DNA from: Desulfuromonas sp.
GTDB lineage: Bacteria > Desulfobacterota > Desulfuromonadia > Desulfuromonadales > Geopsychrobacteraceae
Length of the DNA stretch: 40,515 bases
Direction: 5' to 3'
NCBI GenBank assembly: GCA_002869665.1
Contig: PKUG01000025.1
Coordinates: 1-40,515 of the forward strand
The notes beneath the pieces are model-generated. The model saw only the letters and a program-made list of their open reading frames with translations. It ran no database searches and was not told the DNA's origin. The position numbers and the translations under genes were made by a program. This document shows, one piece after another, positions 1 through 40,515 of this stretch. Position 1 is the stretch's first letter. The number at the start of each line of letters is the position of its first letter.

Positions 1-47
1 AAAGAAGTTTACAAGATCGCGGATTTAAGCGATAAGTTTGTCCCCAT

Positions 48-124
<77 letters not shown>

Positions 125-128
125 TTTA

Positions 129-166
129 AAAAAAGCACTTAGTCTGTGAAGACTAAGTGCTTTTTT
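129..166 (+). terminator. Intrinsic terminator after tRNA-Arg
   Basis: A perfect 16-bp stem (129-144 with 151-166) surrounds loop TGTGAA and ends in a run of six T. It directly follows the tRNA CCA end. Because A and T tracts flank the stem, it could also work on the opposite strand, but galE ends about 100 bp away. Confidence 0.9.
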
Positions 167-266
167 CGTTTTACCAATAGCCTCGAATTTGATGTGGCGG
201 TTCTTCTTCTTTTGATGATTTTTGACTGATCTTTGTGCTTGTCTCTAGGGCAACGCTTCAAAAGGG

Positions 267-1289
267 CTATGTTGCTGGTCCGATTGAGAAGGTATTGGTC
301 GGGTGGTCGGTTCTCACCGTTTTATTATTCTTATGCCAATGCCAAGCTGTAGCAATGATATCTCGTAGCTCGGTATAGACCGGATCCCATCCAAGAAGTC
401 TTCTGGCTCGGCTGCTGTCTGAAACAAGTATTGGAGGGTCTCCGGGGCGACGATCTAAAATTTCGTATGGAATTGTTTTCTGCGTGACTTCGCTAGCGGC
501 TCTGATGACTTCCAGGATTGAAAATCCTTGACCGTTGCCTAGGTTAAACCCATGTGCTCCCGGTTGCTGAGCCATGTAATCCAATGCCAGAAGATGGGCT
601 TTGCACAAATCATTGACATGGATGTAGTCACGAACGCAGGTACCATCTTTTGTCGGATAGTTGTTGCCAAAAACTTTTAAAATAGGCTTATCACCTGCGG
701 CTGATTTGAGTACATTGGGAATGAGATGGGTTTCCGGAACGTGTGCTTCACCAATAAGGCCGGAGGGGTCAGCGCCAGCGGCGTTAAAATAGCGCAAGCT
801 GACAGAGTTAAGGCCGTATGCTGAAAAAAAATCATTAAGCATTTGTTCTACAGCCACTTTGGTTTTCCCATAAGGACTGATCGGAATTTGAGGGTGCGTT
901 TCATCGATCAGATCTTTGATCGGAATGCCAAACGTAGCTGCGGTAGAGGAAAAAACGAAGGTTTTAACACCGTTCTCACACATGGCTTCAAGCAGGTTGT
1001 AGGTTCCGACAACATTGTTTTGATAGTAAAAAGCAGGATTTTCAAACGACTCCCCCACCAGAGACCGCGCTGAAAAATGCATAACGGCATCAAATTCCTG
1101 AGTTTTGAAAACGTTTTTTAGCGCCTTTCTATCGAGAAGGTCTCCTTCTGTCAGGGCTCCCCACTGGACAGCACTTTTAAATCCGGTCGATAGGTTGTCG
1201 AATGTTGTGACTTGGTGACCTTCCTCGGCAAGCATTTTAACCATGTGTGAGCCGATATAGCCCGCTCCACCGCAAACAAGAATGTTCAT
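267..1289 (-). CDS. galE: UDP-glucose 4-epimerase
   Basis: 340-aa extended short-chain dehydrogenase that interconverts UDP-glucose and UDP-galactose with bound NAD in the cytoplasm, supplying sugars for LPS or exopolysaccharide. The N-terminus has the Rossmann motif GGAGYIGS (residues 7-14). The catalytic pair is Y140 and K144 in SPYGKTK, with the serine/threonine patch SST at 114-116. Full family length. The ATG is preceded by AGGTCACAA, a moderate SD. Stop codon is TAG. It stands alone here: the next gene on the same strand begins upstream after a 128-bp gap without an obvious terminator. Family assignment is firm; substrate range (UDP-GlcNAc as well) cannot be read from the sequence. Confidence 0.93.
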   Translation of the reverse strand: MNILVCGGAGYIGSHMVKMLAEEGHQVTTFDNLSTGFKSAVQWGALTEGDLLDRKALKNVFKTQEFDAVMHFSARSLVGESFENPAFYYQNNVVGTYNLLEAMCENGVKTFVFSSTAATFGIPIKDLIDETHPQIPISPYGKTKVAVEQMLNDFFSAYGLNSVSLRYFNAAGADPSGLIGEAHVPETHLIPNVLKSAAGDKPILKVFGNNYPTKDGTCVRDYIHVNDLCKAHLLALDYMAQQPGAHGFNLGNGQGFSILEVIRAASEVTQKTIPYEILDRRPGDPPILVSDSSRARRLLGWDPVYTELRDIIATAWHWHKNNKTVRTDHPTNTFSIGPAT

Positions 1290-1417
1290 TTGTGACCTGA
1301 CTTGATAGAAAGTAATGTCGCTCCTACCCCATGAAGTCGGGGGCTTGATGTCGCAACGGGGATTAGACTGTAAAACATCTCATTTGGAAAAAGTACCTGT
1401 AACTTATGTTCGTCCGA

Positions 1418-2002
1418 TTATGTCGAATGCTCATTTTTTACTCCAATAACAAGAAAATCCTTCGGCAAGTCATTGAAGCTTCTGATTGCTGAAAAACCAG
1501 CATTTTCGAGTTGGCTCTCAACCTGCTCGGGTAAAAACCTGATCTCAACAGGCGGCCCCTGGGGCATCTCTTCTTTTTTCCAATCGACGATGAAGATTTC
1601 GCCCCCCGGTTTCAGCAGGCGGTGGGCTTCGTTCAGGACCGCCGTGGGATCGTCCAGTTCATGGTGCAGGTTGATCATGAAGGTCAGGTTTGCCAGACTG
1701 TCGGCGAGCGGTATCGCCGATTCTTCTGTTTTGACCGGAATGATGTCTGGATGCTGCGGGCTGATGTTCTCTGTCATCCAGTCGATCATCGACACCGACA
1801 GGTCGCAGGCATAGGTTGTCTCTGCTTTGCACCGTTCATGGAAGGCGACGCTGAACAGGGCCGTTCCGGCGCCGATATCAACTAGGATGTCCGGAGCCTG
1901 CAGGCTCAGTTTGCTCGCTATGAATTCCGGTGAAATGTCGATCAGGCGCTGTGGGTCGTTGAGTTTTGCCAGTTTTTTCGGGTTGAACTTCTTTGTATCC
2001 AT
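1418..2002 (-). CDS. Class I SAM-dependent methyltransferase
   Basis: 194-aa single-domain methyltransferase of the UbiE/type-11 kind. The SAM-binding motif I is DIGAGTALF (residues 42-50), an acidic residue ends the next strand (CDLS), and LLKPGGEIFIVDW is the typical post-motif region before strand 5. The substrate is unknown. Family members modify quinones, small metabolites or arsenic compounds, and nothing here separates these. No cysteine-rich metal-binding signature is present, so arsenite methylation is unlikely. It is flanked by genes on the same strand but separated from the upstream one by a strong terminator, so it probably has its own promoter in the 2003-2074 gap. Confidence 0.8.
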   Translation of the reverse strand: MDTKKFNPKKLAKLNDPQRLIDISPEFIASKLSLQAPDILVDIGAGTALFSVAFHERCKAETTYACDLSVSMIDWMTENISPQHPDIIPVKTEESAIPLADSLANLTFMINLHHELDDPTAVLNEAHRLLKPGGEIFIVDWKKEEMPQGPPVEIRFLPEQVESQLENAGFSAIRSFNDLPKDFLVIGVKNEHST

Positions 2003-2070
2003 AGTGATTGTTCAGTGCTTTCAAAGGGAATATATCTGTCTGTTGGCTTCAGTATAGTTCAGTCGCAGGA

Positions 2071-2108
2071 CAAAATTAAAGGGGCCGCGGCGATTGCCGC
2101 GGCCCCTT
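2071..2108 (-). terminator. Intrinsic terminator of the DUF4019-like gene
   Basis: A perfect 11-bp GC-rich stem (2081-2091 with 2096-2106, loop GATT), extended by A-T pairs. Read on the minus strand it is followed by TTTAATTTTG. It lies 30 bp past the stop of the 2137-2553 gene. Confidence 0.85.
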
Positions 2109-2136
2109 GTCGATATTCATATTCTGTCGGCTAATT

Positions 2137-2553
2137 TTAGCGGATCGAATACTCGCAGACTCGCCATTCTTCCCCCTGCTCGATCAGCAACAGGAGTTCG
2201 ATTGCCTTGGCCTTGTGTTGCGTTCTGCACTCGTAGCTGACGACCAGGTAGTTGCCATCGGGCAGGCCTGGGTAGCTGTCGCGAGCCCGGACCGTCATCA
2301 ACTGGCGCTCCTGAACAGTGCCAAGCAGTTTGAAGATGAGCTCCTGTTCTGTCACCCATTCCTGCTCGCTGTTCCGCAATTTTAGTAGCTCAGAAGAATC
2401 GAAATAGGCCTGTTGCAGGTCGCCGCTGTCGATCGTCGTGATAAAGGTTTCAGCGGTCGCGAGAGCTTCGGCCGAGAAGAATCCGGCCATGGATGTGGTA
2501 TTGAGACTGAGCGCCAGAAATAGCGCAACGATAAAAATGGACAGCTGTTTCAT
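2137..2553 (-). CDS. Exported DUF4019-like protein
   Basis: 138-aa protein starting MKQLSIFIVALFLALS, a clear Sec signal peptide with likely cleavage after TTSMAG. The chosen ATG (2551-2553) has a G-rich SD (GGGGGG, 4 nt upstream); a further in-frame ATG 66 nt upstream would place charged residues before the signal and has no SD. The mature part resembles the DUF4019 family: a helical start (ETFITTIDSGDLQQAYFDSS), then a strand-rich region ending YLVVSYECRTQHKAKAIELL and a C-terminal WRVCEYSIR. Such proteins are periplasmic and of unknown function. The family call rests on overall resemblance only. Confidence 0.65.
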   Translation of the reverse strand: MKQLSIFIVALFLALSLNTTSMAGFFSAEALATAETFITTIDSGDLQQAYFDSSELLKLRNSEQEWVTEQELIFKLLGTVQERQLMTVRARDSYPGLPDGNYLVVSYECRTQHKAKAIELLLLIEQGEEWRVCEYSIR

Positions 2554-2765
2554 GATGCCCCCCCTGATTGTTGAGCGTGCTTGTTTGAAAACTGTAGGCG
2601 ATAATCTTCTTTTTTGCAAGTCGTGTGAGGCTCTATCCTCACTGCCGGGGGTATTTTTCAGGTGTTTTCGTGCTTTCCCGTGTCGGCGCAGACGACTTTT
2701 TGGCTTTGCTTGTTATTTGTCGGTCGACTGGCATAATGGTCACGAGCATCGGATCAGGAGCTGTG

Positions 2766-3605
2766 ATGTCATCATTTTTTTACAATTTGCCATCGGTCGG
2801 TTGCGTTTGTGCTCATCGTGGAGCGCGTTCTCTCGCCCCCGAGAATACCCTGCTGGCGCTTGCCAGAGCCCGTGAGTGCGGCGCCGCCTTATGGGAAACC
2901 GATGTCCAGCTGACAGCCGACGGCAAGGCTGTTCTTTTCCATGACCGGCTGCTTGGGCGGACGACGAATGCTGCTGAACTGGATGCGTTCGTCTCTTTTG
3001 CCCCCTGGGCGCTGGCAGATTTCACTCTTGAACAATTGAGTCGTCTCGATGCAGGGTCCTGGTTTCTCAGGGACGATCCTTTCGGCACTGTTGCTGATGG
3101 TGTGGTTAGGGAGACTGAGCATGCTGAGATTCACCGCCAGAAGGTTCCGCTGCTGGATGACGCCCTGGAGTATTCGCGTCGCCATCGTTTTCCCGTCAAC
3201 CTGGAGCTTAAGGATCAATCCGGTACACCGGCTGAGCTTGATCTCGTCCCGGTTGTACTGGAAGCAGTTGCCCGTTTCGGAGTTGGCGATCTGGTTCTGA
3301 TTTCGTCCTTCAATCATGATTACCTGCGCCAAGTGCATAACCTTAACCCGCAGCTTGCGACAGCGGCGCTGGCCGAGGGGAGTCATCCGGAGAACCTGCT
3401 TCCTTACTTGCGGGGATTGGGGGTTGTCGCCTATCATCCTGATCAGCAGATTGTCGAAACAGGGCTGATTCACGAGCTGGATATGGCCGGTTTCAGGGTC
3501 AATCTCTGGACGGTCAACGATGTCGCCCGGGCTCGTGAGTTGGTTGTGGCGGGAGCAACTTTTATCTGTACCGACTGGCCGCAGAAGATGGTCGGCAGGC
3601 TCTGA
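2766..3605 (+). CDS. Glycerophosphodiester phosphodiesterase
   Basis: 279-aa GDPD-family TIM-barrel enzyme that hydrolyses glycerophosphodiesters to glycerol 3-phosphate and an alcohol. Key residues are visible: HRG (17-19), PEN (25-27), E44-T-D46 and FHD (58-60), with LELKD further on as the next metal-binding strand, and the C-terminal NLWTVND and CTDWP motifs. The start at 2766 is chosen because AGGAG lies 5 nt upstream. An open frame continues 141 nt further 5' but lacks family similarity. No signal peptide, so it is a cytoplasmic UgpQ-like enzyme rather than periplasmic GlpQ. It is followed 95 bp later by tadA on the same strand. Confidence 0.9.
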   Translation: MSSFFYNLPSVGCVCAHRGARSLAPENTLLALARARECGAALWETDVQLTADGKAVLFHDRLLGRTTNAAELDAFVSFAPWALADFTLEQLSRLDAGSWFLRDDPFGTVADGVVRETEHAEIHRQKVPLLDDALEYSRRHRFPVNLELKDQSGTPAELDLVPVVLEAVARFGVGDLVLISSFNHDYLRQVHNLNPQLATAALAEGSHPENLLPYLRGLGVVAYHPDQQIVETGLIHELDMAGFRVNLWTVNDVARARELVVAGATFICTDWPQKMVGRL

Positions 3606-3700
3606 TTGCGGTTGAATTTTGCCCGATTTCGTGATAGAAGCACTAGCCTGTCCGGTCGTTCCGGAGGCCGCTGCTGAGCAACAAACTGGTGACCTGAATC

Positions 3701-4192
3701 ATGGATACAGCAGAGCAGGATCGGTTTTTCATGCAGGAGGCGCTGGCCGAGGCCGCGCTGGCCGAAGCGCTTTAGGAAGTGCCGATCGGTGCGCTTGTGG
3801 TTCATGACGGTGAGATCATCGGTCGTGGTCACAACCTGCGTGAAACCAGCAACGATCCGACGACCCACGCCGAGATGATCGCCATCCGTCAGGCGGCGGA
3901 AAAGCTCGGCTCCTGGCGGCTGATCGATTGCACTCTCTACGTGACCCTGGAGCCCTGTGTCATGTGCATGGGGGCGATCATACTGGCACGGATCCCCTAT
4001 CTGGTGTATGGTTGTCGCGATCCCCGGGTCGGCGCCGTCGGCTCGATTTACAACTTCGCCGAAGATGACCGTTTCAACCACAAGGTCCAGGTGAGGGAAG
4101 GGGTTCTCGGTGAGGAATGTAGCGCTCAACTGAGTGGTTTCTTCAGGCAACTGCGAGAGCGTAAAAAGGCGGAAAAGAAAACTGAATATTGA
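3701..4192 (+). pseudogene. tadA: tRNA adenosine deaminase, in-frame TAG at codon 25
   Basis: The reading frame begins ATG GAT ACA GCA at 3701 and gives MDTAEQDRFFMQEALAEAAL and four more residues, then TAG at 3773-3775, and continues in the same frame with [20 protein letters not shown] to a TGA at 4190. Both sides match TadA: N-terminal helix, EVPIGA strand, zinc and proton-shuttle motif THAE, and PCVMC. TadA edits A34 of tRNA-Arg(ACG) to inosine and is normally essential. Restart at GTG 3779 would give a 137-aa protein lacking the first helix. Explanations are a sequencing error, a true nonsense mutation, suppression, or reinitiation. TAG is a real stop elsewhere here (galE, glcD), arguing against general reassignment. 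Confidence 0.8.
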
Positions 4193-4196
4193 GTTC

Positions 4197-4285
<89 letters not shown>

Positions 4286-4292
4286 CTAAAAT

Positions 4293-4329
4293 AAAGGGTT
4301 AGCCAAAAATGGCTAGCCCTTTCGTTTTT
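4293..4329 (+). terminator. Element-borne terminator after tRNA-Ser
   Basis: A 12-bp stem with one G-T pair (4293-4304 with 4311-4322, loop AAAAAT) followed by CGTTTTT. It replaces the host terminator pushed to the far end of the element and separates tRNA transcription from the integrase gene. Confidence 0.8.
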
Positions 4330-4342
4330 CTATGTTGTGAAA

Positions 4343-4360
4343 TGGCACACTTTTGGTACA
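4343..4360 (+). promoter_or_regulatory. Putative integrase arm site, left end
   Basis: TGGCACACTTTTGGTACA matches 17 of 18 bases of the copy at 11675-11692 near the other end of the element, in the same orientation. Repeats of this kind just inside both ends of a tRNA-integrated element are usually arm-type sites for integrase. It lies 58 bp from the core repeat and 45 bp before the integrase start, so it could also serve autoregulation. Confidence 0.5.
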
Positions 4361-4404
4361 GTCGAAAGCAAACGGGTACATCATTTCACGGCAAGGTGGA
4401 GCAG

Positions 4405-5466
4405 ATGGCAACAATTCAGGAACGCAAGGCTTTGGATGGAAAAACCAAGTATCGGGTGATTGTGCGCCTGAAAGGTTATCCCCCTCAGTCCGCTACATTC
4501 GACCGGAAAACGGATGCTAAGAAATGGGCGCAGGATACCGAGTCAGCAATTCGTGAAGGACGCCATTTTAAGACCGTTGAGGCCAAGAAGCACACCCTGG
4601 CTGAAATGATTGATCGCTATGTCGAAAACGTGTTGCCGTTGAAGCTCAAAGCTGCTAAGTGGGGGCAGGATTCACAGCTTGAATGGTGGAAAGGGGAGTT
4701 GGGTTATCGTCTGCTTTCGGATGTGACTCCAGCCCTGATCGCCGAATGTCGTGACAAACTATTGTCTCAGGAAACATGCCGCGGCAAGAAGCGTTCCCCG
4801 TCAACGGTTGTTCGTTATATGGCGGCGATCTCTCATGTCTACACTGTCGCTGTGAATGAATGGGGCTGGGTGGAGTATAATCCAGTCAGCAAGGTTAAAA
4901 GGCCGAAGGAGCCAAGGGGAAGGGTTCGTTTTCTGGATGACCAGGAGCGGTCAAGACTGCTCGACGCTTGCCAGCAGAGTGGCAACAAGTTTCTTTACTC
5001 GATTGTTGTTCTGGCGATCTCAACCGGAATGCGGCAGGGGGAAATCCTCAATCTCAAATGGAAGGATATTGATTTCAGCCGTTATCAACTTGTTCTGCAT
5101 GAGACAAAGAACAATGAACGGCGTGCTGTGCCTATTGTCGGGCGGGCTCATGAGGTTTTACGCGAGCTTTCCAAGGTCAGAAGGATTGATAATCCCCTTA
5201 TTTTTCCAGGAGCCAACCCTGAAAAACCGGCGGATGTCCGAAAGAGTTGGGATGCTGCATTGGTGCAGGCAGGAATAAAAGATTTCCGTTTCCATGACCT
5301 GCGCCATACGGCAGCATCCTATTTAGCCATGAACGGCGCGACACTGGCGGAAATTGCCGAAGTTTTGGGGCATAAGACCCTGCAAATGGTAAAGCGCTAT
5401 GCCCATCTTTCTGAAGCACACACGAGCTCTGTTGTCGAAAGAATGAACCGCAGTATTTTTCAATAA
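4405..5466 (+). CDS. int: Tyrosine recombinase (phage-type integrase)
   Basis: 353-aa integrase that recombines the 58-bp tRNA-Ser core. An N-terminal arm-binding domain (about 1-60) is followed by a core-binding SAM-like domain (about 63-165) and the catalytic domain (about 175-350). The catalytic residues are visible: R210 in TGMRQGE, H297-x-x-R300 in FHDLRH, H323 in LGHKT and Y332 in KRYAHLS. The start at 4405 is chosen for AGGTGGAG upstream; a longer open frame to 4309 overlaps the terminator and has no SD. The gene is next to the intact tRNA copy and points into the element, the usual arrangement for tRNA-specific integrases. Confidence 0.96.
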   Translation: MATIQERKALDGKTKYRVIVRLKGYPPQSATFDRKTDAKKWAQDTESAIREGRHFKTVEAKKHTLAEMIDRYVENVLPLKLKAAKWGQDSQLEWWKGELGYRLLSDVTPALIAECRDKLLSQETCRGKKRSPSTVVRYMAAISHVYTVAVNEWGWVEYNPVSKVKRPKEPRGRVRFLDDQERSRLLDACQQSGNKFLYSIVVLAISTGMRQGEILNLKWKDIDFSRYQLVLHETKNNERRAVPIVGRAHEVLRELSKVRRIDNPLIFPGANPEKPADVRKSWDAALVQAGIKDFRFHDLRHTAASYLAMNGATLAEIAEVLGHKTLQMVKRYAHLSEAHTSSVVERMNRSIFQ

Positions 5467-5573
5467 CTGACGGTTCATTCTTTGCGAAAACATGCGCATA
5501 AAGCGACCTCTGTTTTTTCTGTTTACATGCCGGAAATATTTTTTTGCATTCCGTTTTATTTACAGAATTTCTA

Positions 5574-5631
5574 CGTAAATTTTCTTTTTATGCTGTATTT
5601 ACTTCCTGGCAAGATGGCAAGAAAATTTACG
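5574..5631. repeat. Inverted repeat between int and xis
   Basis: CGTAAATTTTC (5574-5584) and GAAAATTTACG (5621-5631) are perfect 11-bp inverted copies separated by 36 bp. Further TTTAC words occur nearby. It sits between two genes that converge, so it may stop transcription or bind the excisionase. Apart from this the 190-bp gap shows no credible gene. Confidence 0.45.
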
Positions 5632-5658
5632 AATAAGAGATTTTATAACAGAATAATA

Positions 5659-5880
5659 TCAATAATTTACAGTTGATTTCTCCGCCCACTCGAAAAATTT
5701 ATTTTCGTCAATAAGGACGCGCCTTCCTACACGCACAACACAATAGCTAAAGCCGTTTGTGTGTTCATAAAAGATCAAATGACGCAATCCGCCGATTGGT
5801 GGCCAGGTGTGAAAATCATTCCATTTTGTGACGGGAATCAGGCGAGTTTTTTGGATGCTTTTTTCGGTCATATTCTGCAT
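5659..5880 (-). CDS. Excisionase-like DNA-binding protein
   Basis: 73-aa basic protein with the pattern LIPVTKWNDFHTWPPIGGLR, then GFSYCVVRVGRRVLIDENKF and a short FFEWAEK tail. This is the winged-helix/helix-turn-helix layout of AlpA/excisionase-type proteins found beside integrases on genomic islands. A very good SD (AGGAGG, 6 nt before ATG) supports the start. The stop of the upstream Rep gene lies 10 bp away, so both are probably one transcript. Likely role: binding near the att sites to favour excision, or repression of element genes. No activity can be read beyond DNA binding. Confidence 0.7.
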   Translation of the reverse strand: MQNMTEKSIQKTRLIPVTKWNDFHTWPPIGGLRHLIFYEHTNGFSYCVVRVGRRVLIDENKFFEWAEKSTVNY

Positions 5881-5890
5881 TTTTTTCCTC

Positions 5891-7087
5891 CTAATGGGTT
5901 GTTGGCAGATGTAATTTTTTCCGCTGTTGTTCAGCTTTCATATGTCGTGAATTTGTCCGATTTACCTTGGCGATCTTTTCTCTAACTGAGGCTGCAAATT
6001 CATCCTTGTTTTCTTCCGATCGGTTGACATGTTTGGCGATGTATTTCAGTCCATCCTCAATCTCGGCAGAGACATATTCGTCTAAATGTCGTGCGGCTAT
6101 AAGAGCCGCAATCAGAGCCCTCATGTTTCCAATTGATTGGGCTGTGTTTCGATCAATGTCGAAGCTGACAGCCTTACTTCTGATTAATGGATGTTTTTCT
6201 TGGGCTCCTGTGAACCCGTCCTGAATTGCTCTCCACCAATCTAGGACTTTTCTTTGTGTATGGTGTTTCCCTGGGTTTGTTTGGAACTTGAGCCATTTTT
6301 GCGTGCAATAAATCCAGAGGTTTCCGGTGTAGTCGAATAGATCATCAATTCCTTTGACGGCTAGTTCTGTCAGGGCTTCTCGCCTTAACTGGAACTCAAC
6401 ACGAATGATCTTCATCCCCTTTGGGACGGTATGAACCCCCCAGATGTCGTACATCCAGAACTTTTTTGACTGCTGACAGATTTCTAGTGGCTTGTCATAT
6501 AGCCGAGCGGACAGCTTTCCTTTCCCGATACTGAATCCCGTGAGTTTCCTGTGATGAAAGTGAATTCCCATATAGGCGGCACGATTTACTTTATATTCCC
6601 GTAATTCAGGATCCCAAATGCCATTGGATAGAAGGACATCAAGGCATAAATCGACGCGGCTAGGTTTGATTGTGATTCGTGATCCGCCTAGTGACAGAAT
6701 GATCTCTATGATTCTGTTCACCGTGTTCTCGGCCCCAAGGTGCCATAGGGCTTCAGAACTAATGTGAACGAGAACGCTTGGCTTTGATATCGGAGCTGTC
6801 CACTTGCCGATACTGAAGGTGAATTCCTTGTTGTAGATAAGCCATTCGTATCCATCGCGTCCGCTTTGCTTCACGTTGAATAGAAACTTGTCGTTCTCTA
6901 AAACAAAATGTCCTGGCGCCTCTCTGCGTTCCTGCTTGGCAATTTCTTTCAGTTCAGCAAGGTAGTCAAAGTGGTCAGTTGATGCCCAATGGACATCAAT
7001 TGCCAGGTAAAGGGTGTCGATGCCTGAAGCCAAAACCTGAAGCTCCTGAGCGGCGGTTTTCACCTTTGCGGGGGGGCTGATAGTCAT
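5891..7087 (-). CDS. Rep_trans-type replication initiator or MobT-like relaxase
   Basis: 398-aa protein. Its central region matches the pattern of rolling-circle initiators of the Rep_trans type: SRVDLCLDV (arginine plus two aspartates), ARLYDKPLE, and RVEFQLRR in that order. The N-terminus (about 25-110) has the family's strand-rich YEWLIYNKEFTFSIGK region; the C-terminus is helical and basic. Such proteins nick one strand at a hairpin origin, allowing the excised circle to replicate or a MobT-like transfer reaction to start. Catalytic tyrosine not identified with certainty. A perfect 12-bp hairpin covers the start codon and the G-rich SD (7070-7097). The next-best alternative is a phage gene II-like initiator. 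Confidence 0.6.
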   Translation of the reverse strand: MTISPPAKVKTAAQELQVLASGIDTLYLAIDVHWASTDHFDYLAELKEIAKQERREAPGHFVLENDKFLFNVKQSGRDGYEWLIYNKEFTFSIGKWTAPISKPSVLVHISSEALWHLGAENTVNRIIEIILSLGGSRITIKPSRVDLCLDVLLSNGIWDPELREYKVNRAAYMGIHFHHRKLTGFSIGKGKLSARLYDKPLEICQQSKKFWMYDIWGVHTVPKGMKIIRVEFQLRREALTELAVKGIDDLFDYTGNLWIYCTQKWLKFQTNPGKHHTQRKVLDWWRAIQDGFTGAQEKHPLIRSKAVSFDIDRNTAQSIGNMRALIAALIAARHLDEYVSAEIEDGLKYIAKHVNRSEENKDEFAASVREKIAKVNRTNSRHMKAEQQRKKLHLPTTH

Positions 7088-7097
7088 CAGCCCCCCC
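7070..7097 (-). promoter_or_regulatory. Perfect hairpin over rep SD and start codon
   Basis: GGGGGGGCTGAT (7070-7081) and its exact complement (7086-7097) flank loop AGTC. On the minus strand the 5' arm is the G-rich SD of rep plus part of the leader, and the start codon (7085-7087) lies at the loop edge. The stem would hide the ribosome site. In DNA form it could also be the extruded nick site of the initiator. Confidence 0.7.
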
Positions 7098-7293
7098 TAT
7101 GCAAAAAAACAAAGCCCAAAAACACATAGACTGAGCTAGCAAAAAAGCGTACTGCTCTTTGCTCAGATGTTGTGCCTTGGGCCTTGTTTGGAAGGTGATT
7201 TGTGGGATGCTGTGTCTTCATGCCCTGAAAATATCAAGGCATGAAGCGCTTTTCCCGGACAGAAAAAAATAAAGTTTTGTCCGGGGGGAAATA
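7098..7293. other. Hairpin-rich noncoding region, candidate origin
   Basis: About 196 bp with no credible gene. Nested inverted repeats: CTGAGC/GCTCAG (7131-7136, 7161-7166) with AGCAAA/TTTGCT inside (7138-7143, 7158-7163); CTTCATGCC/GGCATGAAG (7216-7224, 7238-7246); and CCCGGACA/TGTCCGGG (7254-7261, 7278-7285). None is followed by a clear T-run in the direction of the upstream gene. With the rep hairpin at 7070-7097 this is a good candidate for a double-strand or single-strand origin. Confidence 0.45.
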
Positions 7294-8199
7294 CTAAAGT
7301 GAGAGGCTGAGTTCTCTTTGGATGGCTTTAGAAAAAGCTTCAGGGCTTTCTGGGAGGTCTGTGTCTATTTCATTTCCTTCAGTTTCTTGTGCGATTATAT
7401 CGAAGAGTTCCCGTATGTCTGGCTCATTAAGTCGATGGTTGCTGAGGATAGAAAACAGAGAAATGTTGGCTGCCATAAGAATTTTTATGCGTTGTCTGGA
7501 GATCTTAAATTTTGGGGGCTTTAGCATTGCACTTATTAATTTCTCATGGGTTGCTGGTTCTTTGTATCTAAGGCGGTTAATTTTTTCAGATATCCTGTAT
7601 TCAAAAATAATGGAAGAATCTAGCCTTATTAATTTTTCTAGGCTTTCGTAATTTCCGCATCTAGCTTCTCTGAGCAATTTTGCAGGGGATTTTCCATATA
7701 AAATTACACAAGGAATAAGAACTAAAATTAAAAAAGTAATTTCTTTACTGTATATTTTTTCTAATTTTTTATTTTTTTCTGAAAAATCTTCTTCGTCATT
7801 ACTTTTATCCGTATAAGTACTGTTGACTATATTCGTATATGTGAAATTAAATATTTTAAAGTTATATTTATTTTTTTTATTGCAGCGATATATTCGTTTT
7901 TTTGGAAATTCAGAATTGTCTTTTTTTAAAATGTAATATGTATAATCAAAGAGATGATGGTGCGTTTTATACATGGGCAGCCAAGTCTTTAAATCTGGAT
8001 GATTATCCAACATGAGTTTGTTTTTATTATTTCTTACGTCATCTAAAATTTCATAAATAAATTCTGAATATTTTGCCATTTCATAAGAAAAAAGGGCAAC
8101 GTTTAAAGGCTTCCCGTTCATCCATTTTTTAAAATTATAAAAAAATTTCCTATTAACTTTTCCTTGCTGACAATTATTAATCATGAATAAAGATTGCAT
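7294..8199 (-). CDS. Unknown 301-aa island protein, one TM segment
   Basis: I do not recognise a family with confidence. The N-terminal half (about 1-150) is very rich in lysine, asparagine and aromatic residues. A hydrophobic stretch ITFLILVLIPCVILYG lies at about 154-169 and would cross or touch a membrane. After it comes a helical part with LLREARCGNYESLEKLIRLD, and a C-terminal acidic tail (EGNEIDTDLPESPEAFS). The base composition is far more AT-rich than the host genes. SD is weak. It sits between the origin-like region and the ADP-ribosyltransferase-like gene on the same strand, so it may be a partner in the cargo, but nothing shows a function. Confidence 0.75.
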   Translation of the reverse strand: MQSLFMINNCQQGKVNRKFFYNFKKWMNGKPLNVALFSYEMAKYSEFIYEILDDVRNNKNKLMLDNHPDLKTWLPMYKTHHHLFDYTYYILKKDNSEFPKKRIYRCNKKNKYNFKIFNFTYTNIVNSTYTDKSNDEEDFSEKNKKLEKIYSKEITFLILVLIPCVILYGKSPAKLLREARCGNYESLEKLIRLDSSIIFEYRISEKINRLRYKEPATHEKLISAMLKPPKFKISRQRIKILMAANISLFSILSNHRLNEPDIRELFDIIAQETEGNEIDTDLPESPEAFSKAIQRELSLSL

Positions 8200-8255
8200 G
8201 GGATTCTAAAAAAGTAAAATTATTAGCTAATGTTAATTAAATTATGCAAGTAGGT

Positions 8256-8861
8256 TTATACTCTAATATAATCTTTCGAAAGTTCACGAGGTTTAAAAAA
8301 ACCTTTAATGCAGTTAGGATTTCTAATACATAATTGGATATGGTTTTTCTTTTTAAAGCCTGCTTCTGGATACAGCATTTCTCCTTCAAAAAAAGCTGCA
8401 CGAACAGAATCAAAAGGTCTGGCATCCTTGTCGTTATTCATCATTGTGTGTGTAAATTCTATAACAGCCCTGTCGAGCTTACGAAGAAGCCTGTCGGGGC
8501 CGAGAGTGTTCTGAGGTAGGGCTATTCCCTGCTCATCGTGGATATTTTTCAGAACCTCATAGTGTGCTTGAAGTAATTTTAAATTTTGGTGATCAAGAAG
8601 GTTGAAACAATAACCAAGATTGATAACCGCTCCTATTACATAAGGAACATCAATTTTCCCCATTTGAGGATTTTCTTTTACCTCAAGTGCGTAACTCATG
8701 GCGCGCTTTGGGGTGTTTTCCCAAAAATACATTCCAGAACCAAGCCAGTCGTAGGTATTGTCGCTACGTTTGAAGTCTAGCTCTTGATTCAATAGGGCTT
8801 CGCCGATTTTTTTATCACAACCATGAAACCCCAAGACTAGTGATGGATAAAATTGATACAT
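8256..8861 (-). CDS. Putative ADP-ribosyltransferase-like cargo protein
   Basis: 201-aa soluble protein. The motifs resemble the H-Y-E class of ADP-ribosyltransferase folds: GFHGCD with H13, DWLGSGMYFWE with Y45, and a FEGE motif (158-161) that could supply the catalytic glutamate, followed by a strand HIQLCIRNP. This pattern also resembles uncharacterised DUF3990-type proteins. If correct, it would use NAD to modify a protein or nucleic acid, as toxin or defence effector. The preceding gene (8929-9153) encodes a small charged protein and ends in a strong terminator; this gene's ATG lies 20 nt beyond that hairpin. SD weak. Gene is certain; activity is inference from three short motifs. Confidence 0.6.
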   Translation of the reverse strand: MYQFYPSLVLGFHGCDKKIGEALLNQELDFKRSDNTYDWLGSGMYFWENTPKRAMSYALEVKENPQMGKIDVPYVIGAVINLGYCFNLLDHQNLKLLQAHYEVLKNIHDEQGIALPQNTLGPDRLLRKLDRAVIEFTHTMMNNDKDARPFDSVRAAFFEGEMLYPEAGFKKKNHIQLCIRNPNCIKGFFKPRELSKDYIRV

Positions 8862-8878
8862 ATATTGTTGCTCTACAG

Positions 8879-8904
8879 AAAAAGCCCTCTATGAGAGGGC
8901 TTTT
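8879..8904 (-). terminator. Hairpin between small gene and ART-like gene
   Basis: AAAAGCCCTCT and AGAGGGCTTTT flank loop ATG; the symmetric A/T tracts make it work on both strands. On the minus strand it lies after the stop of the 8929-9153 gene and ends about 18-20 nt before the ATG of the ART-like gene, so it could attenuate that gene. Confidence 0.85.
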
Positions 8905-8928
8905 GGATATGATTTAAGTGTATAGGTT

Positions 8929-9153
8929 TTATCGGTAATTCTCGGTCAGTTCGCCTTCCTCATTATAGATTCCAGACGAAATTAGTATCTCAGTTACTTT
9001 TTTTGGATTGTTAACTAACGCACGTTGGCGTTTTTTTAGTCTTTCAAGGTATTTTTCAACTTGATCTTCGCTCATGCCACTCCCTCCAGCGTTTCGCTCA
9101 TTGTCCATGATTTTTTTTGCGGGTCTATCCCTTTTTTTGTTAGGCGATTCCAT
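8929..9153 (-). CDS. Small charged protein, possible antitoxin
   Basis: 74-aa protein with a lysine/arginine-rich start, a coiled-coil-like middle (VEKYLERLKKRQRALVNN) and the C-terminal pattern ILISSGIYNEEGELTENYR, which resembles the tail of many small antitoxin-like proteins ending in a glycine turn plus YR. Two starts have good SD sites: ATG 9153 (GGAGGG, 6 nt) and internal ATG 9075 (GGAGGGAG, 4 nt), the latter giving 48 aa. The gene precedes the ART-like gene on the same strand with a terminator between them. Antitoxin function is inference from size, order and tail only. Confidence 0.6.
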   Translation of the reverse strand: MESPNKKRDRPAKKIMDNERNAGGSGMSEDQVEKYLERLKKRQRALVNNPKKVTEILISSGIYNEEGELTENYR

Positions 9154-9275
9154 TGACTGCCCTCCATATGGTTTGTACAGAAGCGCTGCAATCTACGTAA
9201 CCCTATCATGGTTAGAAATATTTTTGAAGTCAGGCAATGAAATAAAAAAGCTATTCCCTCGCTAGGACAATGACA

Positions 9276-10955
9276 CTACCACTCAAAATGTCGTTTGCTA
9301 GACATCGGTCTCAACAGTGGATAGTGCCATGTGATATCGCATTTCTGGAGCTCAATGGGGGCTCCATCAGAATGATTTTTCCGGATGATAATTCCCGGTA
9401 GTCTTGTAAGGATCCAATTCTTACCAATATCTTCTTCTTGGGCTATTGGCTTGTCGCTTCTGTAAATGATGTCGGCTAGCTTTGATTTGTTGGCGGTGTA
9501 TATGTCAGGCAGTGTAATTTCAGTTAGCCAAAATTTATTGGGCAACTTGTCGGTGAGGAACTTTTTGTCGCCAACCGAAAACGATTCTTTTTTAAAGTTG
9601 GTTTCATTTAATCCTTGCATGTAAAAATCTTTGCTAACAAGCAGGGTTCTTGCCACAAAAGGATGGCTGGTCGTGCCAAGCACAGATTTTATGAGCATTT
9701 CTAACCAATATTCTTTATCGCCACTAAATGCTGCTAACTGCTTAGTGAAATGCTCAAGCAATGCGATGCTTGCCCACTCTGATTTGCTTGCAAGCGCCTT
9801 AATGTCCTTTGAGATTACTGAGAGGGCACAAATTGCTTTGAATGATAAGTCGATATTTTTTTTCGCTTTTTTTTCGGCTTTTTTCTTTATTCGTTTTCTT
9901 TTTTTTGTTGGAATATTCAAATTTGGATAAGGGCTAAGGGCGTCAACTGGTAGGCAATAATTGGGGCCAAAATTGTCGTCATGTATTATGAAATGATCTA
10001 CCCACGCTGCCGCCGTTCTATATTTTGTCCCGCCAAATTGGCTTGAGTATGCAAGCTCAGCTTCTGGACGCCACAGGTCTGTATTAAGTGTATGCCCTAT
10101 AATGGGGACTACGTGGGCGGCATTTGATGATGTTGTGAAAATTAGCATTGAGGGGCATTTGCTCTCCATGTACCTGTAAGAGTACTCAGAAAAATTGCTG
10201 TTTGGGAATCCCTCGATGAATGCGTTTTGGTCGACTGCAAGCCCTTTATTTTCAATAAAGGCGACCATTTCGTCTTTAGTTAATCCTCCCTGAACTTTAT
10301 TTTTCTTATGATCGTAGCCAAGAACAATGTTGATATCTTCTGGACTGATAATTGGATCGCTGCTTTCCTTCATATTGTTGATTGTCATGCAGAGACATGC
10401 ATGTGCGCATACTGAGGTAAAAGTATTTTGCTGTACAAAATAAGTTCCATAAATGACAAAATCAAAGTATTCATTCGCACAATTTATACTGCAAGTAAAT
10501 TTTCGAGATGATGAAGTGTAATTATTGAGGAGATTTACATTTTCACCATTTGGTGTTTTCATGAAAGGTGTGCAAATTACAGATGAATATATATATGTAT
10601 TTATGAATTTGTCTTCATGTTTGTAATTTATTAATATAATACTTGAAAGTAAATTTATATCTTTTCTTTTTGTTTTTAACTCATCATCATCTTTTATTTT
10701 TTCGTTAAAAAAAGAAATCCTGTATATAGTATAGATAATTTTATTTTCATGATAAGTATTTAAAGCTGTTGTTTCTTTTAAAACAATGTCGTGCCCAGGG
10801 TCAATATTCTCAATAATCACACTTTGAGAATCCAATTTTCGCATTAGGGTGCAGATTCGATGAAATGGCCTGTTGCTACGAGTTTTTGATAACCAAAGCT
10901 TTTCTATGAGTTGGAAATTTGAATTACCTTCGGACGAATCGAGAAATTGTGGCAT
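9276..10955 (-). CDS. Papain/C39-like cysteine peptidase cargo protein
   Basis: 559-aa protein. The middle has the signature of a papain-fold peptidase: FVQQNTFTSVCAHACL with an oxyanion glutamine Q175/176 and nucleophile C183, then AAHVVPIIGH with H281, then DHFIIHDDNFGPNY with D326/D327. The N-terminal 170 residues are unknown and strand-rich; the region 353-375 is almost all lysine and arginine, and the C-terminal 180 residues are unknown. No signal peptide. A protease inside a mobile element that also encodes an ART-like protein suggests a defence or toxin role, but the target is unknown. It follows a tiny gene and a terminator that ends about 20 nt before the start; GGAGGGG lies about 9 nt upstream of the ATG. 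Confidence 0.65.
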   Translation of the reverse strand: MPQFLDSSEGNSNFQLIEKLWLSKTRSNRPFHRICTLMRKLDSQSVIIENIDPGHDIVLKETTALNTYHENKIIYTIYRISFFNEKIKDDDELKTKRKDINLLSSIILINYKHEDKFINTYIYSSVICTPFMKTPNGENVNLLNNYTSSSRKFTCSINCANEYFDFVIYGTYFVQQNTFTSVCAHACLCMTINNMKESSDPIISPEDINIVLGYDHKKNKVQGGLTKDEMVAFIENKGLAVDQNAFIEGFPNSNFSEYSYRYMESKCPSMLIFTTSSNAAHVVPIIGHTLNTDLWRPEAELAYSSQFGGTKYRTAAAWVDHFIIHDDNFGPNYCLPVDALSPYPNLNIPTKKRKRIKKKAEKKAKKNIDLSFKAICALSVISKDIKALASKSEWASIALLEHFTKQLAAFSGDKEYWLEMLIKSVLGTTSHPFVARTLLVSKDFYMQGLNETNFKKESFSVGDKKFLTDKLPNKFWLTEITLPDIYTANKSKLADIIYRSDKPIAQEEDIGKNWILTRLPGIIIRKNHSDGAPIELQKCDITWHYPLLRPMSSKRHFEW

Positions 10956-10974
10956 TTAGGTGTTCCCCTCCAAT

Positions 10975-11009
10975 AAAAAAGGCCGACTGTTCGATAGCGT
11001 CGGCCTTTT
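10975..11009 (-). terminator. Hairpin between small gene and peptidase gene
   Basis: GGCCGAC (10981-10987) pairs with GTCGGCC (10999-11005), extended by A and T tracts on both sides. Read on the minus strand it follows the 56-aa gene and ends about 20 nt before the peptidase ATG, exactly the arrangement seen at 8879-8904. Confidence 0.85.
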
Positions 11010-11039
11010 GAATGAATAAATTATATGAGCATGAAGATT

Positions 11040-11210
11040 TTAAAAAAGGTTTTCTACGGGGCGACCGAGAGCAATATTTGTTTTCTCCAGCCGTTTTTTC
11101 TCCTCATTTGCCCTTTTCAATTGCTGTTTTTTGAGATCGTCAATTGATTTGAGAATGTACTCGTCTGTTAATTTGTCGATATTCTGCTCTAGATATGCCA
11201 ATGCAGACAT
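11040..11210 (-). CDS. Small 56-aa coiled-coil protein
   Basis: Starts at the ATG 11208-11210 because AGGAGGA lies 4-5 nt upstream; an open frame reaches 11327 but that extension has no SD. The protein is almost entirely charged helix (DEYILKSIDDLKKQQLKRAN, EEKKRLEK) and ends NIALGRPVENLF. It heads the second cargo module, in front of the peptidase gene, in the same relation as the 74-aa gene to the ART-like gene. The two small proteins are not obviously alike. It could be an inhibitor, adaptor or leader; no family recognised. Confidence 0.6.
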   Translation of the reverse strand: MSALAYLEQNIDKLTDEYILKSIDDLKKQQLKRANEEKKRLEKTNIALGRPVENLF

Positions 11211-11809
11211 CGCTTCCTCCTCTAGTGGTTTTTTAATGAATGAAATATTAGAAGGCCTGGTGTTTGTTGATTTTATATGATTGACTACATTAGGGTTTAA
11301 TAGCAAATAGGGTGCCAATAAACACACCCAATATGTTGGGGTGAAGAATTAGGAACACACTAGATGTTCTAGGCTGGCTCCTAACAGTGTAGCAAAATTA
11401 ACACTGCTTTTCCCCATCATTGGGTTTTTTAGCTTCTTTGTCGTGATCTACCCCTCCTAAAACGACATGAAGTCTAGCAATGATGAACATAAAAGGCAAA
11501 TTGTTTTTTGAAGTTGAAGTCAACAGCTTTATTGATGAGGGCTTGAAATCCTCGTTCTTTGGGTGTTTTTTTACAATAGGCGATTGAGGACTGTTTTCCT
11601 ACATAAAAAAATCGTTTAGAAGTTCAAGCCTATCGGTGTTAGGTAGCCTAGCTTAACCTTAAAATACGTAGCATTGGTACACTTTTGGTACACTGGTTCA
11701 CAAAAATCTGCAAAAAAACACGAGTTTAAATAACAAGTTTATTGATTTAACTTATTAATATTATTATTGATAATCTGTTTTTAATTTTTGTAAGTTCTTG
11801 TCTTTAGGC
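11211..11809. other. Noncoding right end of the element
   Basis: About 600 bp without a credible gene. It should contain the promoter of the 56-aa gene (TATAAA occurs at about 11271-11276 on the minus strand). CAGTGT/ACACTG (11385-11390, 11401-11406) is a small hairpin. A longer inverted pair, CTAGGCTGGCTCCTAAC (11369-11385) and GTTAGGTAGCCTAG (11638-11651), has a 3-nt length difference. The integrase-type repeat lies at 11675. The last 100 bp are very AT-rich. Confidence 0.5.
11675..11693 (+). promoter_or_regulatory. Putative integrase arm site, right end
   Basis: TGGTACACTTTTGGTACAC repeats the sequence at 4343-4360 with one difference. Within it GGTACAC occurs twice. It lies about 117 bp inside the right core repeat. 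Confidence 0.5.
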
Positions 11810-11867
<58 letters not shown>

Positions 11868-11871
11868 AAAT

Positions 11872-11907
11872 AAAAAAGAGCCGTGAATTGTTCACGGCTC
11901 TTTTTTT
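11872..11907. terminator. Displaced native tRNA-Ser terminator, bidirectional
   Basis: A 16-bp stem (11872-11887 with 11891-11906, loop TTG) with A and T tracts on both sides. It would have ended tRNA-Ser before integration and now also ends the amylosucrase transcript from the minus strand, whose stop is about 23 bp away. Confidence 0.88.
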
Positions 11908-11929
11908 GTGCAAGCAAAGAGACCTTCGG

Positions 11930-13882
11930 TTAACCTCCGCTCAGCCAGTAGAATGAGAATGGCGGAATAACCAGGCTGTTCTTGAAAATCTCCGGGCTTT
12001 CTCCGCGATAGAGATCGACCATGGGGCGATTACAGGCATCCTTCACGTCCAGATTGTCGAGATTCAGGTGCTGTGGTTTGTTGCTGAAATTGCCGACCAC
12101 TAGGACCCGCTCCCCGGGCCGTCTCAGATGATAACGGCTGAAGACGAACAGGTGTGGATTGTCGACCTCGATCAATTCCCGGTTGTTGTGATCGGCAAAA
12201 ACGGCGACTTCTTTTCTGACTGAAATCATCCGTTTCAGGGCGCTGAAGATTTTGAATTCAACGGTATCGGGAAGATTGCGGCGTTCGGCTTTCTGCCAGT
12301 CGATGGCCGGCCTGTGAACCCAACGGCTATCCCACATTTTGTTGGGATCGTTGAGATAGGAATCGTCGTTGAGGGTGCCGATCGCGTCGCCGTAGTAAAA
12401 CAAAGGGATTCCGCCGAACGCCATGATCATGCTGTGCAGCAGGAGGATGATTTTGATCGAATCGTGAATCGCCTGCTCGTCATTCTCTGCGAGCGCATGT
12501 TCCAGTCCGACCAGTGACGCGAGGGCGCCGGAGATCCTGGTATCTCCCGTTTTCAGGTTCTGCCCGAACGGCCGCCCTTTGGCATGCGAATCCTCATACT
12601 GCCCCGTGTAGTAGTCGACCAGGAATTTGCGGTGGCTTACAGGCTCGTAGCCGCACAGGAGGATGTCGCGGTCATCAAAACCGAAACCGATATCATCGTG
12701 ACAGCGGATATAGTTCAGCCAGGTTGCCCGGTCCAGTTTGACCGGCAGGTTCTTGATCCCCTGATTGAGCAGCCGGGCGTTCTTGGTGGCAACGGCATCC
12801 CAGAGCAGTGCCATGAAGGTTGCATTGTAAGCAATCTCGCATTCTTTGGCGATGACGGCATCCTCGCCGAAATACTTGATGACTTCGACCGGGGCGACAA
12901 TCGCCTCGGCAATAAAGACCACGCCCGGTGCCGTGACCTGGCAGCAATCCTTGAGCAATTGCAGGATGAGGTGCGCTTCGCGTTCATTCTGACAGGTGCT
13001 GCCGATTTTCTTCCACAGGAAGGCGACGGCATCGAGGCGGAGGATATCAGCCCCCTGGTTGGCCCAGTACAGAATGATGTCGAGCATTTCGATAAAGACG
13101 GCCGGATTGCTGTAATTCAGGTACCACTGGTAGTCGTTGAAGACCGTCATGACCCAGCGCTCCATCTGGTTGTTCCAGGTGAAATTGCCGGGGGCCGTTT
13201 CCGGAAAAACCTCCGGCATGCTCTGTTCGAACATGTCCGGGATGTCACGGTTTTTGAAAGTGTAATAATATTCCTGGTACGTTTTCTCCCCGGCCTGAGC
13301 GTGTTGCGCCCACTCGTGTTGGTCCGACGTGTGGTTGACGACGACGTCGAGCACCAGCAGAAGGTCGCGCTGTTTCATCTCTGCGATCAGGTCGCCGAGA
13401 TCGTCCATGGTGCCCATGGCCGGGTTGATATCGCGAAAATCGCTGACCGCGTAGCCACCGTCGCTTTTATCCTGCGGACAGCGCATCAGCGGCATGATAT
13501 GGACCAGGTTGACTCCGAGTTCCTGAAAATAGCTCAGCTTGTTCTGCAGGCCGTTCAGGTCGCCGGCAAAACCGTCACAGTAGAGGGCCATCCCGACCCA
13601 TTCCTGGCTCAGGAACCAGTTGAAATCTTTTTCCCGGTCGAGGTCGAGTCGGCGCAATTCCGGTGCTCGATTGATATAGCCCCGGGCCATGGTTTCAACC
13701 AGGTCCTGGGCCTGTTGGTCAAAATCCTCCCGGTCGCCGTACAGGTTCTTGAACAGGGAATGGATGGCATAGAAATTGGCCCCGAGGCGGGTATAGAAAT
13801 GGCGCAGATCCTGATCCCGGATTTCGGGCTTGATGCGGTTGAGGATATCGTTGAGTAGTGAATGCGCTATCTGTTCATACAT
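11930..13882 (-). CDS. ams: Amylosucrase (GH13)
   Basis: 650-aa glucosyltransferase of family GH13, close in length and layout to Neisseria amylosucrase: an all-helical N-terminal domain (1-90), the (beta/alpha)8 barrel with VVNH, nucleophile D284 in ILRLDAVAFLW, acid/base E326 in FIAEAIVAP and the transition-state pair H395-D396 in RCHDDIGFG, then a C-terminal sheet domain. It transfers glucose from sucrose to make alpha-1,4-glucan and releases fructose in the cytoplasm. It is the last gene of a sucrose cluster, 50 bp after fructokinase. The combination with sucrose synthesis genes matches the sps-fruK-ams clusters known from halophilic methanotrophs. Close relatives could be sucrose hydrolases, which cannot be separated by eye. 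Confidence 0.88.
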   Translation of the reverse strand: MYEQIAHSLLNDILNRIKPEIRDQDLRHFYTRLGANFYAIHSLFKNLYGDREDFDQQAQDLVETMARGYINRAPELRRLDLDREKDFNWFLSQEWVGMALYCDGFAGDLNGLQNKLSYFQELGVNLVHIMPLMRCPQDKSDGGYAVSDFRDINPAMGTMDDLGDLIAEMKQRDLLLVLDVVVNHTSDQHEWAQHAQAGEKTYQEYYYTFKNRDIPDMFEQSMPEVFPETAPGNFTWNNQMERWVMTVFNDYQWYLNYSNPAVFIEMLDIILYWANQGADILRLDAVAFLWKKIGSTCQNEREAHLILQLLKDCCQVTAPGVVFIAEAIVAPVEVIKYFGEDAVIAKECEIAYNATFMALLWDAVATKNARLLNQGIKNLPVKLDRATWLNYIRCHDDIGFGFDDRDILLCGYEPVSHRKFLVDYYTGQYEDSHAKGRPFGQNLKTGDTRISGALASLVGLEHALAENDEQAIHDSIKIILLLHSMIMAFGGIPLFYYGDAIGTLNDDSYLNDPNKMWDSRWVHRPAIDWQKAERRNLPDTVEFKIFSALKRMISVRKEVAVFADHNNRELIEVDNPHLFVFSRYHLRRPGERVLVVGNFSNKPQHLNLDNLDVKDACNRPMVDLYRGESPEIFKNSLVIPPFSFYWLSGG

Positions 13883-13932
13883 GGTTCAGTCGGTTTCCTG
13901 TCTCGGGTTGCTTGCTTGTTCCGGTAGCACGT

Positions 13933-14799
13933 TCAGCGGGCATTGACTTTGCGGTAGATGTCACGATCTTCGGTTGTCGCACCACGCAGGCCGACGATTT
14001 TATCGGCAAAGCTTTGTGCCTGACACAGGATCTCGGCCACCGGCCAGCCGCGTGCAAGACCGTGCAGGTAAACGGCGCAAAAGGCATCTCCGGCCCCGAC
14101 AGTGTCGACGACCCTGGCGGACCCGGTCGGTTTCCGCTGCTGAAGTTCTCCGTCAGCGGACAACACGCTGGCCCCATGAGCACCCTGGGTGACGATCAGC
14201 TGATCGAGTTGAAACTGTTCGCACAACTGCGTCATATCCGCTTTGATGTCGCCACTGTCGTAACCCAGCAGGTGCAGTTCCTCCCGGTTCATCTTGACCC
14301 AGGTGGCTTTTTCGATCCGCTTCAGGACGTGTTCGCTTTGCCACCAGGGAGAGCGGAGGTTGACGTCGAGAAAAATTCGCGGCTGTTTACCCTGCGTCAA
14401 AAAATCGAGAGTTTTGCGTGAAACGGAATTTCTCAACGCCAGGGTGCCGTGATAAAGGATGTCGATGTCAGCCAGCCTCGGCAGCTGTTCCGTGGCGATA
14501 AAGTCGTAGGCGCTGTCGGTAACGATATCGTAATGTGGTTCTCCTTGATGGAATCTGACTTCGACCCGACCGGTGGGATGTCCATCGTCATCCTGGACAC
14601 AGGTTGTGTCCAGACCCCAGTTATCCATTATGCGCAGGATGGAGCGTCCTTCACTGTCGGTGCCGATACGGGAGATAAAACAGGGGGCATTACCGAACGC
14701 CTGCAGGTGCCAGGCGACGTTGAAGGGTGCTCCACCGGGGATCTTCTTCCCATCGGGAAAACAATCGAAGAGGACTTCTCCAAAGACCGCGATACTCAT
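13933..14799 (-). CDS. fruK: Fructokinase, PfkB family
   Basis: 288-aa ribokinase-fold sugar kinase. GGAPFNVAWHL (22-32) is the substrate-side signature and DTVGAGDAF (232-240, catalytic base D238) is the PfkB C-terminal signature; NREEL marks the ATP-lid region. It phosphorylates fructose, here probably the fructose released by the amylosucrase next door, returning carbon to glycolysis. It lies 14 bp downstream of the sucrose-phosphate synthase gene and 50 bp upstream of amylosucrase, all on one strand, so one operon is very likely. Specificity for fructose is inferred from the neighbours and from resemblance to bacterial fructokinases. Confidence 0.88.
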   Translation of the reverse strand: MSIAVFGEVLFDCFPDGKKIPGGAPFNVAWHLQAFGNAPCFISRIGTDSEGRSILRIMDNWGLDTTCVQDDDGHPTGRVEVRFHQGEPHYDIVTDSAYDFIATEQLPRLADIDILYHGTLALRNSVSRKTLDFLTQGKQPRIFLDVNLRSPWWQSEHVLKRIEKATWVKMNREELHLLGYDSGDIKADMTQLCEQFQLDQLIVTQGAHGASVLSADGELQQRKPTGSARVVDTVGAGDAFCAVYLHGLARGWPVAEILCQAQSFADKIVGLRGATTEDRDIYRKVNAR

Positions 14800-14813
14800 G
14801 CCGTGCTCCCTTT

Positions 14814-17800
14814 TTATTCTCCCGGCAGCTCATATTCCGGGTGGAAATGGGCGATTCCCTGAAGGACGCCGGCAGCATAGTTCCCGCCCAGCGGGGGGGT
14901 GTTATCACGGGCAATGTAAAGGCTCTTTGCACAGCCGTAGGATACCGCAAGTTCCCGGACCTGTTTTTTGAGGGCCTCATCGGCGTTGGCGACCAGGATT
15001 GAGCGAAGCGGGCTGGTCAGGACCGGCAGATCGTTGCCGCTGTCGCCGGCAAACAGAACCTGTTCGTGAGCCAGGCCAAGCTGGTTCTGAAGAAAAACAA
15101 TCGCCTCGCGTTTATTGGCGTCGCGCGGCAGGATGTCGAGCAGCCCGACCTGCTCGATGTCGTCGATACTCCAGACAAGTTCGCATTCGACGCCGAGTTG
15201 GGCCAGTTGCTGCTCAATCCAGTCGAGGATCAATTGCGGTGGGACATTGAGGGAGAGGTAATAGCTCAGTTTGAAATCATTCTGTTTACTCTCTTCCTGA
15301 ATGCGCAACTCCTTGCACGGGGACAGGGCATCCAGAAGTTCCTGGTGGTTTTTCCCCTGCCAGCCGGCAGCAATCTGTTGTTGCCAGAGGCTGATCTCAT
15401 CCCAACCGTCCTTGCTGTGACGATAGATCTTTGTGCCGACATCGGAGATGACGTAGTCGGGGACGGGCAGGTCATACTCGGCGATCGCTTCTTCAACCAG
15501 CTTCAGGTGGCGGCCGGTGACGTAGGCCAGGGAAACCTGCGGTTGTGAGCAGAATTCACGAAAAAAGCGGCGCGCTTCGGGATGTTCCGGCTGATGGCCG
15601 TTGGGCATGATCGTCCGGTCCATATCTGTGCATAACAAAAGCTTATTCTTCATTGTCTTCCTGCGTGTGTCCGAGTACGGGAGCCTCGGAAAAAAGTCAT
15701 AATGGTCCAGGGCTTCGAGAATTCCGGCGGCATGGGGTTGTTGGGAAAAATAGATCCGGTCGATATCGTCGAGCTGCGACAGTTCCTCATGGTGGCGGTT
15801 GGCAACAACGGCAGCCAGGGTGTTGCCGCGCATCATGTCTTCGTCAGCCCCCGATCCCCCGGCGACGAAAACCCTTTCCAGGGGGATGCCCATACGGTCG
15901 ACGACATAGCGCAAGGCCATCCCTTTGGAGGCGCGTAAAGGCAGAATGTCGAGGTACTGGCCGAAAGCGAGTTGTACGAATGCCGCCTGCTCCTCCTGAT
16001 GCAGCAGGCGTTTGATCTCTTCGATATCGGCAACCTCGGGATCGATAAAGTAGCTCAGCTTGAAGCGGCTCTGTTCCTTTTTGGGTTGCAGCTTGAGGCC
16101 GGGGAAATCGGTCAAAATCTTTCTGATTTTCTTCGGTGCCCACTGATAGTCGATATGTTTTGCCCAGGCCGCATCGGCTATCAGCTTCGGCGCATAGTAG
16201 ATCTCCGTCCCGCTGCTGGTGATCAGAACCGTCGGTTCCGGAACACGATGTTTTTTCATTAACTTCAGGGCGGAATCGAGCCGGCGACCGGTTGCAAGCA
16301 TGAACGAGACCTTCTTTCTCTGGCGATAAAGCGTTTCCCGCAGGTCACCCAGGGAGTTGCTGTCACCGAGAAGATTGAGGTCAAGGTCGGACACGATGGC
16401 CCGGTCCCGGTAGAGGCTGCTGCGGCGGGAGATGGGGCCGCGCTGCAGCAGTTCCGAACGGTCGGCGATCGGCCGGACGATCTTCAGATAGCGCTCGGCA
16501 TGGGCGTCCCAGGAATAATGCTGTTCGACGCCCTCTTGCCCCCGCCGGGCACATTCGCGCCACAGTTCATGATCGTCGAGCAGTTTCAGCAGGGCGGCGG
16601 TTATGGTTTCCGGTTCCAGGGGATCGATCAGGAAGCCGTTCTGGCAATTGCCGATGATGTCGTTCGGGCCGCCGTCTTCGGTGGCGACGATCGGCAGGCC
16701 GCTGGCCGCGGCTTCGATGAGTGTCAGACCGAAGGGCTCGGTCAGGGCGGGATTGACGAACACGCCGCCCGAGGCCGCCGCAATCCGATAAATCAAGGGG
16801 ACCTGGTCGCGGCGGTGGTGTTTCGGCAGACTGACGCGGCCATAAAGGTCGTAACGGTCGATGGTGACGAGCAGGTCGTGGAAAACCTCCTGGGCACCGT
16901 CGTCAAGGTCATCGATGTCATCGCGGTTGCCGGCGATAATCGCCAGGTTCGCCTTTTCTTGCAGCTCTTCGGAGAGGCCGTAGGCTTCAACCAGGGCGCT
17001 GATGTTCTTGCGCTTGTCGGGGCGCGACAGGGCGAGGACCAGGGGTTTTCCCGGTTCTTTCAGGTGGCGTGTCAACTCCTGGAAAAACGGCTCCTGAAGC
17101 TCTCCCCCGGTCGGCGGATGGAACTGGGTGAGATTGGTTCCCGGGGGGACGACACGCATCTGTTCGGGCTGATAGTGGTCATAGAGATCGTACTGTTCTT
17201 CGATCTCCTGGTGAGTGCTGGTGATAACCCGTTCCGCCGTCGCCAGGGTGAGTTCCTCGGCTTCGATCCTGCGACTCATGTTAAAGCGGGTCTCGATTTC
17301 GTCCGCCGTGAGGCCGCTGGCCAGCAGACGACGCCTCTTCACCCGGCCGAGGGAGTGCCCGGTATGGATGAGGGGAACACCGAGCAGGCTGGCGAGATGG
17401 GAGCCGACCTGTCCGGCATCGGCATAATGGCTGTGAATGACATCCGGCAGACGTCCGGTGTCCCGGAAGTGACTGGCAAGGTTGTCGGCAAAGAAATCAA
17501 GCTGATCCCAAAGCTGCTCTTTCGGCAGGTATTCATCCTGCCCCGTGCCGATGCGCAGGATCTTCAGTTTGTCATTCAGGGGGGCCGTTTCCTTGGCATA
17601 ATCGGGCGAGACGTTTTCATCGCGAACCAGTTGGGTGATCAGTTCAACCCTGGCGACCTCCGGCCGCTTGGCCAACGCCTGGGCCAATTCGAGGACGTAG
17701 AGGGTTTGCCCTCCGGTGTCGGCATCGCGCCCCAATTCGAGATCATGTCCTCTGATCAGGCCATGGATGCTCAGCAGGGCAATGTAGAGCCCCGGTGATG

Positions 17801-17822
17801 ATTGCATATCTTGACTATTCAT
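14814..17822 (-). CDS. sps: Sucrose-phosphate synthase fused to sucrose phosphatase
   Basis: 1002-aa protein in three parts. Residues 8-455 are a GT-B glycosyltransferase 4 with the sucrose synthase-type start GGQTLYVLELA and the EPFGLTLIE motif (E362, E370); it would join UDP-glucose and fructose 6-phosphate. Residues 474-720 are an HAD phosphatase-like domain with a changed first motif (D479-L-D481-L-N483 rather than DxDxT), probably inactive as in cyanobacterial SPS of about 720 aa. Residues 724-1002 are a second HAD domain with intact TDMDRT (D733, D735, T737), the likely sucrose-6-phosphatase. The ATG for M724 (15651-15653) has AGGA 5 nt upstream, so a free phosphatase could also be made. 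First gene of the operon. Confidence 0.9.
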   Translation of the reverse strand: MNSQDMQSSPGLYIALLSIHGLIRGHDLELGRDADTGGQTLYVLELAQALAKRPEVARVELITQLVRDENVSPDYAKETAPLNDKLKILRIGTGQDEYLPKEQLWDQLDFFADNLASHFRDTGRLPDVIHSHYADAGQVGSHLASLLGVPLIHTGHSLGRVKRRRLLASGLTADEIETRFNMSRRIEAEELTLATAERVITSTHQEIEEQYDLYDHYQPEQMRVVPPGTNLTQFHPPTGGELQEPFFQELTRHLKEPGKPLVLALSRPDKRKNISALVEAYGLSEELQEKANLAIIAGNRDDIDDLDDGAQEVFHDLLVTIDRYDLYGRVSLPKHHRRDQVPLIYRIAAASGGVFVNPALTEPFGLTLIEAAASGLPIVATEDGGPNDIIGNCQNGFLIDPLEPETITAALLKLLDDHELWRECARRGQEGVEQHYSWDAHAERYLKIVRPIADRSELLQRGPISRRSSLYRDRAIVSDLDLNLLGDSNSLGDLRETLYRQRKKVSFMLATGRRLDSALKLMKKHRVPEPTVLITSSGTEIYYAPKLIADAAWAKHIDYQWAPKKIRKILTDFPGLKLQPKKEQSRFKLSYFIDPEVADIEEIKRLLHQEEQAAFVQLAFGQYLDILPLRASKGMALRYVVDRMGIPLERVFVAGGSGADEDMMRGNTLAAVVANRHHEELSQLDDIDRIYFSQQPHAAGILEALDHYDFFPRLPYSDTRRKTMKNKLLLCTDMDRTIMPNGHQPEHPEARRFFREFCSQPQVSLAYVTGRHLKLVEEAIAEYDLPVPDYVISDVGTKIYRHSKDGWDEISLWQQQIAAGWQGKNHQELLDALSPCKELRIQEESKQNDFKLSYYLSLNVPPQLILDWIEQQLAQLGVECELVWSIDDIEQVGLLDILPRDANKREAIVFLQNQLGLAHEQVLFAGDSGNDLPVLTSPLRSILVANADEALKKQVRELAVSYGCAKSLYIARDNTPPLGGNYAAGVLQGIAHFHPEYELPGE

Positions 17823-18268
17823 AGCGGGTTGGTTGCCCCTTCCGGCCGGGGGCGGGATACTGCTGCTCCTTTTGTTTGCAGGATCGGATCTGTCTGTTGT
17901 CGCCGGAGCCGGATGAACGCCGCTGTCAGTGGTTCTGGCGGCAGTTGGTCACAACAGAAAGCAATAAACGGACACCGGAGGTGGCGACCGTTCATGGCTG
18001 AGAATTGCAGCTGAACGGTCTGCAATAAACCAGTGCTTGGATGAATTGTTTCAAGGTTGAGCAACCCGCAACCGGTTGAACCGAAACGGAACAAACCGAT
18101 GCTGCTCAGAATGATAAGAAAATCCTCGATTGCCACACGGGGCGGCTTTCTCAATGATTTTCATACGGGGCAGGGTCGGAACATCCTGACGGGATGCCGC
18201 CCTAATTCAGATGTAGTTCGAAGTCTAAACGCTATCGCAGGTCAGGTCAAGTTGGGGGAATCAGGCTG
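17823..18268 (-). promoter_or_regulatory. Upstream region of the sucrose operon
   Basis: 446 bp with no credible gene on either strand. It must hold the operon promoter. GACCGTTCA (17986-17994) and TGAACGGTC (18012-18020) form a perfect 9-bp inverted repeat with 17-bp spacing, suitable for a dimeric regulator. GCAATAAAC occurs at 17961-17969 and again at 18022-18030 as a direct repeat around it. No convincing -35/-10 pair picked. Confidence 0.45.
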
Positions 18269-19552
18269 TTAAGGCGTCTTTTCGGGGGCGCTGTTCTTCT
18301 GCCCCTGGCGCCGTGGCCGTCTGCGCCGCCGCGGCCGGCGTTTCTGCGGTGGGGCATCCTTTGGCTGGCCGTGCTCTTCGCTTTTCCGTTTATTGATCAA
18401 CTGTGACCACTGCTCGACTTTTGGCGCCAGCTCAGGATGGACTTCGGCCCAGAGGGTGAAGAGTTCCAGCGCGGTTGGAGTGAGCGGGTGCTGAAGGAAG
18501 CGGCGTTCACCGCGCAGACCGGTGCCGCGGGCGAGGCGGAAACAGCCGATCAGCAGTTCGCGGGCCTGGTGGCGGATGGCGTTGGCGATGCTGAAGTAGC
18601 GGCAGTGGGGGATGATGATCTCGTTGGCCTTGTGCAGCGCCTCGGTGATATGGGGCTCCTGGCTCGGCGGGCAGTCATCCATGAACAGGCGCAGGAAGAG
18701 GGCCGCGATGGCGAAGCTTTCCTCGATCGGCACGCCTACCATAGTGCGCTGATCAATTTTGCCGAGCAGGGCGATGCTTTCGTCTGTGCCGGGGTAGCCG
18801 GCGAGCAGGTGCGGGAGCATCCCCAGTTCGCGGCATTGTTTCAGCACCGGGGCGGCGATTCCGTAGCGGAACAGGGCCATGACCTCCTCGCGCACCCGTG
18901 CCGGGGCCGCGGTGGCCAGCAGCGGTTTGTGTTCCTCGATTGCGGGGAGGATGTCGTCGGCGAGCTGGAAGTCGAGTCGGGCGGCGAATTCGATGGCGCG
19001 CAGCATACGCACCGGGTCTTCAACGAAGCGGATGCGGGGATCGCCGATGACGCGCAGACATTTCTCCTCGAGATCCCGTAGGCCGCCGACATGGTCGATG
19101 ACCGAGAAGTCGCCGATATCGTAGAACAGGGCGTTGATGGTAAAGTCGCGGCGATAAGCGTCCTCGCGCGGGGTGCCGAAAACGTTCTGGACGAAGTGGA
19201 AATGTTCGTCCTCGTCGTCCGGCAGTTCATCCTCATCCGGCTGGCGGCGGAAGGTGGCGACTTCGATCACCTTCCCCCCGGCAAAGCGGATATGGGCGAG
19301 GCGGAAGCGGCGACCGACGAGAAAGCAGTTACGGAACAGTTTGCGCATCTGGTTGGGGGTGGCGTCGGTGCCGATGTCGAAGTCCTTCGGCTGGCGGTCG
19401 AGCAGGAGGTCGCGTACGCTGCCGCCGACCAGATAGGCCTTGAAGCCGTTGCGGTGCAGGCGGTAGAGTACCTTCAGGCTGTCTTCGTCGATCCGGCGAC
19501 GGGAGATCCGGTGCTGATCGCGGGGGAGAATAATCGGGTTGTCTTCACTCAT
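18269..19552 (-). CDS. pcnB: Poly(A) polymerase I family protein
   Basis: 427-aa nucleotidyltransferase of class II. AYLVGGSVRDLLL (39-51) and KDFDIGTDA with D57 and D59 form the metal site; LFRNCFLVGRRFRLAH and EDAYRRDFTINALFYD are nearly identical to poly(A) polymerase signatures, which favours PcnB over a CCA-adding enzyme. A strongly basic tail (RRPRRRRRPRR) should bind RNA. It adds A-tails to RNA 3' ends and promotes decay. The start at 19552 was chosen because it begins just before the conserved basic RISRRRI region; the longer frame to 19678 overlaps the divergent promoter. It diverges from miaA across 140 bp. Confidence 0.88.
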   Translation of the reverse strand: MSEDNPIILPRDQHRISRRRIDEDSLKVLYRLHRNGFKAYLVGGSVRDLLLDRQPKDFDIGTDATPNQMRKLFRNCFLVGRRFRLAHIRFAGGKVIEVATFRRQPDEDELPDDEDEHFHFVQNVFGTPREDAYRRDFTINALFYDIGDFSVIDHVGGLRDLEEKCLRVIGDPRIRFVEDPVRMLRAIEFAARLDFQLADDILPAIEEHKPLLATAAPARVREEVMALFRYGIAAPVLKQCRELGMLPHLLAGYPGTDESIALLGKIDQRTMVGVPIEESFAIAALFLRLFMDDCPPSQEPHITEALHKANEIIIPHCRYFSIANAIRHQARELLIGCFRLARGTGLRGERRFLQHPLTPTALELFTLWAEVHPELAPKVEQWSQLINKRKSEEHGQPKDAPPQKRRPRRRRRPRRQGQKNSAPEKTP

Positions 19553-19692
19553 GGTCAGTTCTTTATATCCGGGTGCGGGCGTTTGCTCCGGACTATAACA
19601 GATCATGCCGGACAGCTGAATATATTTGCTGGAGCACCCCGGCATCATTTTTATCGCGGTTATTGCGGCAAGATACACCTGACAGGGGATTC

Positions 19693-20619
19693 ATGGATAA
19701 TAAAAACTATAACCTGCTGGTCCTGCTTGGAACGACGGCCGGGGGGAAGACCGCCCTGGCGGTACAGGCCGCGAGCCGTTATGGTGCCGAGATCATTTCT
19801 GCCGATTCACGCCAGGTCTATCGCGGGATGGACCTGGGGACGGGGAAGGACCTCGATGAATACGGTGCGGTGCCGTATCACCTGATCGATATCGCTGAGC
19901 CGGGGGAGGAATACAACCTGTTTCGTTTTCAGTGCGATTGTTTCAACGTGATCGAGGAGATTCAGGGGCGTGGCCGGTTGCCGTTGATCTGCGGTGGCAC
20001 CGGCATGTATCTGGATGCGGTCCTGCGCGGTTACCGCCTGGTCGAGGTGCCGGAGGATCCGCAGTTCCGCGCCGATATCGAGGCTTTGAGCAATGAAGAA
20101 TTGCGCGTCAGGCTGATTGCCCTGAAGCCGGAACAGCACAACAAGACCAATCTCGATGAGCGGGAGCGGATTGTCCGTGCGCTCGAGATCGCCATCGGGG
20201 AGCAGGCTGCTGCTGCCTGTTTGCCGCCGCTGCTGGAAATTGTTCCTCTGATTTTCGGATTGCGCTGGCCGCGTGAGACCCTCAGACAGCGGATCGCCCT
20301 GCGCCTGCGGCAGCGTTTCGATGTCGGAATGATTGCCGAAGTGCAGGGGCTCTATAACGCCGGAGTAGGTTGGGAGCAGATCGAATTTTACGGCCTGGAA
20401 TACCGCCTGATCGCTCAGCATTTGCAGGGGCAGCTGAGCTTCAATGATCTCTACCAGAAGCTGTTGACTGAGATCTGCAGGTTCGCCAAACGCCAGGAAA
20501 CCTTTTTCCGGCGCATGGAACGCAACGGGGTAGAGATCCACTGGCTCGACGGCCAGGGAGATGCGTTTGCGGAGATGTGCCGAGTGGTGGAATCGGTGGA
20601 TTGGTCAATGTCGTTTTAA
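19693..20619 (+). CDS. miaA: tRNA dimethylallyltransferase
   Basis: 308-aa enzyme that adds a dimethylallyl group to N6 of A37 in tRNAs reading codons that start with U. P-loop GTTAGGKT (13-20), DSRQVYRGMDLGTGK (38-52) and GGTGMYLDAV are the family signatures; the C-terminus keeps KRQETFFRRM, the tRNA-contact region. ATG at 19693 has AGGGGATTC in front. A 5' extension of the frame to 19573 lies in the divergent promoter and is not coding-like. The tRNA-Ser(CGA) in this window, with A37, is a likely substrate. Confidence 0.92.
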   Translation: MDNKNYNLLVLLGTTAGGKTALAVQAASRYGAEIISADSRQVYRGMDLGTGKDLDEYGAVPYHLIDIAEPGEEYNLFRFQCDCFNVIEEIQGRGRLPLICGGTGMYLDAVLRGYRLVEVPEDPQFRADIEALSNEELRVRLIALKPEQHNKTNLDERERIVRALEIAIGEQAAAACLPPLLEIVPLIFGLRWPRETLRQRIALRLRQRFDVGMIAEVQGLYNAGVGWEQIEFYGLEYRLIAQHLQGQLSFNDLYQKLLTEICRFAKRQETFFRRMERNGVEIHWLDGQGDAFAEMCRVVESVDWSMSF

Positions 20620-20634
20620 TGTTAAATCATTCGC

Positions 20635-20660
20635 TAGGGGCACGGCGCGCCGTGCCCCTA
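20635..20660. repeat. 26-bp perfect palindrome after miaA
   Basis: TAGGGGCACGGCG followed directly by its exact complement. No T-run follows, so it is more like a dispersed REP-type palindrome than a classical terminator. It sits 15 bp after the miaA stop. Confidence 0.75.
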
Positions 20661-20676
20661 CGTATATTTGTTATCG

Positions 20677-21918
20677 GTGAACAGACAACTTGAAAAATAC
20701 CTCCGCACCCGCGCGGTCAATGGCCCCTGGCGGATTGTCGGCACCAAACGGCAGAATTTCCGCGCCGCTGTTGTCATTCCGGCGCTGGCGGAGCGGGACA
20801 GCCTGCCGCAGACCCTGGCTTCTGTGGCGGAGAATCCCGCCGCGTTTCTGCGTGACACCCTGGTCCTGGTCGTTGTCAATAACCGGGTCACTGCCACTCC
20901 GGAACAGAAGGAGGAGAATTGCCAGCTTCTTGACTGGCTGGCGAATGATTCTCTGACGGGGCTGAACCTTGCCTGGATCGATGGCGCGTCCAATGGCTAT
21001 GAGTTGCCGGAGAAGGAAGGGGTCGGGCTGGCGCGCAAGATCGGTTTTGACCTGGCTCTTGACCATCTGGATTGGAACGCCGTCCCCTTTCTTGTCTCGC
21101 TCGATGCCGACACTCTTGTCGATAAAAATTACCTTCCCGCACTTTTTAATTACTTCGCCAATACATCCGTCGGGGGAGCGGTACTCCCTTTCCGTCATCG
21201 GCAGGCCGCTTCTCCGACGCAGGATGTGGCGATCCGTCATTACGAGCTTTACCTGCGTTCCTACCTGTTTGGTCTGCAGCAGGCCGGTTCCCCCTATGCC
21301 TATCACACCATCGGCAGCGCCTTTGCCTGCCGCGCTGGTAACTATGTCGCCGCCGGGGGGATGAACCGGCGCCACGCGGCAGAGGATTTTTACTTTCTCC
21401 AGCAGTTGGCCAAGGTCAGCGGCATCACTTTGCTAAGGGGGACGATTGTCCGGCCATCGCCGCGCTTTTCCGCGCGGGTGCCGTTCGGAACCGGGCGGGC
21501 GGTGCAGGCGCGGGTTGATACGGGGCAGCAGCTTTACGCTTTTGTTTCCGCGACCGCTTTTCGTGTTCTCGAAGAATGGCTGGCTTTGGTCGCCGGAAAC
21601 CTGAATCTGTCTGCCGCAGAGCTGGTTGTGGCAGCGGAACAACTCTCTCCACAGTTGAGCCAACTTTTGTCCGAACTCAACTTTGGCCAGGCCTGGGAAC
21701 GAATGCAGGAGAACCATCACAGGAAAGATCGTCGGTTGGCGGCTTTTCACCACTGGTTCGATGCCCTGCGCAGTCGTCAGTTGCTGACCCGGATCGAGGG
21801 GTGTGGGGGAAGAGAAGAAGCGTTGGTTGCAGAATTGCTGGAGTGGGGAGGCTATTCTGGGGTGACTGCCACTGCGGAGCAGTTGACTCTGTTGGAACGA
21901 CTGCAGGGGGTCGAGTGA
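20677..21918 (+). CDS. Family 2 glycosyltransferase
   Basis: 413-aa GT-A protein. The start has the strand AAVVIPALAERDSLPQTL, followed by VSLDADTLVDKNYL, whose DAD is the metal/nucleotide-sugar DxD motif, and EDFYFLQQLAK, matching the ED acceptor-base motif of GT2 enzymes. No transmembrane segment is evident. GTG 20677 is taken as start; TTG 20668 is in frame and no SD supports either. It probably builds a cell-surface or storage sugar; donor and acceptor are unknown. The gene converges with the TPM lipoprotein gene with only 6 bp between stops. Confidence 0.8.
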   Translation: MNRQLEKYLRTRAVNGPWRIVGTKRQNFRAAVVIPALAERDSLPQTLASVAENPAAFLRDTLVLVVVNNRVTATPEQKEENCQLLDWLANDSLTGLNLAWIDGASNGYELPEKEGVGLARKIGFDLALDHLDWNAVPFLVSLDADTLVDKNYLPALFNYFANTSVGGAVLPFRHRQAASPTQDVAIRHYELYLRSYLFGLQQAGSPYAYHTIGSAFACRAGNYVAAGGMNRRHAAEDFYFLQQLAKVSGITLLRGTIVRPSPRFSARVPFGTGRAVQARVDTGQQLYAFVSATAFRVLEEWLALVAGNLNLSAAELVVAAEQLSPQLSQLLSELNFGQAWERMQENHHRKDRRLAAFHHWFDALRSRQLLTRIEGCGGREEALVAELLEWGGYSGVTATAEQLTLLERLQGVE

Positions 21919-21924
21919 TGCTCT

Positions 21925-22938
21925 TTATTCGGCAGCATGGGGAAAGCCGTTGCCGTCGATCTGCCAGTCGGCGAAGGCGAACATGTAAGGATGGCTCTGA
22001 CCGCTGAAATGCCACTGGTTGCGGTGATTGAAGCGGATGGTCCGACTCATGGTGGCAAAATCGAGTTGCCAGCCATCGGCAGAATGTTTGAGATAATAGG
22101 GGGAGGCTTGGCGGTCGGCGACCGGGAAGCGGATGACGGCCAACTCTCCCTGAATAATGACCTCGGCAGCGGGCAGGGCCTGTTCCAGAACCTTCAGGGC
22201 GTTCTGCTGCTGGGCGTCCGTTACCAGCCAGTTGCAGAAAAATGCGCGTGTTTCCGGGGTATAGATCCCCAGCTCGGGGCTCTTTTCCCGGGCAGCGAGG
22301 CTGTCGCGGTAGCGTTCAAGGGTTGCCAGCGGGCTGCTCTGCGCCGGATAGTTCTCGGCTGCTCTCGCCTTTTGTTGTTTTTCGGCCGGTGCCCCTGAAA
22401 TATCGATACGTGCTCCCGCGCCGCCGCTGAGGTGGCCGGCGGTTGCCCCTTCTGTTTCGCAGCCTCCCTCCTGATCCATCAGTCGTGCGACCAGTAGCTC
22501 GGTCAGCGCTTCAATCCCCTGGCCGATCCGTCCCTGTTGAAAGAAGGGGAGCATCTGGTCATATTCCAGTCCGGCAACAAAGCCATCCGTGAAGATGTGT
22601 TCCAGATCGTAGCCGACCTCGATCCGTGCCTGTTGCGCCTGTGGGTCGATGACGAGGAGCAGGCCGCGGGCGCTGCCGGTAGTGATGCCGAGAGAGCGCT
22701 GCTCAAAGATGTTCAGGGCGGTCTGGTCCAGATCCCGGGCCGGATTTTCGAGGGTGACGACGAAGAGATGGACCTTGTGTTCGAGCAGCAGGAGCTGTTG
22801 GAATTCGCAGAGACGCTTGATCTGGGGTACGGAAAGAAGATGCCCCATGTCCTGGATAAACTCCGGCCGTGACGGCTCACGGGAACAGCCACCGAGGAGA
22901 GCGATCAGCAGAAAGAGATACATCAGAAGGCGCAGCAT
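21925..22938 (-). CDS. TPM-domain lipoprotein
   Basis: 337-aa protein with a lipoprotein signal: hydrophobic start and lipobox LLGGC, lipid attached at C18. Residues 25-160 match the TPM domain (FIQDMGHLLSVPQIKRLCEF, then VHLFVVTLEN, GLLLVIDPQAQQARIEVGYD and LEHIFTDGFV). TPM domains occur in photosystem repair and cell-envelope proteins and some show phosphatase activity. The part after about 180 (glycine- and alanine-rich linker, then YRDSLAAREK and a strand-rich end) is unrecognised. Position -10 residue count and the C-terminal domain suggest an inner- or outer-membrane anchored periplasmic protein. Isolated gene. Confidence 0.8.
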   Translation of the reverse strand: MLRLLMYLFLLIALLGGCSREPSRPEFIQDMGHLLSVPQIKRLCEFQQLLLLEHKVHLFVVTLENPARDLDQTALNIFEQRSLGITTGSARGLLLVIDPQAQQARIEVGYDLEHIFTDGFVAGLEYDQMLPFFQQGRIGQGIEALTELLVARLMDQEGGCETEGATAGHLSGGAGARIDISGAPAEKQQKARAAENYPAQSSPLATLERYRDSLAAREKSPELGIYTPETRAFFCNWLVTDAQQQNALKVLEQALPAAEVIIQGELAVIRFPVADRQASPYYLKHSADGWQLDFATMSRTIRFNHRNQWHFSGQSHPYMFAFADWQIDGNGFPHAAE

Positions 22939-22963
22939 AGACTCACTCTGGGGCTAACAACAG

Positions 22964-22995
22964 AACGCCCGGCGGTCCGGAACCCGCCGGGCGTT
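22964..22995 (-). terminator. Terminator after the glutamate synthase operon
   Basis: AACGCCCGGCGG (22964-22975) pairs perfectly with CCGCCGGGCGTT (22984-22995). On the minus strand it follows the operon's last stop by 39 bp and runs into CTGTTGTT; the T-run is better on the plus strand (GTTTTC). Confidence 0.75.
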
Positions 22996-23034
22996 TTCAT
23001 GTTACTCCGTGATGCCGTTTTGACGACAGTTTTT

Positions 23035-25356
23035 TTATACAACCTGCTCCATCCCCCAGATCCCGCAGGGACACATCCCGGCGCAGATGCCGCAGCCGAT
23101 GCAGAAGCGGTCGTCCGAGATGTATTCGAAGCTGCCGTCCTCTTTGTCTTCGCGCCGGATGGCGCCTTCCGGGCAGGCCTCGAGACACATGCTGCAGTCG
23201 CGGCAGGTGCCGCAGGAGAGACAGCGGTTGGTCTCCTTGGTCGGATCGACCAGGGTGAAGCGGCTGCGGTTGTTCGGGCGGAACAGTTCCTTGGTCAGGC
23301 AGCCCTGGGAGATGACCGGCGGCTTGACCTTGGCCACCAGTTCCTCGCCGGCCAGGTAGCTGTCGATATATTCTGCCGCTTCGCGGCCATGACCGATGGC
23401 GTGGGTCAGCAACCCTTGCTGCAGGGTATCGCCGATGGCAAAAACGCCGGGAGCGTTCTTGATCTGACCGCAGGCATCGACATCGGCCATGCCACGCTCA
23501 TCGAGCCATTCGCGCGGTACGTAGCCGAGATCGGGGCGTTCACCGACGGCGATGATGATCGTATCCGCCTCGATCAGGCGGCCGTCCTTGGTGTGCAGCC
23601 CTTCCGCGCTGATCTTCTCGGTAAAGACCGGCCACTCGATTTTGCCGCCGAGCTTCTCGAAGTGGTCGATCTCCTTCTTGAAAGCGGCCGGGCGTTGAAT
23701 GTCGATGGCGGTCACCTGCTTGGCGCCCATGGCATAGGCCCCGAGGCAGACATCCATACCGGCGTTGCCGGCGCCGATGACGACGACCCGCTCACCCACG
23801 GTCGGATTGGCGCCGTTGTTGACATCCTTGAGGAAGTCGAGCCCCTTGACCAGGCGTTCGTGACCGGGGAAGGGGATGACAACCGGGGTATGGGCGCCGC
23901 TGGCGATGATGATGGCGTCAAATTGCTGTTGAATCTCGGCGAACAGCTGCTTGTCGACCGGGGTGTTGGTTCTGATGTCAACTCCGAGTTTTTTCACTCG
24001 CTCGATTTCGCTGCCGAGGGCCTCGGCCGGCAGGCGATCGGTCGGAATGACCTGGCGCAGCTTGCCGCCGACTTCCTTATCCGCTTCGAAAATGGTGGCC
24101 GCATGTCCGGCGAGGCGCAGGTGCCAGGCGGCCGACATGCCGCCGGGGCCGCCACCGATCACGGCGACTCTCTTGCCACTCTCCGCCTTGGGAGTGGGGG
24201 ATTCGGCATCCAGCGAGAGTTTGCCGAGCTGGGGCATGGAGACCGGCAGGTCGATGAACTGCCGGGTGCAGGCGTCCATGCAGGGGTTGGGGCAGACTTC
24301 ACCGCAGACGCTCCCGGGGAAGGGGGAGTACTTGAGGACCAGTTCGATTGCTTCCTTGAATTTTCCCTGGCGCAGCAGGTTGATGCGGTCCTGGGTCGGA
24401 ATCGATGAGGGACAGGCATACTCGCAGGGGGCGCAGAAGGCCTTGTTCTGCCAGTGGGGAATTTTCAGTCGATTGTCGCCGGTCGCGACGAGCCCGGCGA
24501 TGGAATCGTAATCATCGGCAATCAGATCGCCGAAGATACCGTTGTCGGGCACCCATTTGTTGAGCCGAAACTCACGCATGGTCGGGCGCATGCTGTGCCA
24601 CTTGCGCCGCTCCTCGTAGGTCTTGGCGGTGATTTTTTTCCACTGGCTGAAGTCGGTCAGGCTGTCCAGATGCCGGGCACGGTCGATCTTCTCCAGGAAG
24701 AGCGGTAGCCCTGTACTCAGGAAGGCGATATCCTCTTCGTTCAGGTTGAGTTGCCAGACTTCATCGGGCAGATTTTTGACCGGTCCGCGAACATAGATGG
24801 TGCCGCCGACCATTCCCATGCAGCTGCGGTCGCCGAGGACTGAATCGTAACCGTCGCAATCGATGCCGCAGATGATTGCGGTGCCCCCCCCCATGAATTC
24901 GAAGGAGAAGGAGCCGGTATTCTTGAGGACCCAGAGCTCCGGTGACGGGAACGCCGGGTCATGCTTCATCAGCGAGCCGGAGCGGGTGCCGACCCGGCCG
25001 GCGACGTAGATTTTGCCGCTGGCCGCGCAGTGGGCCGTGGTGTCGCCGCTGTCCCCCTTGATGACCAGTTCGGCACCGGCGTTAAGCCAGCCGGCGTCGG
25101 CAGGAGCCGGGCCGTTGACGACGATCTTCGTCCCTTCGAGGCCGAAGGAGACGACCCGCTGGCCGGGGTTCTTGACGCTGAATTTCAGCGGGGTGCCGTC
25201 TCCGGTCCACAGGGGGCCGCCGATGTCGTGATGGCCGCTGGAGAGGACTTCAAATTCCGTTTCCCCCTGTTCAAGTGCCGCGTAAATCTGCTGCAGCAGC
25301 TCCTGGGTCGAAATCCGGTTGTTGCTATCATTGAAACCATTGATTTTAGCAGGCAT
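23035..25356 (-). CDS. Glutamate synthase GXGXG domain fused to GltD-like oxidoreductase
   Basis: 773-aa fusion. Residues about 1-230 are the GXGXG right-handed helix domain normally at the C-terminus of GltB (GPAPADAGWLNAGAELVIKG, SCMGMVGGTIYVRG). After a linker comes a GltD-like part: four cysteines near CAPCEYACPSS, FAD/NAD motifs VIGGGPGGMSAAWHL and VVIGAGNAGMD, and IGDT near the end. The C-terminus has two ferredoxin motifs, CLSCGTCRDCSMC and CIGCGICAGMCP. It would pass electrons from NAD(P)H or ferredoxin to the synthase subunit. SD AGGAG 5 nt before ATG. Last gene of the operon. Confidence 0.88.
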   Translation of the reverse strand: MPAKINGFNDSNNRISTQELLQQIYAALEQGETEFEVLSSGHHDIGGPLWTGDGTPLKFSVKNPGQRVVSFGLEGTKIVVNGPAPADAGWLNAGAELVIKGDSGDTTAHCAASGKIYVAGRVGTRSGSLMKHDPAFPSPELWVLKNTGSFSFEFMGGGTAIICGIDCDGYDSVLGDRSCMGMVGGTIYVRGPVKNLPDEVWQLNLNEEDIAFLSTGLPLFLEKIDRARHLDSLTDFSQWKKITAKTYEERRKWHSMRPTMREFRLNKWVPDNGIFGDLIADDYDSIAGLVATGDNRLKIPHWQNKAFCAPCEYACPSSIPTQDRINLLRQGKFKEAIELVLKYSPFPGSVCGEVCPNPCMDACTRQFIDLPVSMPQLGKLSLDAESPTPKAESGKRVAVIGGGPGGMSAAWHLRLAGHAATIFEADKEVGGKLRQVIPTDRLPAEALGSEIERVKKLGVDIRTNTPVDKQLFAEIQQQFDAIIIASGAHTPVVIPFPGHERLVKGLDFLKDVNNGANPTVGERVVVIGAGNAGMDVCLGAYAMGAKQVTAIDIQRPAAFKKEIDHFEKLGGKIEWPVFTEKISAEGLHTKDGRLIEADTIIIAVGERPDLGYVPREWLDERGMADVDACGQIKNAPGVFAIGDTLQQGLLTHAIGHGREAAEYIDSYLAGEELVAKVKPPVISQGCLTKELFRPNNRSRFTLVDPTKETNRCLSCGTCRDCSMCLEACPEGAIRREDKEDGSFEYISDDRFCIGCGICAGMCPCGIWGMEQVV

Positions 25357-25367
25357 AAAAAGCTCCT

Positions 25368-25444
25368 AAAGGTCAAAGGATAAAGGCAAAAGGATAAAGG
25401 TGTCGGCAGTAAAGCGTTCTCCTTTCTCCTTTCTCCTTTGTCCT
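25368..25444. repeat. Paired heptamer arrays in the gltB2 spacer
   Basis: Plus strand: five 7-mers of consensus AAAGGNN at 25368-25402, a 14-bp spacer, then four 7-mers of consensus TTCTCCT at 25417-25444. Read in the operon's direction an AGG-containing array precedes a CCT-containing array; the two can pair in an imperfect hairpin. The spacer otherwise has no gene. Confidence 0.85.
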
Positions 25445-25448
25445 GCCC

Positions 25449-27092
25449 TTAACATACGTGTTGAATCTGCAGGCGATCAGCGACGGCGCGATCCGTCGCT
25501 ACCAGCGCATCCGCCCGGCCGACCGGGAGGGACGAGTTGCCGATGGGCGCCATCAACTTCTTGATCTCCTGATCCATGGCCAGGAAGTAGTTGACGATAT
25601 TCTGCGCCGCCTTGTCCGGGTCGAGACGGTGGGCCAGTTGCGGCTCCTGGGTTGTGATTCCCGCCGGGCAGAGACCGGTGTTGCAGGCGTTACAGCGCCC
25701 CAGGTCGTTGCCGATACAGCCGGCCATCTGCAGGATCAGTTTGCCGGTAAAGACACCGTTGGCGCCGAGGCAGATCATCTTGAAGGCATCCGCCGCGAGG
25801 TCACCGGTTTTGCCGAGACCGCCGGCGGCCCAGAGCGGAATCTGCCCCTGGCGTCCCTGGGTGACGGCGGCCAGGTAACAGTCGCGCAGCTTGCTGACGA
25901 TCGGGTGGCCGGTGTGGTCGAGGCTGACCTCGTGGGCTGCGCCGGTGCCGCCGTCGATGCCGTCGAGGAAGAAGCCGCCGACGATGTTATAGGGGTCACG
26001 CACCAGGTTGTTGAAGACGCTGACGCTGGTTGCCGAGGCGGCGACCTTGATGGCGACCGGGACGCGGAACTTGAAGGCCGCGTTGAAGGAGAGGAACATC
26101 TTCTGCACGCTCTCCTCGATCGAGTACAGCCCCTGGTGGTTCGGCGGGCTGAGGAGGTCGGCCTTGGGGACGCCGCGGATCGCCTGGATATGTTTGGCGA
26201 CTTTCTGGGCCATGAGCAGGCCGCCGTCGCCCGGCTTGGCGCCCTGGCCGATTTTGATCAGGACCCCGGCCGGGTCTTCGACCATATGCGGCATGGCGTT
26301 GACGATCCGGTTCCAGCCGAAGTGGCCGGAGGCGATCTGCAGGATCGTGTATTTCAGGTACTTCGATTTCAGCAGGCGCACCGGGACGCCCCCCTCGCCG
26401 GAACACATCCGCACTGGCAGGCCGCATTCCTCGTTGAGGTAGGCGGTCGCCATGGCCACCGCTTCCCACATCCGCCAGGAGAGGGCGCCGATCGACATGT
26501 CGCCGATGATCACCGGGTAGATCCAGTTGACCGGCGGCGTCTTCTCTTTGGTCTCCAGGCTGTTGTCCAGGGTCGCCGAGTAAGGGAGCTTCTTCGGCGG
26601 CAGGATGCGGCCGAAGGGCGCCAGCAGGTCGAAGGTATGGCGCTGGGCATCAAGGCTCGGGTCGGTCATCTGTGAGATGCGGCCGACGCGGATGGTGTCC
26701 AGGGTCCGGGTGCTCCCTTCGAGATTCTTGCGCCCGCCACGCTTGATCGAGTCGCCCCCCAGGCAGCGGGTGACGATCGGGTGGCGGGTGTCGGGATTGC
26801 GCACCGGTTTGATGGCGTCGTTGGGACAGACCTTCTCGCACATGCCGCAACCGCGGCAGTAGTCGCGGATCGAGTTGACCTGGTGGATGACCGGGACGGC
26901 ACTGAAGCGGGCCTGCGGCTCGGGAAAATCCCCTTCCGAAAAAACCATGCGCCGGCGTTCGACCTTGGGTTTGATGGCCCGGAACGAACAGGTGGCGACA
27001 CAGGAGCCGCACATGGTGCAGCGGCTGGCGTCATAGGCGATCTTCCACGGCAGGTCGTTGACGGTAATATCGTTGAGCTTTACTGTTTCCAT
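25449..27092 (-). CDS. Glutamate synthase catalytic (FMN) subunit with ferredoxin domain
   Basis: 547-aa protein. An N-terminal double 4Fe-4S module (CTMCGSCVATCS at about 26-37 and CRGCGMCEKVCP near 79) is followed by the glutamate synthase central FMN barrel: SGEGGVPVRLLKSKYLKYTI, GQGAKPGDGG, DGIDGGTGAA and the cysteine-rich end CIGNDLGRCNACNTGLCP. It converts 2-oxoglutarate plus ammonia delivered from the amidotransferase subunit to glutamate. This is the archaeal-type split subunit. Its start overlaps the upstream amidotransferase gene by 13 nt, indicating translational coupling. The downstream partner follows after the heptamer arrays. Confidence 0.9.
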   Translation of the reverse strand: METVKLNDITVNDLPWKIAYDASRCTMCGSCVATCSFRAIKPKVERRRMVFSEGDFPEPQARFSAVPVIHQVNSIRDYCRGCGMCEKVCPNDAIKPVRNPDTRHPIVTRCLGGDSIKRGGRKNLEGSTRTLDTIRVGRISQMTDPSLDAQRHTFDLLAPFGRILPPKKLPYSATLDNSLETKEKTPPVNWIYPVIIGDMSIGALSWRMWEAVAMATAYLNEECGLPVRMCSGEGGVPVRLLKSKYLKYTILQIASGHFGWNRIVNAMPHMVEDPAGVLIKIGQGAKPGDGGLLMAQKVAKHIQAIRGVPKADLLSPPNHQGLYSIEESVQKMFLSFNAAFKFRVPVAIKVAASATSVSVFNNLVRDPYNIVGGFFLDGIDGGTGAAHEVSLDHTGHPIVSKLRDCYLAAVTQGRQGQIPLWAAGGLGKTGDLAADAFKMICLGANGVFTGKLILQMAGCIGNDLGRCNACNTGLCPAGITTQEPQLAHRLDPDKAAQNIVNYFLAMDQEIKKLMAPIGNSSLPVGRADALVATDRAVADRLQIQHVC

Positions 27093-28186
27093 CTTTGCAC
27101 CTCCAGATCGTCGGTGACGACTATGGTCTCACGTTCATTCGGGTAGATGTCGTCTTCCCAGTTGCGCTCGGGGAGGATTTCGTTGATGCCGCAGACCTCC
27201 GAGGTGATGACGACGGTCCGCTCGTCGCGGCCGATGACAACCGGCCGCAGCTTCTTGGCGTCGCAGCAGGTGAACAGAGTGTTGTCGGGGAGCATGCCGA
27301 TAATCGTGTTGGGGCCGTTGATCTCCAGGTGCGCCAGTGACTGGCGGATGGCCAGCAACTGCTTCTGGTCGTCGCGCTTTTCGATCTCTTCGAACGGCAG
27401 CGGAGTGACGACGTGCTTGTAGTAATTGAGCGGCCAGCCGAGCTCGCGATGAACGTAGTGCAGGGTATAGAGGAAGCACTGTGAATCGGACTCGAAGCCG
27501 ATATAGCCGCGATGCAGGCGCTGCTGGAACTCCTTGTTTTTCAGGTAGAAGGTGTTTTCACCATTGGCCAGCGCGGTGTAGCCCTGCAGGTGGAACGGGT
27601 GCGCGGCATAGCGGACGATATCGTAGTTGGTGTTCTGCCGGCACTGGGCGGTGATTACCTTGGCGGTGAAACGACTGTCCGCCTCCCAGAGGTTGAAGTA
27701 GGTGCCGATGTCGTGCGGGTCGCCGATCTCCTTGAGGGTGATGACGTCGGGCCAGAAGGAATAGACGAACCCTTCTTCGTCTTCTTCCAAGGCGGCACGC
27801 AGCTTCAACCGGGTGTTGAGCAGCAGCTCTTCCCGTTCCTTGCGGCGGGCATTTTCATATTGCGGCGGATAGTTGAAGGTCTCGAAGACGTAGTGGGGCA
27901 TCGCGTTGATGTCGAGGCCGGGCCAGTCATTGACCTCGGGCGACCACTGAAGAATGCGGCGGAAGCCGATCTCGTGGAGGATGTTCTCCGCGATTTTTAT
28001 CCCTTTGTCGGTGCAGGCCATCGACAGGGTCGGCAGGTGCTTGTAAGACTCGAAGATGCCGCCCAGGTTCTGCATGACCATGGCAAAGCCGGAGTTGTCA
28101 TGCCCCTTTTGCTGGGACTGCATCAAACGCAAGGCTCTGCTCGGATGGACGTAATCCAGGCTTTTGATCGCGCCGATACGACACAT
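27080..28186 (-). CDS. Glutamate synthase glutamine amidotransferase subunit
   Basis: 368-aa class II amidotransferase. The start MCRIGAI places Cys2 at the N-terminus after methionine removal, as Ntn-hydrolase glutaminases need, and ATG 28186 has AAGGAG in front; a further 96-nt open extension has no SD and would bury the cysteine. GHDNSGFAMVMQNLG and the later NGENTF fit the GATase fold. It releases ammonia from glutamine for the FMN subunit encoded by the overlapping next gene. First gene of the operon, with a sigma-54-like promoter about 85 bp upstream. Confidence 0.87.
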   Translation of the reverse strand: MCRIGAIKSLDYVHPSRALRLMQSQQKGHDNSGFAMVMQNLGGIFESYKHLPTLSMACTDKGIKIAENILHEIGFRRILQWSPEVNDWPGLDINAMPHYVFETFNYPPQYENARRKEREELLLNTRLKLRAALEEDEEGFVYSFWPDVITLKEIGDPHDIGTYFNLWEADSRFTAKVITAQCRQNTNYDIVRYAAHPFHLQGYTALANGENTFYLKNKEFQQRLHRGYIGFESDSQCFLYTLHYVHRELGWPLNYYKHVVTPLPFEEIEKRDDQKQLLAIRQSLAHLEINGPNTIIGMLPDNTLFTCCDAKKLRPVVIGRDERTVVITSEVCGINEILPERNWEDDIYPNERETIVVTDDLEVQRWKQ

Positions 28187-28270
28187 GGTTGATCTCCTTG
28201 TATGGCAATTCGTTTGAATGTGGCAGTAAATGTGGGGCTCCGCCGGGCGGAGCGCAAGCCAGCTCATATA

Positions 28271-28286
28271 CGCACTTTCCATGCCA
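28271..28286 (-). promoter_or_regulatory. Sigma-54-like promoter of the glutamate synthase operon
   Basis: Minus strand reads TGGCATGGAAAGTGCG. Compared with TGGCAC-N5-TTGC the GG and GC elements are exactly spaced; the only departures are T for C in the first block and G for T in the second. It lies about 85 bp before the first gene's ATG. Sigma-54 control suits nitrogen assimilation. No NtrC-like enhancer was found by eye. Confidence 0.55.
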
Positions 28287-28435
28287 ATTGTCAGGAGTGT
28301 GTTTAGCGTGAGTAGGAGCCTGTTATTTCAGGCAGATAAATGATTTTTGCGTGCAGGTGTGACAGGGGATGTTCTGCGATTGGCTATATTGAGTAGAGAA
28401 GTGAGTAAAGTAAGTACTTTGTGTGGTGTGGCAGG

Positions 28436-28471
28436 ATGAAAAACGGGGGCTGTGCCTGGTGCACAGCCCCC
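28436..28471 (-). terminator. Terminator of ilvE
   Basis: GGGGGCTGTGC (28445-28455) pairs with GCACAGCCCCC (28461-28471). On the minus strand the stem is followed by GTTTTTCAT, and it lies 20 bp past the ilvE stop. Confidence 0.88.
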
Positions 28472-28490
28472 GGCGGGGATGTTTAATTAT

Positions 28491-29555
28491 TTACAGCAGT
28501 GTGACCCAGTTGTGCGGATCGGTTTCACGGCCGTACTGGATACCGGTCAACTGGTTGTAGAGCTTCATGGTCAGCTCACCGGGCTGGCCGTCGCCGAGCT
28601 GAACACATGTGTCACGGTAGCAGAAGGAGCCGACCGGCGAGATAACGACCGCGGTGCCGGCGCCGAAGGCTTCCTTGAGGCGGCCGTTTTCAGCCCCTTC
28701 CATGACTTCGTCGACACTGAGTGCGCGCTCTTCGATCTCGTAGCCCAATTCCTTGACCAGAGTCAGGACTGAGCGCCGGGTGATCCCGTCGAGAACGGTT
28801 CCCTTGAGCGGCGAGGTGACGATTTTGCCATCGTAAAGGAAGAGCATGTTCATGCTGCCGACCTCTTCGACATAGCGTTTTTCTTTGGCGTCGAGCCAGA
28901 GGACCTGGTCATACCCTTTTTGCGCCGCTTCACGGGCGGCGAAAAGGCTGGCCGCGTAGTTGCCGCCGGTTTTGGCTTCGCCGGTGCCGCCTTCAACGGC
29001 GCGGACAAAGTGGTCGGAAATCCAGATCTTGACCGGGGCGACACCCCCCTTGTAGTAAGCGCCGACCGGGCTGAGGATAATGTAGCAGAGGTACTTATGC
29101 GACGGCCGGACTCCGAGGACAGGTTCGGTTGCGATCATGGTCGGCCGGATATAGAGGCTGGTCCCCTCGTTTTTCGGAATCCAGCGCTCTTCCAGGCGGA
29201 CCAGTTCGAGCATCGCGTCCAGAAGGAACTGCTCATCGACCTCCGGCATGCACATCCTGACCGCACTACGATTGAAACGGGCGATGTTGTCCGCCGGGCG
29301 GAACATGGCGACCTTGCCGTCCGGGCGACGATAGGCTTTCAGCCCTTCGAAGATCTCCTGGGAATAATGAAGAACCATGGCTGCGGGATCGAGTTCAAAA
29401 GGACCGTAGGGCTGAATGCGGGCCGAGTGCCAGCCCTGGCCTTCGTCATATTCCATGACGAACATGCGGTCGGAGAACTGCGTCCCGAAAACCAGGTCGT
29501 TTTCATTTTCAATCAGTTTTTTGGGTGCCGAGATGGGCAGAATTTGCAAATCCAT
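28491..29555 (-). CDS. ilvE: Branched-chain amino acid aminotransferase
   Basis: 354-aa fold type IV PLP enzyme for the last step of valine, leucine and isoleucine synthesis, using glutamate as amino donor. The Schiff-base lysine is K195 in TGEAKTGGNYAASL, and QVLWLDAKEKRYVEEVGSMN with GTVLDGITR completes the PLP-phosphate site. Length and motifs are of the longer eukaryote-like BCAT2 type. ATG 29555 has AAGGGGA in front; an upstream ATG 36 nt earlier lacks one. Diverges from larA. Glutamate synthase next door supplies the amino donor, but a separate terminator and promoter keep the two apart. Confidence 0.92.
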   Translation of the reverse strand: MDLQILPISAPKKLIENENDLVFGTQFSDRMFVMEYDEGQGWHSARIQPYGPFELDPAAMVLHYSQEIFEGLKAYRRPDGKVAMFRPADNIARFNRSAVRMCMPEVDEQFLLDAMLELVRLEERWIPKNEGTSLYIRPTMIATEPVLGVRPSHKYLCYIILSPVGAYYKGGVAPVKIWISDHFVRAVEGGTGEAKTGGNYAASLFAAREAAQKGYDQVLWLDAKEKRYVEEVGSMNMLFLYDGKIVTSPLKGTVLDGITRRSVLTLVKELGYEIEERALSVDEVMEGAENGRLKEAFGAGTAVVISPVGSFCYRDTCVQLGDGQPGELTMKLYNQLTGIQYGRETDPHNWVTLL

Positions 29556-29593
29556 GATAAGTCCCCTTGGTGATGAAAAAAGCAAAAACACTA

Positions 29594-29623
29594 ATTATCA
29601 CAGCGCCGGTTCGGCTGCAACAA
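29594..29623 (-). promoter_or_regulatory. Candidate sigma-70 promoter of ilvE
   Basis: On the minus strand TTGTTG and GATAAT are separated by 18 bp and end 39 bp before the ilvE ATG. GATAAT is preceded by TGT, a partial extended -10. Confidence 0.35.
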
Positions 29624-29639
29624 TATCTCATGCTGGAGC

Positions 29640-29668
29640 TTGTGAGAGTGACGATTTTACAGTATGGT
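29640..29668 (+). promoter_or_regulatory. Candidate sigma-70 promoter of larA
   Basis: TTGTGA and TATGGT with a 17-bp spacer, about 70 bp before the larA GTG start. Confidence 0.35.
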
Positions 29669-29737
29669 AGGGCGCACTTCCCGAATGTGGGGAAGGGCAG
29701 TTGCGGGCCCGACAGGGGGCGCGAAAGGAGGTACGGC

Positions 29738-31009
29738 GTGACGACTGTGAAGCTGAAATACGACCGGGAGGTTTTGTCCTGTACTCTGCCTGAGGCACGG
29801 GTTGTCGTCGCCGAGCAGCTGCCGGAGGCTCCCGCTGCCGAAGCCCTGGTGCGCCGGGCCATGGCCGAACCGATCGCTACGCCGCCGTTGGCGGAGATCA
29901 TCAAACCCGGCGAGCGGGTCGCGATTGTCACCTCTGACATTACCCGCTACTCCGGCAGCGAAATTTACCTGCCGATTCTGGTTGATGAGTTGAATCGCTT
30001 GGGAGTGCCCGACAAAGATATCGAGGTCATCATCGCCCTGGGAATCCACCGCAAACAGACGGAGGAGGAACACCGCAAGATCGTCGGCCCATTGTATGGG
30101 CGGATCGCGGTTTACGACCACGAGTGCGATGATCCCGCGCAGCTCGTTGAGCTGGGAACAACGGCAGGAGGCATCCCGGTGCAGATCTTCCGTCGCGTGG
30201 TTGAGGCCGAACGGGTGATCGTTACCGGAACCGTGGGTTTCCATTACTTCGCCGGCTTCGGCGGCGGACGCAAGGGGTTGGTCCCCGGGGTCGCCAGCCG
30301 GGCAACCTGCATGGCCAGCCACTTTGCCGTCTTCAACCCGCCCGAGATCGGCGGTAAACATCCGCTGGCGGTCACCGGGGTGCTCGATGGCAACCCCGTT
30401 CATCGCAACCTGCTGCAGGCGGCGCGTATGGTTGAGCCCGATTTCCTGCTCAATACCGTGCTCGCGCCGACCAAGGAGATCCTCGGCGTTTTCTGCGGCG
30501 ATCTGGAGCAGGCGCACCTGGCCGGTTGCGACATGGTGCGTGAGCTGTTCGAGGTCAAGCTTGAAGAGCCGGTTGATCTGGCGGTTGTCTCCTGCGGCGG
30601 TTACCCGAAGGACATCAACTTTATCCAGGCCCAGAAGGCGCTCGATTACGGTTGCCGGGCGGTCAGGGAAGGGGGGGCGATCATCCTTCTTGCCGCCTGC
30701 CAGGACGGTTTCGGCTATCCGACCTTTTACGACTGGTTCCGCTATCAGGATCTTGATGAATTTGAACGGGCGTTGCGGGAGGATTACCAGATCAATGGCC
30801 AGACGGCCCACTCGGTGTTGGCCAAGGCCAGGCGCTTCCGGGTCATCCTGGTCAGCGAGTTCAGTGACGAAGAGACCTGCACCATGGGGATGGAAAAAGC
30901 CGCTGACCTCCAGAGCGCGCTCGACCTGGTGCTGCCCGACCTGCCCGCAGGAGCGAAGATCATCGCCATCCCGGACGGCGGCATGGTTCTGCCGACCGTC
31001 GTTGGCTGA
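29738..31009 (+). CDS. larA: LarA-family nickel-dependent racemase
   Basis: 423-aa LarA/DUF2088 protein. H104 in ALGIHRKQ, H169 and K179 in HYFAGFGGGRKG stand at the spacing of the three residues that hold the nickel-pincer nucleotide in lactate racemase (65 and 10 apart here). It would interconvert lactate stereoisomers or a related 2-hydroxy acid. The GTG start is chosen for AAGGAGG 6 nt upstream. Cofactor synthesis genes larB, larC and larE are not in the window. The following glcD and glcF pair oxidises 2-hydroxy acids, so this gene may feed D-lactate to it. Many LarA homologues act on other substrates, so lactate is a guess. Confidence 0.8.
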   Translation: MTTVKLKYDREVLSCTLPEARVVVAEQLPEAPAAEALVRRAMAEPIATPPLAEIIKPGERVAIVTSDITRYSGSEIYLPILVDELNRLGVPDKDIEVIIALGIHRKQTEEEHRKIVGPLYGRIAVYDHECDDPAQLVELGTTAGGIPVQIFRRVVEAERVIVTGTVGFHYFAGFGGGRKGLVPGVASRATCMASHFAVFNPPEIGGKHPLAVTGVLDGNPVHRNLLQAARMVEPDFLLNTVLAPTKEILGVFCGDLEQAHLAGCDMVRELFEVKLEEPVDLAVVSCGGYPKDINFIQAQKALDYGCRAVREGGAIILLAACQDGFGYPTFYDWFRYQDLDEFERALREDYQINGQTAHSVLAKARRFRVILVSEFSDEETCTMGMEKAADLQSALDLVLPDLPAGAKIIAIPDGGMVLPTVVG

Positions 31010-31076
31010 AATGGAAGAATGTAGACTTTTTTAGTCATTTATTGGATGATGAGTGATTATAAATTCATTGTCTTTT

Positions 31077-31213
31077 ACCACCAAGGTACTAAGGACACTA
31101 AGACATTTCGAAGAAATCGAGGCAGTTGCCGAAGGGCAAGCAAAATTGGCTGATTGGTTTCGGATTCAAATTATATAAAGCTTTTCTTTGTGATCTTAGT
31201 GCCTTAGTGGTGA
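31077..31213. repeat. Inverted-repeat element, copy 1
   Basis: Ends are ACCACCAAGGTACTAAG on the left and CTTAGTGCCTTAGTGGT (31195-31211) on the right, about 137 bp in all. The same terminal sequence bounds 34941-35050. The inside differs between copies. No gene inside. The 240-bp gap between larA and glcD contains nothing else recognised. Confidence 0.7.
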
Positions 31214-31249
31214 TACGCTTTTAAGTTTTTCAAAAAGGATAGACAACAC

Positions 31250-32635
31250 ATGCTCGATAACAGCACCCTCGCGACCTTGCAGCAGCTCTGCGGCAAGGAG
31301 AACGTTCTCACAGACAAGGCCGATCTGATCTGCTATTCCTACGACGCCACCCAGCGCCAGTTCCTTCCCGATGTCGTTGTCCATCCGGCGACCGTGGAAG
31401 AGATCAGCCAGATCATGAAGCTGGCCAACGAAAAGGCCATTCCGGTCTTCCCCCGCGGAGCGGGGACCGGTTTTACCGGCGGCAGTGTTCCGGTCAGCGG
31501 CGGGATCGTGCTTGGGCTGACACGTTTCGACAAGATCCTCGAAATCGACGAGGACAACCTGGTGGCGACCATCGAACCGGGGGTGGTTACCGAGGAATTC
31601 CAGAAGACGGTGGAGAAGGTCGGTCTGTTCTATCCCCCCGATCCGGCGTCACTCAAGGTGTCGACCATGGGCGGCAATGTCGCCGAGTGTGCCGGTGGTC
31701 CCCGCTGCGTCAAATACGGGGTGACCAAGGATTACATCCTCGGGCTTGAAATCGTTACGCCGACCGGTGATATTCTGCGGACCGGGGGGCCGACCATGAA
31801 GGGGGTTGTCGGTTACGACCTGACCAAGTTGATCTGCGGCAGTGAAGGGACCCTGGCGATCATCACCAAGATCATCGTCAAACTGCTCCCCAAGCCGGCG
31901 GCGAAAAAAACCATGCTGGTCATGTTCTCCTCCATCGACGGTGCGGCCCAGGCGGTTTCGGATATCATCCGTGGCAAGATCATTCCGACCACCCTGGAGT
32001 TTCTCGATGCCCGGACTCTGGAATGCGTGCGCAACGCTACCGACCTGGATGTGCCGGAGGCGGCGCAGGCTGTACTCCTGATCGAAGTGGATGGCGATCC
32101 CGAATTCCTCGACAAGCAGACCGGTCGTATCTCCGACATCGTTCAGCCCCTCGGTGTCGTGGAAACCCGTATCGCGGAGACCCCGGCGGAGAGTGAAGCC
32201 CTGTGGCAGATTCGCCGCTCCGTCTCGGCGTCGCTACGGCGGGTTAACCCGAAGAAATATAACGAAGATATCTGTGTGCCGCGCTCCAAGGTGCACGATA
32301 TGATTCGTAAAATTGACCAGATTTCCGAGAAGTATAACATCCCGATCGTCAACTTCGGCCATGCCGGTGACGGCAATATCCATGTCAATATTATGATCGA
32401 TGACAAGATCCCCGGTGAAGAGAAGAAGGCGGAAGAGGCGATTGCCGATGTCTTCAAGGGGGCGCTTGAGCTTGGCGGAACCATGAGTGGTGAGCACGGT
32501 GTCGGGATCATGAAGGCACCGTTCATTAACCTGGAACTGAAGGATACGGTCGTCGATTACATGAAGACGATCAAGAGGGCTCTTGATCCGAACAACATTC
32601 TCAACCCCGGGAAGATTTTCCCGAGCGATAAATAG
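31250..32635 (+). CDS. glcD: FAD-linked 2-hydroxyacid oxidase subunit GlcD type
   Basis: 461-aa protein with a PCMH-type FAD domain (PRGAGTGFTGGSVPVSGGIV at about 64-83, ECAGGPRCVKYGVT) and the C-terminal FAD-oxidase domain with NFGHAGDGNIHVN and GTMSGEHGVGIMK. It oxidises D-lactate or glycolate and passes electrons to GlcF, the next gene. ATG has AAGGAT 9 nt upstream. Ends in TAG, whose last bases form part of AGGAGG. No SD-like distance problem on its own start. Lactate versus glycolate cannot be decided; the neighbouring larA favours lactate. Confidence 0.87.
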   Translation: MLDNSTLATLQQLCGKENVLTDKADLICYSYDATQRQFLPDVVVHPATVEEISQIMKLANEKAIPVFPRGAGTGFTGGSVPVSGGIVLGLTRFDKILEIDEDNLVATIEPGVVTEEFQKTVEKVGLFYPPDPASLKVSTMGGNVAECAGGPRCVKYGVTKDYILGLEIVTPTGDILRTGGPTMKGVVGYDLTKLICGSEGTLAIITKIIVKLLPKPAAKKTMLVMFSSIDGAAQAVSDIIRGKIIPTTLEFLDARTLECVRNATDLDVPEAAQAVLLIEVDGDPEFLDKQTGRISDIVQPLGVVETRIAETPAESEALWQIRRSVSASLRRVNPKKYNEDICVPRSKVHDMIRKIDQISEKYNIPIVNFGHAGDGNIHVNIMIDDKIPGEEKKAEEAIADVFKGALELGGTMSGEHGVGIMKAPFINLELKDTVVDYMKTIKRALDPNNILNPGKIFPSDK

Positions 32636-32640
32636 GAGGC

Positions 32641-32712
32641 CAGGCTTCAGGCTCCGGGCTTCAGGCCTCAGGTTTATCCTGATTCCTGATTCCTGATTCC
32701 TGATTCCTGATT
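32641..32712. repeat. Paired heptamer arrays between glcD and glcF
   Basis: Five 7-mers of consensus CAGGCTT (32641-32675, one with CGGG), two bases, then five exact CCTGATT (32678-32712). AGGAGG overlapping the glcD stop (32634-32639) lies just before them, 77 bp from the glcF ATG. CAGG and CCTG blocks can pair to an imperfect hairpin. Confidence 0.9.
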
Positions 32713-32716
32713 TTGT

Positions 32717-33973
32717 ATGGCTAAATTGAAAAAACTAGAAGATTTTCGCGCTGAGATCGATCAGTGCGTCAAGTGTGGCGCCTGCCGGGCGCATTGCCCT
32801 GCCTTTGGTGCGGAGAAGCATGAGGGGCGGGTGGCCCGCGGGAAAGTCGCTCTCGCCGATGCCCTGCTCAAGGGGGATGTCGATCTGGAGGAAAAATTCC
32901 TCCTCGACATGTCCCAGTGCCTGCTCTGCGGCAGTTGCTGTGCCCAGTGTCCCAACAAGGTGCACACCGAAGAGATCGTCGCCGCGACCCGGCGCGAGAT
33001 CGCCAAGCGTAAAGGTTTGTCGACCTTCGGTAAGGGGGTCGGGACGATCCTCAAGCACCAGGGGGTGATGAACACTCTGGCCAAAGCCGGTGGCGCTTTT
33101 TCCAAGCTGCTGTTCAAGAAAATCCCCGATCAAAGCGGCCTGCGCCTGCGCTTCCCGGCGCCGTTTATCGCTGCCGATCGAACCCTGCCGCCGATCGCTG
33201 CCAAGCCGTTTCGTGAGCGTCATCCCGAGGTTATTCCCGGTGTCGCCGGGCAACCGCGGGTTCTGTTTTTCACCGGTTGCGGGATCAATTATATGTATCC
33301 CGATTCGGGGGAGGCGTTACTCAAGGCGCTCAAGTTTCTCGGTGTGACCGTCCTGATTCCGCAGGATCAGGTCTGCTGCGGTTTGCCGGCGGTCTCTGCC
33401 GGCGCGGCGGATACGGTCGAGTCGCTGGCGGCAGACAACCTCGCCATGCTGCGTCGCTGCGAGTACGATTATATCGTTACCGCCTGCGCCTCCTGCCATT
33501 CCGGCTTGACCCAGATTTATCCGGGTATGGGCGCTGAATTCGATGAATTCAAGGCCAAGGTCAAGGATATCTTCGTTTTCCTGGTTGAACAGGGGTTGCC
33601 GGAAAAGCTGGCCGAGCTGCCGAAGGCAGATCAGCCGATCAAGGTGACCTATCATGATCCCTGTCACCTGCGTAATCATGGGATCACCAAGGAACCTCGG
33701 GCGATCCTCAAGGCTCTGCCACAGGTCGACTATGTCGAGATGGAGAACGCGGCGAGTTGCTGTGGGCTCGGCGGCACCTACTCGGTTTACCATTACGATA
33801 CAAGCAAGAAGATCGGGGCCAAGAAAGCAGCTTCCATCGCTGACAGCGGCGCCGACCTGGTGGCGACCGACTGCCCCGGCTGTATCATGCAGCTGCAGGA
33901 CAGCATCAACCATGGTGGGGGGAAGCAGCGTTCCGTCCACATCCTTGATCTGCTGGCGGACGCCCTGCCGTAA
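32717..33973 (+). CDS. glcF: Iron-sulfur subunit GlcF type
   Basis: 418-aa protein with two ferredoxin 4Fe-4S motifs, CVKCGACRAHCP (about 17-28) and CLLCGSCCAQCP (about 72-83), and two CCG domains: GCGINYMYP with VCCGLPAV, and DPCHLRNHG with ASCCGLGG. It carries electrons from GlcD to the quinone pool or an electron-transfer flavoprotein. The ATG is preceded by TTTTGT and the CCTGATT array, with no SD close by, so translation may rely on coupling to glcD or on RNA folding that brings AGGAGG near. Gene call is secure because the conserved ferredoxin motif begins 16 residues after this start. Confidence 0.9.
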   Translation: MAKLKKLEDFRAEIDQCVKCGACRAHCPAFGAEKHEGRVARGKVALADALLKGDVDLEEKFLLDMSQCLLCGSCCAQCPNKVHTEEIVAATRREIAKRKGLSTFGKGVGTILKHQGVMNTLAKAGGAFSKLLFKKIPDQSGLRLRFPAPFIAADRTLPPIAAKPFRERHPEVIPGVAGQPRVLFFTGCGINYMYPDSGEALLKALKFLGVTVLIPQDQVCCGLPAVSAGAADTVESLAADNLAMLRRCEYDYIVTACASCHSGLTQIYPGMGAEFDEFKAKVKDIFVFLVEQGLPEKLAELPKADQPIKVTYHDPCHLRNHGITKEPRAILKALPQVDYVEMENAASCCGLGGTYSVYHYDTSKKIGAKKAASIADSGADLVATDCPGCIMQLQDSINHGGGKQRSVHILDLLADALP

Positions 33974-34102
33974 CCCGATAGGGCGGTGAGGGGCTCCAGA
34001 GGGCGCGATTTGCTGTTAAACTTTCTTTGCGCTCGCTGTCTGCCGTGTTCACGGCGACTGTTGGTGCCATGACCATCTGACCATATCTTCTGGAGTGACC
34101 GC

Positions 34103-34930
34103 ATGCCCGAACGGAAACCGGAAACGACCAACAGTTTGCGTCAGCGCCTCCACGAGATTATCTTCGAGGCGGATACCCCTGCCGGCAAGCTGTTCGACGT
34201 TGCCCTGATCTTCAGCATCCTTTTCAGTGTCATCATCGTCATGCTCGACAGCGTTGCCTCGCTGCAGCAACGTTACGGCGACCTGTTCTTTTTTCTTGAA
34301 TGGCTTTTCACCATCCTTTTTACGATCGAGTATTTTCTGCGGCTCAGTTGTATCGGCCGGCCGCTGAAATACGCCGGCAGTTTTTACGGTATCGTCGACC
34401 TGCTGTCGATCCTTCCCTCCTATATCAGCCTGCTGCTGCCGGCGGGCAAGTTCTTGCTGGTCATCAGGATTCTGCGTCTGCTGCGGGTTTTCCGGGTTCT
34501 CAAGCTGGTACAGTATGTCGGTGAATCGACCTTTCTGCAGCGCGCCCTCTGGGCCAGCCGCCGCAAAATCGCCGTATTTCTGCTCTCGGTGTTTCTGCTG
34601 ATGATCATTTTCGGTTCGGTGATGTATATCGTTGAGGGGCCTGAAAATGGATTCAGCAGCATCCCACGCTCGATCTACTGGGCGATCGTGACCATGTCGA
34701 CCGTCGGTTACGGAGATATCTCGCCGAAGACCGGCCTGGGGCAGGCGATCGCATCGCTGGTAATGATTCTCGGTTACGGCATTATCGCCATTCCGACGGG
34801 GATCGTGACCTCGGAACTGACCTTCACCAAGGCGGTCAGCACCCAGGCTTGTCCGGAATGCGGCGGGGAAGGGCATGATGTCGAAGCGAAACATTGCAAG
34901 TTTTGCGGGGCGGTGTTGAATCGGGAGTGA
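34103..34930 (+). CDS. Voltage-gated potassium channel-like protein with zinc ribbon
   Basis: 275-aa membrane protein with six helices: S1 (about 31-50), S2 (61-80), S3 (95-112), an S4 voltage sensor with arginines R122, R125, R128 and R131, S5 (156-178), pore helix, filter TVGYGD (200-205) and S6 (211-236). The filter predicts K+ selectivity. Rare for a small channel, the C-terminus ends in a zinc-ribbon-like CPECGGEGHDVEAKHCKFCG. SD GGAG lies 9 nt before the ATG. It stands 129 bp after glcF with an independent gap and has no operon partner; inverted-repeat element copy 2 follows. Confidence 0.88.
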   Translation: MPERKPETTNSLRQRLHEIIFEADTPAGKLFDVALIFSILFSVIIVMLDSVASLQQRYGDLFFFLEWLFTILFTIEYFLRLSCIGRPLKYAGSFYGIVDLLSILPSYISLLLPAGKFLLVIRILRLLRVFRVLKLVQYVGESTFLQRALWASRRKIAVFLLSVFLLMIIFGSVMYIVEGPENGFSSIPRSIYWAIVTMSTVGYGDISPKTGLGQAIASLVMILGYGIIAIPTGIVTSELTFTKAVSTQACPECGGEGHDVEAKHCKFCGAVLNRE

Positions 34931-34940
34931 AGGTTTTTTT

Positions 34941-35050
34941 ACCACTAAGGCACTAAGGACACTAAGTAAGCTAAAACAGGGTTAAAGACTTTAAAACCAA
35001 GAACAATTTTTAGTTTTGATTTTCTTAGTGAGCTTAGTGCCTTAGTGGTG
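34941..35050. repeat. Inverted-repeat element, copy 2
   Basis: ACCACTAAGGCACTAAG at the left end and its complement CTTAGTGCCTTAGTGGT (35033-35049) at the right, with an extra CACTAAG word next to each end. Same ends as 31077-31213 with a different interior. It lies between two convergent genes. Confidence 0.75.
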
Positions 35051-35066
35051 AGAGATCTATCGAAGT

Positions 35067-36845
35067 TTATTCCGGAATCTGTTCTAACTCTTCCCAACGC
35101 AGGAAGGCCGCTTCCAATTCCTCTTCAACGGCAGCGAGACGTGCTTTCAGGGTATTGATCCGTTCCCCCTGGTCGGTTTTATAAAGCTCGGGGTCGGCGA
35201 GCTGGCCGTGAATGTCGTCCTGTTCCTTCTCCAGGGCGTCGATCCGGCAGGGGAGTTCTTCCAGCTCCCGTTTCTCCTTGAAGCTGCGTTTGCGTGGCCG
35301 TTCCTTCTGCCGTAGCGGCTTTTCCTTTTTTGGTGTCTCGGGTTTGTCGACGGTTTTCTGTGTTGCCAGCCAGTCATCGTAGCCACCGATGACCTCCTCG
35401 ATTTTTCCGTCTCCGCTGAAAACCAGCGAGCTGGTGACGACATTGTTGAGGAAGCTGCGGTCGTGACTGACAAGCAGGACCGTCCCCTTGAAGTCGAGCA
35501 GCAGCTCTTCGAGCAGATCGAGGGTTTCCATGTCGAGATCGTTGGTCGGCTCATCGAGGATGAGCACATTGGCCGGATTCAGGAACAGGCGGGCCAGCAG
35601 CAACCGGTTCTTTTCCCCGCCTGAGAGCACTCTGACCGGTGTCCTGGCACGCTCGGGGGTGAAGAGGAAGTCCTGGAGATAGCCGTAAACATGGCGGGGT
35701 TTGCCACCGATGATGACCTGGTCGTGTTCGTCGGCGAGGGTGTCCTTGACGCTCTTGTTCTCGTCCAGCTGATCGCGCAGTTGATCGAAATAGGCAATCT
35801 GCAGATTGGTTCCCTGGCGCAGGGTGCCGCCGGTCGGTTGTAATTGCCCGGTCAGAATTTTCAGCAGGGTCGATTTGCAGCTGCCGTTCGGGCCGATCAG
35901 GCCGATCCGGTCGCCGCGCATGATCCGGGTTGAAAAATCATCGATGATCAGGCGGTCGGGAAAGGTGAAGTTCAATCCTTTCGCTTCCATGACCATCTGT
36001 CCGCTGCGCTCGGCTGTCTCCAGCTGGAGTTTGACATTGCCTGTGCGGTCACGACGCTGACGCCTTTCGTCCCGCATCTTCATCAGTTCGCGGACTCGAC
36101 CCATGTTGCGGGTGCGACGCGCCTTGATCCCCTTGCGGATCCAGACTTCTTCTTCGGCGAGCTTTTGGTCGAAACGTGCCCATTCCTTGTCCTCGGCGTT
36201 CAGGACGTCCTGGCGGCGTTCCAGAAATGTCTTGTAGTTACAGCGGTAATCCTGCAGCCGGCCGCGGTCGAGCTCAACAATGCGGGTGGCGAGGTTGCCG
36301 ATGAAGGTGCGGTCGTGGCTGATGAAGACCATTGTCTTTTTCAGCCGCAGCAGGAACCCCTCGAGCCAGTTGATAGCGTTGATGTCGAGATGATTGGTCG
36401 GTTCATCGAGCATCAGCAGGTCGGGGTCGAGGATCAGAGCTCCGGCCAGCAGTGCGCGGCGTTTCTGGCCGCCGGAGAGGGTCGCCAGTTCGATCTCCGG
36501 ATCAAGGTCGAGCTGGCTGGTCGTCTGCTCGATTTTAAGCCTGGCTTCGTGAGGGTCGACACCGTCTGAGATGAGAATTCCGTTAAGCCATGTGGCTAGA
36601 GGGCCGCTCCAGGATTCGGGGAATTCCTGGGGGACGTAAGCGCTGCGAATATCCTGATTGCGGATAATTTCGCCGCTGTCGGGCAGGAAGTCGCCGTTAA
36701 GCAGGTGAAGCAGAGTTGATTTTCCGGCTCCGTTGCGGCCGAGCAGGCAGATTCGATCTCCCGATTCGATATGCAAGCCGGCATTGTCGAGCAGTTTGGG
36801 ACCACCGAAGGCGTGGCTGATGTTATTGAGGGACAGTATGTTCAT
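35067..36845 (-). CDS. uup: ABC-F ATPase, Uup-like
   Basis: 592-aa soluble ABC-F protein with two ATPase domains and a charged C-terminal coiled coil (about 520-590). Domain 1 has GRNGAGKS (36-43), LSGGQKRR and LDEPTNHLD. Domain 2 has LSGGEKNR and LDEPTNDLD, but its Walker A reads GPNGSCKS with C323 where glycine is nearly invariant. Uup binds ribosomes or branched DNA and has no membrane domain. SD not obvious; the ATG sits just after a gap of about 20 bp from the upstream terminator. A homologous role as an antibiotic-resistance ABC-F factor is less likely because the coiled coil matches Uup. Confidence 0.9.
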   Translation of the reverse strand: MNILSLNNISHAFGGPKLLDNAGLHIESGDRICLLGRNGAGKSTLLHLLNGDFLPDSGEIIRNQDIRSAYVPQEFPESWSGPLATWLNGILISDGVDPHEARLKIEQTTSQLDLDPEIELATLSGGQKRRALLAGALILDPDLLMLDEPTNHLDINAINWLEGFLLRLKKTMVFISHDRTFIGNLATRIVELDRGRLQDYRCNYKTFLERRQDVLNAEDKEWARFDQKLAEEEVWIRKGIKARRTRNMGRVRELMKMRDERRQRRDRTGNVKLQLETAERSGQMVMEAKGLNFTFPDRLIIDDFSTRIMRGDRIGLIGPNGSCKSTLLKILTGQLQPTGGTLRQGTNLQIAYFDQLRDQLDENKSVKDTLADEHDQVIIGGKPRHVYGYLQDFLFTPERARTPVRVLSGGEKNRLLLARLFLNPANVLILDEPTNDLDMETLDLLEELLLDFKGTVLLVSHDRSFLNNVVTSSLVFSGDGKIEEVIGGYDDWLATQKTVDKPETPKKEKPLRQKERPRKRSFKEKRELEELPCRIDALEKEQDDIHGQLADPELYKTDQGERINTLKARLAAVEEELEAAFLRWEELEQIPE

Positions 36846-36864
36846 GGTTTGGGGCGCAACCAGC

Positions 36865-36899
36865 TAAAAGAAAAGGGCAGAATATAGAATTCTGCCCTT
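36865..36899 (-). terminator. Terminator after the FG-GAP protein gene
   Basis: AAGGGCAGAAT (36873-36883) pairs with ATTCTGCCCTT (36889-36899). On the minus strand it is followed by TTCTTTTAG and lies 22 bp past the stop of the 36921-38636 gene. Confidence 0.87.
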
Positions 36900-36920
36900 G
36901 TGATTCTCGGTTATGTCAGC

Positions 36921-38636
36921 CTAGTGCAGTAATTCGTAGATGACGATCGAAGAACGGCCCTTCTGCATGAAGTTGTCGCGACTGTACATAACGACTTCGA
37001 TCAGTTCCTGTTCGCCGTCATTGTCGATATCTCCGAGCGCGATGTCGGCAATGTAGCCCCCCTGAGGGACTGTCTGCCAGTTTTCAGCGAGGCCGAATCC
37101 GTCCCACTCCATGGCGACAACAGACCCTTCGTTATAAGAGCGGTAACGCTCAAAAGCGCGCAGACCTTTGTTTTTGACGACGAGCATTTCGTCAGGGCTG
37201 AGTCGCAGGATTCGCTGCTGAACCATGACCGGTTTGACAAGTTCACGCTGGGTATCATCCGCCGGAAAAAAGAAGACCTCGCTGCCGCCGTAGAAATCAA
37301 CCGACTGCCAGAGTTGATTGCCGCCCGGACTGTAAACACCCAGTTTGTCGTTGAAATTGATAGTGGCGTAAAGCAGGTCATTATTCAAACCGATAAAGGG
37401 GAGAACACTGAACAGGGTGGCTGCGCCCGGCAGAGGAAGGGACTCGCCGCGGATAAGTTGATCCCCGGAGCGGCCTACCCGGAACGATGTTGCCGCCATG
37501 GGGGCGTCAATCGGACCGAGAATCTGACCAGCAAGAACCTTGCCTTCATCGAGAAGGTCGATTGTGCGGAAGAACCAGGAGTTGTTACTGATAATTTTTT
37601 GATATGCTCCGTCGACAAATTCGACCATGACAGAGCGAACATCTTTGGCTGAGTAGGCACTGATATACAGTTCCGGGGAGCCGTTCCCGTCAAGATCGGC
37701 GGTTTCAAGATTGAGAAGTTGAAGCCCCTTGAAATCAACCGTAGCGACTGTTTTGAGCTCACCGTCGACGAGGCGCTGAACCAGCAATTCGTCCTCCATG
37801 GCAACGGCGGTCTCCTGTTGACCATCTTTGTCGAAATCGCCAATCGCGACGCCGACCGGATTTCCTTCCATCCGTGGCCCGATCCAGATGTCACTCTCCT
37901 GTTGGCGGCGTAGGATGATCCCGGGTGCTTCAAGGCGGCGATCGCGATCACTGAGACCGACGGAGCCGAGCAGGTTGTTGACGGTTTCGTTCAGAGCCGT
38001 TCTTATCTGTCCTTTTTCGCCACCCTGGCCAAAACGTTCCTGCTGGTAGGCCGCGCTGTAAGGTGCCGAGATTCTACCATTTGCGTATTGATAGGACTTG
38101 ATCACGTCACCGGTCGAATCCCTCACCAGTAGCTTTTTTTCGTCAAGGACAAAGGTGAGTTCCGCTGACTGGGCACTGCCGGGAGCAAGCCAGTGGAGGG
38201 TTGTCAGTTCAGCCTGCAACTCCTTGCCCAGCGCGGCATCGGTGGCGGCCGACTGGTAGACTGCGGGGACTTTGCTGTAGCGGACAACCCTGTCGCCGGG
38301 CAGTGGCTCAATGCTCGTGCCGATCATGCGGGCATAGGAATAACCGGATTTGACACTTGTCACCTGGAGAAAGCCGCGCGGCTGTCCCTGAGGCTCAGCA
38401 CCACTTTCCAGGGCCGTCAGGGTTTCCGATTCGGCCGGTCCGTAGAGCGCCAGAATGTCTCCTTCCTGCAGGCTGACCGAATCGTCCAGATCGAGCAGGT
38501 AGCCGTCATCAACCGGCATGATGATGGTACCGTTGGTCAGGGAAAAATCGCTTACGATCTGAGTCGGCAGTTCGGCCAGGGCCTGGAACGGCAGGCTGAG
38601 GGCGAGAAAAACGAGAAGTGTTTTCACTATGTTCAT
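36921..38636 (-). CDS. Exported FG-GAP/VCBS repeat protein
   Basis: 571-aa secreted protein. Signal peptide MNIVKTLLVFLALSLPFQALA, cut before ELP. Three calcium-type FG-GAP motifs are visible, GDFDKDGQQE, ADLDGNGSPE and GDIDNDGEQE, in a beta-propeller-like region from about 240 onward. The N-terminal region (30-230) looks like a FlgT-type fold in composition (DILALYGP, GDRVVRYSK), but this is weak. The start was chosen at 38636 for the signal peptide and AGGTAAG in front. Likely periplasmic or outer-membrane associated. Function unknown. Own terminator; upstream region 38637-38760 separates it from the porin terminator. Confidence 0.75.
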   Translation of the reverse strand: MNIVKTLLVFLALSLPFQALAELPTQIVSDFSLTNGTIIMPVDDGYLLDLDDSVSLQEGDILALYGPAESETLTALESGAEPQGQPRGFLQVTSVKSGYSYARMIGTSIEPLPGDRVVRYSKVPAVYQSAATDAALGKELQAELTTLHWLAPGSAQSAELTFVLDEKKLLVRDSTGDVIKSYQYANGRISAPYSAAYQQERFGQGGEKGQIRTALNETVNNLLGSVGLSDRDRRLEAPGIILRRQQESDIWIGPRMEGNPVGVAIGDFDKDGQQETAVAMEDELLVQRLVDGELKTVATVDFKGLQLLNLETADLDGNGSPELYISAYSAKDVRSVMVEFVDGAYQKIISNNSWFFRTIDLLDEGKVLAGQILGPIDAPMAATSFRVGRSGDQLIRGESLPLPGAATLFSVLPFIGLNNDLLYATINFNDKLGVYSPGGNQLWQSVDFYGGSEVFFFPADDTQRELVKPVMVQQRILRLSPDEMLVVKNKGLRAFERYRSYNEGSVVAMEWDGFGLAENWQTVPQGGYIADIALGDIDNDGEQELIEVVMYSRDNFMQKGRSSIVIYELLH

Positions 38637-38761
38637 GTGCTTACCTGTGCTAGTGGGAGGGTCCTTGGAATATTTGCCATTTTGTGGAATCCGCATTCTA
38701 GCGGTTTTTGCTTGGGATGAAAAGTAAAGAAGCGGTGATTTTTGCGTCGTGCTGACAACTG

Positions 38762-38797
38762 AAAAAATAAAAAAAGCCCGCTGCCGAGGCAGCGGGC
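38762..38797 (-). terminator. Terminator of the porin gene
   Basis: GCCCGCTGCC (38776-38785) pairs with GGCAGCGGGC (38788-38797). On the minus strand it ends in a run of seven T, then ATTTTTTC. It lies 40 bp past the porin stop. Confidence 0.93.
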
Positions 38798-38837
38798 TTT
38801 CAAGGCTATACGCCTATCAGATTCTGATTCGTAAGAA

Positions 38838-40226
38838 TTAGAAGCTGACGGTCAGGCGGGCAGCATAAGTGGTGTTGGCATCAGCGCTGTCCCACTCACA
38901 CTTGCCGTCTGCATCGCTGTAGGAAGCAGCCACGTCGATGGTGGTGTTCGGAGCGAAGTTGTAACGTGCGGAAGCGGCATAGGTCCAGATGTTGTCCAGG
39001 TTGGTCTTGCCACTGTCTTCCGGCTGTACGTAAGCGATGTGAGCATGCAGAGCGATATCGTTGCTGACTTTGAAGTCAACATAGGGCTGGATGCCGACAA
39101 CACCAGCGTCGTCGCCGGAGGGATCGAAGGTGTCAGCGCCGGAAGCGCTGTAGACGGTGTACAGGGTGCCCATGAAGCCCCAGTTTTCCGGCGAGAAGTC
39201 GTTGGCAGCAACGTCAACAAGCTGGATTTCGTCATCGTCAGAACCCATGGCGTAGGTGAAGATAGCACCCAGGGTAGCGGTTTCGGAAACACCGAAGGAG
39301 CCGTTCAGGTAGACGTTGAAGCCTTCTGCGTCAGCAGTGCCGGTTTCGTAGTCGTAGGAGTCGCCAGCGCTCGGACGGAAGTTGCCGTCGAAAGTTGCCC
39401 ATGCTTCAGTCCAGGCAACGTCGCCGCTCATGTAGTCGATTTCGTAGGCCAGTTTGGCAGCGCCGAAGTCGAAGTCGCCAGCCAGACCGACGAACCAGAT
39501 ATCTTCAACAGTGTAGCCTTCCCAGTCGTACTCTACGTCGTACTCAGCTGTGAAGTCGTCAGCCTCCCAGTTCCACCAGTTGAAATCGTCGAAGTAAACT
39601 GCGTCAACGATCCAACCGATGTCTTCACCGTAAACCGGCATCGGGTTGTTGTCGCTCATGTTGTTGACATAACCAACGGCCAGGCTGGCGTTGTAGTTGT
39701 CGCCGCTGTGGCCGAGGGTTACCATGTACATGTCGGTGTCGTCAGCAACGGTAGCGCTGCCTTCTTCGAGCTTAGCATAGGCCAGGGTCAGGTTAGCAGG
39801 CTTGTAGGTCAGGGCGATGCTGAGGTCGGTGGTGCGGTCCATCAGGATGGCGTTGCCGAAGCCGAGGCCATACTGACCAGCTTTGAGAGCGAAGTCGCCC
39901 TTGTCGATGGTGACATAAGCGTGGTCGAGGTCGAACTCGTTAACGCCGTCGTTAGCGCCTTCCGGCAGGTTGCCTTCGCCGATGTCGGCACGCAGGTTAA
40001 CAGCTACGCCTTCAGCAACAGCGATCTTGGCGCCGAGGCGCAGACGCTGATAGAAGTACTCCTGAGAGTCGTTGCCGCTGTCGCTATAGTCGGCATTGTC
40101 TTTCAGGAATGCACGCAGGGTGTAGTACCCGCTCAGGCTCAGACGGTCGTCGGCAAAAGAAACTGCCGGAGCGACGAAGCCCGCGATCACCAGCAGGGTG
40201 ATCAGAACTTTCACAAATTTGCTCAT
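38838..40226 (-). CDS. Outer-membrane porin
   Basis: 462-aa protein. Signal peptide MSKFVKVLITLLVIAGFVAP then AVSFA, cut before DDRLSL. The mature chain alternates polar and hydrophobic residues as strands of a beta-barrel (YYTLRAFL, YFYQRLRLGAKI, DHAYVTID, ALKAGQYGLGFG) and ends in phenylalanine (RLTVSF), the outer-membrane assembly signal. It is acidic, with many aspartates in the putative loops. SD AAGGAGG lies 8 nt before the ATG and strong terminator and promoter suggest high expression. Likely a general diffusion porin; no named family can be assigned. It is an isolated gene. Confidence 0.82.
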   Translation of the reverse strand: MSKFVKVLITLLVIAGFVAPAVSFADDRLSLSGYYTLRAFLKDNADYSDSGNDSQEYFYQRLRLGAKIAVAEGVAVNLRADIGEGNLPEGANDGVNEFDLDHAYVTIDKGDFALKAGQYGLGFGNAILMDRTTDLSIALTYKPANLTLAYAKLEEGSATVADDTDMYMVTLGHSGDNYNASLAVGYVNNMSDNNPMPVYGEDIGWIVDAVYFDDFNWWNWEADDFTAEYDVEYDWEGYTVEDIWFVGLAGDFDFGAAKLAYEIDYMSGDVAWTEAWATFDGNFRPSAGDSYDYETGTADAEGFNVYLNGSFGVSETATLGAIFTYAMGSDDDEIQLVDVAANDFSPENWGFMGTLYTVYSASGADTFDPSGDDAGVVGIQPYVDFKVSNDIALHAHIAYVQPEDSGKTNLDNIWTYAASARYNFAPNTTIDVAASYSDADGKCEWDSADANTTYAARLTVSF

Positions 40227-40258
40227 CTTCGTTACCTCCTTAAGGTAAGTTAGGTGTT

Positions 40259-40275
40259 GCCGGACCCATTCCGGC
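40259..40275 (-). promoter_or_regulatory. 5' leader hairpin of the porin gene
   Basis: GCCGGA and TCCGGC flank a 5-base loop in the transcribed leader, 33 bp upstream of the porin ATG and 26 bp before its SD. It could protect the mRNA or influence translation. Confidence 0.4.
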
Positions 40276-40371
40276 GTTGAGAAACATCATGTGTGATTTT
40301 TTGTTTTCTTTGCAGTTTGTATTGATATCAGGGATTTGTCTTGATTGCATAGCAGTACAAAGCAGCTTTAC

Positions 40372-40400
40372 TGTATAGCTTTTTATCCGGTTTTTTTCAA
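40372..40400 (-). promoter_or_regulatory. Sigma-70 promoter of the porin gene
   Basis: On the minus strand TTGAAA and TATACA are separated by exactly 17 bp. Transcription would start near 40365, giving a leader of about 140 nt. Beyond 40400 the window shows no gene. Confidence 0.6.
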
Positions 40401-40515
40401 GTATGAAATTCCCTTGTTGCCGAATGTGTCAGCAAAACGACAAATACCAATATGCACGAAGTGAGCCAATGGGGACGGGGCTCTTCATTTCTTTAACTGG
40501 CTGATTTCCTGCGGT

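Follow-up and report, generated by a model that had tools for sequence, protein, structure and literature searches.

A hairpin over the start codon of rep is very probably the nick site of a small tRNA-integrated rolling-circle element in Desulfuromonas

The closest described systems are the MOBT conjugative elements and the Rep_trans rolling-circle plasmids. In ICESt3, the inverted repeat IR1 has perfect, GC-rich arms of 7 bp enclosing a 12-nt loop with the sequence CT'AA, the apostrophe marking the nick (Robert et al., PMC9371924). The MOBT oriT of ICEBs1, Tn916 and ICESt3 combines the 7-bp GC-rich repeat and the 12-nt loop with CT'A[A/T], on elements carrying a tyrosine integrase. These MOBT features are shared by a locus in the 40,515-nt stretch of Desulfuromonas sp. 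DNA (contig PKUG01000025.1) that we analysed and refer to as the window. The window hairpin has arms and a loop as long as those of IR1 and the T'A step in the corresponding place; its sequence is CTAT. In the Rep_trans plasmid pT181, as in the window, the nic hairpin is GC-rich and its loop carries the T'A step towards the 3' side, and the initiators of such plasmids (pT181/pC221; the pSTK1 and RepDE structures 4cij, 4cwc and 4cwe) have the Rep fold and the motifs RxD and YxKxxE in common with the window Rep. We conclude with high confidence that the hairpin serves as the nick site, or double-strand origin, of a small rolling-circle integrative element with its own Rep_trans-fold initiator; it is possibly also an oriT. 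Coordinates are collected in Table 1.

The locus also differs from each of these systems. Unlike the Rep_trans plasmids, the window element is integrated in a tRNA gene with an integrase and cargo, its Rep falls below the Pfam cut-off, its nick site overlaps the start codon, and no inverted repeat like the ICRIII binding site of pT181 was found directly beside nic. In contrast to MOBT elements, it has no recognised conjugation genes and its Rep is not assigned to MOBT; the second repeat lies upstream of nic in the window family rather than 68 bp downstream as in the MOBT oriT, and the hosts are mainly Deltaproteobacteria-type genomes rather than Firmicutes. Streptococcal IMEs with Rel_PF02486/MobT (PMC5357655) are also small and pair a Rep_trans-type protein with a tyrosine integrase, whereas the window element has a different host, a very divergent Rep and no recognised TcpA coupling protein. 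In the Thermus filamentous phages phiOH3 and Zuza8, gene II encodes a homologous replication endonuclease (~30% identity over 37%) and contains, ~600 nt inside the gene, the hairpin GGGGGGC...GAGTAACAC...GCCCCCC. These phages carry virion genes, none of which was recognised in the window element.

Table 1. Features of the integrated element and of the rep leader, in window coordinates.
Feature	Position	Strand	Remarks
left attachment repeat	4227..4284	+	3' part of tRNA-Ser (tRNA 4197-4284)
tyrosine integrase	4309..5466	+	PF00589, E 7e-35
small conserved protein, 73 aa	5659..5880	-	excisionase-like from position; no family match
rep	5891..7087	-	398 aa, divergent Rep_trans-fold rolling-circle initiator
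nic hairpin	7070..7097	-	core stem 7 bp: GGGGGGC (7096-7090)/GCCCCCC (7077-7071)
predicted nick GACT'ATCA	7081..7082	-	by analogy with CT'AA of Rep_trans/MOBT
long imperfect inverted repeat	7107..7189	-	arms 7107-7119/7177-7189, 13 nt, 92%
inverted repeat CTTCATGCC/GGCATGAAG	7216..7246	-	arms 7216-7228/7234-7246, 13 nt, 92%
conserved inverted repeat	7254..7285	-	arms 7254-7264/7275-7285, 11 nt, 91%
301-aa gene	7294..8199	-	adjoins rep on its upstream side in most close relatives; all-helical by prediction
cargo, 201 aa	8256..8861	-	resembles PD-T4-9_A defence protein (PADLOC, E 2e-7)
cargo ORF, 74 aa	8929..9153	-	adjoins 201-aa ORF
cargo ORF, 559 aa	9276..10955	-	no family match
cargo ORF, 95 aa	11040..11327	-	no family match
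right attachment repeat	11810..11867	+	58/58 identical to left

The first-pass annotation of this DNA had described a perfect 12-bp stem over the start of rep, containing the SD sequence and touching the start codon. This stem is present, with 12/12 bp formed between arms at 7070-7081 and 7086-7097 around a loop of 4 nt. The loop of its 7-bp core stem is 12 nt long (TGATGACTATCA, 7089-7078 on the minus strand), and in the window TGAT and ATCA within this loop pair too, extending the stem to 12 bp. The sole SD-like sequence for rep, the G-run at 7097-7091, lies inside the stem, as do the A and T of the ATG (7087-7085), the G being inside the 4-nt loop. No earlier ATG, GTG or TTG start was found upstream in the rep ORF, for which the stop-to-stop frame is 401 aa. 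Prediction of the RNA structure of the rep leader, suggested at the same time, gave -114 kcal/mol for the minus strand of 7040-7300 (261 nt), which is far more stable than shuffled sequences (z = -10; 0/200 shuffles equal); the plus strand folded as DNA had a z of -7.4, again with 0/200 shuffles equal. Perfect stems of at least 12 bp with a short loop occur seven times in the 40.5-kb window, the stem at 7070-7097 being counted, as compared with 0.05 expected from Markov shuffles, and some of the others are flanked by A/T runs and are terminator-like. An Rfam search returned tRNAs only.

The nature of the Rep protein was addressed by structure prediction and by its catalytic motifs. With an AlphaFold2 model (pLDDT 79, pTM 0.74) as query, Foldseek gave 4cij (E 9e-9) as the sole PDB entry below 1e-3, and VIA-align gave Z scores of 13.2 to 4cij (rmsd 3.9, 218 aligned), 12.8 to 4cwe and 12.1 to 4cwc. 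The next group in the VIA-align list, in which the absence of a fold carries no weight, was TBP at Z 7.8; the likeness of TBP to Rep_trans has already been documented (PMC4797284). The catalytic motifs defined for Rep_trans proteins (RxD, YxKxxE and others; PMC5714925, PMC6499999) could be located as R144-V-D146 (motif I, RxD), Y197-D-K199-P-L-E202 (motif III, YxKxxE) and I-I-R229-V-E231 at residues 227-231 (motif IV, IxRxE, with I replacing the W/L of the published W/LxRxE), the Asp of motif N' being D24. Residues D24, R144, D146, Y197, K199, E202, R229 and E231 are invariant in an alignment of seven homologues. At the place of motif II (published as T/SxY/ExG), the stretch SIGKG before motif III has no Y/E. 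Judged by the model, Rep has the Rep_trans (pT181/MOBT) catalytic fold. The window Rep had no match to Pfam PF02486 (Rep_trans), no NCBIfam family and no match in a sequence-profile search of the PDB. PF02486 matches were obtained only with distant Rep members (5e-5, 0.009 and 0.016), all below the curated cut-off of 29.6 bits, and we therefore describe the protein as having the Rep_trans fold and not as a member of PF02486.

Homologues with 41-57% identity to the window Rep were found in Deltaproteobacteria, Sedimenticola, Geobacteraceae, Syntrophales MAGs and viral contigs, and the family is present in 32/277 genomes of the window's class at E <= 1e-30. Distant homologues occur on a 1724-bp Mesotoga plasmid with two genes and in the Thermus filamentous phages. 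We compared the rep leaders of 56 distinct homologues (here numbered with the prefix L), which are mutually related, so that the counts are not independent. Forty-eight have a hairpin near or inside rep, and in 43 a GC-rich hairpin is found at the same place as in the window. The first-pass annotation had named homologues lacking a hairpin in this position as the refuting case, and the comparison did not refute it. A stem of at least 7 bp with a 12- or 13-nt loop lay within a 46-nt interval at the rep start in 38/56, as compared with 0.78 expected from the remainder of the same loci; a further five have a hairpin at the rep start with another loop length, and another five, including two Thermus filamentous phages, have one elsewhere near or within rep. 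A hairpin of the nic type is absent in 8/56, among them L002, which retains the loop on a stem of 5 bp. The usual form is a stem of 7-11 bp and a 12-nt loop with the 3' end T-A-[A/T]-C-A, T18 and A22 being invariant and A19 and C21 conserved in at least 90%. Exact CTAA is found in the loops of L006, L035 and L052, which are close relatives, while the window has CTAT.

The arms of these hairpins differ in sequence yet pair, as in GGGGGGC/GCCCCCC, GGGGTGC/GCACCCC, GCATGGCG/CGCCATGC, GCAGGATG/CATCCTGC, GCCCCAT/ATGGGGC, GGGAGTCACA/TGTGACTCCC and GCACCCG/CGGGTGC. Across 25 distinct hairpins, 98% of cells are paired and 8/8 pairs are altered on both sides; the stem covariation score for this set was 0.937, as compared with 0.249±0.035 for shuffled and at most 0.294 for slid alignments. 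Nic-type hairpins could also be read in pT181 (ACCGGCTACTCTAATAGCCGGT), a Leuconostoc plasmid, an S. suis plasmid, pTHEBA.01 of Mesotoga and two Thermus filamentous phages. Of nine matches to the exact 16-mer TGACTATCAGCCCCCC in viral contigs, eight had neither a Rep homologue nor a paired 5' arm in the printed flanks, and these eight were attributed to chance. The Rep fold and motifs, the hairpin geometry, the loop and the stem covariation strongly support strand nicking, which had been raised as one of two functions for the hairpin. Points against it are the missing PF02486 match of the window Rep, the loop sequence CT'AT in place of CT'AA, the 8/56 homologues lacking the hairpin, and the failure to find an ICRIII-like inverted repeat beside nic.

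The element measures 7.58 kb (~7.6 kb) between 58-bp perfect repeats of the tRNA-Ser 3' end, and has the integrase and the attachment repeats in a tRNA gene by which tRNA-integrated mobile elements are recognised. Leftwards from its right end are four cargo ORFs, the 301-aa gene, rep, the 73-aa gene and the integrase. The 301-aa protein has a conserved C-terminus (IDTDLPESPEAFxKAIQR), and its structural model has a low-confidence middle. Beyond the right repeat lies an inverted repeat with A/T flanks, of the terminator type. Within the element (4227-11867) no T4SS, coupling-protein, relaxosome or virion gene was recognised. A search with the joined flanks found tRNA-Ser in nearly all family members, none of which aligned over the whole joined site, so that no clean empty site was obtained.

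For excision, the exact position of the nick, the single-strand origin (sso) and transfer we infer the following course. The integrase would excise the element at the tRNA-Ser repeats, Rep would bind close to the origin, and the GC-rich arms would be extruded as a hairpin. Tyr197 is predicted, by analogy with the known systems, to cut the loop GACT'ATCA between 7082 and 7081 of the minus strand, the strand that encodes rep, right after rep codon 2. The 3' end from the nick would then prime leading-strand synthesis while Rep remained on the 5' end, and the displaced strand would terminate with the upstream hairpins at 7107-7285, a candidate sso. The same nick might be used as an oriT if a helper conjugative system took the strand; transfer might also take place in the virion of a helper.

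These upstream hairpins correspond to the three further inverted repeats of the first-pass annotation. The repeats are present, in imperfect form, but on the rep-coding (minus) strand they lie upstream of rep and do not follow it. The sso of most rolling-circle plasmids sits at the 3' end of the displaced strand (PMC4595007), and by position the repeats at 7107-7285 would together occupy this usual place. The long repeat at 7107-7189, just upstream of nic, is itself a candidate single-strand origin by virtue of its position; counterparts of this repeat and of that at 7216-7246 are visible in L004 only. The repeat at 7254-7285 is of the type GGACA-N16/17-TGTCC with an A-rich spacer. In 17/56 homologues a repeat of this type precedes the modelled start of rep by 140-255 nt, and those inspected have it at or close to the end of the 301-aa gene. 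Because a separate repeat serves as binding site in Rep_trans-type systems (PMC9371924; PMC13107129), we consider this repeat a candidate binding site for Rep or a regulator, or else an ssDNA hairpin.

A potential concern is whether the hairpin acts instead on expression of rep. Its location downstream of the 301-aa gene on the same strand might suggest a transcription terminator or an ordinary intergenic hairpin between that gene and rep. We consider this highly improbable: no U-tract follows the stem, which extends into rep, the loop and position are conserved, and a terminator and promoter scan of the rep leader found no terminator and a single weak promoter-like site far upstream. The other function originally proposed was silencing of Rep translation. 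In such a switch the hairpin in the mRNA would mask the SD and start codon to repress Rep, with unfolding as the activating step. Both the ATG and the sole SD-like sequence of the window rep are indeed covered by the stem, in a very stable RNA fold, and stems over the rep SD in relatives reached a median score of 13.5, higher than the 7.5 of control ORFs (p 1.6e-5, without phylogenetic correction). Relatives often have an SD-pairing stem separate from the nic hairpin, for instance upstream of rep in L074 (CCTCCTAAG/CTTAGGAGG), L069, L062 and L003, and translational control of rep may be common among them. In L002 and L003, however, ACG stands at the start-codon position and rep has its start 72 nt (L002) and 54 nt (L003) farther upstream; for the more distant clade, the most convincing SD-associated start lies ~40-170 nt upstream, placing the hairpin within coding sequence, as it also is, far inside gene II, in the Thermus phages. 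Because conservation of the hairpin does not track the start codon, translational switching is not the function for which it is conserved; the loop is conserved as a nic sequence, which a mere occluding stem would not need. We therefore prefer the interpretation of the hairpin as a replication origin. That silencing is a real secondary effect in the window is possible, although we lean against it.

The nick could alternatively serve as an oriT only, with a MOBT-like relaxase and a helper secretion system transferring an element that does not replicate autonomously. The nic type is the same as in the oriT of ICEBs1, Tn916 and ICESt3, and the element has an IME-like size and no recognisable transfer apparatus. 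We consider this explanation unlikely. Homologous Reps and hairpins are found on tiny plasmids (Mesotoga, 1724 bp) and filamentous phages, in which replication would be the natural role, and none of the relaxosome, coupling-protein or T4SS genes was recognised in the element.

As a very probable replication nick site, the hairpin is of a type known from other bacteria; in the window it overlaps the start codon of the gene for the nicking protein itself, and it occurs in a family of little-described small islands. The overlap suggests a simple built-in copy control. In a more speculative proposal, which as a whole we hold to be doubtful, one 28-nt element would combine three functions, as the site nicked for replication, as the ribosome-binding site and as the start codon of the initiator, so that binding or nicking by Rep, or folding of the mRNA, would stop Rep synthesis and limit copy number, and small tRNA islands, whose cargo varies and is partly defence-like, would persist as rolling-circle replicons. 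The locus offers a testable origin and initiator for tRNA-integrated islands of 4.5-10 kb, the maintenance of which otherwise seems unexplained, and the signature of a covarying stem and a fixed loop could serve to find similar origins elsewhere.

In the relatives, integrase and rep adjoin tRNA-Ser, -Leu, -SeC, -Gly or -Glu, the size from repeat to repeat is ~4.5-10 kb, and the cargo differs. In the window element, the 201-aa PD-T4-9_A-like ORF and the 74-aa ORF (8256-9153) are likely defence or toxin-antitoxin cargo, and the 559-aa ORF contains the stretch QQNTFTSVCAHACLCM with His and Asp further on, by eye a papain-like arrangement. An ORF in L086, a 4.6-kb relative at tRNA-Gly, appears by eye to be of the TIR type and is possibly defence cargo. 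In L100, the small C. difficile plasmid pJMR5-1, a distant Rep homologue adjoins a Zot-domain gene in an inovirus-like arrangement. In a related tRNA-Ser element (L090:5323-7827), rep is interrupted near residue 190 by an insert of ~1.3 kb.
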